Shown in pieces: positions 1 through 64,000 of a stretch of DNA of 64,000 nucleotides. The DNA comes from Actinomycetes bacterium. GTDB lineage: Bacteria; Actinomycetota; Humimicrobiia; Humimicrobiales; Humimicrobiaceae. Location of the stretch: NCBI GenBank assembly GCA_022396035.1, contig JAIOXO010000005.1, forward strand, positions 1-64,000, given 5' to 3'. The position numbers and the translations under genes were made by a program. Position 1 is the stretch's first letter, and every line of letters begins with the position of its first letter. The notes under the pieces were generated by a model that was given only the letters and a program-made list of their open reading frames with translations, had not been told where the DNA came from and made no database searches.

Positions 1-660
1 AAAACCTCCGCTATAGGTGAGCAAGACACAGTACTGGATGTTGCTTGCGGCCCGGGCATCCTGGCTCTGGCTATAGCAGAACAGGCCAAACAGGTTACAG
101 GAATTGACAAGGTGCCCGACATGATAAAAAGGGCAAAACAGCTGCAGCAGGGAAAAAACATAAAAAATGTTTCATGGGAGATTGGAGACATATATACACT
201 ACCCTACCAGGACAACTCCTTTGAGGTGGTAATAACCAGGTACTCCTTCCACCACCTGCTTCACCCCTTTAAAGCCCTGATGGAGATGAAAAGGGTATGC
301 AAACCGGACGGCACAGTAACCATAGTTGACGTAGCCCCTTTACCGGAAAGCCAGAAAGGCTATAACCGGGTAGAAAAACTTCGAGACCCTTCTACCACTA
401 AAGCCCTTACCCCCCGGCAATTCTTGGATTTAGCCCAAAAATCAGGATTGAAGAACATAGAAAACAAATACTATAAACTCCCCAGAGAACTGGAAGATCA
501 GTTAGCCAATTCTTTTCCCAATAAAGGAGATGACCAAAAAATAAGGGAATTGATAAAAGAAGACCTGGGTACCAATCATACCGGGTTTTCCCCCTATGAA
601 AAAGATGGCTTAATATACATGAATTATCCTCAAATAATCATGGTTTGCCGTAAAACATAA
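1..660 (+). CDS. SAM-dependent class I methyltransferase, 5' end outside window
   Basis: The frame is open from base 1, so the gene begins before the window. Its first visible residues contain the SAM-binding motif I (DVACGPG, about nt 37-57) followed by an acidic motif II region (TGID), which a start at the later ATG (112) would cut off. The remaining body resembles the UbiE/Methyltransf_11 group: a central SFHHL stretch and a post-motif III VDVAP segment. The acceptor substrate cannot be read from the sequence and no functional partner is visible. It ends about 55 bp before a convergent gene. Confidence 0.85.
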   Translation, partial: KTSAIGEQDTVLDVACGPGILALAIAEQAKQVTGIDKVPDMIKRAKQLQQGKNIKNVSWEIGDIYTLPYQDNSFEVVITRYSFHHLLHPFKALMEMKRVCKPDGTVTIVDVAPLPESQKGYNRVEKLRDPSTTKALTPRQFLDLAQKSGLKNIENKYYKLPRELEDQLANSFPNKGDDQKIRELIKEDLGTNHTGFSPYEKDGLIYMNYPQIIMVCRKT

Positions 661-714
661 TCATACCTTACAGCCATTTTACTTCATCAGGGATAAACCG
701 GCTAAATATTTTAA

Positions 715-1620
715 TTATATCCTGTTTAGAAGAGGAATCAGATTTTTATCTATCGATTCTTCTTCGGTCCCAATCTCGGCCTTAAACAAGTGCCAGTATT
801 CGGTATGCTCAACATAATCCTCCCCGGCTACTGATTCATAGCTTCCCAGAGTTTCCATCTCCAAAATATCAGAGTCGGTATAAAACTCATTGTTTACTCC
901 AAAATCAGGATACATATTATCAGGTCTGTAATCATACTTTTTAACAAATACCTGTTTCCCCAATACATAGGCCATCCACCCCAGGGTGTTTAATACTCCT
1001 AGTTTTTGCTTGGTTCTTTTCTGGGGATCCTGTTTCAATTGTATATATTTTTTCCCCCACAACCATCTTGAATCGGACATATCGGTATAACCCCATAAGG
1101 CAATGGGCCTTACCGGGGTCAGCCTTTCTTCCCAATCCACAAAAGGTTCCTGGGGAATTATGGCCCTGCCTCCTGTATTCATAACCGTAATACTCCAGGG
1201 GGCAAATCTTATGTCCCATAAATTATGGTTGGTTATCCGGTGAACTACTCTTACCTGGTTTTGGCCCAAAAAGGTTATTTCCATTTGCTTTTGCATTCCG
1301 GTGGTAGGTTCGGTATTCTGGATAAGCCTTACCTTTTGATTTTCAATCTCATAATCAACTGTTTCATTGTCTGGATAGTAGGTACGGGGCTTGGCCTCCG
1401 GGCTGTGCCAGAGCCGGTGTCCGCCGTAACTTCTCCATTGCTGTCCTCCGGTTTTGCCCTGCTCCTGTTTAAACTCCTTGAACATGTTCTGGTTACCCCT
1501 TAAACTAAACCATACTATTCTGGGGCCGACATCGGTGGTACATATCAGTTCAATTTCTTTATTTTCCATTTTTATACAGTTCTGCCATTCCCCATAACTA
1601 TATTTTTCTTCTATATTCAT
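715..1620 (-). CDS. DUF4380 family protein (galactose-mutarotase-like fold)
   Basis: About 301 residues. The region around GGHRLWHSPE and the preceding DVGPRIVWFSLRG match the DUF4380 family, a beta-sandwich related to aldose 1-epimerases; substrate unknown. The frame stays open upstream to 1665, but the ATG ATG pair at 1623-1618 is preceded by AGGAG (1630-1626), giving 5-nt spacing to the second ATG, so I place the start at 1620. Divergent from corA across about 260 bp. No signal peptide is visible, so it is probably cytoplasmic. Confidence 0.7.
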   Translation of the reverse strand: MNIEEKYSYGEWQNCIKMENKEIELICTTDVGPRIVWFSLRGNQNMFKEFKQEQGKTGGQQWRSYGGHRLWHSPEAKPRTYYPDNETVDYEIENQKVRLIQNTEPTTGMQKQMEITFLGQNQVRVVHRITNHNLWDIRFAPWSITVMNTGGRAIIPQEPFVDWEERLTPVRPIALWGYTDMSDSRWLWGKKYIQLKQDPQKRTKQKLGVLNTLGWMAYVLGKQVFVKKYDYRPDNMYPDFGVNNEFYTDSDILEMETLGSYESVAGEDYVEHTEYWHLFKAEIGTEEESIDKNLIPLLNRI

Positions 1621-1787
1621 CATATCTCCTTGATTTTTTTGTTGTTGAATATATATTATCAACATTTATGGTAATTTTTTAGCAAAATATTTACCCAACC
1701 TTTCTTTTAAAAAATTTTGACAAATCTTTTGTTATAAAATAGCATTTTATTCTATAAAGACTCTCGAATTTTTAAATTCCGGTCTGC

Positions 1788-1808
1788 AAAAGGGTAAACC
1801 CTTTTTTT
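1788..1808 (+). terminator. Intrinsic-terminator-like hairpin in the corA leader
   Basis: AAAAGGG (1788-1794), loop TAAA, CCCTTTT (1799-1805), then more T. The neighbouring genes diverge from this region, so a plus-strand terminator has no upstream gene to end; it lies about 70 bp before corA and may be a leader attenuator. The stem is only 7 bp. A second small palindrome (GAATTT/AAATTC) lies just upstream. Confidence 0.4.
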
Positions 1809-1878
1809 AAAATATATATATTTTTAAATATTATTATGAGATACTTATTACATGCTTACCGGATCAAGGGGTGATGCC

Positions 1879-2844
1879 ATGAAAATAATGGTTTTTGACA
1901 AGAGTGCAAAAAAAATAATGCAGGATCTTAAGCTTGAAGAGGTTGCCCCTTACATAAATAACCAGCAATATCTTATCTGGGTAGACATAGAAAACCCCAG
2001 CCGGGAAATAATGCAGTTTTTGCTGGATGACTTTAAGTTCCACCCCCTGGATATTGAGGACTGCCTGTCAGTAATAGAAAGACCCAAGCTTGATGAATAT
2101 GACGATTACATGTTTCTGGTTATGCATATACCATTTTTTATAAAGCAGACCCGCAAACTGGTTCCCTTTACCGTAAATATATTTATAGGAAGAAATTACT
2201 TAGTGACCGTCCATCAGGGATTATGCAAGCCCATCCAGAATACCTGGGCCAATATAGTAGAAAAGCATTCTACCCTGACTGTGGGCTCCGGCTACCTGCT
2301 TCACCGGATAATAGATGCCTTAATTGATTACAGCTTTCCCATACTCAATAAAATTTACAGGAATATTCAGAATGTAGAAGATGAGATATTTAAAAAAGTT
2401 AGCAATAAGAATGTTAGGGACATACTAAGGATAAGAACCAATATTCTCACCTTCCGCAACATTATTTTTCCTCAGAGGAAACTGCTTAAAACTTTAGAGA
2501 TAAAAGACATGGAGTTTTTAATCGATGAGCTTGAAGTTTACTTCAGTGACCTGGTAGACCACATTGAAAAAATATGGGATACCCTAGAAAATTACAAAGA
2601 ACTTATAGAAGGCATACATGAGGCTCACCAGTCGCTTCTTTCCAACAAGATTAATGACATCATGCGTATCTTAACCATTTTTTCAGTGGTTATTTTACCT
2701 CTTACCTTTATTACCGGCCTCTATGGCATGAATGTAAGCCTGCCTCTGGAAAATAATGCCTTTGCTTTTATTATAATTATATCCTTCCTGGCATTATTGG
2801 CCCTGGGCATGTTTATGTATTTTAAACATAAGGAATGGCTCTAA
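1879..2844 (+). CDS. corA: CorA family magnesium/divalent cation transporter
   Basis: About 321 residues: long cytoplasmic alpha/beta N-terminal part, a helical stalk, and two C-terminal membrane helices with the YGMN signature loop of CorA between them (TGLYGMNVSLP, about residue 289 on). CorA forms pentameric Mg2+ channels in the inner membrane. The frame is open from 1852, but an AAGGGGTG ribosome site sits just before ATG 1879, which I prefer. Its stop overlaps the stop of a convergent lipoprotein gene. A terminator-like hairpin in its leader may control it. Confidence 0.92.
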   Translation: MKIMVFDKSAKKIMQDLKLEEVAPYINNQQYLIWVDIENPSREIMQFLLDDFKFHPLDIEDCLSVIERPKLDEYDDYMFLVMHIPFFIKQTRKLVPFTVNIFIGRNYLVTVHQGLCKPIQNTWANIVEKHSTLTVGSGYLLHRIIDALIDYSFPILNKIYRNIQNVEDEIFKKVSNKNVRDILRIRTNILTFRNIIFPQRKLLKTLEIKDMEFLIDELEVYFSDLVDHIEKIWDTLENYKELIEGIHEAHQSLLSNKINDIMRILTIFSVVILPLTFITGLYGMNVSLPLENNAFAFIIIISFLALLALGMFMYFKHKEWL

Positions 2845-3611
2845 GCTTCTCCCCCTATGGCATCCTTAAAAAATACGGAAAAGCGGTGATGGGTAAATTC
2901 CGGCAGATAGGTATCCAGCAACAATTTCAATTCAAATTTTTGTCTGGCCCGGGGGCCAAGGCTTGTCCGGGGTAAATAACATTTTTTTACAAAAACTACT
3001 TTGTCCATCTGATTATAGAAGGTGCAGAGCAATAGCAGATCTTTCACCTCGGCCTGACCCAGATTAATAAGCTGCCCCTCTATTATCAAATAATCTCCCT
3101 GATAATAATATTTTTCCTGCTGCAGCACCGGATTACCCTTAAACTGGCTGTGGTAATCCTGGTAGTTAACCCCCGCCTTCACCCGGGCTATGTCTATGTA
3201 TTTATCTTTCTGGTCTACATACAGGCAAAACGGGAGGGAATTGCCCGGCAACAGGTATTTTACCTGCCCGGGATACTCTGTTGAAAACAGTAACTTCTGT
3301 TGGTTATCAAAGAAATCCAGAGTAATAGCTATGTTAGATTTTACTAATGCTGATGTATTCTGTACCTCTCCCAGTACTGTAAGGGTTCCATACATATCCA
3401 GATATAGATTAAGATTTTTTATCTCCAGGCCAATAGCAGTGGTTTTGTCCAGGATAATACTGTGGTAATCAAAATAGTGCAGGGCAGAGGGATTGCTGAT
3501 ATCTGGAACAGCTGGTCCTTGCTGCCTAACTTCCTGGCCCTGACTGCAGGAAGCTAAGACCACAACAGACATGATTAAAAATGCTGCCAGTATATATCTA
3601 GCATTGGTCAT
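2841..3611 (-). CDS. Lipoprotein with two FxLYD-like domains
   Basis: 256 residues. N-terminal signal with hydrophobic core and lipobox (VVLASC) predicts an exported lipid-anchored protein. Two similar beta-rich segments (about residues 60-110 and 165-215), containing LTVLGEVQNTS and LIIEGQLINLG, look like FxLYD domains, which occur in extracellular proteins of Gram-positives. The start overlaps the panD end by 14 bp, so it is the last gene of the dnaN-pan transcript; a role in pantothenate metabolism is not implied. Function unknown. Confidence 0.65.
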   Translation of the reverse strand: MTNARYILAAFLIMSVVVLASCSQGQEVRQQGPAVPDISNPSALHYFDYHSIILDKTTAIGLEIKNLNLYLDMYGTLTVLGEVQNTSALVKSNIAITLDFFDNQQKLLFSTEYPGQVKYLLPGNSLPFCLYVDQKDKYIDIARVKAGVNYQDYHSQFKGNPVLQQEKYYYQGDYLIIEGQLINLGQAEVKDLLLLCTFYNQMDKVVFVKKCYLPRTSLGPRARQKFELKLLLDTYLPEFTHHRFSVFFKDAIGGEA

Positions 3612-3981
3612 ATTCGTCTACATGGTATTCTTCATCAATTATCCGGTTCTCTTCGTCAAGGGTTACTACCTTGGGTTTGAAATCCCCGGCTTTCTGGCAA
3701 TCAATAGAAGCAAAGGACATAATTATTATCCGGTCACCTTTAATTATCCTGCGGGCAGCTGCGCCATTAGAACATATTTCTCTGCTGCCTTTTTTACCTT
3801 CAATAACGTAGGTCTCCAGCCTTTGTCCACTGTCCAGGCTCACCACCAGTACTTTTTCATAGGCAACCAGGTTGGCATGGTCCATTAGCTCCCTGTCAAT
3901 AGTGATGCTCCCCGTATAATGTATGTTGGCATCAGTTACTTTGGCCCGGTGTATTTTGCTTTTTAATATATTTATATTCAA
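3598..3981 (-). CDS. panD: Aspartate 1-decarboxylase
   Basis: 127 residues, standard PanD length. It decarboxylates aspartate to beta-alanine for pantothenate synthesis. The self-cleavage Gly-Ser that generates the pyruvoyl cofactor is visible (YTGSITID, around residues 22-29), as are the NGAAAR segment and the early SKIHRAKVT. The start codon overlaps the panC stop (ATGA), so translation is coupled. With panB, panC and the DUF2520 gene it makes a complete pantothenate set. Confidence 0.95.
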   Translation of the reverse strand: MNINILKSKIHRAKVTDANIHYTGSITIDRELMDHANLVAYEKVLVVSLDSGQRLETYVIEGKKGSREICSNGAAARRIIKGDRIIIMSFASIDCQKAGDFKPKVVTLDEENRIIDEEYHVDEYDQC

Positions 3982-4835
3982 TTTTTACCCTTTACTATTA
4001 TATTATCTATCAGCCTGGTTTTGCCCATCCATATGGCTGCAGCGATAAGTATATCATTTTTTGTGCCAGTATCCAGAGCAGGCTCTAAGGTTTCTGAATC
4101 TCTTAAATCAAAGTAATCAATCTTTTCCACAGACTCATTATCCCTAAGCATTTGTATGGCCCTTTCCCGGGCCGCCTCCAGATCCCGGTTTTGTTTAACT
4201 ATTTTCTTTGCTTCCCTTAAGCTCTTATACAGTAAGGGAGCATTTGACCTCTGCTGCCGGTCCAGATATACATTCCTTGAGCTTATTGCCAGCCCATCTT
4301 CTTCCCTCTCTGTTTTTCCGGCAATAATTTCTATATCCAGATTGAGGTCACTTACCATTCTCTTTATAATTATCAACTGCTGGTAGTCTTTTTGCCCAAA
4401 ATATGCCCGGTGAGGCTTTATTATATTAAACAGCTTGAGCACTACTGTACATACTCCATTAAAATGGCCCGGCCTGTATTTTCCACACATCGCCTGGTCC
4501 AAATCCTTTACACTAACCATGGTTTTAAAGCCGGGTCCATACATATCCCTGCCCCGAGGATTGAATAGATAATCTACCCCTGCTCCCTGTGCTAATTCTG
4601 AATCCCGATTTAAATCCCTGGGGTATTTTTTGAAATCTTCAGAGGGACCAAACTGCAGGGGGTTTACGAATATGCTTATAAACAGTATGTCTGATTGTTT
4701 ACCTGCCTTTTTCATAAGGCTTAAATGTCCCTGGTGAAGATAGCCCATGGTGGGTACAAAACTTATGCTCTTACCCTTGAGTCTGAGGTCTTCCGTAATT
4801 TTTTTGGCCTGTTTAATGCTGGTTATGGTTTCCAT
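3978..4835 (-). CDS. panC: Pantothenate synthetase (pantoate-beta-alanine ligase)
   Basis: 285 residues. Condenses pantoate and beta-alanine using ATP. Visible: PTMGYLHQGH (HIGH-like nucleotide motif), FGQKDYQQ, and ISSRNVYL (KMSKS-like loop). The frame is open 23 codons further upstream into panB, but ATG 4835, two bases after the panB stop, gives the normal N-terminus (METITSIKQA). The ribosome site (AGGAG) lies in the panB tail, consistent with translational coupling. Confidence 0.95.
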   Translation of the reverse strand: METITSIKQAKKITEDLRLKGKSISFVPTMGYLHQGHLSLMKKAGKQSDILFISIFVNPLQFGPSEDFKKYPRDLNRDSELAQGAGVDYLFNPRGRDMYGPGFKTMVSVKDLDQAMCGKYRPGHFNGVCTVVLKLFNIIKPHRAYFGQKDYQQLIIIKRMVSDLNLDIEIIAGKTEREEDGLAISSRNVYLDRQQRSNAPLLYKSLREAKKIVKQNRDLEAARERAIQMLRDNESVEKIDYFDLRDSETLEPALDTGTKNDILIAAAIWMGKTRLIDNIIVKGKN

Positions 4836-4837
4836 AA

Positions 4838-5641
4838 CTAATAGCTGTGCTCCTGGGAAGGAAATTTCTTTTGTTTTACTTCCTGTATGTACTGGTGGTA
4901 GCAATCTTTCATCTGTGTGGCCAGCTCAGCATATCTTTTGGCAAATTTGGGTTTAAACTTTTCAAACATTCCCAGCATGTCATGGGTTACCAGTACCTGG
5001 CCGTCACAATCAACACCTGCACCTATACCAATGGTGGGTATGGAAAGACTTCCAGTTATTTCTCTGGCCAGTTTGGCCGGAACTTTTTCCAGTACCAGGG
5101 AAAATACTCCTGCCGATTCCAGCTTTTTGGCATCGGCAATAATTTGGACGGCCTCTTCCTCTCCTTCTCCCCTTATGCCATAACCTCCCAGCTTGTTTAT
5201 GGATTGAGGGGTTAATCCCAGGTGTCCCATTACCGGTATACCCGCATCCACCATCTTTTTTATAACCGGGCAGACTTCTTGTCCCCCTTCCAGTTTTACT
5301 GCTTCCACTTCAGCCTCTTTAACCAGTCTTCCTGCGTTGGTCACTGCCTTCTCTGCACTTACCTGGTAAGACATAAAGGGTAAATCACCAATTACCATGG
5401 CGTTTTTTACTCCCCGTCTTACCGCTTTGCAATGATGGAGCATCTCTTCCATGGTTACCGGTATGGGGTTTTTATATCCCAGCAATACATTGCCCACAGA
5501 ATCACCCACCAGTATAAGGTCTATACCGCATTGGTCCAGTTGAGAAGCCATAAGGAAATCATAAGCGGTCAGCATGGTTATTTTTTCGCCGCTTTTCTTC
5601 ATTTCCATTAATGTATTAACATTTATTTTTGTTTGACTCAT
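4838..5641 (-). CDS. panB: 3-methyl-2-oxobutanoate hydroxymethyltransferase
   Basis: 267 residues, full length. Makes ketopantoate from alpha-ketoisovalerate and methylene-tetrahydrofolate. Conserved PanB segments seen: MLTAYDF, VGDSVGNVLLG, KLEGG, MGHLGLTPQS, IGIGAG and LVTHDMLGM. Its start overlaps the stop of the upstream DUF2520 gene (ATGA at 5638-5641), making a coupled pair that would run consecutive steps if that protein is a ketopantoate reductase. Confidence 0.96.
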   Translation of the reverse strand: MSQTKINVNTLMEMKKSGEKITMLTAYDFLMASQLDQCGIDLILVGDSVGNVLLGYKNPIPVTMEEMLHHCKAVRRGVKNAMVIGDLPFMSYQVSAEKAVTNAGRLVKEAEVEAVKLEGGQEVCPVIKKMVDAGIPVMGHLGLTPQSINKLGGYGIRGEGEEEAVQIIADAKKLESAGVFSLVLEKVPAKLAREITGSLSIPTIGIGAGVDCDGQVLVTHDMLGMFEKFKPKFAKRYAELATQMKDCYHQYIQEVKQKKFPSQEHSY

Positions 5642-6546
5642 TGCCTGGATTCATCCTCCATTATTGAAATTAATATTTTGTAGGTTTCTGGTTCAAGCCA
5701 CTGATTATCAAGGGCAATCCCCGCAGCTTTTTTACCCATAACCCTGTATATGTCTTCATTACAACCATGTTTTTTTAAGTTCTCCAGGTGCTCGGTCACA
5801 GTGCCTTTGTCTCCCCTGGCGATAGGGCCGGTTAATGATTTTTGGGTCCCCATTCTGCCAATGTTTTTTAATGTTCCTTCTGCCAGCCCCATTAGAGCAT
5901 CTACTGCCTGCCTGTTCTCTATACCTATCTTAAGGGCAAGGTCTGCAGCATAATCAAAAAGGGCTACCAGGTAATTGGATACAACACAGCAAGCCGCATG
6001 GTAGAGTGGTTTTTTACTATCCTCAACTTCTATAAAGCTGCCCTTCAGTTTTTTTACCAGGTGTTGTAAGAGTTTTTCGGCCCTATCATCTGAATAAGTC
6101 AGGCCAAACACAGTTTTCTCCATAGTAGCAATAGCCTGCTCTGCTGAAGCAAAAGATTTTACCGGGTGCATACACCCTAAAGAAGCCCCTGCTTCTTTTG
6201 CCGATGCCAGTACTCCCAGTTTTTTGGAACCGCTAAAGTGTATTACATACCTGCCCCGGTAATCACTTATCTGTGAAAATATTTCATCACAAACCTTTTT
6301 AATCAGATCATCGGGAGTGGATATAAACAGACAGTCAGTATCTCTGGCTGCCTCTATGTTGTCCAGGGTATAGTTTATGTCCTGGCGGCCAGACCCCAAA
6401 AGCTCTTTTACCCTGTTAAGTGATTGCTGGCTCCTGCTGGATATTGCTTTAAGTTTTACTATGCTGTTTTTTTTCCTTTTAAACAAATAGGCCATGGTCG
6501 AGCCCACTCTGCCTGCGCCTATTATAGAGATATTCAGGATGTCCAT
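5638..6546 (-). CDS. Rossmann-like/DUF2520 oxidoreductase, candidate ketopantoate reductase (PanG type)
   Basis: 302 residues: N-terminal NAD(P)-binding Rossmann fold (ISIIGAGRVGSTMA) and a helical DUF2520 C-terminal domain with GLAEGTLKNI. The family was linked to pantoate synthesis as PanG, an alternative to PanE, in some bacteria (recalled knowledge). Here it sits between dnaN and panB, overlapping panB by 4 bp, and no panE is in the window, so ketopantoate reduction is the likeliest job. Activity is inference. The gap to dnaN is 13 bp. Confidence 0.75.
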   Translation of the reverse strand: MDILNISIIGAGRVGSTMAYLFKRKKNSIVKLKAISSRSQQSLNRVKELLGSGRQDINYTLDNIEAARDTDCLFISTPDDLIKKVCDEIFSQISDYRGRYVIHFSGSKKLGVLASAKEAGASLGCMHPVKSFASAEQAIATMEKTVFGLTYSDDRAEKLLQHLVKKLKGSFIEVEDSKKPLYHAACCVVSNYLVALFDYAADLALKIGIENRQAVDALMGLAEGTLKNIGRMGTQKSLTGPIARGDKGTVTEHLENLKKHGCNEDIYRVMGKKAAGIALDNQWLEPETYKILISIMEDESRQ

Positions 6547-6559
6547 AGTTTTCCTTGGT

Positions 6560-7669
6560 CTAAGATATCCTTATGGGCATTAGCAAATAAAAAAGGTTTT
6601 CGTTTTGTTCCTGTTTCAATAGAACCGGTTTAAGGGATTCTTCTACCCCCAGTATTATGTTTTTACCTTCTATCATGTTAATACCGTCTATTAAGAACTG
6701 GGGATTAAAAGCTATGCTTATTTTCTCCTCGCCATAAGGTACTTTAAAGTCTTCACTGGAGCTTCCCACCTCTTTTATGTCCATAAACACTTTCATGTTC
6801 CCATCAACAAGTTCCAGGCTGATGGGAATATTGTCCTGTGATATGGAAGAAATTCTTTTTACCACTTCCAAAAGTTTTTCTCTGTCCACCAGGATGTTGT
6901 GTTTTATATTTTTTGGAATAAGTTGTTTATAATCTGGGAATTTACCTGTAAGCAGCCTGGATACAATAGTGGCTTTAAATCCGTTTTTATCCATTATGCC
7001 AAAACTTATCTGGCTTGATTCAATATTTATTTCCAGTTTTCCGTCATCGGTTTCAGTTTTGGTTATATTGTCCAAAACTTTGCCCGGTATTACCACTGAA
7101 GTATTATCTTTTAGGTCTTTTAGTTTTTCTTCAATAAAGGATAGCCGGTAGCTGTCGGTGGACACCATTCTTAAAATACTGTTATTTATCTCACACAGAA
7201 CCCCGGTTAGTATAACCCTGCCCTCATCATTGGATACGGACCTCTGGGTTTTGTTTACCAGTTTTTTAAATTTTTTTATATCTATAAAGAAAGAGTTATC
7301 TTTTTTTATTTCAGGGAACTGGGGAAATTCTTCCAGGGGGAAGGTGTTTAAATTAAATGCTGCCTTCTGGCAGGTTATTTTTAACTGGTTGGTTTCCTGG
7401 TTAAATTCCAGCTCCACTTTGGATTCTGGAAAATTTTTTAATATGTTTAATAGAATCCTGGAGGGAACGACCAGTTTTCCCTTATCTATTATCTTGGCTT
7501 TGATGCTGGTTCTTATATTGGTTTCCAGATCTGTGCTGTAAACATTCAGCTCCTGATCAGCTTCCATCATCAAACCGCTTAATACATAATTGGTGTTCTT
7601 GGAAGAAATGACTCTGCTGGCAAACATGATACAATTGAGCAGATCGGTTCTGGTGGTTTCTATTTTCAT
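6560..7669 (-). CDS. dnaN: DNA polymerase III beta subunit (sliding clamp)
   Basis: 369 residues, normal length. Three clamp domains of about 120 residues; the C-terminus ends LLMPIRIS, matching the conserved MPxR tail that forms the partner-binding pocket. Encircles DNA and tethers the replicative polymerase. It follows dnaA after a 282-bp gap carrying DnaA-box-like sites. Unusually, recF and gyrB do not follow; pantothenate genes do. Confidence 0.96.
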   Translation of the reverse strand: MKIETTRTDLLNCIMFASRVISSKNTNYVLSGLMMEADQELNVYSTDLETNIRTSIKAKIIDKGKLVVPSRILLNILKNFPESKVELEFNQETNQLKITCQKAAFNLNTFPLEEFPQFPEIKKDNSFFIDIKKFKKLVNKTQRSVSNDEGRVILTGVLCEINNSILRMVSTDSYRLSFIEEKLKDLKDNTSVVIPGKVLDNITKTETDDGKLEINIESSQISFGIMDKNGFKATIVSRLLTGKFPDYKQLIPKNIKHNILVDREKLLEVVKRISSISQDNIPISLELVDGNMKVFMDIKEVGSSSEDFKVPYGEEKISIAFNPQFLIDGINMIEGKNIILGVEESLKPVLLKQEQNENLFYLLMPIRIS

Positions 7670-7951
7670 TTTTAACCTCTTTAATATAAATGGTTAACTT
7701 ATAAACCATTCTATTATATATACTTAATTATTTAAATAACTTAATAGTAATCATAGGGGGTGTTAAAACTGTTAGAAACCATACCTTTGACAGCAATAGC
7801 CAGAAAGAGGCTGTGGGAAATAAAGTTGATAACTATTTATAATTAGCAGGTTTATAAACTGTAAGAAAAAAACCAGAAGTTATCAACGGTATTAAAAAAA
7901 ATTGTTTATAAAAAAGGGCGGTTTTAAACAGGTTATCAACAGGTAATGTTT
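7670..7951. promoter_or_regulatory. dnaA-dnaN spacer with DnaA-box-like sites (possible second half of oriC)
   Basis: No gene seen. TTATCAAC-type 9-mers: TTATCAACA at 7933-7941, TTATCAACG at 7880-7888, TTATCAACT on the minus strand at 7824-7832, and a weaker TTTCCCACA on the minus strand at 7812-7820. A very AT-rich run lies at 7681-7745. Several low-G+C bacteria use two box clusters flanking dnaA; this spacer would be the second. It must also carry the dnaN promoter. Confidence 0.5.
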
Positions 7952-9301
7952 TTAAGGATTATTTTTAATATTATTGGTTACCTGCTGTATCTGTTTGTAC
8001 ACCTGTTCATCCTTGTTCATAAGATCTGATATCTTGGATATGGCATAAATAACCGTAGCATGATCCCGGTTGCCAAAAGCATTGCCTATCTTGGGTAAAG
8101 AGTTACTGGTAAGCTCCCGGGAAAGATACATAGCCAGCTGCCGGGCATGGGAAACAAACTTGCTTCTTTTTGACCCGGTAATAGTATTAACCGGGATAGA
8201 GAAGTATTTGGATGCTTCCTTTATAATCTGCTGCATAGTTATTTTATGGCTGCTGTCTTCGGGAAGTATATCTTTTAGAACATTTTTTGCTATATCCACA
8301 TCGGGCTTGGACCGGGTTAGGGAGGCAAAAGCCACCACCCGGGTAAGCGCTCCTTCCAGCTCCCTTATATTGGAGGAGATTTTACTGGCGATCAAACTCA
8401 ATATATCATCAGACACCACTATTTTTTCTCTATCAGAGTATTTCTTTAAAATAGCAAAACGGGTTTCAAAATCAGGCGGCTGGATATCGGTAACCAGGCC
8501 CCATTCAAACCGGGACCGGAGCCTTTCTTCCAGAGTTGAGATATCCTTGGGTTTACGGTCGCTGGAAAGGACTATCTGCCGGTTGGTGTCATGGAGGGCA
8601 TTAAAAGTATGAAAAAATTCTTCCTGGCTGGCTTCTTTTTCTTCTAAAAACTGTATATCATCAACCAGCAACACGTCGGAGTTGCGGTAATGGTCCTTAA
8701 AAGAAAGCACTGTTTTATCCCGCAGGGCATTTACAAAATCATTTAAAAATTTTTCTGCAGAAACATAGGTAACCGTAAGGTCGGGATAAAGCTGTGCCAT
8801 ATACTGGCCAATAGCATGGAGCAGATGGGTTTTCCCCAGCCCTACTCCCCCATAGATGAAAAGAGGATTATAGGCTTTCCCCGGGTTTTCACTTACTGCA
8901 AGAGCGGCGGCATGGGAAAAACGGTTACCGCTGCCAATTACAAAAGTCTCAAAAGTGTATTTGTGATTGAACCTGGAAGTGGTAGCCTTGGGCTTTTTAT
9001 TTTTAGCAGGGGCCCGGGTAAAAGAGTCAGGTTCGGGGTAAGAAGACTCTTCGCCGGGGGTAACTACAATTTTAAAAGTACAATCTTTACTAATATTTTT
9101 TTTAATAGAACTAGAAAGTATTTCTACATATCTTGTTTCGAGCCATTCTTTTGCAAAATGGCTGTTAACAGAAATGGTTAAACAGTTTTTTTTAAAAGAC
9201 ACCGGGTATATATTCTCAAACCACGTTTTGAAAGTGGGGGTGTTTATACTCCCCTTTATGTCTTCTAGTACCAATTTCCAGGAATCGTTTATATCTATCA
9301 T
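7952..9301 (-). CDS. dnaA: Chromosomal replication initiator DnaA
   Basis: 449 residues. Domain I about 1-75, a lysine/proline-containing linker about 85-112, AAA+ domain with Walker A GGVGLGKTHLL (151-161) and Walker B LLVDDIQFL, and C-terminal DNA-binding domain IV with the signature GNRDHATVIYA. Binds DnaA boxes and opens oriC. The start ATG 9301 has no clear ribosome site and lies 12 bp after the upstream GHKL gene, so translation may be coupled to it. Confidence 0.98.
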   Translation of the reverse strand: MIDINDSWKLVLEDIKGSINTPTFKTWFENIYPVSFKKNCLTISVNSHFAKEWLETRYVEILSSSIKKNISKDCTFKIVVTPGEESSYPEPDSFTRAPAKNKKPKATTSRFNHKYTFETFVIGSGNRFSHAAALAVSENPGKAYNPLFIYGGVGLGKTHLLHAIGQYMAQLYPDLTVTYVSAEKFLNDFVNALRDKTVLSFKDHYRNSDVLLVDDIQFLEEKEASQEEFFHTFNALHDTNRQIVLSSDRKPKDISTLEERLRSRFEWGLVTDIQPPDFETRFAILKKYSDREKIVVSDDILSLIASKISSNIRELEGALTRVVAFASLTRSKPDVDIAKNVLKDILPEDSSHKITMQQIIKEASKYFSIPVNTITGSKRSKFVSHARQLAMYLSRELTSNSLPKIGNAFGNRDHATVIYAISKISDLMNKDEQVYKQIQQVTNNIKNNP

Positions 9302-9313
9302 GATATGCTTATA

Positions 9314-10108
9314 TTAAAAACTATTTGAATAATATTCAAGATATTTCGTTCCCCTTGAAGATAATCTCCTTTTACCCGAGCTGCTGGAATTAAGAAGTTT
9401 CTGTTTTTCCAGATAAATAAGTTCTCGGTATGAAGTGGAAAGACTAAAATTTAGTTCCTTGGCAATTTTAGATGGCCCTGCTTCGTCCATCTCTAAAACT
9501 AAAGACAGTATTTGTTTTTGCCGGAGGCTTAAATCAATATTGGCAAATTCCTTTTCCTGGTCTTGTTTATCCTCGGAATTTTTTGCAGCAACAGGTTGCT
9601 GCTCTGGTGCCTGGTCCTGGTTTTCAATTTTTAATGAAACCACAGTACCTTTTTTTAAGTTATCGGTTATATCAATGGATCCTCCGGAAAAGGTTATGGT
9701 TTCTTTTACAATAGGCAGGCCGGACCCTACTCCCCTTATGTATTCTTTCATTTTCCGGGTTGCAGAAGTATAGCCGGGTAAAAAAGCTTTGTCTTTATCA
9801 TCGACCCCCGGGCCCTGATCAGATACTATAATATGGTTTCCATTATCAGTGATGGTAATAATGGTTTCCCGGAAATCTGCATGTATTAGATTTTCAACGA
9901 TTTCCCTGATAATAGTATAGGGAATTTGCCCCCCCGCTTGGTGAGAGAGAGTGTAGGTTTTTTGTGAGGTCTCGTCTATAAAATCCTTAACATTATCAAA
10001 ACTTAGTTCAACTATCCTGGGGATGCTGCGCATATTATCATATATGGCTATCCTTACCGGTATATAAACCTCAGATTTTCTGTTTGGGTTGACTGATTCG
10101 TCTGCCAT
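9314..10108 (-). CDS. GHKL ATP-binding protein with C-terminal winged-helix-like domain, upstream of dnaA
   Basis: 264 residues. A GHKL (histidine-kinase-like) ATPase domain: N box EIVENLIHADF (about 69-79), G1 DQGPGVDD (97-104), G2 GVGSGLPIVK (126-135). No membrane segment and no DHp/H-box, so it is not a classical sensor kinase; it resembles stand-alone ATP-binding proteins such as anti-sigma kinases. A polar Gln/Asp/Glu-rich linker (about 162-190) leads to a helical region (about 195-255, LSLRQKQILSLVL then PSKIAKELNFSLSTSYREL) that looks like a helix-turn-helix. It lies between oriC and dnaA, 12 bp from dnaA, so a role in origin or dnaA control is plausible but unproven. Confidence 0.75.
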   Translation of the reverse strand: MADESVNPNRKSEVYIPVRIAIYDNMRSIPRIVELSFDNVKDFIDETSQKTYTLSHQAGGQIPYTIIREIVENLIHADFRETIITITDNGNHIIVSDQGPGVDDKDKAFLPGYTSATRKMKEYIRGVGSGLPIVKETITFSGGSIDITDNLKKGTVVSLKIENQDQAPEQQPVAAKNSEDKQDQEKEFANIDLSLRQKQILSLVLEMDEAGPSKIAKELNFSLSTSYRELIYLEKQKLLNSSSSGKRRLSSRGTKYLEYYSNSF

Positions 10109-10546
10109 AAAAAAAGGATCTAGTTTCTAATAACAAACAGAATTATATAAATTTAGGGTGTTTTTATCAATCAATCTTTTCAACATCTTTTCAACCAGGC
10201 AAGTTATTAACAACAGATATTCAAAAAAAGTTAGCGGCAATATAAGGAAAATTGAACATTAAAAGAGAAAAATATAATCAAATCAACAGGTATTGAAAGC
10301 CCATACAGTGGTGTTTTTTGAGTTATTAACATTATTTTCCACAGCTGTTGAAAACTTATTGGAAAATTCTACTTGATTTTGAAAAACTCCACTGTATTAT
10401 TAACAGGAGCAAAAAAGCTTTTCACAGAAGGTGTTAAGCAAGAACAAGTGTTTGAGGAAAACAGGCTGGGTACCAGCCTTGATATTAGAAAGATTAAAAT
10501 GTATAATTTAAAACTTGATTGAAAACAGGTTACTTAAGGATAAAAT
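10109..10546. other. Putative replication origin (oriC) between the dnaA operon and rpmH
   Basis: 438 bp with no gene, flanked by divergent dnaA-side and rpmH-side transcription. DnaA-box-like 9-mers: TTTTCCACA 10335-10343 (fits TTWTNCACA), TTTTCAACA 10177-10185, TTTTCAACC 10188-10196, TTATTAACA at 10204-10212, 10323-10331 and 10397-10405, and minus-strand TTTTCAACA at 10346-10354 facing the perfect box. The region is AT-rich. The gene context (rpmH-rnpA-yidC one way, dnaA-dnaN the other) and parS sites within 6 kb support an origin. It also holds the divergent promoters. Confidence 0.7.
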
Positions 10547-10681
10547 ATGAAAAGGACATACCAACCAAACGTAAGGAAAAGAAAAAAGGTTCATGGATTT
10601 AGGGCCAGGATGAAAACCAAGGCCGGGCGCAGGGTAATCGCCAATAGAAGAAGGAAAGGTAGAAAGAAGCTAACTGCTTAA
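10547..10681 (+). CDS. rpmH: 50S ribosomal protein L34
   Basis: 44 residues, highly basic. The start [14 protein letters not shown] and the core [14 protein letters not shown] are unmistakable L34. A ribosome site (AAGGA, 10536-10540) precedes the ATG. Its stop overlaps the rnpA start by one base (TAATG), the usual rpmH-rnpA coupling. Confidence 0.98.
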
Positions 10682-11001
10682 TGCGTTTTGAGACTATTAA
10701 AAGGAAAAGTGAATTTAATAGATTATACAAACAGGGACAAAGAAAACAGAGCAGATATTTTACAATCTATGCTCTGGAAAATGATCAGTTGATGATCAGG
10801 GCCGGTATAAGCACCGGCAAATATATTGGTAATGCTGTGGTTAGAAACAGGATAAGAAGGATAATAAAAGAATTGCTGAGGAAATGTGATTTAACAAAAA
10901 AGGGATTGGACCTGTTAATAATAGCCAAGAAGGAATCTGTTAGTGCTACCTACGGACAGATTAAACAATCAATATACCATGCATTATCTTCTTTTAATTA
11001 A
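10681..11001 (+). CDS. rnpA: Ribonuclease P protein component
   Basis: 106 residues. Protein subunit of RNase P, which trims the 5' leader of pre-tRNA. Shows the RNR signature ([14 protein letters not shown]), a phenylalanine-rich N-terminus ([10 protein letters not shown]) and strong basic charge. Starts inside the rpmH stop codon. The RNase P RNA gene is not in the window. Confidence 0.95.
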
Positions 11002-11027
11002 GCAATCGCAACCGTTATAAGCAAACC

Positions 11028-11237
11028 ATGAAAACAATAGTTATTTTTATTATAAAAGGATACAAAAAAATTCTGTCTCCAATCCTGCCCGACAGCTGCA
11101 GGTTTTACCCTACTTGCTCTCAATATGCCATAGACGCACTATATAAGTTTGGTGTACTAAAAGGTAGTATGAAAGCAATATACAGGATATTAAGATGTAA
11201 TCCTTTCAATAAAGGTGGATATGATCCAGTTAAATAA
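11028..11237 (+). CDS. yidD: Membrane protein insertion efficiency factor YidD
   Basis: 69 residues. Contains the family core [19 protein letters not shown] with its conserved cysteines, and the [13 protein letters not shown] tail. A small membrane-associated protein thought to help YidC. It lies between rnpA and yidC as in most bacteria. Confidence 0.95.
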
Positions 11238-11258
11238 TATAAAGGGAGGTATTTTAGC

Positions 11259-12020
11259 TTGAGCCAGATATTGGAATTATTAAGTCCCATTCAGACCGTA
11301 TTAGAGTATATAATCGTTTTTCTGTACCAGAATGTAGTACAGAATTATGGTGTAGTAATTATATTGTTGACGATTATAGTAAGAATAGTGCTGACCCCCC
11401 TAACTCTAAGCCAGACTAAGTCTATGGCTAAGATGCAGAAGATGCAGCCTAAGCTTAAAGAAATACAGAAGGCATACAAGGGCGATAAACAGAAGATCCA
11501 GGAAAAAACAATGGAGTTTTACAAGCAGAATAATGTAAATCCATTGGCCGGGTGTCTGCCCCTATTGCTTCAAATGCCCATATTTTTTGCACTGTTCCGA
11601 ACCTTGAGAGAGCCCACAGAGAGGGTAACTGATATAGTAGGAACCTTTGAGTTTTTATGGATGAATTTAAATTGGCCCGACCCTTACTTTATTATGGTTA
11701 TACTTATGGTGGTAACCATGTTCCTGTCTACCCGGATGACCAATACTGATCCCAAACAATCCACCATCACTTATATAATGCCGGTTGTTTTTGGCTTTAT
11801 TTCCATAACCCTTCCCTCAGGTATACTGGTATACTGGGCAACTACCAATGTGTGGACCATAGGCCAGCAGTGGCTGGTAAATAAATGGATAAGAAGAGGA
11901 GACCAGGAACTGGAGCAGAAAGAAGAAGAGAAACCACAGGCCGAAGAGAAGAAGCTGTCCCCGGAGGAAAAGAAAGTAATAACCGGAAAGAAAAGAAAAA
12001 AAAGAAGGAAGAAGAAATAA
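11259..12020 (+). CDS. yidC: YidC/Oxa1 family membrane protein insertase
   Basis: 253 residues from a TTG start preceded by AAGGGAGG. The short Gram-positive form without the large periplasmic domain of E. coli YidC. Several membrane helices; core segments LTIIVRIVLTPLTLSQTKSM and AGCLPLLLQMPIFFALF match the family. The C-terminal tail is rich in Glu and then Lys/Arg, as in insertases that dock on ribosomes. No lipobox is visible, unlike SpoIIIJ. Confidence 0.95.
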   Translation: MSQILELLSPIQTVLEYIIVFLYQNVVQNYGVVIILLTIIVRIVLTPLTLSQTKSMAKMQKMQPKLKEIQKAYKGDKQKIQEKTMEFYKQNNVNPLAGCLPLLLQMPIFFALFRTLREPTERVTDIVGTFEFLWMNLNWPDPYFIMVILMVVTMFLSTRMTNTDPKQSTITYIMPVVFGFISITLPSGILVYWATTNVWTIGQQWLVNKWIRRGDQELEQKEEEKPQAEEKKLSPEEKKVITGKKRKKRRKKK

Positions 12021-12039
12021 CAAGCGAGGTGTTGGCAGC

Positions 12040-12618
12040 ATGGATGATAAAAAGATGGAAGATGCCCTGGACACATTTGTTGAATCACTGAAACGGGAAC
12101 AGGAAAATGGAAAGCTTGTAGAACACAATAACTGGAAGGAAACCCCCGAACCTGAAGAAAGCCCCGGCATGGAGAAGCTGGAGAGAATAATAAAGAAAGT
12201 GGTAGAAATTATCTGTATTGGTGAAGATGTTAGGGTTGAGTCCGATATCAGAGATATGAAAATATCGGTTTATGGCCGGGACTTGGGGATGGCTATAGGC
12301 AGAAATGGAAAAAATATGGAAGCACTTGAGCACATAGTAAACCTGATTGCAGCTAGAAAAAAACTGGTGGATAAGAGTGTGATTATAGACATAAAGGATT
12401 ACCGCAAGAAAAAAGCGGAAAAGATGAAGAAAACAGCAATAAAGATGGCCAGGAAGGCAATAGAGGAAGGCAAGAAAGTAAAGTTGAAGCCTATGGGCTC
12501 TTATGAAAGAAAGATAATACACAATGCCCTGGCCAATTTCAAGAACATAAAAACAGTAAGCAAAAACAGGGAACCCTATAGAAGGATTGTAATTTATCCG
12601 GTGCAGGAACAGGGTTAA
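12040..12618 (+). CDS. khpB: RNA-binding protein KhpB (Jag), KH and R3H domains
   Basis: 192 residues. KH domain with GMAIGRNGKNMEAL (a GxxG loop) followed by an R3H domain in the C-terminal third (GSYERKIIHNAL...). The N-terminal Jag-N part is short and replaced by an acidic stretch. KhpB binds RNA and influences cell division and envelope genes in Gram-positives. It follows yidC after 19 bp and closes the rpmH operon before a terminator. Confidence 0.92.
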   Translation: MDDKKMEDALDTFVESLKREQENGKLVEHNNWKETPEPEESPGMEKLERIIKKVVEIICIGEDVRVESDIRDMKISVYGRDLGMAIGRNGKNMEALEHIVNLIAARKKLVDKSVIIDIKDYRKKKAEKMKKTAIKMARKAIEEGKKVKLKPMGSYERKIIHNALANFKNIKTVSKNREPYRRIVIYPVQEQG

Positions 12619-12641
12619 TAACTAAAGAAAAATTAATTCAG

Positions 12642-12668
12642 ATGGCACCTAAAGGGTGCCATTTTTTT
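12642..12668 (+). terminator. Intrinsic terminator after khpB
   Basis: Perfect 8-bp stem ATGGCACC (12642-12649) / GGTGCCAT (12655-12662), a 5-nt loop and a T run. It ends the rpmH-rnpA-yidD-yidC-khpB operon, so mnmE has its own promoter. Confidence 0.85.
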
Positions 12669-12728
12669 ATGGTTGCTTGATTTTAGGCAAAAATAATATT
12701 ATATAGATAGCAAAAGACAGGTAATGAA

Positions 12729-14117
12729 ATGTTAAGATCAGATCAAGATACAATTGCAGCTATTGGCACCAAACCAGGGGAGGCCGCTATAGGGATAGTA
12801 AAGATAAGCGGAGCACAAACCATAGCTATTGCGGATAAAATATTCCGTTCGGCTTCGGGGAAAAGGGTAAAGGATATGGAAAGTTTTTCTATAGCTTATG
12901 GGCATGTAGTGGACCAGGATGACCGTGCTTTGGATGAGGTGATTCTATCGGTTATGAGAACTCCCCGTTCCTACACCAGAGAAGATGTGGTAGAAATAAA
13001 CACCCATGGTGGAATAATCCCTACATCCAAAGTGCTGGAATTGTGTTTAAGCCAGGGGGCAAGGATAGCCGAGCCGGGGGAGTTTACTAAAAGAGCTTTT
13101 ATTAATGGAAGAATTGATCTATCACAGGCTGAAGCAGTAATAGAGATGATTAGATCCAAGACCGAAGAGAGTCTGAGGATTGCGGCCAAGAATATAGACG
13201 GTGAATCAGGAACCGCTATTAAAGAAATAAGGCAGAGGATAATAGAAGTGTTGGCGCAGCTGGAGGCATCGGTAGATTTCATAGAGGAAGATTTAGAGCT
13301 TACTCCCTATAGTGAGTTAAGCATGGAGGTAGCAAATATTAGAAAACAAATAGATAAATTGATCGTAGATGAAGAAAAGGGTGAAATTATAAAAAATGGA
13401 GTAAAGGTAGCAATTGTAGGAAAGCCGAATGTTGGAAAATCAAGCCTGCTTAATTTGTTGATAAGGAAAGAAAAAGCAATAGTAACCCCCATACCCGGAA
13501 CCACCAGGGATGCAGTAGAAGAAATAATCTATATAAGTGGAATACCTCTTATACTTGTGGATACTGCAGGAATAAGAAAAACCAGCAATAAGATAGAAAA
13601 AATAGGGGTAGAGAGAAGTTTAAAACACATAAACGAGGCGGAATTGGTAATGGTAGTAGTGGATGGAAGTAAAAAACTGGACCAGAGAGACAGGGAAATA
13701 ATTGAAAAGGTTAAAGATAAAGAAATAATTGGGGTTATAAATAAGATAGATTTAGGAAAAAACATTACCGAAAAGGACCTTAAGAGTAATTGTTTAGATC
13801 AGAATATAGTAGAAGTTTCGGCTACAGAAAACCTGGGCATAGATAGCCTGGAAGAAAAAATCAAAGAAATGATAATGGGAAAGGCAGAGTTTAGCCTGGA
13901 GGAAATGATTGTAGTAAACAGCAGGCATAAATCACTGCTGAAAGAAGTAGGTGAGCTACTAAAAAATTCTGAAGAGGCAATGAAAAAACAACTTTCAGAG
14001 GAGTTTCCGGCAGCAGATTTAAGGGTTGCTAATGATCTATTGGGAGAAATAACCGGAGAAACTGCCAGCGATGAGGTGCTGGATAGGATATTTTCACAGT
14101 TTTGTATAGGAAAATAA
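12729..14117 (+). CDS. mnmE: tRNA modification GTPase MnmE
   Basis: 462 residues. N-terminal folate-binding-like domain (DTIAAIGT, GIVKISG), a helical middle, and an inserted GTPase domain with P-loop GKPNVGKSS (about 232-240), DTAGI and NKID. The C-terminus ends FCIGK with the conserved catalytic cysteine. With MnmG it makes cmnm5-type modifications of wobble uridine-34 in tRNA. Directly followed by two mnmG genes. Confidence 0.97.
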   Translation: MLRSDQDTIAAIGTKPGEAAIGIVKISGAQTIAIADKIFRSASGKRVKDMESFSIAYGHVVDQDDRALDEVILSVMRTPRSYTREDVVEINTHGGIIPTSKVLELCLSQGARIAEPGEFTKRAFINGRIDLSQAEAVIEMIRSKTEESLRIAAKNIDGESGTAIKEIRQRIIEVLAQLEASVDFIEEDLELTPYSELSMEVANIRKQIDKLIVDEEKGEIIKNGVKVAIVGKPNVGKSSLLNLLIRKEKAIVTPIPGTTRDAVEEIIYISGIPLILVDTAGIRKTSNKIEKIGVERSLKHINEAELVMVVVDGSKKLDQRDREIIEKVKDKEIIGVINKIDLGKNITEKDLKSNCLDQNIVEVSATENLGIDSLEEKIKEMIMGKAEFSLEEMIVVNSRHKSLLKEVGELLKNSEEAMKKQLSEEFPAADLRVANDLLGEITGETASDEVLDRIFSQFCIGK

Positions 14118-14153
14118 TGACAAAATCTAATGTTATTAGAAAATTTGGCGAAA

Positions 14154-14169
14154 TGTTTCACGTGAAACA
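14154..14169. promoter_or_regulatory. parS centromere site 1
   Basis: Perfect 16-bp palindrome TGTTTCACGTGAAACA, identical to the known bacterial parS consensus. Binding site for ParB, encoded 5.2 kb downstream. It lies 12 bp before the first mnmG start. Confidence 0.95.
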
Positions 14170-14181
14170 TCAGGGGTAATT

Positions 14182-15957
14182 ATGTACGAGGTTATAGTAA
14201 TAGGTGGAGGCCATGCAGGCTGCGAGGCCGCTATTGCGGCTGCAAAGCAGGATGCCAAGACCATGTTGATTAGCATAAATATGGACAGCATAGCTTCTAT
14301 GCCTTGTAACAGTGCTATTGGCGGCCCGGGAAGAGGGCAGATGGTAAGAGAAATTGATGTATTGGGTGGAGAAATGGCAAAAAATACAGATAAGACCTAC
14401 ATACATATAAGAATGCTCAATACATCAAAAGGGCCAGCTGTAAGAACACTAAGGGCTATTGTAGACAAGAGAAGATATTTTTTGGAGATGAAAAGAGTGC
14501 TGGAAAACCATAGTAGTTTACAGCTAAGGCAGGCTCTGGTTACAGATATTGAAAAATGTGAAGGAGCTTACAGGGTTAAGACCAGTGATAACAGCTGGTA
14601 TAAGGCAAAATCAGTGGTATTGAGTAATGGAACATTTCTCAGGGGTAAAATATTCTGGGGCAATAATCTGGTTGAAGCAGGAAGACAAGGGGAGATTCCA
14701 TCCAATAGATTGCCTCAGAATATGGAAAAAATGGGGATAAGGTTTGGTAGGTTGAAAACTGATACCCCACCCAGGGTAGATAAAAAAACTATTGATATAG
14801 ATTGCCTTGCAATCCAGCATTATGATAAAAACCCCAGCATGTTTTCTTACCACAGCTCCAATATAGAAAGAAAACAGATTGATAATTACATTACTTATGT
14901 AGAAAAAGAAGCAATAGACTACATTAAGTATAATCTCAAAAAAGCTCCCTTTATAAATAAACCAGACCGGGCAGAAGGCCCCAAGTACTGTCCTTCCATA
15001 GAAGAAAAGATCCTGAGATACCCAAATAAAAGGCGGCACCTGATCTTTATACAGCCAGAGGGCATGGATACCAACGAGATGTATCTTCATGGGCTGATGA
15101 CTACTTTTCCAGAGGATATACAAAAAGGAATTTTAGAAAGGTTAAAAGGGTTACAGCAAGCAGTAATTACCAGGCCCGGGTATGGTGTTGAGTATGATTA
15201 TATACTGCCCTACCAAATAAAGCCGAGCCTGGAGAGCAAAATCCATCAGGGATTATTCTATGCCGGTCAGATTAACGGAACCACCGGTTATGAAGAGGCA
15301 GCTGCCCAGGGCTGTCTGGCAGGTATAAATGCTGGGCGGTATGTTAAAAATAAGCCGACCATGGTTATTGAAAGAGAAGACGGCTATATAGGGGTATTAA
15401 TAGATGATATGGTTACCAAGGGAGTAACTCAACCCTACAGGATGCTTACTTCCAGGAATGAGTACCGGCTCTTCCACCGGCATGACAATGCTGATTACAG
15501 GATGAGTAAATATTTGAAAAAATTAGGATTTAACCAAAAGGCAGATAAAATTGAAGAAAAGTATGAAAGAATAGCAGCCTTGGTGGACCAGCTTTGGTCA
15601 CCAAACTATGAGTTAGGCCAGACATATGAGGATTTCTTAGCCAGGGAGGGACAAAAGTTGGGGGAGAAGTATAAATTAAATCCGGAAGAAATGGAAACAG
15701 CCTATATTGAAGCTAAATATAAACACTATATAGATAGACAGAAGAAAAATATAAATATGATAACCAATAGCCTAAACTTCGAAATACCGGATAAAATTGA
15801 TTACGAAAGAATAAATAATATTTCCAATGAAGGACAGAAAAGCTTAAAAGAAAAGATGCCTTCAACCTTGAGGCAGGCTAAAAATATGGAGGGCGTAAGC
15901 TCCGCTGATATTTTTGCTTTATTGTGTTATCTTAAAAATGTTTCACGTGAAACATAG
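14182..15957 (+). CDS. MnmG-like protein, divergent first copy of a tandem pair
   Basis: 591 residues. FAD-binding [10 protein letters not shown] at the N-terminus, and both MnmG cysteines are present in MPCNSAIGG and YCPSIEEK. Compared with the second copy it departs from consensus: CNPAIGG is [15 protein letters not shown] is [16 protein letters not shown] is YIHIRMLN, and the C-terminal KYEGYIxRQ is KYKHYIDRQ. No truncation or frameshift. It is either a second wobble-uridine enzyme or a diverged paralog. The last codons overlap parS site 2. Confidence 0.85.
   Translation: MYEVIVIGGGHAGCEAAIAAAKQDAKTMLISINMDSIASMPCNSAIGGPGRGQMVREIDVLGGEMAKNTDKTYIHIRMLNTSKGPAVRTLRAIVDKRRYFLEMKRVLENHSSLQLRQALVTDIEKCEGAYRVKTSDNSWYKAKSVVLSNGTFLRGKIFWGNNLVEAGRQGEIPSNRLPQNMEKMGIRFGRLKTDTPPRVDKKTIDIDCLAIQHYDKNPSMFSYHSSNIERKQIDNYITYVEKEAIDYIKYNLKKAPFINKPDRAEGPKYCPSIEEKILRYPNKRRHLIFIQPEGMDTNEMYLHGLMTTFPEDIQKGILERLKGLQQAVITRPGYGVEYDYILPYQIKPSLESKIHQGLFYAGQINGTTGYEEAAAQGCLAGINAGRYVKNKPTMVIEREDGYIGVLIDDMVTKGVTQPYRMLTSRNEYRLFHRHDNADYRMSKYLKKLGFNQKADKIEEKYERIAALVDQLWSPNYELGQTYEDFLAREGQKLGEKYKLNPEEMETAYIEAKYKHYIDRQKKNINMITNSLNFEIPDKIDYERINNISNEGQKSLKEKMPSTLRQAKNMEGVSSADIFALLCYLKNVSRET
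15939..15954. promoter_or_regulatory. parS centromere site 2, inside the mnmG-1 coding end
   Basis: Second perfect copy of TGTTTCACGTGAAACA. It is read as part of the final codons of the first mnmG (ending VSRET) and sits 14 bp before the second mnmG start, mirroring the placement of site 1. Confidence 0.95.
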
Positions 15958-15968
15958 GGGGAATTTAA

Positions 15969-17798
15969 TTGTTTTATGATCTTATTGTGGTTGGAGCCGG
16001 ACATGCAGGTTGCGAGGCAGCACTGGCCGGAGCCAGACTGAATTTAAGTACATTACTGATTACCATAAATCTGGATAAAATTGCTCTAATGCCCTGTAAT
16101 CCGGCTATTGGAGGAGTGGGTAAGAGCCAGCTGGTGAAAGAATTGGACGCAATGGGGGGCCAGATGGGCAAAACCGCTGATAAAACAGGCATACAGTTTA
16201 AAGTCTTAAACCGAAAGAAGGGGCCTGCAGTTCAGGCTCTAAGAGCACAGATAGATAAAAAAGAATATGAAATTGAAATGAAGAAGATCCTTGAAAATAC
16301 CCCCAATCTTATAATAAAACAGGGTACAGTATCCCGGTTAATAAACAATAGAGGGAGAATAGGGGGAGTAATTACCGGAGACGGCTTAGAGTTTGGGTCT
16401 AAAGCGGTGGTAGTTACCAGTGGAACATTTTTAAGGGGTAGAACAATATTAGGGGACAAGGATTACAGCGCAGGCAGGATGGGCGAATACCCGGCCATGA
16501 AATTAACTGAAAATCTAATAGGTATGGGGTTTAAAATGGACCGGTTCCAGACAGCAACACCGCCCAGGATAGATAAAAGAACCATTGATTTTTCTGCTGC
16601 CGTAGAAAGTCCGGGAGACAATGATGCCGGCCGGTTTTCGTTTTGGAGTAAGGGAAATGCTGATAATAACAGCAATATTTCCAGCTACCTTACTTATACC
16701 AATGAAGAGACTCATAAAACCATAGCCAAAAATATCCAGCACTCTCCAATTAAAACAGGAATGGTGGATACCCATGGGCCCAGGCACTGTCCTTCTATTG
16801 ATAGAAAAGTTATAAATTTTCCGGATAAACAAAAACACCCTGTTTTTATAGAGCCTGAAGGGGTGTATACAAATGAAATGTATCTTCAGGGGCTAACCAC
16901 CAGCATGCCTTTTAGCATACAGCAAAAAATAGTTAATACCATTGACTGCTTAAGATACGCGTCCATTATAAGGCCAGGTTATGCAGTGGAATATGATTAC
17001 CTTATACCCAATCAGCTTAACTATACGCTGGAATCAAAGCTGGTAGAAAACCTTTATTTTGCAGGCCAGATAAACGGCACTTCAGGTTATGAAGAAGCAG
17101 CAGTTCAGGGGTTTGTAGCCGGAGTTAACGCAGCACTGAAAATAAAAGGGGACCAGCCACTTATATTAACCAGAGATAATAGCTATACAGGGGTCCTGAT
17201 AGATGACCTAATAACCAAGGAATTGGTGGAACCATACCGCATGTACACTTCCAGGGCAGAATACAGGCTGCTGCTGAGGTCTGATAATGCAGACCTCAGG
17301 CTGGCAGGGCATGGTTACCGGATTGGACTCCTGGATAAAACCCAACATGAGCAGGTGTTAAAAAATCAAATTGAAATAAAAGAGCTAATTGAAAAGTTGA
17401 AGTCTATAAATATAAAAGATACCTGGAAAAATAAAAAATCGGCTTCCATTATTGCATATGATCTATTAAAAAGACCAGAGCTAAAAGTAGGCCAGGTTTT
17501 GCGTGCTTCGGGAATATCTAAGAATGATTATCACCCCCGGGTGCTGGAACAGGTAGAAATAAGTGTAAAATATGAAGGATATATTAGCCGGCAACTGGCA
17601 GATATAAAGAGACTAAAAAACCTGGACAGCTTTGTGCTGCCGTCCCGGATAGATTATTATGAATTAAAAGGACTAACCTATGAAGCCCGGGAGAAACTGT
17701 CAAAAATTAAGCCTAATACTCTGGGACAGGCATCAAGGATAGCGGGTATTTCACCTGCAGATATATCAGTACTGATGGTGGCTTTGAAAGGAAGATAA
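15969..17798 (+). CDS. mnmG: tRNA uridine-34 5-carboxymethylaminomethyl synthesis enzyme MnmG, canonical copy
   Basis: 609 residues from a TTG start. Canonical features: [13 protein letters not shown] motif, [38 protein letters not shown], and the C-terminal KYEGYISRQ and [10 protein letters not shown] used in contact with MnmE. FAD- and folate-dependent partner of MnmE. It is the copy closest to family consensus, so I treat it as the housekeeping enzyme. rsmG follows after 3 bp. Confidence 0.96.
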
Positions 17799-17801
17799 GC
17801 T

Positions 17802-18518
17802 TTGGATTACCAATATGTTATTAACAATTACCTGCAAAAAATGGGAATAGAGGCCGAAGCCTCAATGTTAACCCCCACTATAAAATACCTTAATCTTTTA
17901 TACCAACAGAACCAAAAATTGAATTTAATGGGAACCAGGGACAAGCAGGAAATAGTTATACGCCACTTCTTAGATTGCCTGTCCATACTTCAGTATAGAC
18001 AGAAGTTTTTTAAAGAAGCCACCTGCATCCTGGATATCGGAAGCGGGGGTGGATTGCCGGGGATGCTGCTTTCCTTTTATCTTCCTCACTGCCGGTTTTT
18101 CCTGTTGGAAAAGTCTCTGAAAAAAACAAAATTTTTAAACCAGGCCGCCCTGATCAGTCCCTGGCAAAATGTAGAGATAATAAGAGGAAGGGCGGAACTC
18201 TTAGCAAGAGAACATAAATACCGGCAAGGATTTGAAACAGTATTGGCCAGGGCAGTTACCAGTTTCAAGATATTAATAGAATTGGCAATTCCATTTTGTA
18301 AAATAAATGGTAAAATTATATTTTATAAAAGCAGGAAGGTGTTCGAAGAAATTAATAGTAGCTCAGGGATGATTGAGAAATTGGGAGGTAAAATAAGGCA
18401 AATTCACCAGGTAGAAGTAGATGGACTTAACGAGTTCAGGGCTTTATTGGAAATAGGGAAAGTATCAAAAACGCCGGCCGAATATCCAAGAAACTTTGCT
18501 AAGATAAAAAGGGGTTAA
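17802..18518 (+). CDS. rsmG: 16S rRNA m7G527 methyltransferase RsmG (GidB)
   Basis: 238 residues, TTG start 3 bp after mnmG. SAM motif LDIGSGGGLPG, an N-terminal LNLMGTRD segment and ARAVTSF are typical of RsmG. Methylates G527 of 16S rRNA in the decoding region. Standard position between mnmG and parA. Confidence 0.95.
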   Translation: MDYQYVINNYLQKMGIEAEASMLTPTIKYLNLLYQQNQKLNLMGTRDKQEIVIRHFLDCLSILQYRQKFFKEATCILDIGSGGGLPGMLLSFYLPHCRFFLLEKSLKKTKFLNQAALISPWQNVEIIRGRAELLAREHKYRQGFETVLARAVTSFKILIELAIPFCKINGKIIFYKSRKVFEEINSSSGMIEKLGGKIRQIHQVEVDGLNEFRALLEIGKVSKTPAEYPRNFAKIKRG

Positions 18519-18548
18519 TTTTGCAATCAATTATGTATTTGTGTAATT

Positions 18549-19391
18549 ATGCAATTCTTTAAAAAAGTGTTCACTAAATCCAAACAGAAAGAACAGGAAA
18601 ACTTTTTCAATCAGGAATGCAGGATCATAGCAATTGCCAATCAAAAAGGCGGAGTAGGAAAAAGTACTACTGCGGTTAACCTTGCGGCTTTTTTGGGAAT
18701 GGAAGGCCTTAATACCTTGCTGGTGGATATGGACCCTCAGAGTAACTCTACCAGCGGTCTGGGGATAAATTCGGAAAATATAAACAGTTCTATTTATGAC
18801 ATACTCATAGAAGACCAGGATCCCAACCAGGTTATAATGGAAACCGAGTTTGACCATCTTAAACTGATTCCTTCCTCAATAGAACTAGCTGGCGCAGAAG
18901 TAGAAATGGTTTCCAGCATGAAAAGAGAATATAAATTAGATAAAGCTATTGATAAGATAAAAGACCAATTCCAGTATATAATAATAGATTGCCCTCCTGC
19001 GCTGAGCCTGTTAACCATCAATGCTCTTACCGCAGCCCGGGAAGTTCTGATCCCAATTCAATGTGAGTACTATGCATTGGAGGGGTTGGGACAGCTTATC
19101 AACACCATTAATTTGGTTAAAAACAACCTTAATGAAGGCCTGGAGATTACCGGGGCAGTGATGACCATGTATGATCCCAGGACAAGGCTGGCAGAAGAGG
19201 TAATAAAAGAAGTAAGGAATTATTTTGACAAAAAATTGTTTACCACCATAATTCCCAGAAATGTAAGATTAAGTGAGGCGCCAAGTTACGGGCAGCCTAT
19301 TATGATATACGATTCTGGCTGCAAAGGATCAGTTGCATATAAAAATTTGATGAAGGAAGTGATAGAAAATGGCAAGAAGAGGATTGGGTAA
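18549..19391 (+). CDS. parA: Chromosome partitioning ATPase ParA (Soj)
   Basis: 280 residues. Deviant Walker A QKGGVGKSTTAVN (about 33-45), then LLVDMDPQSN and IIDCPPALS. A lysine-rich 25-residue extension precedes the usual ParA start. Drives origin segregation with ParB on the two parS sites upstream. Overlaps parB by 23 bp. Confidence 0.96.
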   Translation: MQFFKKVFTKSKQKEQENFFNQECRIIAIANQKGGVGKSTTAVNLAAFLGMEGLNTLLVDMDPQSNSTSGLGINSENINSSIYDILIEDQDPNQVIMETEFDHLKLIPSSIELAGAEVEMVSSMKREYKLDKAIDKIKDQFQYIIIDCPPALSLLTINALTAAREVLIPIQCEYYALEGLGQLINTINLVKNNLNEGLEITGAVMTMYDPRTRLAEEVIKEVRNYFDKKLFTTIIPRNVRLSEAPSYGQPIMIYDSGCKGSVAYKNLMKEVIENGKKRIG

Positions 19392-20244
19392 GGGGCTCAG
19401 CGCACTTATACCCAGCAGTAAAGAAGAAACCAAACAGGATGAAAAATTCAAGGTACAGGAGGTGCCTTTATCCCATATAAGACCAAATAAAAATCAGCCC
19501 CGGCAGAATTTTAAAGACCAGTCTTTGGAAGAACTGGCGGCTTCTATTAAACAATTTGGAGTAATACAGCCCATATTAATAAGAACTTCAGGCAGACAGG
19601 AGGGCAGTTACGAAATAGTAGCAGGGGAAAGAAGGTACCGGGCTTCCAAGCTTGCCGGACTGGACAGTATTCCCAGCATTATAGCCTCTGGTGTAGACGA
19701 TATTTCATCACTGGAGATGGCCCTAATTGAGAACATACATCGGGATAACCTTAGCCCCATGGAACTGGCTTTCACCTATAAGCAACTTGTCGAAGAATTT
19801 AAAATAACCCATGACCAACTGTCGGAAAGAGTAGGGAAGAGCAGGACAGCCATAACCAATTGCCTTAGACTTCTGGCTCTACCTGTACAGGTTCAGAAAT
19901 TAGTAGATGAGGGAAAAATAAGTGCAGGTCATGCACGGGCCCTTCTAACTTTAGAGTCAGAACAGAAACAGATAAATCTAGCAAATCTAATAATCAAAAA
20001 AAGCTTAACCGTAAGAGATATTGAGCAGCTGGTAAACCGGGAAAACAGCCAGACCCAGCAACGTAAGAGAGTAAAAGATGTCCAGTTTAAAAAACTGCCC
20101 CAATTATCCGACAGGATGTCTTTCCACCTTGGTGCCCCGGTAAAAATTAAAGTTAATAAGAAAAAAGGCAAGGTAGAAATATCTTTTAGCTCAGTAAAGG
20201 ACCTAGAAAGGATCTTCAGTAAAATTGTTGGGCAAAAAGCCTGA
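19369..20244 (+). CDS. parB: Chromosome partitioning protein ParB (Spo0J)
   Basis: 291 residues. N-terminal RRGLGKGLSALIP (ParA-interacting), the CTPase/clamp domain with RPNKNQPR and GERRYRASKLAG, a helix-turn-helix (DQLSERVGKSRTAITN) that reads parS, and a C-terminal dimer domain. Starts inside parA and ends inside lipA. Its targets at 14154 and 15939 are perfect. Confidence 0.96.
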   Translation: MARRGLGKGLSALIPSSKEETKQDEKFKVQEVPLSHIRPNKNQPRQNFKDQSLEELAASIKQFGVIQPILIRTSGRQEGSYEIVAGERRYRASKLAGLDSIPSIIASGVDDISSLEMALIENIHRDNLSPMELAFTYKQLVEEFKITHDQLSERVGKSRTAITNCLRLLALPVQVQKLVDEGKISAGHARALLTLESEQKQINLANLIIKKSLTVRDIEQLVNRENSQTQQRKRVKDVQFKKLPQLSDRMSFHLGAPVKIKVNKKKGKVEISFSSVKDLERIFSKIVGQKA

Positions 20245-21094
20245 TTGGCTAAAGAAGAGAATTAAAGTTGATAATACCAACATATCTGAAATTAGAGAGC
20301 TGATCGGCGGGTCCAATCTTAACACAGTATGCCAGAGTGCCAAGTGCCCCAATATTTTTGAATGCTATAGCAGAAAAACTGCTACCTTTATGTTAATGGG
20401 AGACAGATGTACCAGAAATTGTACCTTTTGTGGGGTAGACACCGGTAAACCTCTGCCCTTGGATAAAGAAGAGCCAGTAAAGATTGCTCAAGCTGTAAAA
20501 AAAATGGGGTTGCGCTATGTGGTGCTAACCTCAGTTACCAGAGACGACCTTGCTGATGGCGGCGCCAGCCATTTTGCTGCTACCATAAGGGAAATAAAGA
20601 AGAAGAATGAGGACTGTTATATAGAGTGTCTTATACCTGATCTTAAGGGGGATGCAACAGACTTAGAAACTATACTTTCCGAAGACATAACAGTATTGAA
20701 TCATAACCTTGAAACCATATCAGGAAATTATGCCCGTGTCAGACCCAAAGCAAGTTATAAAAGCTCCCTAGATATATTAAAAAATGCAAAAAGAAGCAGG
20801 GAAAATATATATACCAAAACCGGATTTATGCTGGGCTTGGGAGAGAATTTATCACAGATAAAAAAGCTTTTGGAAGACATAAGAAGTACTGGCTGCGATA
20901 TGGTAACCATAGGCCAGTATCTTAGGCCTTCGGCCAGCAATACAGAAGTAATTAAATATTATAGCCCTCAAGAATTTAGAGAGGTGGGCAATTTAGCTGA
21001 AAAAATGGGATTAAAAGCAGCAGTAAGCGGAATCTTTGTTCGTTCATCCTACCATGCTGCTGAACTGCTGGATAGAATAAGGATGGATAGTTAA
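20225..21094 (+). CDS. lipA: Lipoyl synthase
   Basis: 289 residues, TTG start overlapping parB by 20 bp. Radical SAM motif RCTRNCTFC (CxxxCxxC) plus the LipA-specific auxiliary-cluster cysteines CQSAKCPNIFEC near the N-terminus. Inserts two sulfurs into octanoyl groups of lipoyl-dependent enzymes. GLGE, RPSA and GIFVRSSYHA are conserved LipA segments. Being fused by overlap to parAB is an unusual context; no lipB is in the window. Confidence 0.95.
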   Translation: MLGKKPDWLKKRIKVDNTNISEIRELIGGSNLNTVCQSAKCPNIFECYSRKTATFMLMGDRCTRNCTFCGVDTGKPLPLDKEEPVKIAQAVKKMGLRYVVLTSVTRDDLADGGASHFAATIREIKKKNEDCYIECLIPDLKGDATDLETILSEDITVLNHNLETISGNYARVRPKASYKSSLDILKNAKRSRENIYTKTGFMLGLGENLSQIKKLLEDIRSTGCDMVTIGQYLRPSASNTEVIKYYSPQEFREVGNLAEKMGLKAAVSGIFVRSSYHAAELLDRIRMDS

Positions 21095-21517
21095 ATGGAA
21101 ATGTCCAAAAAATATATTAAACTGTGTAGCCTTAAGGAAATACAAGCCCTGTGTACCTGGAATGCGGGAGACAGGTTTCTCATAAAATCTCAAGAAGTTT
21201 TTTCTTTTCTGGAAAAAAACAAAGGTTTTAAAGATGATGCCAAATGCATGGTGTGGGTCCCAAACTACGACTCCAATTTTGAAATAGACCAAAAAGATCT
21301 TTTATGGATTCCTAACCTCAGCCAGGTAGTATCCCTGTTAAAGAAAACAGCCCCTGACCTGAGCAAGATGGCAATAGAATACATTGGTGATAAATGGAGC
21401 TGTAGCCTACATTACCCATCTCATCAAACCAAAAAAATTATTCCTATAGTTACCTTTGCCAAAACCGGAAAAACAGCCTGCATCAAAGCACTGGTTACTT
21501 TAATCAGGTTAAAGTAA
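21095..21517 (+). CDS. Hypothetical protein between lipA and a DUF123 gene
   Basis: 140 residues; family not recognised. ATG directly follows the lipA stop, and the stop overlaps the next start (TAATG), so it is part of the parAB-lipA transcript. No signal peptide or membrane helix; mixed alpha/beta composition with a CMVWVPNYDSNF segment and four scattered cysteines. A second ATG lies two codons in. The operon position is the only functional clue. Confidence 0.55.
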   Translation: MEMSKKYIKLCSLKEIQALCTWNAGDRFLIKSQEVFSFLEKNKGFKDDAKCMVWVPNYDSNFEIDQKDLLWIPNLSQVVSLLKKTAPDLSKMAIEYIGDKWSCSLHYPSHQTKKIIPIVTFAKTGKTACIKALVTLIRLK

Positions 21518-21933
21518 TGGGTGGTAATTATTGTTTAATCATAAGCCTGGAGGCCAGTGTTAGAAAAAAGGTGGGCAGGCTGGGGCGGTTGAGTTTTTGC
21601 CAGGGCTACTATATCTACATCGGATCGGCTAAAAGCAATATGGATAAAAGGCTGGCCAGGCATTCAAGAAAAGGAAAAAAACTATACTGGCACATAGATT
21701 ATTTGTTAGACAATCCCCATTCAGCTCTGAAAGCCATATATTCTAAAAACTGGAAAAAGGGCGGAGAATGTGAAACAGCAAGGCGGTTAAGGGATAAACT
21801 GCAGGGGATAGACCGATTTGGGGCCTCCGACTGCAGCTGCAACAGCCACTTGTATTATTTTAAGCCCGGCCGGAAAGCAATGGTTAAAATAATGCTAACC
21901 GGAGCTGGATATAAGAAAATAGGCAAACTCTGA
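21517..21933 (+). CDS. GIY-YIG-like DUF123 family nuclease
   Basis: 138 residues. Starts within the upstream stop codon. QGYYIYIGSAKSNMDKRLARH is split over a GIY-YIG-like core (YYIYIGS), then HWHIDYLL-type segment (WHIDYLLDNP), ECETARRL and a FGASDCSC metal/cysteine region, matching DUF123 (COG1833), a nuclease-like family sometimes fused to endonuclease III. Substrate unknown. The 3' end overlaps convergent metW by 39 bp. Confidence 0.8.
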   Translation: MGGNYCLIISLEASVRKKVGRLGRLSFCQGYYIYIGSAKSNMDKRLARHSRKGKKLYWHIDYLLDNPHSALKAIYSKNWKKGGECETARRLRDKLQGIDRFGASDCSCNSHLYYFKPGRKAMVKIMLTGAGYKKIGKL

Positions 21934-22479
21934 AGTTAAATTGGGAACAAAGTTAACTGACTTTTTCCCCTGGAAAACGGTATAATTCTGATCCAGGATT
22001 TGAATCTCCTCTTCCCTGCAAAATTCCTGGAAGTCCTTTACCGTAAACAGGTGTATATTGGGGGTTTCGTACCATTTATAGGGTAGTATCCTGGTATTTG
22101 GCATTCTTCCGGTAAACAGAATAGACAACCTTATTTTTATATAGGCAAAGTTTGGAAAGCTCACTATAGCCTTATCCCCAATTCTTAATATGTCTTTGAT
22201 TATCTTCTTGGGATTGTTGGTTAACTGCAAGATATCATGGGCCAATACCATATCAAAAGAGGAGGGGGGGTAATCAGTTAGGTCCTGATTAATATCTCCC
22301 TGGATTACTGAAAGGCCTTTGGACAATGCAGCAACAACCTTTTGCTCCGATATATCTAAACCAAAGCAGTTTGCACCCTTTCTATCTATAAGCTGTTGCT
22401 GTAACTGGCCTGATCCGCAGCCCAGCACCAGCACCTTTGAATTCTTATCCACCCATTTTAGAAAAATTGTATCTATCAT
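21895..22479 (-). CDS. metW: MetW, methionine biosynthesis methyltransferase-like protein
   Basis: 194 residues. Class I methyltransferase fold: VLVLGCGSGQLQQQL (motif I), GLDIS, then DMVLAHDILQLTNNP and a VSFPNFAYIKIRL stretch typical of MetW. MetW partners MetX in homoserine acetylation in several bacteria. The frame is open further upstream within metX, but ATG 22479, one base after the metX stop (TGAAATG), fits the family start. Confidence 0.88.
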   Translation of the reverse strand: MIDTIFLKWVDKNSKVLVLGCGSGQLQQQLIDRKGANCFGLDISEQKVVAALSKGLSVIQGDINQDLTDYPPSSFDMVLAHDILQLTNNPKKIIKDILRIGDKAIVSFPNFAYIKIRLSILFTGRMPNTRILPYKWYETPNIHLFTVKDFQEFCREEEIQILDQNYTVFQGKKSVNFVPNLTSEFAYFLISSSG

Positions 22480-22480
22480 T

Positions 22481-23608
22481 TCAGCTCCCCAAGGAATTAA
22501 GGAAACCCCTGGCTGCATCCTTAAATTTTGGCAGATCCAGCAGAAAGGAATCATGGCCAAAAGGAGATTCAATATTGCAGTAAGCGGTATCCAGTCCATT
22601 AATTTTTAAAGCCTTTACTATCTTGGCAGACTCCTGCTGTGGATACAACCAGTCAGAAGAAAAAGAGATAACCAAAGATCTGGCCTTAACTCCCTTAAGG
22701 GCTTCTGCCAGGTTGCTATGTTTACCGTAGATATTAAAAGCATCTATGGCCTTGGTTATATAAAGGTAGGAGTTGGGATCAAATCTTTTTACAAAGGATT
22801 CCCCCTTGTATTGCAAATAGCTTTCCACCTCAAATTCTTTTAAAAAATCTATACCTTCTACTTTGTTGTTATAAGTTTTTCTGCCAAATTTTTGATGCAT
22901 TGATTGCTGGCTAATATAAGTTATATGCCCAATCATCCTGGCAATCTTAAGGCCTACCAGGGGTTTATTCTCTTGCGGATAATAGTTGCCCCTTTTCCAG
23001 TTGGGGTCAGATATTATGGCATATCTGCCCACGCTGTTAAAAGCAATAGCCTGGGCTGTATGGCTGGCAGCAGTAGCAATAAATATTGCAGCTTCGGTCT
23101 GATTTGGATAGCTTTTTGCCCACTGCAGGGCCAACATTCCTCCCATGGAGCCTCCTGCTACTGCCAGTAATTTGGTAATGCCCAAGTGCTTTAAGAGCTC
23201 CTTTTGTGGTTTGAGCATATCAGAAATAGTGATAGGAGGAAAAGATACACCATAAGGCTTGCCGGTTTCCGGGTTTATAGAACTGGGGCCGGTTGATCCT
23301 TTACATCCTCCCAGCACATTTGCACAAATTATGAAAAATTTATCAGTGTCAAAAGGCTTGCCTGGCCCAATCATAAAATCCCACCAGCCCGGCTTGGTAT
23401 CTTCCGGGGAATTAAAAAAAGCTGCATGGGCATCGCCTGACAGGGCATGGAATACAACTATGGCATTGGATTTGCTGCTGTTCAGGCTGCCATAGGTTTC
23501 ATATGCTACTCTTACCGGCGAGATTTGCTTCCCACACTCCAGCCGTAATGGCTGCCCGGAAGGGTAAGCATCAAAATATTGGGTTTTTATAATTTCCTTT
23601 TTTGTCAT
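22481..23608 (-). CDS. metX: Homoserine O-acetyltransferase
   Basis: 375 residues, alpha/beta hydrolase fold. Nucleophile elbow GGSMGGMLALQW, late Asp in SSDWLYP and His in PFGHDSFLLD make the catalytic triad. Acetylates homoserine for direct sulfhydrylation by MetY. The ATG has no recognisable ribosome site; a palindromic operator (23615-23639) begins only 6 bp upstream. Operon with metW. Confidence 0.93.
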   Translation of the reverse strand: MTKKEIIKTQYFDAYPSGQPLRLECGKQISPVRVAYETYGSLNSSKSNAIVVFHALSGDAHAAFFNSPEDTKPGWWDFMIGPGKPFDTDKFFIICANVLGGCKGSTGPSSINPETGKPYGVSFPPITISDMLKPQKELLKHLGITKLLAVAGGSMGGMLALQWAKSYPNQTEAAIFIATAASHTAQAIAFNSVGRYAIISDPNWKRGNYYPQENKPLVGLKIARMIGHITYISQQSMHQKFGRKTYNNKVEGIDFLKEFEVESYLQYKGESFVKRFDPNSYLYITKAIDAFNIYGKHSNLAEALKGVKARSLVISFSSDWLYPQQESAKIVKALKINGLDTAYCNIESPFGHDSFLLDLPKFKDAARGFLNSLGS

Positions 23609-23614
23609 ATAATT

Positions 23615-23639
23615 ACTATTAATACTATAGAATTTATAG
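23615..23639. promoter_or_regulatory. Candidate Rrf2 operator shared by metX and metY
   Basis: A 25-bp imperfect palindrome that begins ACTATTAAT and ends ATAGAATTTATAG. It matches, in reverse orientation, 23 of 25 bases at 25454-25478 before metY. It sits between divergent metX and the Rrf2 gene, touching the metX start region, which suits a repressor site. Confidence 0.65.
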
Positions 23640-23733
23640 GGAATAATAATATAACCCTAAGTAATTGTCAATTAAGCAATTATATTATACAATACTTTTT
23701 CTATAAGAATACTAATAATATGATTATAATACT

Positions 23734-24159
23734 ATGAAAATATCAACCAGAGGAAGATACAGCACCCGGCTGATGCTTGAGCTTGCCTCCAGGCACAACC
23801 AGGGACCAATATTTCTAAAGGACATAAGCAAAGCCCAGGACATATCCCTTAAATACCTGTCCCAGCTGATAATACCCTTAAAAATTGCAGGACTGGTGAA
23901 ATCCACCCGCGGGGCCCATGGCGGATACACACTGGCCCGGGAACCGGAAAATATAACTTTAAGAGAAATTGTGGAGGCTGTAGAAGGACCCATAGCTTTG
24001 GTAGAGTGTATAAACGACCCCCAACTGTGCTACCGGTATGGAGAGTGCGTAAGTAAAGAAATTTGGGCTGAGATAACCAAGGATATATACATGAAACTGG
24101 ACTCAATTAACCTTAAGCAAATGCTGGCCAAACAGGAGAAATTAGAAAAAGAAGTCTAG
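23734..24159 (+). CDS. Rrf2 family transcriptional regulator with three IscR-spaced cysteines
   Basis: 141 residues. The [17 protein letters not shown] start and winged-helix core ([16 protein letters not shown]) are typical of Rrf2. The loop [14 protein letters not shown] has cysteines spaced C-x6-C-x5-C, as in IscR, so it may bind an Fe-S cluster. No ribosome site, but TAATAT at 23716-23721 suggests a near-leaderless transcript. Placed between metX and metY, it probably regulates sulfur amino-acid synthesis, like CymR. Confidence 0.88.
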
Positions 24160-25438
24160 CTCCCAGACTTTTCTAAAGCCTGTTCCAGATCATCAATTAT
24201 ATCTTGTATGCTTTCAATCCCTACCGACAGCCTAATAAAGTCATCAGTTATACCGGCAGACTCTCTCTGTTCTAAGCTTAACTGTTGATGGGTAGTGGTA
24301 GCAGGTGTATGGCCAGGGATTTGGCATCCCCGATATTTGCTAGATGAGAAAAAAGATTTAACGATTCTATGAATTTTTTACCAGCACCCAGGCCTCCCTT
24401 TATGCCAAAACCGACCATGGCCCCATAACCCTTATCAAGGTATTTTTTGGCTAAACTGTAGGTAGGATGTGTATCCAGCCCCGGATATTTAACCCAGTTA
24501 ACCCGGGAATGATCATTCAGATATCTGGCCACGGTTAGGGCGTTTGAACTATGTCTTTCCATCCTGAGGGAAAGGGTTTCCAGGCCCAACAGCAAAAGGA
24601 AAGCATTAAACGGAGACAGGCATGAACCCATATCTCTTAACATCTGTACCCTGGCTTTGGTTATAAAGGCAGCATTGCCGAACTTTTGGGTATAGACCAG
24701 GCCATGGTAACTGGGGTCTGGCTGGTTAAGCGATTTAAACCTATCGGATTGGTCCCAATTGAATTTTCCAGAGTCAATGATTGCTCCGGCAATAGAAGTC
24801 CCGTTGCCGCATATGAATTTGGTTGCAGAGTGTATAACAATATCTGCCCCCCATTCTATAGGTTTTAGCAAATATGGAGAGGCCAGTGTATTGTCAATTA
24901 TAAGAGGGATGCCGTGGCTATGGGCAATCTCTGATAAAGCTTTTATATCCAGCACATCAAGATTAGGATTTCCAATTGATTCAGCATAAATAGCTTTGGT
25001 GTTCTTTTCCACTGCATTGTCGAAACCTTCAAGATCTGAAGGTTTGATAAACTTAACCTCTATACCCAGTTTGGCCAGGGTATGTTCAAAAAGAGTAAAG
25101 GTTCCTCCATACAGGGAAGAAGAAGATACAATCTGGTCTCCCGACCCGGCGATATTTAGAATTGAAAGGGTCTCTGCTGCCTGCCCGGAGGAAGTTGCCA
25201 GAGCTCCAACCCCTTGTTCAAGAGAAGCTATTCTTTCTTCAAAGACTTCTACTGTTGGGTTCATAATACGGGAATAAATATAACCCGGTTTATCCAATGC
25301 AAATAGGTCTGCAGCATGAGCAGTATCTTCAAAAAGATAGGAAGAGGTCTGATGGATAGGCACTGCTCTGGAACCGGTGGAATCTTTTTTAAAGCCCTGA
25401 TGTATAGCCCTGGTCTCAAAACCGTATTTCTTACTCAT
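24156..25438 (-). pseudogene. metY: O-acetylhomoserine sulfhydrylase, single-base frameshift near the 3' end
   Basis: The first frame gives 386 residues ending in [12 protein letters not shown]. Family proteins have IHPAxTTHxxL here. Moving by one base at about 24304-24305 (CACCT where CACCCT is expected) restores [13 protein letters not shown], then [15 protein letters not shown] and a normal end at 24156. So one C is missing, by mutation or sequence error. The rest is intact: PLP lysine in [31 protein letters not shown] enzyme making homocysteine from O-acetylhomoserine and sulfide. It has a good ribosome site (AGGTGAG). The restored stop overlaps the Rrf2 gene end. Confidence 0.88.
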
Positions 25439-25453
25439 TGTCTCACCTATAAA

Positions 25454-25478
25454 CTATAAATTCTATTGAATTAATAGT
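25454..25478. promoter_or_regulatory. Candidate Rrf2 operator upstream of metY
   Basis: Core of a larger inverted repeat, AAACTATAAATTC (25451-25463) / GAATTAATAGTTT (25468-25480), one mismatch, 4-bp centre. It matches the metX site in 23 of 25 positions and lies 16 bp before the metY start, where it would block transcription. Confidence 0.65.
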
Positions 25479-25548
25479 TTATATATATTATACCTTAAAA
25501 ATATTATGTCAATTCTTTTTAAGGCTTGAGGTTTTGTATATAGGAGAC

Positions 25549-26562
25549 TTATTTATTATTGAGCTGTGACAGAACCTCTTTGGAAATTCTTTCTACCAGG
25601 TCTGAATAAAGTACGGCCTTGCTCTCCGGCTGGAATCTGGGATCAATAAGTTCGCAACTTTTTTCATCACAAGAGATGCATAAAGATTTTTCACCGACGC
25701 ATTTTTTGGCGCTCCCAAAGACCCTGAGCCTGTCTTTTACGGTGTCTTTAGCAGCAGCCATGGCCTTGTTTACCAGGTCGGGGTAGCTAATGGCCCCCGG
25801 GTTTTCCTGCAGGTATTTTCTGGCAGCATCTACTGCATTATTGGACATCCCGGTGTAGAAGTTTATCTTGCATATTCCCATGCTGACTGCTTTCCTGAAA
25901 TCATTATCAGAGATTCCTGAACCTCCATGAAGGACCAGGGGGATATCAGCAGTATCCCTGATGGCTGCCAGCCGGTCAAAGTCAAGCTCCGGCTCTCCCT
26001 TGTACAATCCATGGACATTGCCGATAGCTATAGCCATGGCGTCGACACCGGTTTCATTGGCAAATCTTTCAGCTTCTTCAACTTTGGTAAACAACTCTTT
26101 TTGGGCTGCATGAGCAGTAGCAGCCTGTTCTCCAACTGCTTCTCCGCCTACTGCGCCTATTTCTCCCTCTACACTAACCCCTACACCATGAGCAACTTTT
26201 ACCACTTCTTTGGTTCTGGCAATGTTTTCTTCCAGAGGAAATCTGCTGCCGTCAAACATAACTGAAGTAAAGCCAGCCCTAATAGCCCTCATAACCGTTT
26301 GCAGGCTCTGGCCATGATCCAAGTGTACGCAAATAGGAATCCTAACCTTGTCTGCTGCATGTGTAATAGCTGGTCCTATTTCTTCAAAATTCAAATATTT
26401 AAAATGAACCTCGGCTACCTGCATGATTATGGGAGAGCTTTCCTCAAGGGCAGAATCTATAAGGGTATCGATTAGATCGAGGTTGGTGATATTGAAAGCA
26501 CCTACCGCATACTTATTCTGTTTGGCGTGAGTTAATAAATCGTTTAAGTTGATAAGAGCCAT
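25549..26562 (-). CDS. fba: Class II fructose-bisphosphate (ketose-bisphosphate) aldolase
   Basis: 337 residues from ATG 26562, which has an AAGGA site; the open frame further upstream is not homologous. Zinc ligands in HLDHGQS and VHGLYKG, VEGEIGAVGGE, LHGGSGI and KINFYTG phosphate loops are all present. Cleaves fructose-1,6-bisphosphate, though tagatose-type substrates cannot be excluded. A C-terminal insertion has four cysteines (C-x6-C-x2-C-x4-C, in KKCVGEKSLCISCDEKSC), unusual for the family. Confidence 0.9.
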   Translation of the reverse strand: MALINLNDLLTHAKQNKYAVGAFNITNLDLIDTLIDSALEESSPIIMQVAEVHFKYLNFEEIGPAITHAADKVRIPICVHLDHGQSLQTVMRAIRAGFTSVMFDGSRFPLEENIARTKEVVKVAHGVGVSVEGEIGAVGGEAVGEQAATAHAAQKELFTKVEEAERFANETGVDAMAIAIGNVHGLYKGEPELDFDRLAAIRDTADIPLVLHGGSGISDNDFRKAVSMGICKINFYTGMSNNAVDAARKYLQENPGAISYPDLVNKAMAAAKDTVKDRLRVFGSAKKCVGEKSLCISCDEKSCELIDPRFQPESKAVLYSDLVERISKEVLSQLNNK

Positions 26563-26729
26563 AAAATTTTTCCTTTTGCCTTGCTTGTTAATTATATAGT
26601 GACCTAAATTATATAAATACTTTTTTTTAAAATCAACCATTATATAACCCATGGCCGGCGGCAAGTAGAAAAAAGGATTAATAAATGTTATATTCCTATC
26701 TGTATTTAAATTTTAACAGGGGGGAAAAA

Positions 26730-26966
26730 ATGACTTATGCATATGTCCTGATTAAATCAGATCAGGGCAAGCAGAATGATGCTTTGGCCAAGATAAGCAA
26801 GATGAAGGGCGTGGAAACCGCCCATACGGTTACTGGACCTTATGATATCGTTGCCTATGTAGCGGCAGAAGACATGGCTTCTCTGGGCAGAACGGTTATA
26901 TCAAAGATACAGAATCTGAACATGATAAAAGATACCATGACCTGTATCGTTCTTGATTTATTATAA
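26730..26966 (+). CDS. Stand-alone Lrp/AsnC ligand-binding (RAM) domain protein
   Basis: 78 residues. MTYAYVLIKSDQG and GPYDIVAYVAAED match the RAM effector domain of Lrp/AsnC regulators, without the DNA-binding half. Such proteins form rings that bind amino acids; the partner is unknown. The ATG at 26730 is preceded by AGGGGGGAAAAA and is preferred to an earlier start in the same frame at 26685. The SPFH gene follows after 26 bp. Confidence 0.85.
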   Translation: MTYAYVLIKSDQGKQNDALAKISKMKGVETAHTVTGPYDIVAYVAAEDMASLGRTVISKIQNLNMIKDTMTCIVLDLL

Positions 26967-26992
26967 ATGTAGTTTAAAGACAAGGAGAAATT

Positions 26993-27934
26993 ATGAAATT
27001 AATTCCCAAAGTTATAACAGGAGTTGTTATTTTTATAGTGGCGCTGGTACTTATACTGAATAGTTTTATAGTAGTACAGGCAGGTAACGTAAATGTGTTA
27101 ACCCAGTTTGGAGAGACTATAGGGGTAACTTTTTATCCCGGCTTGCATGCTAAAATTCCTTTTGTACAGAATACAGTTAATTACTCTACCCGCCAGGTTA
27201 CCTATGAAACCAGTGATGCACCGGATGCCAGTACTGCCAATTATCCTGATTTTGCGGTGGACACCACCTCTTCAGACGGCCAGCAGATCCAGCTGAAATA
27301 CACCATAAGGTTTTCAATTGACGGGAAACAGGCAGAATGGGTGCTAAACAATATTGGCACCATGGATGACCTGGTAGAAAAGGTAGTAAAAGCTGAAGCC
27401 AGGTCCCTGGCCAGGAATATACCCAAAAAATATACTGCCCTTCAACTGTACTCCGAACAGGTATTTGATGTTCAGGACGAGCTTGAAGATACACTGAGGC
27501 CAATCTTTGATAATAACGGGGTAATTCTTGATGAATTTTTATTGAGGAAAATTGATTTTACCGAAGAGTATTTTAGCGTACTGGAAGAAAAGCAGATTGC
27601 AGAGGAAAGAATTGAGGTAGAACGAAATATCCTGGAACAGGAAAGAATAAGAAAAGAACAGGTTATTATACAGGCAGAAGCAGAAGCGCAAGAGATTACT
27701 ATCAGGGGTGAATCATTAAGGGAATATCCGGAAATTATACAGTTAGAGTTCATCCAGAAACTATCTCCCAATATAAGCTGGGGCATCCTTCCGGAAGGTA
27801 TAGTACCTCTGGTGGATTTAGGAGACCTGCAGGGACAGACGCAAGAGCTTCCTGGCCAACAGCAGAGCACTCCCACTTCAGTAGAACCGGAAGAAACAGA
27901 GGAAACTGAAACCCAGGAATCTATAATTGAATAA
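26993..27934 (+). CDS. SPFH/band 7 (prohibitin-like) membrane protein
   Basis: 313 residues. One N-terminal membrane helix (about 7-27), SPFH domain (VNVLTQFGETIG..., YPGLHAKIPF), then a long charged coiled coil (about 190-250, EERIEVERNILEQERIRKEQ) and an acidic Glu/Thr/Gln-rich tail. Prohibitin-like proteins organise membrane microdomains and protease complexes. Ribosome site AAGGAG precedes the ATG. A HAD gene follows in the same direction. Confidence 0.87.
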   Translation: MKLIPKVITGVVIFIVALVLILNSFIVVQAGNVNVLTQFGETIGVTFYPGLHAKIPFVQNTVNYSTRQVTYETSDAPDASTANYPDFAVDTTSSDGQQIQLKYTIRFSIDGKQAEWVLNNIGTMDDLVEKVVKAEARSLARNIPKKYTALQLYSEQVFDVQDELEDTLRPIFDNNGVILDEFLLRKIDFTEEYFSVLEEKQIAEERIEVERNILEQERIRKEQVIIQAEAEAQEITIRGESLREYPEIIQLEFIQKLSPNISWGILPEGIVPLVDLGDLQGQTQELPGQQQSTPTSVEPEETEETETQESIIE

Positions 27935-27951
27935 GGAAAAGGAGAAAAGTA

Positions 27952-28752
27952 TTGGTCCAGTTAGTGGCAATAGATCTTGACGGCACACTGTATAACTCTG
28001 ATTCCAGGGTTAGCTCTGAAAACAGAAGGGCAATAGCAGAATGCCTAAAACGTAAAATAAAGGTAATAATTACTACCGGCAAGACCATATCTTCTGTGTC
28101 CCAGGTAATAGACCAGTTAAATCTGGTAGATCCCCAGACAGTATCCGGGGGTTCGGCAATAATTGACCGGGATAAAAAAGTGCTGTTCAAGCTTAATATA
28201 CCCACTGACTTGGCCAATGAAGTGGTTCTTTTAACCAGAAAATATAATAAAGGCCTGGCTTTAAGTGCAGATGACGGATTGCTTTATTATGAAAAAGACC
28301 ATCCGGGTATAGATTATATTGCCAAGACCGGTGATAAGACAGTTAAGGTAGAGGACCTAACCCAAGAAAAGATAATTTCCAGGGCGCTGGTATTTACGGT
28401 TACTATTGATGCCCAGGATGAGTTTAACCGCATAATTGAAAAGGAGCTGGGCCAGAAACTGAAATTTAGAAGGGGCGGCCCCATATTCTTAACCGCAGTC
28501 AACAAGAGTGCAGGTAAGGCTTTTGCTCTCAAAAAAATTCTGGAAAAATTCAATATTCAACCTTACCAAGTGGCAGCCATAGGAGACAGTGAAAATGATC
28601 TGGGGATGTTGAATCTTGCCGGCATAGCCATTGCTATGGACAATGCCCCCCAGGCAGTTAAACAGATAGCAGATCATGTGGTTAGCGATAATGACAACCA
28701 TGGAGTAGCGGAAGCCCTGTACAGGTATGTCTTAAATGGAAAGAATGGATAA
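27952..28752 (+). CDS. Cof-type HAD superfamily phosphatase
   Basis: 266 residues from a TTG start with AAGGAGA. HAD motif I AIDLDGTLYNSD, motif II TTGK, motif III lysine region (NKSAGKAFALK) and motif IV GDSENDLGML with a C2b-type cap, as in the Cof family that dephosphorylates sugar phosphates or pyridoxal phosphate. Substrate unknown. Overlaps the next gene by 17 bp. Confidence 0.9.
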   Translation: MVQLVAIDLDGTLYNSDSRVSSENRRAIAECLKRKIKVIITTGKTISSVSQVIDQLNLVDPQTVSGGSAIIDRDKKVLFKLNIPTDLANEVVLLTRKYNKGLALSADDGLLYYEKDHPGIDYIAKTGDKTVKVEDLTQEKIISRALVFTVTIDAQDEFNRIIEKELGQKLKFRRGGPIFLTAVNKSAGKAFALKKILEKFNIQPYQVAAIGDSENDLGMLNLAGIAIAMDNAPQAVKQIADHVVSDNDNHGVAEALYRYVLNGKNG

Positions 28753-29329
28753 TTTTGTAGACAGGATAAAGACCTATAACCGGATCACCAATATGTCCAA
28801 ACTGGTTAGGAGGTATTTTGCCGTAAACGGCTTTGATGGGGTAATAACCATCATCGGGGTACTTACAGGTAATTTTATAATAGAAACCACCAGCTACTCC
28901 AATGTACTGATAACCGGTCTGGCTGTATGCATTTCACTGGGTGTTTCCGGGGTTTGGAGCGCTTATAACAGTGAAAGTGCTGAAAGGAAGAAGGAAATAG
29001 ACGATCTTGAAAAATTCACCCTGCATAATCTGGATAAGACAGTAATCCATTATGCCCAGGGTTATGCTACCAAGGTGCTGGCAGCAGTAAATGGATTGTC
29101 GCCGGTTATTACCGCCCTTATTCCCATTATTCCTTTTTTCTTTGGAAGCATAATCCCTCTAAACATTTCTTTCTATCTATCTTTTGGGCTGGCTTTTTTA
29201 GTTTTAGTGGGTATAGGTTTGTTTTTGGGGAAAATATCCAGGACCAGTTTGATAATAAGCGGGATAAAAATGGTAGTAGCCGGCGCATTTACTGCCGGGT
29301 TAAGCTTCCTGCTTTCATTTATAGACTAG
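28736..29329 (+). CDS. VIT1/CCC1 family membrane transporter
   Basis: 197 residues with about five membrane helices. VNGFDGVITIIGVLTGNF early and an AYNSESAERKKEIDDLEK cytoplasmic stretch match the VIT family (DUF125) of Fe/Mn transporters. The metal-binding region is shorter than in plant VIT1. Starts inside the HAD gene (ATG 28736 or 28745). Convergent with glnA across a 13-bp-stem hairpin. Confidence 0.82.
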   Translation: MERMDNFVDRIKTYNRITNMSKLVRRYFAVNGFDGVITIIGVLTGNFIIETTSYSNVLITGLAVCISLGVSGVWSAYNSESAERKKEIDDLEKFTLHNLDKTVIHYAQGYATKVLAAVNGLSPVITALIPIIPFFFGSIIPLNISFYLSFGLAFLVLVGIGLFLGKISRTSLIISGIKMVVAGAFTAGLSFLLSFID

Positions 29330-29330
29330 A

Positions 29331-29362
29331 TAGACAAGCAGGCGGCACTGCCTGCTTGTCTA
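29331..29362. terminator. Perfect 13-bp hairpin between convergent VIT gene and glnA
   Basis: TAGACAAGCAGGC (29331-29343) pairs fully with GCCTGCTTGTCTA (29350-29362), 6-nt loop. It starts one base after the VIT stop and ends 11 bp before the glnA stop. No long T run on either side, so it may be a bidirectional terminator or mRNA-end stabiliser. Confidence 0.6.
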
Positions 29363-29372
29363 ACTGCTTTAA

Positions 29373-30710
29373 CTACAGTACGGAGAGATATGTTTCCAGC
29401 TCATAATTGGACACATGGGTACGGTATCTATCCCATTCAATTTTTTTGTTCTCTATAAATTTATAGAATATATGGTCACCCAGGGTCTTTCTCATCAGCT
29501 TGCTTTTTTCCATGAACTTAACTGCTTCAAACAGGTTATTGGGAAGGGTATCTATTGAGGCTTTGGCCCTCCTTTTTTCATCCATTTCAAAAATATTTTC
29601 TTCTATAGGATCGGGCAATATATAATTGTTGGCTATTCCGTCCAGCCCTGCAGCCAGCATTACCGAGAAGGCAAGGTAAGGATTGCAGGCAGGATCAGGA
29701 CACCTGAACTCAATCCGGGTAGAAGCTTCTTTGCCTGGCTTGTACATGGGGACTCTTACCAAAGTTGACCGGTTCCTTCGAGCCCAGGATATATAAACTG
29801 GAGCCTCATACCCCGGTACCAGCCTCTTGTAAGAGTTAACCCACTGATTGGTAACCGCTACAATATCCTTGGAATGCTTGAGCAAGCCTGCTATATATGC
29901 TTTAGCTTCCTTGGAAAGGTTATAACTGTCACTGGGATCATGGAAAGCATTCTTATCCCCTTTAAACAATGACTGGTGGGTATGCATACCGCTGCCGTTA
30001 ATTCCAAATATAGGTTTGGGCATAAAGGTAGCATATACTCCATGATTGGTGGCTACTTCTTTTACCAGCAGCCTGTAGGTCATAGCATTATCGGCCATAG
30101 TAAGGGCATCGGTATATCTGAGGTCAATCTCGTGCTGGGAGGGGGCCACTTCATGATGTGAATATTCTACCCCGATCCCCATAGCTTCCAGGTATAGTAC
30201 CGTATCCCTTCTAAGCCCACTGGCCACATCCAGGGTAGTTAAATCAAAATAACCGCCTTTATCCAGCACCTCGGGAAGACCTTCATCTGATTTAAAATAG
30301 AAGAATTCAAGCTCGGGACCTACATAAAAAGTGTAGCCCAGATCTTTGGCTTTCTTAAGTGTCCTTTTTAATACCCAGCGAGGGTCTCCGTCAAAATGGG
30401 TTCCATCAGGATTCAGGATATCGCAGAACATCCTGGCTACTCCATGCTCTTCCGGGCTCCAGGGAAGTATCTGGAAGGTGTTGGGGTCAGGCATGGCGAT
30501 AACATCGCTTTCCTCTATTCTGGAAAAACCTTCGATTGAAGACCCGTCAAAACCCATTCCTTCCTCCAGGGCTCCTTCCAGCTCTTCTACGGTTATAGCA
30601 AAGCTCTTCAGGAAACCCTGTACATCGGTAAACCACAACCGGATAAACTTGATACCGTTATCTCGCGCTTTCTTTAAAACATATTCTTTCATCTGTTCTG
30701 TATTTTCCAT
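29373..30710 (-). CDS. glnA: Glutamine synthetase type I
   Basis: 445 residues. MGFDGSSIEGF, NGSGMHTHQSL, and RIEFRCPDPACNPYLAF are GS signatures. The length and lack of the adenylylation segment near the C-terminus put it in the GSI-alpha group, so control is likely at transcription. Makes glutamine from glutamate, ammonium and ATP. Own promoter with three GlnR-type half-sites and AGGAGG ribosome site. Confidence 0.96.
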   Translation of the reverse strand: MENTEQMKEYVLKKARDNGIKFIRLWFTDVQGFLKSFAITVEELEGALEEGMGFDGSSIEGFSRIEESDVIAMPDPNTFQILPWSPEEHGVARMFCDILNPDGTHFDGDPRWVLKRTLKKAKDLGYTFYVGPELEFFYFKSDEGLPEVLDKGGYFDLTTLDVASGLRRDTVLYLEAMGIGVEYSHHEVAPSQHEIDLRYTDALTMADNAMTYRLLVKEVATNHGVYATFMPKPIFGINGSGMHTHQSLFKGDKNAFHDPSDSYNLSKEAKAYIAGLLKHSKDIVAVTNQWVNSYKRLVPGYEAPVYISWARRNRSTLVRVPMYKPGKEASTRIEFRCPDPACNPYLAFSVMLAAGLDGIANNYILPDPIEENIFEMDEKRRAKASIDTLPNNLFEAVKFMEKSKLMRKTLGDHIFYKFIENKKIEWDRYRTHVSNYELETYLSVL

Positions 30711-30739
30711 ATTTCCTCCTGTTAACTTATTTTAAAAGT

Positions 30740-30783
30740 ATTATACCTTAAAAACTGTAATGATTATGTTAAATCTGTGTAAA
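30740..30783 (-). promoter_or_regulatory. glnA promoter with three 11-bp-phased GlnR-type half-sites
   Basis: On the plus strand G-T-(T)AA elements begin at 30757, 30768 and 30779, exactly 11 bp apart; read on the minus strand this is TTTAC, TTTAAC and ATTAC, the AC-n9-AC pattern known for actinobacterial GlnR boxes. A TATAAT -10 lies at 30745-30740 and the -35 is poor, as expected of an activator-dependent promoter. Confidence 0.6.
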
Positions 30784-30786
30784 CTT

Positions 30787-31128
30787 TTATCCAATGGCGC
30801 TGGTGCCCTCTTCTCCGGTCCTGATTCTTATGCACCGGTCCAGCTCAATTATAAAGATCTTGCCATCGCCGATATTACCGGTTCTGGCACCTTCGGTAAT
30901 GGCCTTGATGGTAGGTTCCACAAACTCGTCATTAACCGCTATCTCCAGACGTACTTTCTTTAACAGATTAACTTCATGTATGACCCCGCGGTAAGTTTCC
31001 GTATAGCCTTTCTGCTGTCCGCAACCCAGTACATTGGTAACCGTCATTTTATATATCTGTTGGTCGAACAGGGCTTTTTTAACATCGGGCAGCTTATGCG
31101 GCTGTATCATGGCAATTATTAATTTCAT
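30787..31128 (-). CDS. glnB: PII nitrogen regulatory protein with altered T-loop
   Basis: 113 residues. PII trimer fold signatures: [17 protein letters not shown], and [11 protein letters not shown]. The T-loop lacks Tyr51, the uridylylation/adenylylation site; His is at 51 while Tyr46 is kept. So signalling is probably by ATP/ADP/2-oxoglutarate binding alone, or by another modification. Follows amt after 24 bp and should gate it. Confidence 0.93.
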
Positions 31129-31152
31129 AATATTCTCCCCTGTAATAAGTTA

Positions 31153-32394
31153 TTAATCATTCTGAAAAATCTGAAACCCTGCATAGGCTTCCATTGCATG
31201 CTCTTCAATATCCAGCCCCTTGATTTCGGTTTCCCTGGATACCCTGAGTCCTATGGTCCTCTTAATTAAATAAAAGGCACCCAGCATAATGGTAAAAGTC
31301 CAGGCAAACACACTGACTACTCCTGTCAACTGTATCCCTAACAACCTGAAACCGCCTCCAAAGAACAGCCCGGCGGTATCACCATAGCCGGCCAGGGCAG
31401 CAAATTCAGGCTGGGCAAAAAAACCTACAGATAAGGTGCCAAAAGCCCCGCATAGTCCATGAACCGAGATAGCTCCCACCGGATCATCTATCCCTAACTT
31501 TTTATCTAGAAAATCTACCGACAGGCTGCATAGAACCCCTGCTGCCAAACCTATTATTACCGCACTCAAGGGAGAGACTACTGCACATCCTGCAGTTATG
31601 GCTACCAGGCCGGCCAAAGCACCATTGAGGGTCATGGAAGCATCAGGCTTCTTGTAACGCAGCCATACAAAAAACATGGCACTGACCGAACCTGCAGATG
31701 CGGCCAAACAAGTGGTAACTGCTACCGTGGAGATAGCCTGACTTGAACCGGAAAGAGTGCTGCCGGCATTAAACCCGAACCAGCCAAACCATAGTATGAA
31801 TACCCCTAAAGCAGCCAGCGATATATTATGGCCGGGGATGGCATTGGAAGAACCATCAGGATTGTATTTACCAAAACGGGGACCCAGCACCATGGCTCCC
31901 GCCAGAGCAGCCCATCCGCCCACTGAATGCACTACCGTAGAGCCGGCAAAATCAATCATGCCCAGCCCGGAGAGCCAGCCGCCGCCCCAGATCCAGTGTC
32001 CGGCTATGGGATAGATAACTGCAGTTATTATAACTGTGTACACCAGGTAACTTTTAAACCTGGTTCTTTCGGCCATGGCTCCGGAAACAATAGTGGCCGC
32101 AGTGGCTGCAAACACTGCCTGAAAAATCCATACAGCAAAGTTGGATGTATCTGCGGGATTGGTAAGAGACAGCCAGAAACTGTCTATGCCTATAAAACCA
32201 CCAAAATCTGAACCAAACATCAGGCCAAAACCCAGAAAGAAGAAAACCAGACTTCCCAGGCTGAAGTCCATAATGTTTTTCATAAGGATGTTAACAGTAT
32301 TCTTGGCTCTGGTAAAACCAGTTTCTACCATGGCAAAACCGGCCTGCATGAAAAATACCAGAAAGGCTGCCAATAAAATCCAGATAGTATCCAT
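31153..32394 (-). CDS. amt: Ammonium transporter
   Basis: 413 residues, about 11 membrane helices. Twin pore histidines in VVHSVGGWAALAGA and SVHGLCGAFGTL, plus MVETGFTRAKN and a cytoplasmic C-tail with GLDIEEHAMEAY. Ammonium channel of the Amt/Rh family, blocked by PII under nitrogen excess. Leads the amt-glnB operon. Its ribosome site GGAGG (32403-32399) lies in a hairpin. Confidence 0.95.
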   Translation of the reverse strand: MDTIWILLAAFLVFFMQAGFAMVETGFTRAKNTVNILMKNIMDFSLGSLVFFFLGFGLMFGSDFGGFIGIDSFWLSLTNPADTSNFAVWIFQAVFAATAATIVSGAMAERTRFKSYLVYTVIITAVIYPIAGHWIWGGGWLSGLGMIDFAGSTVVHSVGGWAALAGAMVLGPRFGKYNPDGSSNAIPGHNISLAALGVFILWFGWFGFNAGSTLSGSSQAISTVAVTTCLAASAGSVSAMFFVWLRYKKPDASMTLNGALAGLVAITAGCAVVSPLSAVIIGLAAGVLCSLSVDFLDKKLGIDDPVGAISVHGLCGAFGTLSVGFFAQPEFAALAGYGDTAGLFFGGGFRLLGIQLTGVVSVFAWTFTIMLGAFYLIKRTIGLRVSRETEIKGLDIEEHAMEAYAGFQIFQND

Positions 32395-32396
32395 AA

Positions 32397-32427
32397 AACC
32401 TCCACAAAATTATTTATGATGGAGGTT
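32397..32427 (-). promoter_or_regulatory. Hairpin that masks the amt ribosome-binding site
   Basis: On the minus strand AACCTCCA (32427-32420) pairs perfectly with TGGAGGTT (32404-32397) across a 15-nt loop. The 3' arm contains the GGAGG Shine-Dalgarno of amt, 4 nt before ATG. Folding would hide the site, suggesting translational control. Confidence 0.5.
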
Positions 32428-32438
32428 ATTCTAGCTTA

Positions 32439-32481
32439 AGATTATTTCCATTAAGTTAAGGGGAAGTTAAATCTATGTTAA
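32439..32481 (-). promoter_or_regulatory. amt promoter region with three GlnR-type half-sites
   Basis: GTTAA elements begin at 32455, 32466 and 32477 on the plus strand, each 11 bp apart (minus-strand TTAAC, TTTAAC, TTTAAC; AC-n9-AC). A possible -10 TAATCT (32444-32439) puts them at nearly the same phase as at glnA; TAGAAT (32433-32428) is an alternative. The distal site lies in the last codons of glnR. Confidence 0.6.
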
Positions 32482-33141
32482 ATCAGGGGAAAACATATAG
32501 CCAACGCTTCTGACTGTTTTAAGCATTAAATTGTAGGGGGACGGCAATTTGGACCTTAATCTACGAATATGTACATCCACGGTCCGGCTGCCCCCGTAGA
32601 AGTCATAATCCCAAACCATTGACAGCAGCTTGTCCCTGGAAAAAGCATGATCCTGATTGTCCATCAATAGCTTTAACAGCTCATATTCTTTGTAGGTGAG
32701 CTCTATGGGCTTATCTTTTATGCTGAGTTCATACTTATCCAAGTTCAGCACCATCTCTCCCACAGAAAGGCAGTTGGCAGGATTTATAAGCTCTTTATTT
32801 ACCATCATCCGGTCCAGCCTGAAGGGCAGCTCTGAGGATAGTTGGGGATAAAAAATTACATCAAAAGTACTTAATTCTGGCTTAAGCAGCAGATCGGATT
32901 GTTCATAGGCAGCCAGTAACAGGACCGGCAGCCCTGCCTGGTTTATCTGGTCCACCAAACTAAGGGGATAATCCTCTGGTTGCTTACATCCGGTAATATC
33001 CACCGCCGCCAGGCTGTATTTATTTAAATCCAGAATTTCAGGGGCCTCTAAAAAGCTTTCTATATGATACGGCTTGGCCAGAAGTTTTTTCTCTATTTGT
33101 TTTAGGTTTTGCTCAGCATCTGAAAACACTATTATATTCAT
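32473..33141 (-). CDS. glnR: GlnR-like OmpR-family nitrogen regulator with degenerate receiver
   Basis: 222 residues. C-terminal winged helix LTYKEYELLKLL, VWDYDFYGGSRTVDVH, IRRLRSKL is strikingly like actinobacterial GlnR as I recall it. The N-terminal receiver keeps one aspartate (AAVDITG) but lacks the usual acidic pair and conserved lysine, so it probably works without phosphorylation, as GlnR does. It lies next to amt, glnB and glnA, and GlnR-type sites precede them. Likely co-transcribed with nadE, 24 bp upstream. Confidence 0.8.
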   Translation of the reverse strand: MNIIVFSDAEQNLKQIEKKLLAKPYHIESFLEAPEILDLNKYSLAAVDITGCKQPEDYPLSLVDQINQAGLPVLLLAAYEQSDLLLKPELSTFDVIFYPQLSSELPFRLDRMMVNKELINPANCLSVGEMVLNLDKYELSIKDKPIELTYKEYELLKLLMDNQDHAFSRDKLLSMVWDYDFYGGSRTVDVHIRRLRSKLPSPYNLMLKTVRSVGYMFSPDLT

Positions 33142-33165
33142 AACTGCCGCCTCCGGGGCAGGTGC

Positions 33166-34911
33166 CTAACTAAGCCTGAATCCATTGGTAATGGGATACC
33201 TGCGATCTTTGCCGAATGCCCTGGGGGTAATTTTAATGCCCGGGGCTCCCTGCCTCCTTTTGTACTCACTGAAGTCTACCATATTAATTACTTTCTTTAC
33301 CAGCTGTGGATCAAAGCCCATATCAATTATGGCCTGATGGTCTTTTTCTTCTTCTATATATGCTTTCAGTACCGAATCCAAAAGTTTATATTCCGGCAGA
33401 CTGTCCTGATCCTTCTGTTCCGGTTTTAATTCAGCTGAAGGGGGCTTGTCTATAATATTGCGGGGGATAATATTACCATATTTCTGGTTGATGAAGTTAC
33501 AGATACTATAAACCGTAGTCTTATACACATCCTTTATGGGAGAAAATCCCCCCACCATATCTCCGTAAAGGGTGCTGTAACCAACGCTGACCTCACTTTT
33601 ATTTCCGGTTGCCAGCACCAGCCATCCATATTCATTGGACATAGCCATAAGCAGATTACCCCTAATCCTTGCCTGCAGATTCTCCTTGGTAATGTTTATC
33701 TGGCTAGTTTTTAAATAGCTGTCCAGCTCCTTTATATAGGAATCATATATTTTAGAAATCGGAATGGTCATATAATTTATATCCAGATTTTTGGATAGGG
33801 CCACCGAGTCTTCTATGCTGCCTTCAGAAGAAAATATGGAAGGCATAAGCACCGCATTTACATTTGGATAGCCCAGGGCAAGCCAGGCCACTACTGCGGT
33901 AAAGGCTGAATCAATACCGCCGCTTAAGCCCAGCACCACTTTACTGAAGCCGTTTTTTACAACATAATCCCTGGTCCCCAGCACCAGGGCCTTTAAAATT
34001 TCTTCTTCCGTGTTGCTTATCTCCTGATGGTAGAAATCTTTTGCCGGTTCCGGTCTGCTGCTTTTATTATTAATCTTATAACCGGTTTCTACCACTTTTA
34101 AACAACCGGCACGTTTAGACAGGGTTTGTCTCTGGTCCTTGAATTTTTTATCTCCCAGCCTGGAAAATTCAACTCCGGTGGTATCTAGGTCCAGAATTAT
34201 GGTGTCCTGGCAAAAAGGCTTGGCTCTGGCCAGAATCTGTCCTTCGGGCCCAATAACCATACTGCTGCCGTCAAACACCAGCTCATCCTGTCCGCCTACC
34301 AGATTGACATACAGAATATTTGCCCGGTTTTCCACTGCTCTTGCAAAAAGCAGTTTTTCCCTTTCCTGTATCTTGCCGGTGTAATAAGGGGAAGCTGAAA
34401 TATTAATAATCAGGGGGGCATCGCCCAGCATAGCCTGTACGCTTGCCGGTCCCAGTGAATAATAAATGTCCTCACAAATATTTATGCCTACGGGTACCGG
34501 GCCGGCCATAAATACCACATTCTGGGACCCCTTCTGGAAGTATCTTTCCTCATCAAAAACGGAGTAATTGGGAAGCAGCTGTTTTTTGTATATACAGGAT
34601 ATCTTCTTATTGCATATTACGGCGGCTGCATTATAGAGGCCCTGGTCCTGATAGGCAAAGCCGGTTACCGCTATTATGTCCTGAGTAAAATCAGCCAGTT
34701 TTTCCAAAAATGATTGGTTTTCTTTTATGAAGGCAGGCTTGAGCAGCAGGTCTTCAGGAGGATATCCGGTGAGGCAAAGCTCGGGAAATACTGCTATATC
34801 TGCCTGTTGGTCCCTTGCTTGCTGCAGATGCCGGGCAATGAGCTGGTAGTTATGTCTGATATTTCCCACTACCGGGTTAATCTGTGCTGCATAAATCCTT
34901 AGAATAGTTAT
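33166..34911 (-). CDS. nadE: Glutamine-dependent NAD+ synthetase
   Basis: About 580 residues. N-terminal nitrilase-type glutaminase domain: VFPELCLTGYPPEDL (Glu), YKKQLLPNY (Lys), NICEDIYY (Cys). C-terminal NAD synthetase with PP-loop GLSGGIDSA. The family N-terminus (RIYAAQINPVVGN) is encoded upstream of the first ordinary start (GTG 34869), and the frame is open back to a stop at 34917. No ATG, GTG or TTG lies there, but AGGAG (34922-34918) stands 6 nt before an ATA (34911) and 3 nt before an ATT (34914); a rare start codon is likely. Confidence 0.88.
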   Translation of the reverse strand: MTILRIYAAQINPVVGNIRHNYQLIARHLQQARDQQADIAVFPELCLTGYPPEDLLLKPAFIKENQSFLEKLADFTQDIIAVTGFAYQDQGLYNAAAVICNKKISCIYKKQLLPNYSVFDEERYFQKGSQNVVFMAGPVPVGINICEDIYYSLGPASVQAMLGDAPLIINISASPYYTGKIQEREKLLFARAVENRANILYVNLVGGQDELVFDGSSMVIGPEGQILARAKPFCQDTIILDLDTTGVEFSRLGDKKFKDQRQTLSKRAGCLKVVETGYKINNKSSRPEPAKDFYHQEISNTEEEILKALVLGTRDYVVKNGFSKVVLGLSGGIDSAFTAVVAWLALGYPNVNAVLMPSIFSSEGSIEDSVALSKNLDINYMTIPISKIYDSYIKELDSYLKTSQINITKENLQARIRGNLLMAMSNEYGWLVLATGNKSEVSVGYSTLYGDMVGGFSPIKDVYKTTVYSICNFINQKYGNIIPRNIIDKPPSAELKPEQKDQDSLPEYKLLDSVLKAYIEEEKDHQAIIDMGFDPQLVKKVINMVDFSEYKRRQGAPGIKITPRAFGKDRRYPITNGFRLS

Positions 34912-34914
34912 AAT

Positions 34915-35058
34915 TTACTCCTTTTTGAATTTATCATCTGAATCTATATCTTCCTTATAGATTAAGCCCAAATCCACTGTATTAATAGGTATCCCGGGGC
35001 CATATGCCCCGGACAGGGCATTTATTGCCGGTTGGGTGGATATCTTGCTGTCAGTCAT
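34915..35058 (-). CDS. Truncated DUF59 (MIP18/SufT-like) mini-protein
   Basis: 47 residues: ALSGAYGPGIPINTVDLGLIY resembles the first third of DUF59 proteins (AL..VYDPEIPVNIVDLGLIY), with the DPE element changed to GPG. It stops after a charged SDDKFKKE tail, so the cysteine-bearing rest of the domain is absent. A ribosome site (GAAGG) precedes the ATG, and its last codons carry the ribosome site of nadE. Next to a cysteine desulfurase, an Fe-S context. Remnant or small functional protein. Confidence 0.55.
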   Translation of the reverse strand: MTDSKISTQPAINALSGAYGPGIPINTVDLGLIYKEDIDSDDKFKKE

Positions 35059-35137
35059 CAAACCTTCTTTTACGCCATGGTTATTAATGTATATTCTAAT
35101 AAAATAATGGAATTAATAAAAATGCAATACAAAATAT

Positions 35138-36301
35138 TTAACTAAAAGAAGAAGATCTCAGCTTGTTGACTATCGGCGGGAATACCTTTAAGAAGTAGTC
35201 TATCTGTTCCAGGGTATTTTCAAATCCCAGGGTAATGCGTATAGACCCCACCGCTTCCTCACAGCTTAGCCCCAGAGACATCAGGGTAGCCGAAGGCTTG
35301 GCAGAAGAAGAAGCGCAGGCAGAACTTCCCGACACAGCTATTCCTGCCTGGTCCAGTTCGGCAACTATAGCCTGGCCGCTGATATTTTTGAGGGTGAAGT
35401 TACAGTTGCCGGGAAGCCTTTTGGCAGGGTGGCCGCAGAGCTTGATATCCTTCACTGTCCTTAGCAGCCCATCTATCAGATACTCCCGTAATACGGTAAG
35501 CCGTATAATCTTGTCCACCAAATTATGGTGGCCTATCCTTGCTGCTTCAGCCAGGCCTACAATACCGGGCACGTTTTCTGTTCCCGACCGCAGGTTGCGC
35601 TGCTGGCCGCCTCCAAAGATCTGGGGCATTATCTTGGTGCCTTTCTTAATATAAAGGGCTCCTACACCTTTGGGCCCGTATATTTTATGACCGGATACTG
35701 ATAACAGGTCTACATTTAGTGCGGATGCATCAGTGTCTATATTGCAGAAACTCTGTACAGCATCAGTATGAAAAATTATTCCTTCCTGGCGCAGAATGCT
35801 GCCAATATGTCTTATGGGCTGTATGGTACCAAACACATTATTGGCATGCATTATAGTAACCAGTATGGTTTCTTTGGTAATTGAATCTTTGACCAGCCGG
35901 GGATCCACCAAGCCCTGGCTGTCTACAGGCAAAAGGGTTATCCTGTATCCTTTCCTTTCCAGCATTTTCAGGGGGATGTTTACTGACGGGTGCTCTATGC
36001 TGGTGCTTATAATATGGTTTCCTTTCTGGCGGTAGGCTTCCGCTATGCCAAAAATAGCCAGATTATTGCTTTCGGTGCCTCCGCTGGTAAAAATAATCTC
36101 AGAGGGGTTTGCGCCCAGGGCAGAAGCCACCTGTTTTCTGGCTGATTCTACTTGCTCTTGTGCCTGCTTGCCCAGCCTGTGGCCTGCGGAGGGATTTCCG
36201 TAAATGTTATTTAAACATTGGGCGATCTTTTGGGCCACTTCCGGTAAAACCGGAGTTGTAGCGCTATGGTCAAAGTATATATATGTGGAAGAATAGTCCA
36301 T
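35138..36301 (-). CDS. Cysteine desulfurase (NifS/IscS family)
   Basis: 387 residues. PLP lysine in SGHKIYGPKG, N-terminal YFDHSATTPV, TSGGTESNN, and the active cysteine loop SGSSACASSSAKPS with the longer class I type. Removes sulfur from cysteine for Fe-S clusters and thiolated tRNA. No iscU follows, so the acceptor is unclear; the nearby larE and lipA need sulfur chemistry. Divergent from the PAP2 gene. Confidence 0.93.
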   Translation of the reverse strand: MDYSSTYIYFDHSATTPVLPEVAQKIAQCLNNIYGNPSAGHRLGKQAQEQVESARKQVASALGANPSEIIFTSGGTESNNLAIFGIAEAYRQKGNHIISTSIEHPSVNIPLKMLERKGYRITLLPVDSQGLVDPRLVKDSITKETILVTIMHANNVFGTIQPIRHIGSILRQEGIIFHTDAVQSFCNIDTDASALNVDLLSVSGHKIYGPKGVGALYIKKGTKIMPQIFGGGQQRNLRSGTENVPGIVGLAEAARIGHHNLVDKIIRLTVLREYLIDGLLRTVKDIKLCGHPAKRLPGNCNFTLKNISGQAIVAELDQAGIAVSGSSACASSSAKPSATLMSLGLSCEEAVGSIRITLGFENTLEQIDYFLKVFPPIVNKLRSSSFS

Positions 36302-36393
36302 ATCATACTAATTTAATGGCATAAATCGAATTAAAAACTACCACCCTTTCGCCGAGCTGTCAATAAACAATTATTGTTTTGGAAACTAAATGA

Positions 36394-36422
36394 TTAAAAT
36401 GATTTAATTTATAAGGTATAAT
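36394..36422 (+). promoter_or_regulatory. Promoter giving a nearly leaderless transcript for the PAP2-like gene
   Basis: TTAAAA (36394-36399), 17-bp spacer, perfect TATAAT (36417-36422). The ATG is at 36433, 10 bp after the -10, so the mRNA would start a few bases before the codon. No Shine-Dalgarno is present. Confidence 0.55.
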
Positions 36423-36432
36423 AATCCAAAAA

Positions 36433-37026
36433 ATGAAAAAGTTTGCCAAAACCATATCTTATATATTTGACGGGTCCTACATATCGATTCCCGTCTATAT
36501 TGTTATCTGCCTAACAATAGTGGACAGCTGGATAGCAGCTATAGGCTGGGCTCTGCTGTGCATCCTTTTTGCCACTATAATACCTTTTTTATACGTATTT
36601 ATACTGTACCGTAAAAAGAAGATATATGATTTGCACCTGCCCAACAGGGAAAACCGGATCAGACCCCTAATAGTGGCCCTGATAAGCTATATAATGGGAT
36701 TTTTTATCCTGTATGTGCTGGGATCACCCCTGTTTTTAAAAGCAATTTTTGCAGTAAGCATAGTAAATGGTTTGATTCTGACCACTATTACCTATTTCTG
36801 GAAAATTAGTTTCCACACCAGCTGGATTACGGTTACCGCTATAACCTTTTATATCCTGTTTGGGCATTGGATGCTTCTGCTTCTTTTGCTGATACCTTTT
36901 ATTGGCTGGGCCAGGGTTACTATTAAAAGACATACCATAATGCAGGTAATACTTGGTTCGATAATATCGGCCATAGGAACCATCTTTATATATTCCAGGT
37001 ATGGGTTTTTACATCTGAACCTGTAA
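36433..37026 (+). CDS. PAP2-like membrane phosphatase-related protein
   Basis: 197 residues, about six membrane helices. NRENRIRPL, SFHTSW and RVTIKRHTIMQVILGS line up in order with the KxxxxxxRP, PSGH and SRxxxxxHxxxD motifs of PAP2 phosphatases, but PSGH is SFHT and the last Asp is Gln, so catalysis is doubtful. Near-leaderless start. Its end overlaps a convergent DUF2085 gene by 18 bp. Confidence 0.6.
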   Translation: MKKFAKTISYIFDGSYISIPVYIVICLTIVDSWIAAIGWALLCILFATIIPFLYVFILYRKKKIYDLHLPNRENRIRPLIVALISYIMGFFILYVLGSPLFLKAIFAVSIVNGLILTTITYFWKISFHTSWITVTAITFYILFGHWMLLLLLLIPFIGWARVTIKRHTIMQVILGSIISAIGTIFIYSRYGFLHLNL

Positions 37027-37707
37027 GACAATTCTCTGGGCCAGGCCATGCACAAGATAAAAAGCATACAGTTCCAGGGAAGCCAGAACCAGGGCTGAAA
37101 CTGAAGGAATAATCAAATTTTTTGAAAAAAGCCGGTCTGCTTTCTGGGCCAGGGGAGGTACCAGCAGCATTACCGTCAGGTTTATAAAGTAAAAGGTAAA
37201 AGCGACCGAAAAAGCAGAAAGGTAGTAAAAGAATAATCCGGTAAAGTCCCACCGTGCCAGGGTAAGGGCAATAAATGCCCCCAAGCTTCCCAGGAATACG
37301 GCAAGTTTCCACTTTTCTGCCAGTATTCTATCTTGGGTGGATTGCCGGTAGTACTGAAAGACAAACACCGGATATATTATGGCCATAATGGATGCACCGC
37401 ATAAAAAACCGGTTATAAACCTTACAATATTATTGGTAGATATAACTGACAGATAGGAGAGCAGGCCGTCAACCAGGGTAGAGGCAATAAACAGCAGCAA
37501 AATAATTAAAACCCAGACCGGGGGAAGTCCGCTCTGCCGTTTTCGGTACAGGGCAAAAAGCAGCAAAGCAGAAATAAAGAAACCCAGGTATATGCCATTG
37601 CACCGGGCACAGATGTTTATCAAAATGGGCCCGAAAGACAGGCATCTTTCAGGGAGCTGGTGGCAGACTGCAAAACCAATCTTTTCAATAATTATATCTA
37701 TAAGCAT
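37009..37707 (-). CDS. DUF2085 membrane protein, copy 1
   Basis: 232 residues. CHQLPERC near residue 15 and CARCNGIYLG soon after are the cysteine/histidine motifs of DUF2085; six or so membrane helices follow. Function unknown; the motifs suggest metal or heme binding. It is 1 bp downstream of the IMPase gene, so likely co-transcribed. A second member lies at 39892. Confidence 0.8.
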   Translation of the reverse strand: MLIDIIIEKIGFAVCHQLPERCLSFGPILINICARCNGIYLGFFISALLLFALYRKRQSGLPPVWVLIILLLFIASTLVDGLLSYLSVISTNNIVRFITGFLCGASIMAIIYPVFVFQYYRQSTQDRILAEKWKLAVFLGSLGAFIALTLARWDFTGLFFYYLSAFSVAFTFYFINLTVMLLVPPLAQKADRLFSKNLIIPSVSALVLASLELYAFYLVHGLAQRIVLQVQM

Positions 37708-37708
37708 A

Positions 37709-38653
37709 TCAGTATTTTTTCATATCGTCTTCCAGCCGGTTAAAACCACGGTCAATCATCATTATAAGTATTTTATGCAGGGAAGGATTGGATGAGGCAA
37801 CAGTAGACATCTGGTATTCTTTGCCTATACCCATAAGGGGATGGCTGGTCAGATCCCTGCCATAAGCGTCGGTTACCACTCCTCCTGATTCCTTGAGCAC
37901 CAGGTAACCGGCAGCAATATCATATGGATAGTTATTAATGATGCTCCCCTGGCCAACATGCATATAGTTTTTTTCCAGAACCGGGAAATCTGTAACCAGC
38001 CGGTGGCCAATATCAATATAACAGTCCAGCTGTCCGGATGCCACCTTGGTCATAGAGAAGGAAGCGCTGCCCAGTCCAAAAAGGGTACCATTAAAATTAG
38101 ACACATCAATAAGCTCTTCCAGCACCGCTATAAGAGGCACTATGGGCCTACCCCTCAGGCCTATGGACCAGAACAGGGAATCAATTTCTGAATTGTTGGA
38201 AGGAGAGGGCTTATAGCTGTGGTTTTTTTCAATAATTATTATGCCTTCACCCTTTTTAGCACAGTAAAGCCGGCCTGATTTTATTTCCTGAACCACCGCT
38301 AAATTTATATCTCCCAGGACAGCTTCTTCGCTGTAGGGGCAGGCAGCAATAGAAATACAGCTGGATTCCAGTCCGCAGGCAGCAGCCCGGGTTCCATCTA
38401 TGGGGTCGATAATAAGCAGATCCCGGGGTTTTCCCACCCCTACCAGCCCCCGGTCTTCGGAATAGTAAGCTATATCCCGGGCCTCTTTTTCCAGGTAGTT
38501 GGATAAAAAATGTTCGGATATATCATCTATAAAAAAGGTTGAATCTCCACCTATGGCCTTGCCCGAAATTCTTTTGGACTCGGGCTTGCCAAAATAGGGA
38601 AGTACTGTTTCCCTTATTTTATGGGAAAGTTCTATTATCTGTTTCTCTTCCAT
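37709..38653 (-). CDS. Inositol monophosphatase family protein
   Basis: 314 residues. Metal-site motif IDPIDGTRAA and a late DIAAGYLVLKESGG match the FIG superfamily (IMPase/FBPase/CysQ). The earlier GGDSTFFIDD and YYSEDRG segments are the other ligands, somewhat altered. Mg2+-dependent sugar or inositol phosphatase; exact substrate unknown. Leads a two-gene unit with DUF2085. Confidence 0.85.
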   Translation of the reverse strand: MEEKQIIELSHKIRETVLPYFGKPESKRISGKAIGGDSTFFIDDISEHFLSNYLEKEARDIAYYSEDRGLVGVGKPRDLLIIDPIDGTRAAACGLESSCISIAACPYSEEAVLGDINLAVVQEIKSGRLYCAKKGEGIIIIEKNHSYKPSPSNNSEIDSLFWSIGLRGRPIVPLIAVLEELIDVSNFNGTLFGLGSASFSMTKVASGQLDCYIDIGHRLVTDFPVLEKNYMHVGQGSIINNYPYDIAAGYLVLKESGGVVTDAYGRDLTSHPLMGIGKEYQMSTVASSNPSLHKILIMMIDRGFNRLEDDMKKY

Positions 38654-38750
38654 TGCCTAAGAAGTTTACTATAACTTTAATCAAAATTATAGTTTTATTA
38701 ATATTATATTGGTAGAATAAAGCTAATTTTATGTCTAGAAAGGTTTGGCC

Positions 38751-39416
38751 ATGATATATGATTTTCATACACACACCTTTTTCTCTGATGGAATTAACAG
38801 CCCAATTGAATTGATCCGGTATGCGGTCTCTTACGGGTACGGATGCATAGCTCTAACCGATCATGCAAGTTACTCCAATATTGATTTTGTACTGGAGAAT
38901 GTGGTCAAGGATTGCCAGCTGGCCCAAAAATACTGGGATGTTGTGGCAATACCGGGAGTAGAGATAACCAATGTGCCGGCCAAAAGCATTGACCAGATGG
39001 CAGAATATGCCAAAAGCAAAGGTGCAAAATTGGTGGTGGTTCATGGCCAGTCAATTGTGGAAAGGGTAGAAGAAGGAACCAACTGGGAGGCGGTTAATTC
39101 CAGACATGTTGATATTCTGGCCCATCCGGGGCTGATTACCGAAAGGGAAGCAAAAGCAGCTGCCGAAATGGATATTTTTTTAGAAATTTCAGGTAGAAGC
39201 GGCCACAGCCTGGGCAATGGCCGTACAGTCCTTAAGGCCAACCAGGCGGGAGCCAGGTTGTTGATAAATACTGATTCTCATAGCCAGAATGATCTGTTTA
39301 AGCAAGAATTCCAGGAGGAGGTTGGCCTGGGAGCAGGGCTTAGTCCGGAGGAAGTAAAAGAAATTATTAAGGTTAATGCTAAACTGATGCTAAAAAAGAT
39401 AGGTGTCGGTTCCTGA
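38751..39416 (+). CDS. PHP domain phosphoesterase (histidinol-phosphatase-like)
   Basis: 221 residues from ATG 38751, 7 nt after AAAGG. PHP metal motifs: DFHTHTFFSDG, LTDHASY, PGVEI, HGQS, HPGLI and INTDSHSQ. The PHP fold hydrolyses phosphoesters using two or three metals; homologs are annotated as histidinol phosphatase-related, but no his genes are near. Stands alone. Confidence 0.88.
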   Translation: MIYDFHTHTFFSDGINSPIELIRYAVSYGYGCIALTDHASYSNIDFVLENVVKDCQLAQKYWDVVAIPGVEITNVPAKSIDQMAEYAKSKGAKLVVVHGQSIVERVEEGTNWEAVNSRHVDILAHPGLITEREAKAAAEMDIFLEISGRSGHSLGNGRTVLKANQAGARLLINTDSHSQNDLFKQEFQEEVGLGAGLSPEEVKEIIKVNAKLMLKKIGVGS

Positions 39417-39417
39417 T

Positions 39418-39500
39418 AAAACTTATATCTCTATGTGCCTAAAATAGATATTTTATGGCTATAGCAGCCATACACAGATAAGTTTTAGTATTATTTTTTC
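39418..39500. other. Nested inverted repeat after the PHP gene
   Basis: AAAACTTAT (39418-39426) pairs with ATAAGTTTT (39478-39486), enclosing a second hairpin ATGGCT (39455-39460)/AGCCAT (39466-39471); a T6 run follows at 39494. It begins at the PHP stop. Probably a structured transcript end, though the distance from stem to T run is long. Confidence 0.4.
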
Positions 39501-39502
39501 TG

Positions 39503-39532
39503 TTGACAATGAATTGTAGTTGATGAAATAAT
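39503..39532 (+). promoter_or_regulatory. Candidate sigma70-type promoter for the DUF4190-DUF2085 pair
   Basis: Perfect TTGACA at 39503-39508 and AATAAT at 39527-39532 with an 18-bp spacer, 28 bp before the DUF4190 start. Confidence 0.45.
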
Positions 39533-39559
39533 TAATAAAAAGTAATAGTAAGGATTGGT

Positions 39560-39898
39560 ATGAACGATAAAGAAGAAGTAGAAGAAGTCAAATCCGAGAT
39601 AATCAATGCTGAGCAAAAGCCAGGAGTAATGGCTATTGTTTCCCTGATTCTGGGTATTGTTGCCGTACTCTGTTGCTGGATCCCTTTCCTGAATTTTATT
39701 CTGGGAATAGCTGCCATAGTGTTGGGTATATTGGAACTTAAGAATATTAAGAAGAAGAGTACCAGCGACAAGGGTAAAGTAATGGCTATTGTAGGTATAG
39801 TCCTGGGTGGAATAATAGTAGTATGGGGCATAGTTTCCATAATAACCCTGGGGGCAGCATACCTTATGAATATGCCTAGAATGTACCAGAGTTGGTAA
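39560..39898 (+). CDS. DUF4190 domain membrane protein
   Basis: 112 residues: charged N-terminus, then two hydrophobic hairpins with PGVMAIVSLILGIV and KGKVMAIVGIVLGG, the repeat pattern of DUF4190 proteins common in Actinobacteria and Firmicutes. Function unknown. The end overlaps the following TTG start by 7 bp. Confidence 0.75.
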   Translation: MNDKEEVEEVKSEIINAEQKPGVMAIVSLILGIVAVLCCWIPFLNFILGIAAIVLGILELKNIKKKSTSDKGKVMAIVGIVLGGIIVVWGIVSIITLGAAYLMNMPRMYQSW

Positions 39899-40560
39899 TA
39901 AGGGACATACTCTACTTTTTAGGGGCAAGCCTCTGCCACCAGAATGCATATAGATCTTTTGCGCCCAATGGGCTTGCTATGCCGGTATGCTCCCGGTGCA
40001 CCGGCATTTATATTGCATTTTTATTATCACTGATTGTAATGGTGGTTCTGGACCGGAGAGCTAAAATCAACCTCCCTCCCAAAAAAATTTTATGGGGTAT
40101 GCTGGCTGTACTGCTGGTCATGGGGGCAGATGTGGCAGTTTCAACCCTTCAAATCTATGACTCCGGCAATATTATAAGGTTTTTTACCGGTTTCATGTTT
40201 GGCTGGAGCCTTCCCCTGGTATTGCTGCCTTTAAAGAATTTATTACTGTTTCGGACCGGTGTAAACAGCTACTACCTTAAGTCAAAAACCAGATGGGCGG
40301 CCTGGGCCAGCCTCGGTGTTTTGTTTATGGCCGCTTTTTATTTTTCCAGGGCACCACTGTTCTGGCTATGGTCGACCCTGTCGGTATTGGGACTGGTTGT
40401 ATTTGCTGCCCTGTTGCTGGTTCTGTTAATCAGCCTATTCCCTAATTGCGGAGGCAGGGTAACCAGGGGCTGGATGCAGGCAGGGGCATACCTGGCCGGT
40501 TTTATTGCTTCCCTTCTTATCCTGAGCGGCCTTTCTGCCCTGAGAATTTACTGGTTTTAA
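39892..40560 (+). CDS. DUF2085 membrane protein, copy 2
   Basis: 222 residues from TTG 39892. SLCHQNAYRS and CSRCTGIYIAF are the DUF2085 motifs, and NIIRFFTGFMFG closely parallels NIVRFITGFLCG of copy 1, so the two are paralogs 2 kb apart in opposite orientation. Five to six membrane helices. Translationally coupled to the DUF4190 gene. Confidence 0.8.
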   Translation: MVIRDILYFLGASLCHQNAYRSFAPNGLAMPVCSRCTGIYIAFLLSLIVMVVLDRRAKINLPPKKILWGMLAVLLVMGADVAVSTLQIYDSGNIIRFFTGFMFGWSLPLVLLPLKNLLLFRTGVNSYYLKSKTRWAAWASLGVLFMAAFYFSRAPLFWLWSTLSVLGLVVFAALLLVLLISLFPNCGGRVTRGWMQAGAYLAGFIASLLILSGLSALRIYWF

Positions 40561-40622
40561 TATGGCAGATACAGGTCTGGTGCAGTTTAAACCATAATCT
40601 TTGGTTTATATGAGAAGGTAAT

Positions 40623-41420
40623 TTAAAGGTTCTCGTCCATGCTTCCCGACCTGAAGCCGGCCAGGTCTATGGTGATATAATTAAAACCCAGCCCGGTCAG
40701 GTAATCATGAATCTTATGGTTGAGCTGGTTTTTAAACAGCAGCGGCAGTTTATCTGGCTGCAGCTCTATCCTGGCCAACGGATGGTGATACCTTACCCTT
40801 ACCACCTCAAAACCCAGCTCCTTTATATACTGCTCTGCCAGGGCAATCTGATTGAGATGCCGGGCATCAAGTTTTTGGCCGTAGGGTATCCGGGATGCAA
40901 GGCAGGCTGAAGAAGGCAAATTATAATTGGACAGGCCCAGCAACCCGGCGCATCGCCTTACCTCTTCTTTGGTAAATCCCAGCCGGGCTAGAGGGCTTAG
41001 CACTTTCATCTGTTGTAAAGCCCGGATGCCGGGCCGGTAGCTGTTAAGATCATCTACATTACTGCCTTCAATAATATGGTTGAATCTTAGTTGCTGCTGC
41101 AGGCTGCCAATATTGGAAAAAATGTTTTGCTTGCACCAGTAGCACCGGTTTCTGGGGTTGTCCCTTATGTTCTCTACCTCCAGCAAATTCAGGGTAAGAA
41201 GATATTGTTTTATACCAATTTCCTGAGCTATTTTACGGGATTGGTCTGCTTCCTGCCGGGGTACAAGTTCGGATACCGCAGTAGCGGCAACCGCCGAATC
41301 CCCCAGAGTACAATAAGCAATCTTTGCCAGCAGGCTGCTGTCTACGCCTCCCGAAAAGGCCACTACTGCAGATTTGAGGTTATAAATATACTTTTTTAAT
41401 TTTTCAATTTTTTCACGCAT
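40623..41420 (-). CDS. larE: ATP-dependent sacrificial sulfur transferase LarE
   Basis: 265 residues. PP-loop FSGGVDSSLLA, RCYWCK, ASSACLASRIPYG-type segment (SSACLASRIPYG) holding the sacrificial cysteine. LarE gives its own cysteine sulfur during synthesis of the nickel-pincer nucleotide cofactor of lactate racemase-type enzymes. Divergent from larC over 91 bp. larA and larB are not in the window. Confidence 0.9.
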   Translation of the reverse strand: MREKIEKLKKYIYNLKSAVVAFSGGVDSSLLAKIAYCTLGDSAVAATAVSELVPRQEADQSRKIAQEIGIKQYLLTLNLLEVENIRDNPRNRCYWCKQNIFSNIGSLQQQLRFNHIIEGSNVDDLNSYRPGIRALQQMKVLSPLARLGFTKEEVRRCAGLLGLSNYNLPSSACLASRIPYGQKLDARHLNQIALAEQYIKELGFEVVRVRYHHPLARIELQPDKLPLLFKNQLNHKIHDYLTGLGFNYITIDLAGFRSGSMDENL

Positions 41421-41511
41421 AGGGTATTATCATGTTATCAGCAACATGGTTTAATTGAAATTATATTTAAATTAAGGCTGGATTTCGCCAGGTTAAAGCG
41501 GAGGGATTTTA

Positions 41512-42684
41512 ATGGATAAATTTCTATATATTGACTGTTTTTCAGGGATAAGCGGGGATATGATGGTAGCCGCCCTGCTGGATTTAGGTTTGGACCTGGA
41601 AATAATCCGGCAGGAGCTAAAAAAACTGCCCCTAGAAGGTTATGAAATAGAACTGCTGGAGACCAGAGTAAAATCTCTGGCTGCTAAAAAGTTTGAGGTA
41701 AAGATAATAGAGCAAGAAAGCAGGAACTACCGGGATATCCGGAGCATGTTAGAACAAAGCAGGCTGAAAGAAAGCATTAAAAAGGATAGCCTGGATATGT
41801 TTGGGATACTAGCCCGGGCTGAAGCTAGGGTTCACGGCTGCAATGAAGAACAGGTTCATTTTCATGAGGTGGGGGCCATAGACTCCATCGTGGATATAGT
41901 CAGTGTGGCTACTGCCATAGATAAACTAAAAATTACCGGAGTTTACAGTTCAAACATACCTCTGGGCAGGGGCATGGTGGACTCAGATCACGGGAAGATA
42001 CCGGTTCCTGCCCCAGCAGTTTTGGAGATACTTAAAGGCTTGCCGGTATATGCAGGGCCCTTTGAGTTTGAAACCACTACTCCTACCGGGGCGGCAGTTA
42101 TTAAAAAATATGTCCAGGATTTTATACCCCTGCCGGAAGCGTCCATTGAAGCTGTTGGCACCGGGGCGGGCAGCCGCCAGCATACAAGCATTCCCAATGT
42201 TCTGAGGCTTCTAAAATTTAGCACACCGGTTGAGGCCAAACCATCCGGCCTTAAATTACTGTCTGCCAATATAGATGATTTAAGCCCGGAAATTATGGGA
42301 TATGTGGCTGAAAAACTGTTAGAGCAGGGAGCCCTGGATGTATGGATTGAAAATATATTAATGAAAAAGGGAAGACCGGGATTCAAACTGTGTGTACTGG
42401 CTCCTGCCGCCAGGGAAAACCAGCTCACATCTTTAATCTTTTGCCAGACTACTACTCTGGGAGTGCGCAGCATAAGCGTGGACAGACATACTGTTGACAG
42501 ACAGGTAATCCAGTTAAACTTAAGCTATGGAAAAGCCTTGATTAAACTGGGGCTCTATAAGGGTAAAGTAGTAACCGCAGAACCTGAATACGAATCCTGC
42601 TTTTCCCTGGCCCAGCAAACCGGCAGGCCTTTAAAACAGGTTTATCAGGAGGTAAAGCAGATCTACCATGAGAAAGCGGAGTAG
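41512..42684 (+). CDS. larC: Nickel insertion protein LarC
   Basis: 390 residues. DCFSGISGDMMVAALLDLG at the start, HFHEVGAIDSIVDI, TPTGAAVIK and the C-terminal ferredoxin-like part after NIDDLSPEIMGYV match full LarC. In some lactobacilli the two halves join by frameshifting; here they are one continuous frame. Inserts Ni into the pincer cofactor. Ribosome site GGAGGG. Confidence 0.93.
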   Translation: MDKFLYIDCFSGISGDMMVAALLDLGLDLEIIRQELKKLPLEGYEIELLETRVKSLAAKKFEVKIIEQESRNYRDIRSMLEQSRLKESIKKDSLDMFGILARAEARVHGCNEEQVHFHEVGAIDSIVDIVSVATAIDKLKITGVYSSNIPLGRGMVDSDHGKIPVPAPAVLEILKGLPVYAGPFEFETTTPTGAAVIKKYVQDFIPLPEASIEAVGTGAGSRQHTSIPNVLRLLKFSTPVEAKPSGLKLLSANIDDLSPEIMGYVAEKLLEQGALDVWIENILMKKGRPGFKLCVLAPAARENQLTSLIFCQTTTLGVRSISVDRHTVDRQVIQLNLSYGKALIKLGLYKGKVVTAEPEYESCFSLAQQTGRPLKQVYQEVKQIYHEKAE

Positions 42685-42722
42685 CCGCTTCTTTTAAGGT
42701 ATTGGGTCTATTTGTATTGTGC

Positions 42723-43826
42723 CTAATGAGTAAGATTTCTTTTTTCCAGGAGGTAAAATTTCAGGATTTCCTGCACGATGGCTACTATAGGAACCGCTAA
42801 CAGCAATCCCCAGAAACCGAAGATAGCACCTCCGGCAATAAGGGAGAAGATTATTACGGCCGGGTGAATACTTACCTGGTATTTCATTATAGTAGGAGTT
42901 ATAAAATAGTTATCTATCTGCTGTATGGCAATGAACAGCAGAACTACCAGCAAGGCTTTTAAGGGGGATATAAACAGTGCGGTAAGGGCTGCCGGTACTG
43001 CACCCAGAATTGGGCCCAAAAATGGTACCATGTTGAGGATGCCTGCTATAAAGCCCAGCAGTATCGCAAAATCCACCCTTAAGATCAACAGCACTATGGT
43101 ACACAAGACCCCCACAATAAAGGATATCAGTAGCTGTCCTCTCAGATACCTGCCGGCCACCATGTTTATCTTGTCTATAAGAGTTACTGCCTGGGGCCTT
43201 AAACTGACCGGCAGCACTTTTATAAATATGCTTCTAAGCTTATTGGTATCCTTCAGGACATAAAACCCTATTATGGGGCCTATTATAAAATTAACCACCC
43301 AGTTTATTATGTTCTTGGTAAAGATAGTGGCCTGCTGAAATAGGTCTATCCGGTTTAGGTCCATTCTGTCCAAGAAATACTGGGTAATGGCACTGGTATC
43401 CCTGGGAATAAATTCACTCCCCATTAAATTTTCAACATTCTGGACAAGGGTGCTGTTGGTTAAAAAATCATCAATTACCGTGGTCAGGTTTTCCAGATAG
43501 GAAGGGAAATTACTAATAAAAACCTTAAACTGGTCTATCACCAGGGGAATAAGGAAAAAGAATACATTAAAGATTATTCCCAGAAATAATATATAAGTAA
43601 TGATTACTGCAAATATTTTTTTCATCTTTCTCTGCAGAAGCAGAACCAGGGGGGTAAGCAGATAGGCGATAGCTATGGCAATGAGCAGGGGGATAACTGC
43701 CAGCTTAATCAAATAGACAAAATAAAACAGCAGCCCTATTATAATCAGCAACCCTATAATTGACCAGCAGAATATTCCTACTCTTTTGATTGAATCAGTA
43801 TTTTTTTGGGGCTGTTTTGAATTCAT
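42723..43826 (-). CDS. AI-2E family transporter (PerM-like)
   Basis: 367 residues with about eight membrane helices. LTPLVLLLQRKM, LRPQAVTLIDKINMVAGRYLRGQ-type segment (GRYLRGQLLISF) and NMVPFLGPILGAVPA are hallmarks of the family; the central helical part lies between helices 3 and 4. Some members export autoinducer-2 or Na+; substrate unknown. Convergent with larC; divergent from the complex I-like operon. Confidence 0.9.
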   Translation of the reverse strand: MNSKQPQKNTDSIKRVGIFCWSIIGLLIIIGLLFYFVYLIKLAVIPLLIAIAIAYLLTPLVLLLQRKMKKIFAVIITYILFLGIIFNVFFFLIPLVIDQFKVFISNFPSYLENLTTVIDDFLTNSTLVQNVENLMGSEFIPRDTSAITQYFLDRMDLNRIDLFQQATIFTKNIINWVVNFIIGPIIGFYVLKDTNKLRSIFIKVLPVSLRPQAVTLIDKINMVAGRYLRGQLLISFIVGVLCTIVLLILRVDFAILLGFIAGILNMVPFLGPILGAVPAALTALFISPLKALLVVLLFIAIQQIDNYFITPTIMKYQVSIHPAVIIFSLIAGGAIFGFWGLLLAVPIVAIVQEILKFYLLEKRNLTH

Positions 43827-43976
43827 TTCTTTTAGTACTTTTTTACAAATTATATAAGTATTTATAACTTATAACAACATACAAGTTTTATATTGGATAT
43901 CATGGCAACTGATTGAAGTAGCATAGTTATTGTGATAAAGTTTAAAATCAACAAAATTATTTTTTTGAGGTATAAA

Positions 43977-44333
43977 TTGCTCAAGGATACATTAGGTGCC
44001 TATATTGATAACATGGCAAAATTTCTTATTTTTATAGGTGCCAGCCTGTTAATTATTCTGGTGCTTTTTCTGGTTTCAAACCGGCATAAGAAAGCTGGCC
44101 TGAAAACCATGGAAGGATTTAAAAAAGGACCATACCTGTATAAGAACCTGATGGCACTGGGTACTGTTTTTTTAACCCTTATATTTTCTATATTGTTTAT
44201 ATCAGATATAATTCTTCTGATATACGAATTAAAGCTGGGGCCACCCCTGTATATTCTGGCAGGTTTTATCCTCCTTTTAATATTTATGTCTGCATATGTG
44301 GTAAAATCCAGGGTATTTAACCAGGACAGTTAA
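43977..44333 (+). CDS. NuoA-like membrane subunit of a complex I-like operon
   Basis: 118 residues from TTG 43977, which follows GAGGT by 6 nt; the frame is open to 43932 but without a ribosome site. Three membrane helices and the length of NuoA. The loop KTMEGFKKGP and the second helix LFISDIILLIYEL take the positions of NuoA's YECGF and FDVE motifs; only parts of these are kept. It heads the operon in the NuoA position. Similarity alone is weak; position and topology carry the call. Confidence 0.6.
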   Translation: MLKDTLGAYIDNMAKFLIFIGASLLIILVLFLVSNRHKKAGLKTMEGFKKGPYLYKNLMALGTVFLTLIFSILFISDIILLIYELKLGPPLYILAGFILLLIFMSAYVVKSRVFNQDS

Positions 44334-44335
44334 TA

Positions 44336-44734
44336 ATGAAAACAGCAGTAAAAAAAAACTTGAATATATTGGTAACCGGGTTTGGTTGCTGTAAACAGGA
44401 GATATATGCAACCAGAAGTCCCCTGTATGATTTGGAAAGATTCGGGGCTACTTTTGTATCCTGTCCCGAAGATGCGGATCTGCTGATTATACAGGGTTTC
44501 ATGAACCCCCAGATGCAGGCCAGAATAATCAATTTCTATAACCGGATGGCCCATCCTAAATGGGTAGCTTTAGTGGGAACCTGTGCCCTGGAGGGCTGTA
44601 CCTTGGGCGATAATGCAGATCAGATGAAACAGCTGAAAAAGGAAATTCCGGTGGACTTATACGTACCCGGCTGTCCGCCAAGGCCGGAAGCATTTATTTA
44701 TGCAATATTAAGGTTAATGGACAGGCAAGATTAA
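44336..44734 (+). CDS. NuoB-like Fe-S subunit
   Basis: 132 residues. All four N2-cluster ligands of complex I are seen: adjacent Cys18-Cys19 in GFGCCKQE, Cys83 in GTCALEG, Cys113 in VPGCPPRPE. Adjacent cysteines are the complex I pattern, in contrast to the CxxC of group 4 hydrogenase small subunits. Soluble, expected at the membrane-arm junction. Its stop overlaps the next start by one base. Confidence 0.88.
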   Translation: MKTAVKKNLNILVTGFGCCKQEIYATRSPLYDLERFGATFVSCPEDADLLIIQGFMNPQMQARIINFYNRMAHPKWVALVGTCALEGCTLGDNADQMKQLKKEIPVDLYVPGCPPRPEAFIYAILRLMDRQD

Positions 44735-46242
44735 TGGTAAAAAAAATGTTTAGCAAAGGCTATGGTTCGCCCCATTATGTATATATAGACAGGCTGGAAA
44801 AAAAGCTGGTTCAACAACTGGGTGCAAAAATAGGCCGCATCCAGAAAATGGGTGGAAATATGCTGTGTGAAATTGGCGGCTCAGACCTTAAAAATCTTCT
44901 AAAAGAGCTGAAGGATAATCCGGAGTTTTCCATAAGCAGTTTCAGGGATATAAAACTTTTCTGGAAAAGGGGCAATCCCTATGCGCTGATTGTGCTGTAT
45001 TCATATGAGAACAATTTTAATTTGCTTATCAGGGTTCCCCTCAGCGCTGAAGGTTACCGGAACCTTTATTTTGGCCTGGTACAGACTACTGCTGAATATT
45101 TTCCGGAAGCAGGATTTTTTAAAAGGCATAAACTATTGGAGCGGGAAGAGCTTGATTTTAGTCTGTATAGCCAGCCAGCCAGCGGCCTGGACAGCTTTGA
45201 TATACATGGCCAGCTAAACCAGGGCAGGATAACCAGGGCAATTGTGGATGTGTCACTGGCCAACATATCTCAGCATGGACTGCTGAACAGGCAGGATTTA
45301 CTGGGAAGGGTAGCTGTGATAAGCATGTTTGACTATGATGCAGGAATATTCCCGGAGATAGGATTATGTACGGGCATAGAAAAACTGCTTAATATCAGAG
45401 TGCCCAAAAGGGCCAAGGCTTTAAGGATGATAGTTAGTGAGCTGTCCCGCATAGCCAGCCATCTTGGCAGCATAAGCAATGTGCTGGAAGCTGTGGGATA
45501 CGATATTCTCTACAGCCAGGTATCAATACAGAGAGAACATGTTTTAAAAATTATGGAAACAATAACCGGAGCCAGGCTTCTGCCAAATTTTGTCCGCATA
45601 GGGGGAGTAAAAAAAGATATTAATTATGAGAAGATAACTACCATAAAAAAGGTTTTGCCTGTCCTGCTGAAAAAGATAAGGGATATTGAAGCGAATATGA
45701 TGGAAAATATTCTGGTTTTCAACAGGCTAAAAGGCAAGGGTGTCCTTACCAAAGAACAGGCTATTAGCTTTGGAATATCCGGTCCCAATCTAAGGGCTAC
45801 CGGTGTCAGAAAAGATTTGAGAAAGGAAAAAGACTATCTGCTTTATGAGGGAATATCTTTTACTACACCCCTGGGCAGATACGGTGATTGCCTGGAAAGG
45901 GTAGCTGTAAGGTTTAAGGAAATTTATCAGTCACTGAAAATAATCCATTATTGCCTGGTAAATATTCCGGAAGAAGAAGCAAGAAAGGCCAAAAAGGTTG
46001 CAGACCAGGGCTTTCCTTCCAAGCCTTATTTCTCCAGTGTAGAGTGCCCCCACGGTATGTTTCATATATATATGGAGACCGGAAGCAGCGGTATAGAAGC
46101 CATGGCAGTTATGGGGCCTTCCATTAACAGCCTAATGGCTGCAGAAAAAATACTGGAGGGCTCATTACTGGAAGATGTGTCCCTGATTATGGCCAGCCTG
46201 GATATAAGCGGCGGCGAGATTGTAAGGAACAGGTGGGGTTAA
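44734..46242 (+). CDS. NuoC-NuoD fusion-like subunit without NiFe ligands
   Basis: 502 residues: NuoC-like part (about 1-130), then NuoD/49-kDa part with GIEKLLNIRVPKRAKALR, SELSRIASHLGS, TGVRKDLRKE and a final SLDISGGEIVRNR. Where hydrogenases have the N-terminal CxxC, this has FDYDAGIF, and the C-terminal CxxC is absent, so it is not a hydrogenase. The usual HRG of NuoD near GYxHRGxEK is also changed (ISQHGLL). One protein replaces two subunits. Confidence 0.85.
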   Translation: MVKKMFSKGYGSPHYVYIDRLEKKLVQQLGAKIGRIQKMGGNMLCEIGGSDLKNLLKELKDNPEFSISSFRDIKLFWKRGNPYALIVLYSYENNFNLLIRVPLSAEGYRNLYFGLVQTTAEYFPEAGFFKRHKLLEREELDFSLYSQPASGLDSFDIHGQLNQGRITRAIVDVSLANISQHGLLNRQDLLGRVAVISMFDYDAGIFPEIGLCTGIEKLLNIRVPKRAKALRMIVSELSRIASHLGSISNVLEAVGYDILYSQVSIQREHVLKIMETITGARLLPNFVRIGGVKKDINYEKITTIKKVLPVLLKKIRDIEANMMENILVFNRLKGKGVLTKEQAISFGISGPNLRATGVRKDLRKEKDYLLYEGISFTTPLGRYGDCLERVAVRFKEIYQSLKIIHYCLVNIPEEEARKAKKVADQGFPSKPYFSSVECPHGMFHIYMETGSSGIEAMAVMGPSINSLMAAEKILEGSLLEDVSLIMASLDISGGEIVRNRWG

Positions 46243-46244
46243 TT

Positions 46245-47177
46245 ATGCTGATGATCTTAAAGAAAGTTTTATATGTATTTTTAACCCTGGGTATTAATCT
46301 GTATATTTGTTCCTACCTTATGTCTAAGGTCTCGGCCAGGGTAGAGTCAAGGAGGGGTTATGCAGCCAGCAGATTCGGCAGTATAACCTATCCATATTTT
46401 AAAACGATAAAATATCTTTCCAAGCAGAGCAGTATAAATTTATGGGATGCTCTATTGTTTTTGTTTTCTATTTTGCTGTGGGCGGTGATACCCATAAATG
46501 CCAGTATACTGATTCTGGATTTCAATTCAGGGTTTGTGGTTTCCATCCTGTTTTATCTGGCCGTTCTGGCCATGCATGTGCTGGCTGCCAGGTCCAGGTA
46601 CAAGTGGATGCCTGATCACATATTCAGGGAAGCAGCCACCATAGCTTCATTGTTTTTGCCGGTCTTAATCAGTTTAATATCGGTAATAATGATAAATAAT
46701 ACCATGAATTTAAAGGAGCTGGTTAACCAGCAATATGATTACTGGAATATAGTATACCAGCCTCTGGGTTTTCTGGTGGTGTTCATAGTTGCTGTTCTGC
46801 AGGTAAAGGTATGGGGGCTGACCAGGAAAAATGTGACCCTATATGGCAGAAAAATTGAGAAGGAAGGCAATGGTTTGCCCCGGGCATTAAGCAGGTTTTC
46901 TAAATACATGCTGTTATTTTATATTATTGCATTAATGAGCATATTTTATTGGGGAGGCTGGCTGGACCTGTATTTTATTGATGGCAATCTGCTGCTGATT
47001 TTAAAATTTTATGTTATGTTTATGCTGGTAATACTTATAGAAAAGGCAATACCGGAAATTGATAGCTATAAGTATATAGTAGACATAAACTGGAAGTTTT
47101 TAGTACCGGTTTCTGTTTTTAATTTTTTATTAACCCTGATTTTCCTGATAGTAAGAAAGGTATATGGACTAATTTAG
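46245..47177 (+). CDS. NuoH-like membrane subunit
   Basis: About 310 residues, eight or so membrane helices; ATG 46245 is preceded by GGTGGGG. SARVESRRGYAASRFG corresponds to NuoH's ERRxxxRxQxRxGPNR, and the last helices (YWGGWLD) to FLGGW. The NuoH PFDLPEAE quinone-chamber loop is replaced by a basic LTRKNVTLYGRK stretch, and the EY motif before FLGGW is KY. Divergent anchor subunit. Confidence 0.75.
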   Translation: MLMILKKVLYVFLTLGINLYICSYLMSKVSARVESRRGYAASRFGSITYPYFKTIKYLSKQSSINLWDALLFLFSILLWAVIPINASILILDFNSGFVVSILFYLAVLAMHVLAARSRYKWMPDHIFREAATIASLFLPVLISLISVIMINNTMNLKELVNQQYDYWNIVYQPLGFLVVFIVAVLQVKVWGLTRKNVTLYGRKIEKEGNGLPRALSRFSKYMLLFYIIALMSIFYWGGWLDLYFIDGNLLLILKFYVMFMLVILIEKAIPEIDSYKYIVDINWKFLVPVSVFNFLLTLIFLIVRKVYGLI

Positions 47178-47609
47178 ATGATAAGGATAATAAGAAATTT
47201 TTTAAAAAATTTAGGGAATTCGCTTACCAGGCCGGTGACGGTTAATTATCCTAAAGAGAAGATAATTATACCGGAAGGCAGCAAGGGCATGTTGCACTTG
47301 AAGCTTGACCCGGATAACCTGGAAATTATCTGTGATACCTGTGAAAAATGTGTGGAAGCCTGTCCCCAAAACTGCATCAGCCTGAAAAAAAGCAGTGACC
47401 AGAAAGGACAAGTAGTGCTGGAAGAATTCTACCTGGATGCGGGTAAATGTATTTTTTGCGGCAACTGTGTAGAGGTATGCGGCAAGAAAGGCCTGGAGAT
47501 GTCCTACAGGTATCAGCTGACAGAATACGAAAGAGAAGGGCTGGTTTTTGAGAAGCTGGACCTGGTAAAGCAGGCAGATTTTGTCATTAGAGATTTTTGG
47601 TCAAAATAG
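47178..47609 (+). CDS. NuoI-like 2[4Fe-4S] ferredoxin subunit
   Basis: 143 residues. Two cluster motifs: Cys52-55-58-62 (CDTCEKCVEACP) and Cys91-94-97-101 (CIFCGNCVEVCG), with an extra Cys66. Fits the NuoI/EchF role of carrying electrons to the NuoB cluster. The second motif ends in CG, where CP is usual. Begins one base after the NuoH-like stop. With no E, F or G genes, it is probably the electron entry point, perhaps from ferredoxin. Confidence 0.88.
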   Translation: MIRIIRNFLKNLGNSLTRPVTVNYPKEKIIIPEGSKGMLHLKLDPDNLEIICDTCEKCVEACPQNCISLKKSSDQKGQVVLEEFYLDAGKCIFCGNCVEVCGKKGLEMSYRYQLTEYEREGLVFEKLDLVKQADFVIRDFWSK

Positions 47610-47612
47610 GAA

Positions 47613-48116
47613 ATGATTCAGACAGTAATTAACAATTTACAACTTGCATTTATAATAATTATAACGCTTATGTCTGTACTGTCTGTATTTTTAAAAAAAG
47701 ACCGGGCCAGGCTGGTGCTCTATTTCTTTATAATGCTGGCCTTATGCATTTTTGCCCTTCTTCTTTATTCAGGGGTATTTGTGCTTATTCTGGGTACTTA
47801 TTTCCTGGTTCTATACATACCGGTATATTATTTTTATCATCATGACCAGGTGCCAGGGGCTAAAGGTGGCCATATAAGGCGGTGGGAGCTGGCAGGGGCA
47901 ATAATAGCAGTAGCGGCGTTGGGATTTTGGTTTTATCGAAGTTCCGTACCAACGGTGGCTGGATTGGAAAGGGTGGAGACCATAACCATACTTAATTATC
48001 TGGATGTAGCTATCGAGTATTTTCAAAATTACTATTTGCTAATAGTTTTGCTGATGGGGGCAATCTTTGTATCCCTGGTATGGTTTATATTAATTATTGA
48101 TAAACGGAGGCAATAG
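47613..48116 (+). CDS. NuoJ-like membrane subunit
   Basis: 167 residues, five membrane helices, the length and topology of NuoJ, placed between the I- and K-like genes as in nuo operons. A GVFVLILGTYFLVLYIPVYY helix takes the place of the conserved NuoJ glycine-rich TM3. Sequence similarity is low; the call rests on order and topology. Confidence 0.6.
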   Translation: MIQTVINNLQLAFIIIITLMSVLSVFLKKDRARLVLYFFIMLALCIFALLLYSGVFVLILGTYFLVLYIPVYYFYHHDQVPGAKGGHIRRWELAGAIIAVAALGFWFYRSSVPTVAGLERVETITILNYLDVAIEYFQNYYLLIVLLMGAIFVSLVWFILIIDKRRQ

Positions 48117-48118
48117 TT

Positions 48119-48457
48119 TTGCAGTTAAACATAGTGGTATATATAAGTTTCTTTCTATTCCTGCTGGGCCTGTTTGACCTTATATACTTTAAGGGTTTGG
48201 TCAGGGTAGCCTGGGGGCTGCAGCTGATTATTTTCTCCATCCTTATAAATTTTTTAAGTTTTTCATTTTTCTTATACCAGGGGTCTCTCTGGGATAAAAC
48301 TATGATGATAATGGCTTTGATCCCGGTTTATATGCTTTTGTTTATGCTATTTTTTTATGCCTATTCCATACTTGAAGGAGAAAGGGCAGACTTGATGATA
48401 CAGCTTAATTTTTTCGAGTGGGATAAAAGCATCTGGTGGGGGGAGGATAACCGGTGA
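48119..48457 (+). CDS. NuoK-like membrane subunit
   Basis: 112 residues from a TTG start, three membrane helices, the size of NuoK/MrpC. The conserved NuoK glutamates are not clearly kept. The C-terminus has an added aromatic/acidic tail (FFEWDKSIWWGED). Overlaps the antiporter-like gene by 4 bp. Call rests on order and topology. Confidence 0.6.
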   Translation: MQLNIVVYISFFLFLLGLFDLIYFKGLVRVAWGLQLIIFSILINFLSFSFFLYQGSLWDKTMMIMALIPVYMLLFMLFFYAYSILEGERADLMIQLNFFEWDKSIWWGEDNR

Positions 48458-49965
48458 TGGCTTTTTTGGAATACCTCAGGGCCAATCTTAATTTTATTTA
48501 TGCAGTAATAGCTATAGGTATAGCCATAGTGGTAAATACTTTTTTTGGCCTTTCTAAAAAACAGGAAATAAAGAAACTATCCCTGGCAGTTGCCTTGATG
48601 GGCATGGGAGCCTCAATCTTTTTTACTATTTACAGTTTTATTACCCGGGGAGTATCTACCAGTATGGTGTTATCTTTTGGTTCCATACATCTGGCTGAAA
48701 TGCTGCTGATTTTGTTCATAGCATTAAACCTGCTGGTATTCCTGTCACTGGGCCAGTATAATCAGGACGACTTTACCAAGATAATTATAATATTTTTATT
48801 CGGCCTGGCTTCCCTGCTGGTTTTGGTGCTGTCCAGGAATTTTTTGGCCATTCTGGTGGCTTGGTCTTTGTTTGTGCTTTCTAATTTCCTTCTGATTACC
48901 GGTGGCTCGGGAGAGAAAGAAAGTACCTACATTTTAAAATTTTTCCTGAACTCTGTATTTGCATTGTTGTTGATGCTTATCGGATTTTCTTTCCTGTATT
49001 CAGTAACCGATTTTAAGAACCTGCAGCAGGTACTGGAATCAGGATCTCCGGATAATCCCTTTTATGGTATAAGCTTTTTATTCATTATGTTTTCTGTTTT
49101 TATTTTTATGTGCGCCTATCCCCTGCATGGAAATTACCTGAAACTGGTAAAGCGTACCAACAGCATGGTAACCTCGGTTATCTGGCTTTTTTATCTGCCT
49201 GCCGGCTTTATAATACTGCTAAAATTCAGGGAGGTAGCCTATTATTTTCTAACCGAATACAACGTGCTGCCCCCGGTGTTACTGGCTATAGCTGCCATAT
49301 GTATACTGGGTCCGGCCATAGGAGCCTTTTCTACCAGAAGTCTTAAGAGGATTCTGGGTTTTAACTATCTTACCTTTATAGGCCTTGCCCTGCTGGGGTT
49401 TTCATTGTTTTCTGCAGGGATGGTTGAAGGCAGCAGGCTGGAATGGATGATTCTGGCCAATATTTTAAACATGGTAATCTGCATAATTCCGGTCTGGGTT
49501 ATTTTTTCCAGGCTGCCGGATTCAGTAGACAGCCTTAAGGGGTTTATGAGGGGTTATACTTATCTGGGTATAAACATGTTTATAGTAATGCTAAGCTGGC
49601 TGGGTATGGCAGGTACGCCCGGGTACATGTTAAGGCACTTCATGCTGGCGCCACTAGCCCAATACATCAGAGAGGGCAATACGGGCCTGTTATCTGGTTT
49701 AGATATAGCAACCCTGGCCGTAGTTTGTGTTGCTTTTTTGCTTATTGCGGCAAACATGGTCAGGCTATGGGTGTTTATGTTTTCCGGCAGCAAAGACAAG
49801 GCAGGGCCCAATGTATATTACCACCGCGCCTACCATGTTTATGTAACCCTGTTTACCCTGCTGGTTCTGGCCCTGGGCATATGGGGCCTGCTGGAGTTAA
49901 CAGGGGTAATTTCTGCCTCAGGCATCAGTGTGATTAATCCCGGTTTTTTAAGACCACCTTCGTAA
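48454..49965 (+). CDS. NuoN/L/M-like (Mrp-type) antiporter subunit
   Basis: 503 residues, about 14 membrane helices. The TM7 lysine is present in TYILKFFLNSVF, the TM8 region in HGNYLKLVKR, and the Q/S-KR segment in STRSLKRILGFNYL. The TM5 glutamate expected in a xLELxSL pattern appears replaced (AWSLFVLSN). It is the only antiporter-type subunit of the cluster, implying one main ion channel instead of three. Confidence 0.8.
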   Translation: MMAFLEYLRANLNFIYAVIAIGIAIVVNTFFGLSKKQEIKKLSLAVALMGMGASIFFTIYSFITRGVSTSMVLSFGSIHLAEMLLILFIALNLLVFLSLGQYNQDDFTKIIIIFLFGLASLLVLVLSRNFLAILVAWSLFVLSNFLLITGGSGEKESTYILKFFLNSVFALLLMLIGFSFLYSVTDFKNLQQVLESGSPDNPFYGISFLFIMFSVFIFMCAYPLHGNYLKLVKRTNSMVTSVIWLFYLPAGFIILLKFREVAYYFLTEYNVLPPVLLAIAAICILGPAIGAFSTRSLKRILGFNYLTFIGLALLGFSLFSAGMVEGSRLEWMILANILNMVICIIPVWVIFSRLPDSVDSLKGFMRGYTYLGINMFIVMLSWLGMAGTPGYMLRHFMLAPLAQYIREGNTGLLSGLDIATLAVVCVAFLLIAANMVRLWVFMFSGSKDKAGPNVYYHRAYHVYVTLFTLLVLALGIWGLLELTGVISASGISVINPGFLRPPS

Positions 49966-49966
49966 T

Positions 49967-50755
49967 ATGGATGCAGAACAGCAACAGAAGAGATTTAATA
50001 TAAAACACCTGTTACTGGTTATTCTGGTATTAATTATTGGCTTGGGTGTGGTATTAAGCATAAGGCAGCTGCCCTTTGACCGGGAGTATGAACCCCCTAC
50101 AGCCCTGGTAAATATGCTGCCCCGCTATAGAGTAATAGACATGGATGACATTGGTATTGAAACCGATGCTGACAGGGATGGCATAAATGACCAGAAAGAT
50201 ATAATGCTGGGAGCCAAAAAACAGCTGGAAGTAAAAGCAAAAAATATATTGCTCATGCCTGATGAGCCCAATTATTATCAGGGAGGGGATCCACCTGGGG
50301 ACCTGGCGCTGGCCACCGATATTGTGGACAGGGCTTTCAGGGAAGCTGGCTATGGTTTAAGGGAGCTGGTAAATGAGGATATCAACCAGAACTTTGACCA
50401 GTATCCGCTGCGGGCTATCTGGAATCAGAAATACAGCGATCCGGATATTGATTATCGGCGGATCCAGAATCTGGAGGTCTTTTTCAGGCGCAACGCAGAA
50501 CCGTTAACCGCAATTTTTAATCCCGCCGAAAAAGACAACCTGCAGCAGTGGCTTCCCGGAGATGTGGTATTCTTTGATATGGACAGGGACGGGTACACAG
50601 ACAATGTTGGAATTGTCTCTGACAGCACCACCAGAAGCGGTGCTACCAAGGTTATATATAATTACATTGAGCCGGGATATACGGTGGAAAAAGACATATT
50701 GGGAAAAGAGAAAATTACCGGTCACTTCCGTTATCCTAAACCGGATGCTTTTTAA
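49967..50755 (+). CDS. DUF1287-like pseudoenzyme with acidic metal-binding loops
   Basis: 262 residues: one N-terminal membrane anchor (about 14-31), then an extracellular DUF1287-like domain (NYYQGGDPP, TDIVDRAFREAG, DYRRIQNLEVFF, PGDVVFFD, ITGHFRYP). Family members usually read CTD where this has ATD, and HIGIVSD where this has NVGIVSD, so the presumed Cys and His are lost. Two DxDxDG loops, DADRDGIND and DMDRDGYTD, could bind Ca2+. One base after the antiporter stop, so part of that operon. Confidence 0.7.
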   Translation: MDAEQQQKRFNIKHLLLVILVLIIGLGVVLSIRQLPFDREYEPPTALVNMLPRYRVIDMDDIGIETDADRDGINDQKDIMLGAKKQLEVKAKNILLMPDEPNYYQGGDPPGDLALATDIVDRAFREAGYGLRELVNEDINQNFDQYPLRAIWNQKYSDPDIDYRRIQNLEVFFRRNAEPLTAIFNPAEKDNLQQWLPGDVVFFDMDRDGYTDNVGIVSDSTTRSGATKVIYNYIEPGYTVEKDILGKEKITGHFRYPKPDAF

Positions 50756-51641
50756 ATAACCTGAGACAGCCAGCTTTTATCTTGGACCAGATATTTCCAC
50801 TGTATCTTTGGCTGAAATCATCCATGGCCTGGGAGAGATTTATCTGTTTGCCGTATTTATCCTGGATGTTTTGCTGATGTTCATATAACCAGACCAGAAG
50901 ATCAGATTTGGTCCTGTGGGTAAAAATATCCACAATGTGGGATTTTTCTATTTTTTTAATAGCTGGGTCATAAACCCGGTCATACCATATTGCTGCTGCC
51001 TGCTTAAAATTAAGCTTCTTTTCCCCGTTCTGGTTCAGGTCATACATATACTGGTTTATCTGATTTAGCAATACATCATATTTGCCGGGTATAGTCAGCC
51101 TTATCTTTATCCGGGGGCGTGATTCAGACAGCCCGGTCAACTCCAGAAAGTTTTCTCTTTCGGTAAGTATAAACATGTCTTTGGGGTCCATCTGCCTGGT
51201 CACCGGAAACCTGGTTAAAAACTCTGTTATCTCTGCATCTATATAGTTTACTCCCATTTTTCTGGCCACACTTACCCGGTGGTTGCCGTCCACTACAAAG
51301 TACATCTCCCCTACTTTATAAAGTTTTACCAGAGGAAGATCTTCAAACCTGGAGTAAGCCTTATATATTTTACTCCATCTGTATTCCAGGTGTCCCTTTT
51401 TGGGTAAAAAATGGCGGTCAAAATCCCGGTAGCGGTCAACACTGCCCACAATAGAGTCTGTAGGCACCGGTTTTATTCCCAAGTACCTCTGGTTTTTAAG
51501 GTTCAGCCTCTTGCTGATCTTATCAAAAGAAAGAAGGCGGTTTTCTTTTCTGGTGACCACAGACCTCAGGTCGCCAAGCAAAGATTTGAACCTGGCCTGA
51601 TCAAAGGCATCATTTGGATTATTATCAAATAACATAAGCAC
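50736..51641 (-). CDS. ParB-like nuclease-fold protein
   Basis: 301 residues. Central VVDGNHRVSVARKMG is the ParB/Srx-like DGxHR motif; before it GSVDRYRDFDRHFLP. No helix-turn-helix of ParB type is evident after it, and the C-terminal half is helical and basic. Such proteins are annotated as ParB-like regulators in Chloroflexi and Actinobacteria; function unknown. Followed toward its 5' side by a metallophosphoesterase gene 3 bp away. Confidence 0.7.
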   Translation of the reverse strand: MLMLFDNNPNDAFDQARFKSLLGDLRSVVTRKENRLLSFDKISKRLNLKNQRYLGIKPVPTDSIVGSVDRYRDFDRHFLPKKGHLEYRWSKIYKAYSRFEDLPLVKLYKVGEMYFVVDGNHRVSVARKMGVNYIDAEITEFLTRFPVTRQMDPKDMFILTERENFLELTGLSESRPRIKIRLTIPGKYDVLLNQINQYMYDLNQNGEKKLNFKQAAAIWYDRVYDPAIKKIEKSHIVDIFTHRTKSDLLVWLYEHQQNIQDKYGKQINLSQAMDDFSQRYSGNIWSKIKAGCLRLFKKHPV

Positions 51642-51644
51642 AAC

Positions 51645-52268
51645 CTATACCTCTACCACCCTGAAACCATAGGCGTTTATTACTTTGGTGGAATTTACTT
51701 CAGTCAGCCAGTTGTCATCAATGCCGTATAGATGTACATGGCCATGCACCAGATATCCGGGCTTAAATTTTCTTATAAAATGATTGAAGCACTTAAAGCC
51801 CCGGTGGCATAAATCGGAGCCGTCATGAAACCCATAGGGCGGAGCATGGGTTACCAGAAGGTCCAGATATCTTTTTTTAAATAATTTATTTAGATACATC
51901 CTCGGTTTGAGCCGTAAAATCTTAAGGCACATTTCAAAATCTGTATACTGGTAATCTCCCCTGCTGTAACGGTAGGATCCTTCCAGCCCGCCAATCAACA
52001 GCCCCTTATAGTTTATTACCCTGTTATCCAGATTGATGCAGCCCTGGGGTATATTCTTTTTCAGTCCGCCCTCCTTAAATATTTTTTTCTTATGGTGGTT
52101 TCCAAAAACATAGTACAGGGGTTTATTGAGCATGGTTACTATATATTCCAGGTAGGAGGTGGGTAAATCCCCACAGGAAATTATCAGGTCTATATCTGCC
52201 ATCTTTTTGCTTATGGCCGGGCTGTATAAAAAATCTACTACCTTATCGCTTAGAAATAAAATTTTCAT
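51645..52268 (-). CDS. Calcineurin-like metallophosphoesterase
   Basis: 207 residues. ISCGDLP, YVFGNHHKK, THAPPYG and VHGHVH are the metallophosphoesterase motifs. The first motif DxH is SDKVVD, so the first His ligand is missing, as in some subfamilies. Co-directional and upstream of the ParB-like gene with a 3-bp gap, suggesting a two-gene unit. Confidence 0.82.
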   Translation of the reverse strand: MKILFLSDKVVDFLYSPAISKKMADIDLIISCGDLPTSYLEYIVTMLNKPLYYVFGNHHKKKIFKEGGLKKNIPQGCINLDNRVINYKGLLIGGLEGSYRYSRGDYQYTDFEMCLKILRLKPRMYLNKLFKKRYLDLLVTHAPPYGFHDGSDLCHRGFKCFNHFIRKFKPGYLVHGHVHLYGIDDNWLTEVNSTKVINAYGFRVVEV

Positions 52269-52373
52269 GACAATTTTTAATGATAATTTTTTTATCCTGT
52301 ATTTGCAATGTTTGCCTTTTGGCCCCTATTTCTGTAAAAATAGTAATAAGTATATTAAAATATGCTCTAAATT

Positions 52374-53363
52374 ATGGAAAAAAGAAGCAATCTTAAGATT
52401 AAGATGGTAACCATATCCATTATGGCTGCGGTTCTGATAGGAGCAGTTCAGTTGGGGCTGCCTTCACCCCTTGAAGCCATAACCCTGCAGGAACTGGGGG
52501 AAAGGGTATCCAGATTAAGTACAGAAGAGGAGCAGCTGGTAGAAGCTATAGTAGCCTCCGAAACCCAGGTTCAAATTAACCAGGAACGACTGCAGTCATT
52601 AAACCAGGATCTTGAAAATTATGAAAAACAGCTGGAGGATTTGTATGTTAAAAGAAAACAGCTCAAGGAAAGTTTAAAACAGAGACAGCAGCTCTTAATG
52701 GAGAGGATGGTATATACCTATAAATACGGTAACGATGAAATTACAAAGTTTGTCTTATCGGCAAAAAATTTAAATGAAGTGGTAAATAACCTTTACCTGT
52801 TTAAAAATATAATGGAAAGGGACGCGGAGCTTATAGAGGAATACCGGTATGAAAGAGAAGAATTTGACCGGGTCTCCAGAAAATCTGAGGAAAAGAAGGT
52901 AGAGGTAGAGCAAACCAGGGAAAGGGTTTTGGCTGAACAGCAGAAACTCCAGCAGAGTATTGCTTACAACCAGGCTCTCCTGGATCAGGTAAAAAATGAA
53001 AGATCGGAAGTGGCAACCCTGCTGTCCGAGATCAAAAAAAGAATCGCCCAGGTGCAACCCCCCGGCCTGACCCTGGTAGGTGAATGGGACATGGTTGCTA
53101 CTGCTTACTATTCGGGAGGCGGAGGACTTAATGGAAACGGAATTACTGCTATAGGCTTAAGGGTGAGAAAGGGAATTGTGGCTGTGGATCCTAAAACAAT
53201 ACCGCTGGGTACCCGGCTGTATATTCCGGGATATGGAGAAGCCCTGGCAGCAGATACCGGAGGCTGGATAAAGGGCAACCGAATTGATCTAGGTTTTGAG
53301 TCACTGGAAGAATGCTATCGTTATGGCCGTCGTAAAATAAAAGTGTATCTGGTGGATGATTAA
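52374..53363 (+). CDS. Secreted coiled-coil protein with C-terminal 3D domain
   Basis: 329 residues: signal sequence (about 10-35), long coiled coil (about 40-225) with the NlpC/PcsB-like heptads, then a 3D domain with ATAYYSGGGG, AVDPKTIPLGTRLYIPGYG, AADTGGWIKGNRIDLGF. The 3D (three-Asp) domain is the lytic transglycosylase-like fold of Rpf/MltA-type cell-wall enzymes. Probably remodels peptidoglycan in a spore-less or monoderm envelope. No Shine-Dalgarno. Confidence 0.87.
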   Translation: MEKRSNLKIKMVTISIMAAVLIGAVQLGLPSPLEAITLQELGERVSRLSTEEEQLVEAIVASETQVQINQERLQSLNQDLENYEKQLEDLYVKRKQLKESLKQRQQLLMERMVYTYKYGNDEITKFVLSAKNLNEVVNNLYLFKNIMERDAELIEEYRYEREEFDRVSRKSEEKKVEVEQTRERVLAEQQKLQQSIAYNQALLDQVKNERSEVATLLSEIKKRIAQVQPPGLTLVGEWDMVATAYYSGGGGLNGNGITAIGLRVRKGIVAVDPKTIPLGTRLYIPGYGEALAADTGGWIKGNRIDLGFESLEECYRYGRRKIKVYLVDD

Positions 53364-53968
53364 ACCATCTTGAGTACTTTGGAAAGTGAACGGAAATCCT
53401 CGGTATATCTCTCTTCACTTACTCTCTTTTTAACCATCACATCATGAGGGCTGTAGAAAGGAACCAGCTTGAAAGAAGGATTCTCAAATACCCGCATGTG
53501 AATATCATGGATATCCTGGTATTCCTTCTCCACCGAGAAGAAATGTTTCAGTATTATATTGGAAGTCTTGAGTCCCAGGGAAACTATAATATGAGGGGTG
53601 GTTATGGAAATCTCTTCATTAAAATAGTGGATACAGTTCTGTATGTATTCCGGCTTCATATTCAGGCCGTCCCCTTCTCTGGGTACACATTTTACCAGAT
53701 AGGTAAGGTAGGTATCCTCATCCAGAGAAAGTCCCACTTCATCTATGATTTTCCTTATGAATTCACCGGAGCTGTCCCCGCTGTAGGGTTTTCCTGATTT
53801 TTCCGCCCCCTTGGGTGTGGGGTAATTGCCGATAATTATTATCTTGGCGCTGGGTGCTCCTATACCTGATACCGGTTGTTTTCTGGTTTTTACAAGCTCA
53901 CTGCATTTCTTACAATTCTTAACTGACTTCTCTAAATTGTTTAAACTTTCTTTTGAGCTTATTGGCAT
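53360..53968 (-). CDS. Divergent uracil-DNA glycosylase superfamily protein
   Basis: 202 residues. Cluster cysteines CKKC near residue 20 and later VKCVPRE and QNC give a family 4-like [4Fe-4S] pattern; GKPYSG matches GxPFxG. The water-activating motif GEAPG is GNYPT, and the HPxxxLR motif is SPHDVMV, so glycosylase activity is uncertain. No ribosome site; TAATAT (53980-53975) suggests a leaderless mRNA. Stop overlaps the 3D gene by 4 bp. Confidence 0.72.
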   Translation of the reverse strand: MPISSKESLNNLEKSVKNCKKCSELVKTRKQPVSGIGAPSAKIIIIGNYPTPKGAEKSGKPYSGDSSGEFIRKIIDEVGLSLDEDTYLTYLVKCVPREGDGLNMKPEYIQNCIHYFNEEISITTPHIIVSLGLKTSNIILKHFFSVEKEYQDIHDIHMRVFENPSFKLVPFYSPHDVMVKKRVSEERYTEDFRSLSKVLKMV

Positions 53969-54130
53969 ATAAATATATTAATTCTTTTAAGTGCTTATTA
54001 TACTACTTACTAATTAAATCCAAGTCAAGACAGATAAGCACATTAATTTTTATTTTATCATATTTTTGCTATTATATATTAAAATTCCATGCTTTGTATG
54101 GAAAAATACAACCAAAAAAGGAGTACAGAT

Positions 54131-54766
54131 ATGGCAAAATATCAAGACCTAGCTGATGCTATCATTGCAGGCGATAATGTAAAAAGCAAGGAGATTACCC
54201 AGAAGCTTGTAGATGATAATGTGGAGGCAACCGATATCCTGAATGAAGGGCTGGTCCCGGGCATGAATGTAGTGGGCAAGAAGTTCAAGGCAAATGAAAT
54301 GTACATACCTGAAGTACTGATAGCAGCCAGGGCTATGCATGCAGCCATGGACATTATAAAGCCCCTCTTAACTGAATCCGGAGCTCCCTCCAAGGGCTCG
54401 GTACTTATAGGAACCGTACAGGGAGACCTGCACGATATAGGCAAGAACCTGGTGGGAATGATGCTGGAAGGCGGAGGCTTTGAGGTAGTGGATGCAGGCG
54501 TGGATGTAGCCCCCGAGAAATTTGTAGAGGAAGTAAAGAAAAACGGAATCAAGGTAGTTGGCCTGTCAGCTCTTTTAACTACCACCATGCCGGTAATGAA
54601 AGATATAATTGAAGCGCTCTCAGCAGACAGCGACACCAAAGAGGTCAAGGTTATGGTAGGCGGAGCTCCCCTTACCCAGGAATATGCAGATTCCATTGGT
54701 GCAGCCGGATATGCTCCCGATGCTTCCAGTGCAGTAGACCTGGCCGAACAGCTGTTAGCTGGTTAA
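54131..54766 (+). CDS. Corrinoid (cobalamin-binding) methyltransferase protein
   Basis: 211 residues from ATG 54131 after AAAAGGAG. N-terminal four-helix B12-binding cap, then the cobalamin domain with GDLHDIGKNLVG (His ligand), VGLSALLTTTM and VGGAPLT. Like MtbC/MtaC/MttC, it would carry a methyl group for a methyltransferase pair, yet none is next to it. It ends at a terminator, so it is a single-gene unit. Confidence 0.92.
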   Translation: MAKYQDLADAIIAGDNVKSKEITQKLVDDNVEATDILNEGLVPGMNVVGKKFKANEMYIPEVLIAARAMHAAMDIIKPLLTESGAPSKGSVLIGTVQGDLHDIGKNLVGMMLEGGGFEVVDAGVDVAPEKFVEEVKKNGIKVVGLSALLTTTMPVMKDIIEALSADSDTKEVKVMVGGAPLTQEYADSIGAAGYAPDASSAVDLAEQLLAG

Positions 54767-54792
54767 AGTAACTTATTGATAATAGGGATATT

Positions 54793-54836
54793 AAGTTAGA
54801 AGTGCCTAATAGGAGTTAGACACTTCTAACTTTTTT
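54793..54836 (+). terminator. Intrinsic terminator after the corrinoid gene
   Basis: AAGTTAGAAGTG (54793-54804) pairs perfectly with CACTTCTAACTT (54821-54832), followed by TTTT. A 12-bp stem, 16-nt loop. It ends 4 bp before the convergent ribH stop. Confidence 0.85.
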
Positions 54837-54839
54837 AGG

Positions 54840-55304
54840 TTATTTTAATTTTGTAAACAGATTAGCCATTTCAATGGCGCTGAGCGCTGCTTCCCAGCCC
54901 TTGTTCCCCATCCTGGTACCTGCTCTTTCAATGGCCTGTTCCAGGGTATCAGGGGTTATTACCCCAAAGGCAATGGGCAGGTCAAAATCAAGGCTGATTT
55001 TGGCAATGCCCTTAATAGTCTCATTGGCAATATACTGGTTGTGGGAGGTTCCTCCCTTTATTATTGCACCCAGGCATATGACTGCATTATATTTGCCGGA
55101 GGCGGCAATCATCTTGGTAGCAGAAGGCATCTCAAAAGCACCGGGTACCCACACCACATCGATATTGCCATCAGAACAGTTATGCCGGTTAAGGCAGTCT
55201 ATGGCTCCATCCAGGAGCTTGGAGGTGATAAATTCATTAAAACGACTGGCCACAATAGCCACTTTTAGCTTGCCTGCGTCCAGGTTTCCTTCTATCTTTT
55301 TCAT
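54840..55304 (-). CDS. ribH: 6,7-dimethyl-8-ribityllumazine synthase
   Basis: 154 residues from ATG 55304 (AAAGG site upstream; a TTG at 55313 is too close to it). [29 protein letters not shown] and FGVIT are lumazine synthase signatures. Last gene of the riboflavin operon; joins ribulose-derived C4 and the pyrimidine. Confidence 0.95.
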
Positions 55305-55320
55305 ATCTAACAACCTTTCT

Positions 55321-56541
55321 CTAGTCTAATAAATGATTTAATTTAGCTCTTTTGGTATCAAGATAACGCTTATTATTCTTATTGGGGGGTATCTTGAGGG
55401 ATACCCTCCTGGTTATTTTCAGGCCATAGCCCTCAAGCCCCACTACTTTTCTGGGGTTATTGGTCATAAGATGCAAAGTACTTAATCCCAGGTCCGAGAG
55501 TATCTGGGCTCCCAGGCCGTAATCCCTGAGATCGGCATCAAAACCCAGCTCGAGGTTTGCTTCCACTGTATCCAGGCCTTTATCCTGAAGTTCATAGGCC
55601 TTCATCTTGTTACACAGCCCTATGCCCCTTCCTTCCTGGGCCATATATAGAAGCACCCCTTCGCCTTTCTGGTTAATCATTTTAAAGGCGCTGTCCAGCT
55701 GCTGGCCGCAATCACAGCGTTTGGAACCAAAAGTATCTCCGGTAAGACACTGGGAATGTACCCGGACTAAAACATTTTCCTTGCCCCTTACCTGGCCTTT
55801 AACCAGGGCTATGTGGGTTTCGTTGTCCAGTGTGGACCGGTAGGTTAAAGCCTTGAAATCCCCCCACTTGGTGGGAAGTATAATTTCAGAAACCTTTTCT
55901 ACCAGTTTTTCCTTTCTTTTCCTGTATCTTATGAGTTCTTCAATAGTAATAAGTTTTAGGTTAAATTTACGGGCAATTGACAGCAGGTCCGGAAGCAGCG
56001 CTACCTCCCCTTCCTCATTGATAACTTCACATATTACCCCCGCCGGATAGAGCCCGCTTAGCGTGGCCAGATCAACTGCTGATTCGGTATGTCCCGCCCT
56101 GGTGAGCACTCCCCCCGTCTGTGACTTAAGGGGAAAAATATGGCCCGGCATCAAAAAGTCGCCGGCCCTGGTTTCAGGGTTAACAAATGCCTTTATGGTA
56201 GCTGCCCGGTCTTTGGCTGAAACCCCTGTACCCTGCCTGGTTCTCAGATCTATGGACAGGGCAAAAGCACCAATATTTGTGGCCTGGCTGCTTTCGCTTA
56301 CCATCATGGGTATTTTTAGCTGGTCCAGCCTCTCCTTCTGGCAGGCCAGGCAGATAAGGCTTTTGCCATGAGTCATCATAAAATTTATAGACCTGACATC
56401 AACTGCTTCCGCTGCTTGAAAGAAGACTCCCTCATTTTTTTCAGACCTGTCATCTACAATAATCATTAACTTGCCCTGCTTTATATCGGGTATAGCCTGT
56501 TCGATTTTTGAAAAATATTTTTCCTTATTAAATGAATCCAT
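55321..56541 (-). CDS. ribBA: RibBA, GTP cyclohydrolase II with degenerate DHBP synthase domain
   Basis: 406 residues. C-terminal GTP cyclohydrolase II looks intact: zinc-site [40 protein letters not shown]. In the N-terminal dihydroxybutanone-phosphate synthase part the catalytic DxDRENEGD motif reads [10 protein letters not shown], losing Arg, Glu and the last Asp, and RPGHIFPL is MPGHIFPL; the [11 protein letters not shown] segment is kept. That half may be inactive. Overlaps ribE by 14 bp. Confidence 0.92.
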
Positions 56542-57175
56542 GTTTTTTTAGTTTCTCCTTTAGTAATTTATCAGCATCTTCCGGGTTCTGGCTGCCTATA
56601 AAATTTGCTATATATCTGGCGATTATATCTACCTCAATATTTACTTCGCCGGAAGCCTGCCTGGTATAAAGATTGGTGCTGGAGTAGGTGTGCGGTATAA
56701 CTGCTGCGGCAAACCAGTTCTCTTTTTTTTCTGAAACGGTAAGGCTTATTCCGTCTATGGCCACCGAACCCCTTACTGCAATAAAAGGGCTCAGTTTGGG
56801 ATGCAGCTTAATTTTAATCCTGTAGGCCTGCTCCCTCTTTTCTATGGACAGTATTTTGGTCACCGAGTCTATATGTCCGGTTACCATATGGCCTCCTATC
56901 CTGCTGTCTGCACGAAGGGCTGGTTCCAGGTTTACAATCCGCCCCTGCTGTACCCGGGCAAAAGTGGTATGCTCCATAGTCTGGTAAGATATATAGGCCT
57001 CAAAGCCTTCCTTCCCCTTTTTTTCTACCGTAAGACAGCAGCCGTCAACAGCTACCGAATCACCGATAGACAAACTACCGGCCAGTGTGGGGTACTTAAC
57101 TCCAATCCTTATGCCCTCCGGCTGGCGGTTGACTTCACTTATAGTTCCTGTCTGAGTAATTATTCCTGTAAACAT
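56528..57175 (-). CDS. ribE: Riboflavin synthase alpha chain
   Basis: 215 residues. N-terminal MFTGIIT, two lumazine-binding repeats (VDGCCLTVEKK and IDGISLTVSEK), and GHIDSVTK. Dismutates two lumazines to riboflavin. Overlaps ribD by 16 bp and ribBA by 14 bp, so the operon is tightly coupled. Confidence 0.95.
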   Translation of the reverse strand: MFTGIITQTGTISEVNRQPEGIRIGVKYPTLAGSLSIGDSVAVDGCCLTVEKKGKEGFEAYISYQTMEHTTFARVQQGRIVNLEPALRADSRIGGHMVTGHIDSVTKILSIEKREQAYRIKIKLHPKLSPFIAVRGSVAIDGISLTVSEKKENWFAAAVIPHTYSSTNLYTRQASGEVNIEVDIIARYIANFIGSQNPEDADKLLKEKLKKHGFI

Positions 57176-58359
57176 TTCTTCCTGGGGTATGCGGTTATTA
57201 AAAGGTCTTCTCCAATTTTTTTTATGCGCTTGAATTCCAGTTTATAGGACTGGCATACTTTTTCCAGACCCAGATCTGAAAACATACTGTACCGGTTTTG
57301 GCCCAGAATAATGGGAGCAACAAAAACAAAAAACTTGTCAATCTGGCCTTCTTTTAAAAAAGCGGTACCGATACCTGGTCCGGCTTCTATCAGGATAGAA
57401 GTTATGCCGTGTTTAGAGTAAAGAGTGCCAAGAACATCTTTTAGGTTAAACCGTTTACTTCCGGGCTCCATCATGGTTATGGTTAAGCCTTGGCGGCGCA
57501 GGCAGTCTGCTTTTTCTTTATCCCCGGAGGCAGTTACTATAATGGTTTCTACCTGTTGGGCAGTTTGAGCCAGGTTGGATTCGGGCCTGATCCTTAAATC
57601 CGGATCCAAAACCACGCGGGAAAAATTCTTAACCATATGCTTTGCCGCAACCGGGCTGTCCAGCGACTCTCGGGGAAAAAGAAAAGGATTGTCGGCTTCT
57701 ACTGTACCTATGCCGGTAAGCACGCAGCCGGTTTCTTTTCTGAGCCTCTGTACCATCAGTCGGCTGGGCTGCGAGGTAATCCATTTTGAATCCCCGGAAC
57801 TGGCAGCAAGTTTTCCATCCAGGCTAACTGCAGCCTTGAGGGTAACCAGGGGCATTCCGGTTCTCATGTTTTTAAAGAACTCTTCATTCTGTACGGCTGC
57901 CCTGTCTTTAAATAAACCAGACCTGACCTTTATTCCTGCTGCTTTTAGCTTTTTTATTCCCTGCCCGTAAACTTTGGGATTGGGATCCAGGGAAGCCACT
58001 ATTACTTCCGAAAAGCCCTGTTTTATGATTTCATCTGCACAGGGAGGGGTTCTGCCGTATATGGTGCAGGGCTCAAGGGTTACGTACATCCTGGCTCCTC
58101 TTAAAGACATTTTAGCACTGGATATGGCTTCAATTTCTGCATGCGGTCCTCCGGCCTTTTGGTGGTAACCGGTGGCTGCCCGCTTCCCCTCTTTTACTAT
58201 AACTGTACCCACCATAGGGTTGGGCCGGGTCTTTCCCCGGCCTTTTTCAGCCAGTTTTAAGGCCATATTCATAAATTTTTTATCTTCGTCGGTAAAATTA
58301 TTGTTTTCCATAATTAAAAAAAGCCACAGAGAAAATCTGTGGCTTAAAAAATAAGTCAT
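57160..58359 (-). CDS. ribD: Bifunctional riboflavin deaminase/reductase RibD
   Basis: Deaminase domain with zinc site HAEIEAI and PCTIYGRTPPC; reductase domain with VTLKAAVSLDGKLA and ILIEAGPG. Family N-terminus starts MENNNFTDEDKKFM (ATG 58311), giving 383 residues, but that ATG has no ribosome site and directly follows the terminator. ATG 58359 has an ideal GGGAG site with 7-nt spacing at the end of the FMN riboswitch, adding a hydrophobic 16-residue leader. I list the longer form. Confidence 0.92.
   Translation of the reverse strand: MTYFLSHRFSLWLFLIMENNNFTDEDKKFMNMALKLAEKGRGKTRPNPMVGTVIVKEGKRAATGYHQKAGGPHAEIEAISSAKMSLRGARMYVTLEPCTIYGRTPPCADEIIKQGFSEVIVASLDPNPKVYGQGIKKLKAAGIKVRSGLFKDRAAVQNEEFFKNMRTGMPLVTLKAAVSLDGKLAASSGDSKWITSQPSRLMVQRLRKETGCVLTGIGTVEADNPFLFPRESLDSPVAAKHMVKNFSRVVLDPDLRIRPESNLAQTAQQVETIIVTASGDKEKADCLRRQGLTITMMEPGSKRFNLKDVLGTLYSKHGITSILIEAGPGIGTAFLKEGQIDKFFVFVAPIILGQNRYSMFSDLGLEKVCQSYKLEFKRIKKIGEDLLITAYPRKKCLQE
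58316..58345 (-). terminator. Riboswitch expression-platform terminator upstream of ribD
   Basis: On the minus strand AAGCCACAG (58345-58337) pairs with CTGTGGCTT (58329-58321), 7-nt loop, followed by a T run ending at 58316. It ends 4 nt before ATG 58311 and lies after ATG 58359. Confidence 0.85.
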
Positions 58360-58475
58360 AAACTTTCTCCCATCCAGACTTTAACTGTCGGTCTTAGAAT
58401 TTCACTAAGTCAGCCTTTTTAAAAGGTTTGCAGACTATACTGCCGGTAAGGAATTTCACCTGTCCTTGAAAATTT
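58360..58475 (-). ncRNA. FMN riboswitch (RFN element)
   Basis: Minus-strand landmarks in order: AAATTTTC (P1 5' arm, 58475-58468), ACAGGTGAAATTCC, ACCGGCAGTATAGTC, a middle CTGACTTAGTGAAATTC, AGACCGACAGTTAAAGTC, GGATGGGAGAAAG, and GAAAGTTT closing P1 (58367-58360). These are the conserved RFN blocks. FMN binding should lower expression of ribD-ribE-ribBA-ribH. Confidence 0.95.
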
Positions 58476-58620
58476 ACTATGAATTTTTCAATAATGCTCA
58501 AATACGTGAAGAAATTATACCAAAAAAATATGTTTTTACAAATTTTATAAATATTACTTTTGAATTTTACCCACAATCTATTAAAATATAGTCAGTAATA
58601 AAAGAATCGGAGAACAGGTA

Positions 58621-58911
58621 TTGTCATATAAGCTGAAAAAGATATTGGTATCATGTGGAACAGGAGTAGTAGCCAGCTCATTTATTGCTCAGGAAATCAG
58701 AAGCATACTTAATGAAACCAGACTGGATGCCGAGATTATGGAGTGTAAGGCTGCAGATATTGAAAATTTATACCAGGATGTAGACATAATCGTATCCACT
58801 ACTCAATTACCGCCTAAAATTTCCCGGCCTCAGATAAGCGGGATTCCGTTCATAACTGGAAACCAGATAGGCGAAGCCAAGCAAAAACTTATAGATCTAT
58901 TAAGGGATTAA
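58621..58911 (+). CDS. PTS EIIB component (galactitol/GatB type)
   Basis: 96 residues from a TTG start. KKILVSCGTGVVASS carries the phospho-cysteine of EIIB proteins of the lactose/galactitol type. Short and soluble. No EIIA or EIIC is adjacent. rpe follows after 2 bp. Functions only with EI/HPr, encoded 3-4 kb away. Confidence 0.85.
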   Translation: MSYKLKKILVSCGTGVVASSFIAQEIRSILNETRLDAEIMECKAADIENLYQDVDIIVSTTQLPPKISRPQISGIPFITGNQIGEAKQKLIDLLRD

Positions 58912-58913
58912 AA

Positions 58914-59597
58914 TTGGATTTAAAAGGTAAAGTGAAGACTTCCTTTTCCATATTGAACTGTGATTTTTATAATCTGTCGGAGCAGCTTATACAGGCAGAA
59001 CAGGCGAAGGTAGATATGCTGCATCTGGACATAATGGACGGCCATTTTGTACCCAACCTCTCCATTGGCCCCCAGGTGGTAAGCAGTCTTCGAAAGAGGT
59101 TTGATCTTTTTTTTGATGTTCATCTGATGGTAGACAATCCAGACAGCCTGGTGGATTCATTTATTGACAGCGGAGCGGATCTGATTACCGTGCATGCCGA
59201 GGTATCCCCTCACTTACAGCGCACTCTTTCTTATATAAAGGATTGTGGCAAAAAGGCAGGAGTGGCCCTGAATCCCTCTACCCCCCTATGCTGCCTGGAA
59301 AATGTAATGGGTCAGCTGGATTTGATTATGATTATGACTGTAAATCCTGGGTTCGGAGGACAGGAATTTATTCCCGGGATGGTGGACAAGATAAGCAGAA
59401 CTGCAGAACTGATAAAAGATTACCGTACAAAATATGATAAGAAAAAACTTATAGAAATCGAGGTGGACGGGGGCATTGACTTAAAAACGGCAGCCAGAGT
59501 AGTTTCTGCAGGGGCAACTGTTCTGGTAATGGGTACTGCCTTGTGCAATTCCGGTGATATAGCAGGTTATCTAAACCAGGTAAGAGAAACACTGTAG
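58914..59597 (+). CDS. rpe: Ribulose-phosphate 3-epimerase
   Basis: 227 residues from TTG 58914. TIM barrel with SFSILNCDF, LHLDIMDGHFVPNLS (metal His/Asp), FDVHLMV, TVNPGFGGQ and EVDGGI. Interconverts ribulose-5-P and xylulose-5-P; related allulose/tagatose phosphate epimerases in PTS operons are a possible alternative because of the EIIB partner. Confidence 0.92.
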   Translation: MDLKGKVKTSFSILNCDFYNLSEQLIQAEQAKVDMLHLDIMDGHFVPNLSIGPQVVSSLRKRFDLFFDVHLMVDNPDSLVDSFIDSGADLITVHAEVSPHLQRTLSYIKDCGKKAGVALNPSTPLCCLENVMGQLDLIMIMTVNPGFGGQEFIPGMVDKISRTAELIKDYRTKYDKKKLIEIEVDGGIDLKTAARVVSAGATVLVMGTALCNSGDIAGYLNQVRETL

Positions 59598-59756
59598 AAT
59601 CTCTAACAGAGAGACCTCCTATAATATTGGTGTCTTCGTTTATAATAATTGTCCACTATAATTGGTGAAATGATTATTATGTTTAATGTTTCATCAAAAT
59701 TAAAAAGTGTGTATGTATCTTTTTTTTAACTCAACATTAAGACTGTTGAGAATCAA

Positions 59757-60011
59757 ATGGTCATAATAGCAGGTTATGACTGGGTTAAAGTTAAAGAAGT
59801 TTGCCTATTGTTATCTACTTAGTTTGCTCCAGATGAGAGAGCTAATAAGGTTAAATATCTAGAGTTAGTATTTTAAAATCAGCCAGATATATTATAAGAT
59901 GATATTTGGTGGCCCTATGATGAAATTGGAAGACATGATAGATTGGCAGTCTATTGGGGAACTTATCCGCGTGTCGATTCGAATCTGGCTAGGGGAACCA
60001 GTAAATTTTAA
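59757..60011 (+). pseudogene. Decayed open reading frame with three internal stops
   Basis: One frame reads coding-like over 85 codons: MVIIAGYDWVKVKEVCLLL, stop, FAPDERANKVKYLELVF, stop, NQPDIL, stop, then DDIWWPYDEIGRHDRLAV and YWGTYPRVDSNLARG to a normal stop at 60009-60011. I recognise no family. Three stops in one frame suggest a dead gene. The stretch 59598-59756 before it holds no gene that I can see. Confidence 0.4.
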
Positions 60012-60280
60012 TATACATCATCATGTTTTCCAATATCAATCGGGATTATCGTGTTTTCTTCAATAATGAAATCAATGCATATCCTATATGAGATATTAAT
60101 TGAAACTGAATATAAATCTGATAATTTACCTTTTAATTTATGCAAGCGAAGTGATGGGTGAAATACATTTATTTCGATTAACTTTAAAGTCTTTTCGTAT
60201 TGAGAAATAATTTCAGGGTGGTATTTTAAAAACTTTTTGGCTCTCTTAATATATGTTTCAGTATATATTATTTTATTCAC
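60008..60280 (-). CDS. RelE/ParE-family toxin (YafQ-like)
   Basis: 90 residues. Compact alpha/beta toxin: KRAKKFLKYHPEI, LRLHKLKGKLSDLYSVSIN, SYRICIDF and a final DIGKHDDVY. RelE-type toxins cleave mRNA at the ribosome. It starts inside the antitoxin gene (8-bp overlap), the standard antitoxin-toxin order. Confidence 0.9.
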   Translation of the reverse strand: MNKIIYTETYIKRAKKFLKYHPEIISQYEKTLKLIEINVFHPSLRLHKLKGKLSDLYSVSINISYRICIDFIIEENTIIPIDIGKHDDVY

Positions 60281-60530
60281 CGGTTATTCTTCTAATGTGT
60301 TCCTCAACAGATTCTTCAATAAATTTGCCATTTTCCATATCTTTTCTTGATTCGATAAGGGCAATTTCAAGTTCGCATTCTCTCAAGCTATTATATGCTG
60401 CAATAGGTAAAACGACATATTTACTCTTTCCTCTTACAGTAATAATAACTTCGTTGTCACTTGAGGTCGCATCTCTTAATGCTGTAGCACCTCTTTGTTT
60501 TAATTCGTTTGCTGTTAATATTTTTACCAT
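60273..60530 (-). CDS. Phd/YefM-family antitoxin
   Basis: 85 residues. ANELKQRGATAL, VRGKSKYVVLPIAAYNSL match the Phd/YefM DNA-binding fold; the acidic C-terminal tail would wrap the toxin. Good AAAGGAG site. An inverted repeat upstream is its probable operator. Confidence 0.9.
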   Translation of the reverse strand: MVKILTANELKQRGATALRDATSSDNEVIITVRGKSKYVVLPIAAYNSLRECELEIALIESRKDMENGKFIEESVEEHIRRITGE

Positions 60531-60542
60531 AATATTACTCCT

Positions 60543-60566
60543 TTTAGTACTTTAAATAATACTAAA
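60543..60566. promoter_or_regulatory. Candidate toxin-antitoxin autoregulatory operator
   Basis: Inverted repeat TTTAGTA (60543-60549) / TACTAAA (60560-60566), 10-bp centre, 12 bp before the antitoxin start, with direct repeats of TATTATTTA on the minus strand beside it. Confidence 0.45.
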
Positions 60567-60583
60567 TAATATACTTTTGTCAA

Positions 60584-60691
60584 TTACTGCAAAAAATTTA
60601 TTTTCAACTTTAATAATTCATTAAGAAATTGATTCGAGATTTCATCTGTTGGGGAAGCCATTAATCCTAAATATACATGTCGCCAATCTTC
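60584..60691 (-). pseudogene. Possible 3' remnant of a decayed gene
   Basis: A minus-strand frame with protein-like content (EDWRHVYLGLMASPTDEI, SNQFLNELLKLKINFLQ) ends at 60584 and is cut upstream by an in-frame stop at 60692. No start or ribosome site fits. Family not recognised. Confidence 0.25.
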
Positions 60692-60760
60692 TTAAATGTT
60701 CATAAGATGTGAACTAATAGTTTATAACCCATGAACATTACTTAATAAAGACTAAAATAA

Positions 60761-60976
60761 ATGCATAAAATTTTTTTAACTCCTGAAAGATTAAAAATTA
60801 TAAAATATGTAATCTTTAAAGAAGGTCCATTAAGCGCAAACGCGGTGGCAGGTGATCTAAACTTAAGCAAAGGGTTGGTTTCTAAATACTTAGAATTGTT
60901 GCTACAAAAGAAAATTACTAATAGGTCAAAGGGAAAATACTTTGTACCTATTAGCTTATTATGTCCCTTAAATTAA
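60761..60976 (+). CDS. Orphan winged-helix domain protein, probably truncated
   Basis: 71 residues: one winged helix, LKIIKYVIFKEGPLSANAV, then NLSKGLVSKYLELLLQ and KKITNRSKGKYFVP. This resembles the N-terminal DNA-binding part of proteins that normally continue into a second (for example nucleotidyltransferase) domain; here it stops. Lies in the accessory patch beside the toxin-antitoxin pair. Confidence 0.55.
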   Translation: MHKIFLTPERLKIIKYVIFKEGPLSANAVAGDLNLSKGLVSKYLELLLQKKITNRSKGKYFVPISLLCPLN

Positions 60977-61114
60977 TCAGCAATCTCGTCAGTGGTCAGG
61001 ACAATTTTTTAAAAATTCTTAATATATAATTTCATACTTCATAATACCTTTAATATTAAGTTTTAATTCTGACCTATTATTTACCACACATTAAGGCTTA
61101 ATTTATCCTTCTGG

Positions 61115-62914
61115 TTACAAAGTTTCACACTTACTTTTTTTCTTGATGTCCTTAAAAAGCTCTTCTATCTGATCTTTAGTGTCCAGCTTCAGTGCTTTTC
61201 TGGCCAATCTATTTGCCGCTTTTGGTTCGCTAGATTCAAGTATTTTCTTAACCCGGTAGTAGTTTCGCAACCCCACACTGAAACTGCTTATACCCAGGCC
61301 TACCAGCAGAGGTATAAAATAGGGATGGGAAGCCACTTCCCCACATATGGCAACCTGTTTCTTATGTTTTTGCGCCCTGCTTATGATGTAATGCAACATT
61401 TCCAGGGTAGGCCGGTAAAGAAAATTCTCTTCATCTGAAGGCATATTATTAAACCTGCTGGTAGCAAAACTTAATGAAAACAGGTCGTTGGTGCCGATGC
61501 TAATGCTGCTGGTATGAGATAAAATATAGTCCAGGGAAAATATGGCTCCTGGAGTTTCAATCATGGCTATTACCGGGATATCCTTTTTAAACTCTATCCC
61601 CTCGCGGGATAAATTTTCCTGAACCTGGCCCAGCATGGTTTTGAAGTTTAATATATCTTCCGGTTTGGAAACCATGGGCAGGGATATAGTTAAATTTCCA
61701 TAGGCACTGGCCATAAGCATGGCTTTCAGCTGTATCTTCAATATTTTATCTATTCTGGGTTTTATCTCCTCCCTCTTAAAGGATTGTTTATATAGAAGAT
61801 TTATCAATGCCTGTTTATCCCCGCTTAAATCCAGCATCCTTAGGGTAACCGGCAATTTCTGGTATGCAGTAAGGATCCTTTTGTAGTTCTGGTATTGTTT
61901 ATCCAGGGTCAAGCCCATATCCCCATTTAGTATGGAAAGTTCTGTCCTGAATAATCCTATGCCCTCTACCCCCATTTCAATGGCCTCCATAGCTTCATTA
62001 GTAGAATTAATATTGGCCATTACCTGACATCTGGTACATAACTTTTCTACTGATTTAGCTGATGTATTTATAACCGGAGAGCAATAATCCTGATATTTTT
62101 TCAGGGTAGACAGGTCAGGGTCTATAACCAGTATTCCCAGTTGGCCGTCCAGTATGGCGGTCTGGTTGTTTTTAATGCTGCTTAAATCCTGGTCGGCATC
62201 AATAAGGTAGGGAATCTTGATAGACTTAATAAGTATGGAAGTATGTGACTCCATACTTCCTTTCTGGCTCACGATTCCCTTAACCCGGTTAAAATCCATA
62301 TCAGCAATATCTGTGGGAAAAAGATTCCTGGTGACCATAATCAAAGAGTGCTCACCGGAGCTTTTTTCAGGTATGGTATCCGGCAGACCGGAAGGCTTAA
62401 GGTAGGCCACCAGGCGGTTATAGAGGTCTATAAGATCATAAATCCTGTTCTTGAACTTTTCATTCCTATTTTTTTTAAGTAACTCAATTCTTTCATTAAA
62501 CACGATGGATGCCGCCAGGTAGGCGGACACCCGGTAATTTTTAATAATCCTGATTATGTTATCAAATATATTGGTATCCTTTAGGGCCAGTATCTGGAAA
62601 TCAATGATTTCAGAAAATTTTTCACTTATGGTCTTTTTAAGTTTTTCTTTGGCCTCTATAAGGTTTTCCCCGGAAGATTTAATTGCCTGCTCAAATTTTT
62701 TAATTTCTGCAGATATGTCCTGTTCGGTTAGCTTTTTTTGATCAAGGTCCTTTTTTAAGGCTTCCATGGTGCCTACATCATCTATGTCCAGGTCATAAAA
62801 CTCTTTGGACAGGGTCTGAAGCAGGGTTTTCTCTGTTTTAATTCCCGGTTCTGCAACCAGGGTTTTACCGATTATGCATCCCTTGCAAACAGTTATCCCT
62901 TTTATAACTTCCAT
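61115..62914 (-). CDS. PTS enzyme I-like phosphotransferase, divergent
   Basis: 599 residues. Phospho-His in GSMESHTSIL, GIGLFRTELSIL, AMIETPGAIFSLDYIL, SIGTNDLFSLSFATSR and the catalytic CGEVASHP are present. The usual NPxLGxRAIR phosphoenolpyruvate-binding stretch is altered (EEIKPRIDKI) and TLDIGGDK is MLDLSGDK. So it is a PEP-dependent phosphotransferase of EI type, perhaps specialised. Two bases downstream of HPr. Confidence 0.85.
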   Translation of the reverse strand: MEVIKGITVCKGCIIGKTLVAEPGIKTEKTLLQTLSKEFYDLDIDDVGTMEALKKDLDQKKLTEQDISAEIKKFEQAIKSSGENLIEAKEKLKKTISEKFSEIIDFQILALKDTNIFDNIIRIIKNYRVSAYLAASIVFNERIELLKKNRNEKFKNRIYDLIDLYNRLVAYLKPSGLPDTIPEKSSGEHSLIMVTRNLFPTDIADMDFNRVKGIVSQKGSMESHTSILIKSIKIPYLIDADQDLSSIKNNQTAILDGQLGILVIDPDLSTLKKYQDYCSPVINTSAKSVEKLCTRCQVMANINSTNEAMEAIEMGVEGIGLFRTELSILNGDMGLTLDKQYQNYKRILTAYQKLPVTLRMLDLSGDKQALINLLYKQSFKREEIKPRIDKILKIQLKAMLMASAYGNLTISLPMVSKPEDILNFKTMLGQVQENLSREGIEFKKDIPVIAMIETPGAIFSLDYILSHTSSISIGTNDLFSLSFATSRFNNMPSDEENFLYRPTLEMLHYIISRAQKHKKQVAICGEVASHPYFIPLLVGLGISSFSVGLRNYYRVKKILESSEPKAANRLARKALKLDTKDQIEELFKDIKKKSKCETL

Positions 62915-62916
62915 GA

Positions 62917-63192
62917 TCAGTAATTCCTGAGTTTGGAAAATTTATTCTTAAAAAAATAATGGAGCTGCTGATTAACCTCTTGCTCATCTTCACCGCTTAT
63001 ACTTACCCCTATAACCTCTCCGTTCTCCACCCCCAGGCTTAAAACTTCAGTAATATTTTTAGCATTAGCCCTAATGCCATTAAAGGAGAGATATATGTCT
63101 GAACTGTAACGGTGACACAGTTCCACCAGCCTGGATGCAGGCCGGGCATGGAGCCCTTCACTGTTTTTAACTTTAATAGAAATATTTTTCAT
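62917..63192 (-). CDS. ptsH: Phosphocarrier HPr
   Basis: 91 residues. His15 in GLHARPAS receives phosphate from EI. The Ser46 site of HPr kinase is Asn46 (NAKNITEV), so Firmicutes-type catabolite control through Ser-P is not expected. Operon with the EI-like gene. Confidence 0.9.
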   Translation of the reverse strand: MKNISIKVKNSEGLHARPASRLVELCHRYSSDIYLSFNGIRANAKNITEVLSLGVENGEVIGVSISGEDEQEVNQQLHYFFKNKFSKLRNY

Positions 63193-63239
63193 TACACTTA
63201 CAGATTCTACAACAAAAGTTAAAAAGTGATAAGCAGGGG

Positions 63240-64000
63240 TTATTCTTTCAAGTTTCTGGAAACTCCATGCAAAAGGTCGCCGATTCTTTCCAGGTGGAGT
63301 ATGACATCTGCAAACACTACTCCGGACAGGGGCATGCAGGTTCCTTCCTGCAGCCTTATTAAATGACTGGCTCTTACCTTTTCTACTATCTTATCTATTT
63401 CTTCTTCTATCTCATCACATTCACGTAAGGCTTCCTGGTTATCATCTACTCCCTCCAGCAGGGTGGTAAACATCTGGTCTGTTTTGGAAAAAGCTGATTC
63501 CAGTTCTTTCTGGGCAGTTTCTGAAAAACTCATATTATTTTCTTCTTTCACCAGGAACAGATAAAGTATGCTTTCACAATGGTCAGCTGCCCTTTCCAGA
63601 TCATAAGCCATATGTAAAAAGCTGGTAAGTTTTTTAGAAAGGCTGGCATTAAGTGATTTCTGGGATATCTTGGTAAGATACCTGATTATATCTTCGGTTA
63701 TGCTGTCCACGGCAGTCTCCCGGTCCAGCACTTTCTCCTCTATTATAGGTTTGCGTACATACATTCTTTCATGAGCCAGATTCAACATCTCATGGGTAAC
63801 CTTAGTGACCCTGGCCAGTTCTTTTTTTGCTTGTTCCAAAGCTATGTCCGGGGTCTGAATTAACCTGGTATCCAGATACAGTGCATTCTTATTAATGGTT
63901 ATATCCTTGCCGGGGAAAATTTTGGTAACCGCTCTTTCAAAAAGCCCCAAAGCAGGAAAAAGAAGGGCAGTAGTGATCAGGTTAAACCCGGTATGGATAT
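63240..64000 (-). CDS. Na/Pi cotransporter family protein, C-terminal PhoU-like part; 5' end outside window
   Basis: The frame stays open to the window edge. The upstream residues IHTGFNLITTALLFPALG match the last membrane segment of NptA/Na-Pi cotransporters, so a start at 63950 would be artificial. The C-terminal 200 residues are PhoU-like helical bundle (LTSFLHMAYDLERAADHCE, VILHLERIGDLLHG). Phosphate uptake or control. Same strand as ptsH, 47 bp upstream. Confidence 0.85.
   Translation of the reverse strand, partial: IHTGFNLITTALLFPALGLFERAVTKIFPGKDITINKNALYLDTRLIQTPDIALEQAKKELARVTKVTHEMLNLAHERMYVRKPIIEEKVLDRETAVDSITEDIIRYLTKISQKSLNASLSKKLTSFLHMAYDLERAADHCESILYLFLVKEENNMSFSETAQKELESAFSKTDQMFTTLLEGVDDNQEALRECDEIEEEIDKIVEKVRASHLIRLQEGTCMPLSGVVFADVILHLERIGDLLHGVSRNLKE

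Follow-up and report, generated by a model that had tools for sequence, protein, structure and literature searches.

The closest described systems lie in the complex I superfamily. Complex I (NDH-1), taken here to cover archaeal Fpo as well as the 11-subunit forms that lack NuoEFG, is recognised by a core of A–K subunits with N, M and L, by the iron–sulfur chain of NuoI and NuoB, by the quinone-site residues His38, Tyr87 and Asp139 of NuoD, and by the E-channel carboxylates and antiporter Glu/Lys pairs. MBS of Pyrococcus furiosus, a relative of complex I fed by ferredoxin, uses an acceptor other than a quinone and has lost the H38/Y87 equivalents; it still pumps, generating a Na+ gradient through Mrp-type antiporter modules (PMC7684303). 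Ehr has lost the NiFe ligands, and its acceptor is unclear (PMC6349859).

The operon described here occupies positions 43977–50755 of the window, that is, of the whole 64,000-nucleotide stretch analysed, and is a new variant within the complex I superfamily. It resembles complex I in carrying A, B, C, D, H, I, J, K and one N subunit in nuo order, in the cluster ligands of B and I, and in a CD model close to E. coli NuoCD. In contrast to complex I, it lacks L, M and any NADH or F420 module, has lost the His38/Asp139 pair, the E-channel carboxylates and the antiporter Glu/Lys pairs, shows an altered NuoH loop, and encodes an additional DUF1287 protein; only an N-type antiporter subunit accompanies the core. 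With MBS it shares complex I kinship, the loss of quinone ligand(s) and, presumably, a ferredoxin feed and an acceptor that is not a quinone, whereas gene set and order are unlike those of MBS, and MbsJ has one non-coordinating Cys where the B subunit of the operon keeps an adjacent CC in 20/21 sequences. As in Ehr, the NiFe ligands are lost in CD; however, Ehr is kin to the group 4 hydrogenases and has Mrp-like subunits, whereas the operon follows nuo order with A, C and J. Literature searches combining DUF1287 with complex I and Humimicrobium with hydrogenase returned no paper; a brief mention in a survey of the Wood–Ljungdahl pathway in Actinobacteria is possible.

Our leading reading, held tentatively and a little short of even confidence, is that the operon encodes a membrane-anchored reductase that depends on ferredoxin, pumps no ions and has an acceptor other than a quinone.

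Operon architecture, distribution and constraint

Nine forward-strand open reading frames lie head to tail, cover 99.8% of the interval, neighbours lying a few bases apart or overlapping as slightly, and run in the order A-B-CD-H-I-J-K-N-DUF1287. Pfam and NCBIfam models recognise B, D, H, I and N, and detect A, J and K weakly or not at all, these being too divergent; subunit identities were assigned by hhalign, using family profiles of homologues from the same order against canonical complex I profiles. The NuoA-like membrane subunit (43977–44333, 118 aa), with a TTG start at 43977 supported by homologues, pairs with NuoA at E=3e-4 (mismatched pairs >0.05). It is followed by a NuoB-like subunit (44336–44734, 132 aa; PF01058, 2e-23; NF005012 above cut-off; hhalign 2e-54) and a NuoC–NuoD fusion (CD; 44734–46242, 502 aa; PF00346, 4e-56) whose C domain matches NuoC at 2e-9. 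The NuoH-like membrane anchor (46245–47177, 310 aa; PF00146, 1e-26; hhalign 5e-49) most likely starts at 46245, and precedes a NuoI-like subunit with two [4Fe-4S] motifs (47178–47609; TIGR01971, 4e-28; hhalign 5e-47). The NuoJ-like membrane subunit (47613–48116, 167 aa) has no Pfam match and pairs with NuoJ at 2e-6 (mismatched pairs >0.06), while the NuoK-like membrane subunit (48119–48457, 112 aa; NF004322, 8e-4) pairs with NuoK at 3e-7. A single antiporter-like subunit (48457–49965, 502 aa; PF00361, Proton_antipo_M, 6e-7) is of NuoN type, scoring 3e-17 against NuoN, 6e-9 against NuoM and 1e-6 against NuoL. The last gene encodes a DUF1287 (NlpC/P60-like) protein (49967–50755; PF06940, 3e-35). 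Across all subunits, mismatched pairings gave E>0.02.

ORF spacing and the pairing of every subunit with its expected counterpart bear out the original prediction of nine packed genes in nuo order. NuoE, NuoF and NuoG, also predicted to be missing, are absent from the operon, as are NuoL and NuoM. In Foldseek, a single-chain AlphaFold2 model of CD (pLDDT 85, pTM 0.89) best matched the NuoCD fusion of E. coli complex I, along its full length (TM 0.85). A promoter scan gave the same result as shuffled sequence.

Relatives were found by an alignment-based contig search, a single-sequence query having given no match. The same nine-gene order recurred in all 16 other spanning contigs of the order, indicating that the arrangement is not due to chance; four further contigs end within the operon. 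The CD gene was matched in 29/35 genomes of the order (33–63% identity), in 13/15 genera and in all 15 genomes with completeness of 90% or more and contamination no higher than 5%; the match in genome G023 is a canonical-type D and not the operon CD protein. Named relatives are Actinomycetota MAGs and include Ca. Humimicrobium oleiphilum UBA1414 and Ca. Calidifonticultor daggyaiensis. Outside the order, close relatives of the large subunit occurred, among the genomes searched, only in three genomes of a sister family of the class and in one genome of a further family. In the sister form D is separate, the order being A-B-D-H-I-J-K-N, and a DUF1287 gene stands two genes off in G080, the only genome whose contig reaches far enough to show it. 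The operon is the sole Complex1_49kDa locus of its own genome, and several relatives carry a canonical complex I besides it. No convincing additional conserved partner gene was found; the genes on either side (AI-2E transporter family, LarC-like, PHP-like and others) are syntenic but seem to be unremarkable chromosomal surroundings.

These data bear directly on whether the operon is a decaying complex I heading for loss. The disappearance of many canonical functional residues and the splitting of N into two frames in one relative (L051) would fit such decay, but dN/dS against the nearest relative lies between 0.04 and 0.37, values that are indications only, since for most genes dS approaches or exceeds saturation. 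Neither the window nor the nearest relative has internal stops, every spanning contig preserves the order, and all near-complete genomes have the CD gene. The original prediction had named absence of the gene order elsewhere, together with signs of decay, as grounds for abandoning it; a recurrent order under purifying selection was found instead. Decay is thus rejected on constraint and order-wide conservation, and we consider it scarcely credible.

Electron path and the former quinone site

The ligands of the electron wire have been kept. The NuoB-like protein of the window has the predicted adjacent-Cys N2 pattern, with [4Fe-4S] ligands at the adjacent CC (18–19), C83 and C113; across the family the first Cys is kept in 20/21 sequences and the other three in 21/21. 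All eight cluster cysteines of the NuoI-like subunit are conserved in 20/20 sequences, giving the complement typical of the complex I iron–sulfur chain (eight Cys in NuoI, four in NuoB with an adjacent CC). With no NuoE, NuoF or NuoG in the operon, electron entry through subunit I is the simplest route; this subunit is presumed to be the entry point for ferredoxin electrons, and ferredoxin is probably the donor.

The large subunit belongs to the complex I superfamily by descent. In the tree, the sequences of the order form their own clade (support 100/100), joined by the sister family (99/98) and then by a paralogue from genome G280 (100/72), on the complex I side and away from HycE; long branches were flagged, hydrogenases were few, Mbh, Mbx, MBS and Ehr were outside the set, and a few stray NuoC rows fall apart from the rest. 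The single NuoN-type subunit, the nuo order and this tree position, from a set without Ehr, Mbx or MBS sequences, also point away from those three systems. Alignment with HycE detected neither NiFe CxxC pair in CD, as had been predicted, and a group 4 [NiFe]-hydrogenase is ruled out by the missing pairs together with the tree. The earlier view, that the complex lacks an NADH module and counts neither as a standard complex I nor as a group 4 hydrogenase, is supported.

Canonical quinone ligands of the large subunit have been lost throughout the family. The quinone ligand His38 and its partner Asp139 were each found in 0/21 sequences, whereas His38 is present in 29/30 sequences of the phylum, the lone exception being the ECPHG-type protein of G280. 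The Tyr87 position holds Tyr in 12/21 and Trp in 7/21, and so resembles the phylum's genuine quinone enzymes in being aromatic. At CD positions 437–441, where the canonical ExxRG/ExxKG segment stands, the family carries ECP(H/D)G: 21/21 in the order, 3/3 in the sister family and the G280 paralogue, against 0/29 canonical sequences. The equivalent segment of NiFe enzymes, EAPRG, lines the active site.

Genes for menaquinone synthesis are patchy. The operon's own genome encodes MenA (above cut-off) with an adjacent MenG; no MenD exceeds the cut-off, and MqnA/D were not found there. Across the order, MenD exceeds the cut-off in 7/35 genomes and MenA in 11/35, absences to be read in the light of many incomplete MAGs and of possible quinone salvage. 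In the genomes of one genus (g5) the operon is intact and MenA is not recognisable. Retention of the operon in genomes without recognisable MenD or MenA suggests that the complex is decoupled from known menaquinone synthesis.

A non-pumping or weakly pumping ferredoxin:menaquinone oxidoreductase would accommodate the NuoD fold and the aromatic residue at the Tyr87 position, and could draw on MenA and MenG in the own genome and on both MenD and MenA in some relatives. Tyr or Trp at that position in 19/21 sequences, and MenA with MenG in the own genome, equally count against a non-quinone acceptor. We nevertheless regard this reading as quite unlikely, given the complete loss of His38 and Asp139, the replaced quinone loop of NuoH, the lack of a MenD above cut-off in 28/35 genomes (the own one included), the absence of MqnA/D from the own genome and of MenA from the g5 genomes, and the presence of the operon alongside canonical complex I. 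A strict quinone enzyme is disfavoured by the lost ligands and the patchy quinone genes. The non-quinone acceptor of our leading reading is argued from these ligand losses, the NuoH loop and the gene distribution, with MBS as a precedent (PMC7684303).

Pump residues of the membrane arm

Family alignments were read in E. coli numbering, with E-channel and antiporter ion-pair residues assigned according to published work (PMC9271201, PMC5938582). NuoA positions D79, E81 and E102 carry non-ionisable residues in 14/14 sequences. In NuoH, E157, D213 and E216 are kept in 0/20 sequences and the PFDLPEAE loop is replaced, in agreement with the original prediction; an equivalent of E228 is retained in 20/20, K258 and R308 are invariant, and conserved Lys/Arg residues occur in H and N. 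None of the 18 NuoK-like sequences keeps E36 (17 have Gln), and no residue corresponds to E72. Of 19 N-subunit sequences none has the TM5 Glu, the TM7 Lys or the TM8 Lys, positions anchored by the adjacent AWxL and PLH motifs. All three are present in 13/13 reference NuoM sequences, and pump residues are near-universally conserved in reference complex I, the antiporter reference set being small (5 NuoN and 14 NuoM sequences). Residue mapping for NuoJ differed between alignments and was dropped. In a hydropathy-based census, the transmembrane cores of A, H, J and K contained no conserved acidic residue; those of N yielded just one Arg and one Glu, close to the C-terminus.

The sister lineage is partly stripped. 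It has already lost K E36 (Ser), NuoH E157 (Ser) and the TM8 Lys (Pro), and still has the TM5 Glu, with Arg in place of the TM7 Lys. This intermediate pattern suggests a stepwise loss of pump residues.

Because the conserved acidic and Lys residues of the E-channel and of the antiporter-like subunit are replaced across the family, the complex is unlikely to pump ions in the redox-driven manner known from complex I. The earlier proposal that ferredoxin oxidation is coupled to ion pumping is not supported, although its ferredoxin donor is probable. The complex could still be a minimal Fpo- or Ehr-like pump, in which ferredoxin oxidation would drive H+ or Na+ through the one antiporter-like subunit by way of other residues. 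The full ABCDHIJK core with one NuoN-type subunit is kept, the membrane subunits are under constraint, NuoH retains its E228 equivalent with K258 and R308, and the related MBH and MBS pump with antiporter modules (PMC7684303). Set against this are the family-wide loss of the N-subunit Glu and Lys residues, of both K glutamates, of D79 and E81 in A and of most NuoH acids, the lack of conserved acidic residues in the cores of A, H, J and K in the hydropathy-based census, and the Arg and Glu near the C-terminus as all that the census recovered in N; we judge a pump of this kind rather unlikely.

Two considerations weigh against a non-pumping complex. Spending the low-potential electrons of ferredoxin without energy conservation would be costly for an anaerobe, and another H+ or Na+ path through different residues, such as H E228 or the Lys/Arg of H and N, is possible. 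The leading reading is also weakened by the lack of a dedicated partner gene other than DUF1287. As to the metabolic setting, a genome study of the clade described Rnf and the Wood–Ljungdahl pathway; in two MAGs regarded as potential acetogens it reported no NADH-quinone oxidoreductase (PMC7325909). We detected Rnf in 29/35 genomes of the order, which suggests that ferredoxin-driven ion pumping is already provided for. NiFe hydrogenases occur in the order, and the own genome has one short hydrogenase large subunit (438 aa), taken as group 3-like by its length.

The DUF1287 protein and a proposed mechanism

The DUF1287 protein is predicted from charge and hydropathy to have one N-terminal membrane helix and its domain outside. 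Its structural model is of moderate confidence (pLDDT 75), and its best Foldseek matches in the PDB, all with E values of 0.001 or more, are folds of the NlpC/P60 and amidase types. It thus resembles the PF06940/NlpC-P60 family in domain, scored above cut-off, and in fold; it differs in that operon copies lack the full predicted triad and always stand last in a complex I-like operon. Among operon-type copies, the predicted Cys is kept in 9/26, the His in 0/26 and the second His in 0/26, the Cys-His-His positions being inferred rather than taken from a solved DUF1287 structure; nine of the 26 copies come from other contigs and were typed by score, without observed linkage. By comparison, a sister copy (L116) has all three predicted residues. 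The protein is under tighter constraint than any other product of the operon (dN/dS 0.039; 76% identical in the nearest relative), and its constant last place throughout the order and strong conservation indicate a true operon member, more than a neighbour. With the predicted triad lost under such constraint, the domain seems to have lost catalysis while remaining under strong selection.

This combination of strong constraint, a lost triad and an NlpC/P60-like fold could also be read as a redox-gated transporter or sensor: B and CD would pass their electron state on to the outward DUF1287 domain, for regulation or cell-envelope work. We found no signalling domain, however; contact between DUF1287 and the complex is conjectural, and the sister gene in G080 lies two genes off with its triad intact. 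Such a role appears very improbable.

Under our leading reading, a non-pumping ferredoxin-dependent reductase, a complex I-derived membrane complex would have given up ion pumping. Electrons, most likely from reduced ferredoxin, would enter the two [4Fe-4S] clusters of subunit I and pass to the N2-type cluster in B. A non-quinone acceptor would then be reduced in the former quinone/NiFe pocket between B, CD and H, where the Glu-Cys-Pro-His/Asp-Gly segment is expected to lie. Instead of pumping protons, the membrane arm (A, H, J, K and N) may anchor the complex, scaffold it or offer a lipid-facing route of access, and the outward DUF1287 protein, its predicted triad lost, would probably act as a structural cap or ligand-binding module. 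A bolder version, more doubtful and offered as a possibility, is that pump and quinone site were erased stepwise, through G280-type proteins, the sister family and this order, yielding ferredoxin-dependent membrane reductases of a new class, in which the active site would be Cys-His (ECPHG) and the outward subunit a pseudo-enzyme.

The operon represents a conserved nine-gene complex I relative in uncultured anaerobic Actinobacteria, and suggests that the machine has been reused as a different, ferredoxin-fed membrane reductase. Complex I pump residues are usually probed by point mutation. Here, a natural complex found across an order lacks nearly all proposed pump residues while its electron wire is still under selection, so it offers a test of which parts pumping depends on, as against those that only electron transfer or assembly requires. 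It would also mark a further electron outlet in uncultured Actinobacteria of a Wood–Ljungdahl clade.

Additional and deviating subunits in relatives

In G280, a genome from another family of the same class as the window's order, a second B-C-D-H set comes immediately after a canonical nuo cluster (stretch L117, contig G280:C47); this second set breaks off at the contig end and is likely to represent an intermediate form. The D protein of this second set carries ECPHG and lacks His38. A further relative, in stretch L123 (contig G027:C176), encodes an additional D protein that matches PF00374 and clusters with HycE in the tree; this locus is a predicted group 4 hydrogenase-like cluster. Elsewhere, the NuoB of one relative (L046, 7791-8186) reads GACR instead of GCCK, leaving the adjacent Cys pair without its first cysteine.

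Genes flanking the operon and a second DUF1287 paralogue

Just upstream of the operon, the window encodes LarE-like (40623-41420) and LarC-like (41512-42684) genes, both named by eye and presumably serving nickel-pincer cofactor synthesis. Synteny of the LarC-like gene extends to 14 other contigs, and that of a downstream B12-binding corrinoid-protein-like gene (54089-54766, likewise named by eye) to eight other contigs of the order.

A second DUF1287 paralogue, of ~300 aa, lies outside the operon in most of the order's genomes. In the window's own genome (contig G000:C3, 67354-68244; stretch L160, 7355-8245), it adjoins arsenate-resistance-like genes, again named by eye. The predicted Cys-His-His triad is missing from this paralogue as well.

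Quinone genes of the genome

The same genome encodes MenG and MenA side by side in convergent orientation (stretch L159, 7092-8689; contig G000:C32). It yielded no MqnA/D and no MenD over the cut-off, a combination that may reflect salvaged quinone or early steps that follow an unknown pathway.
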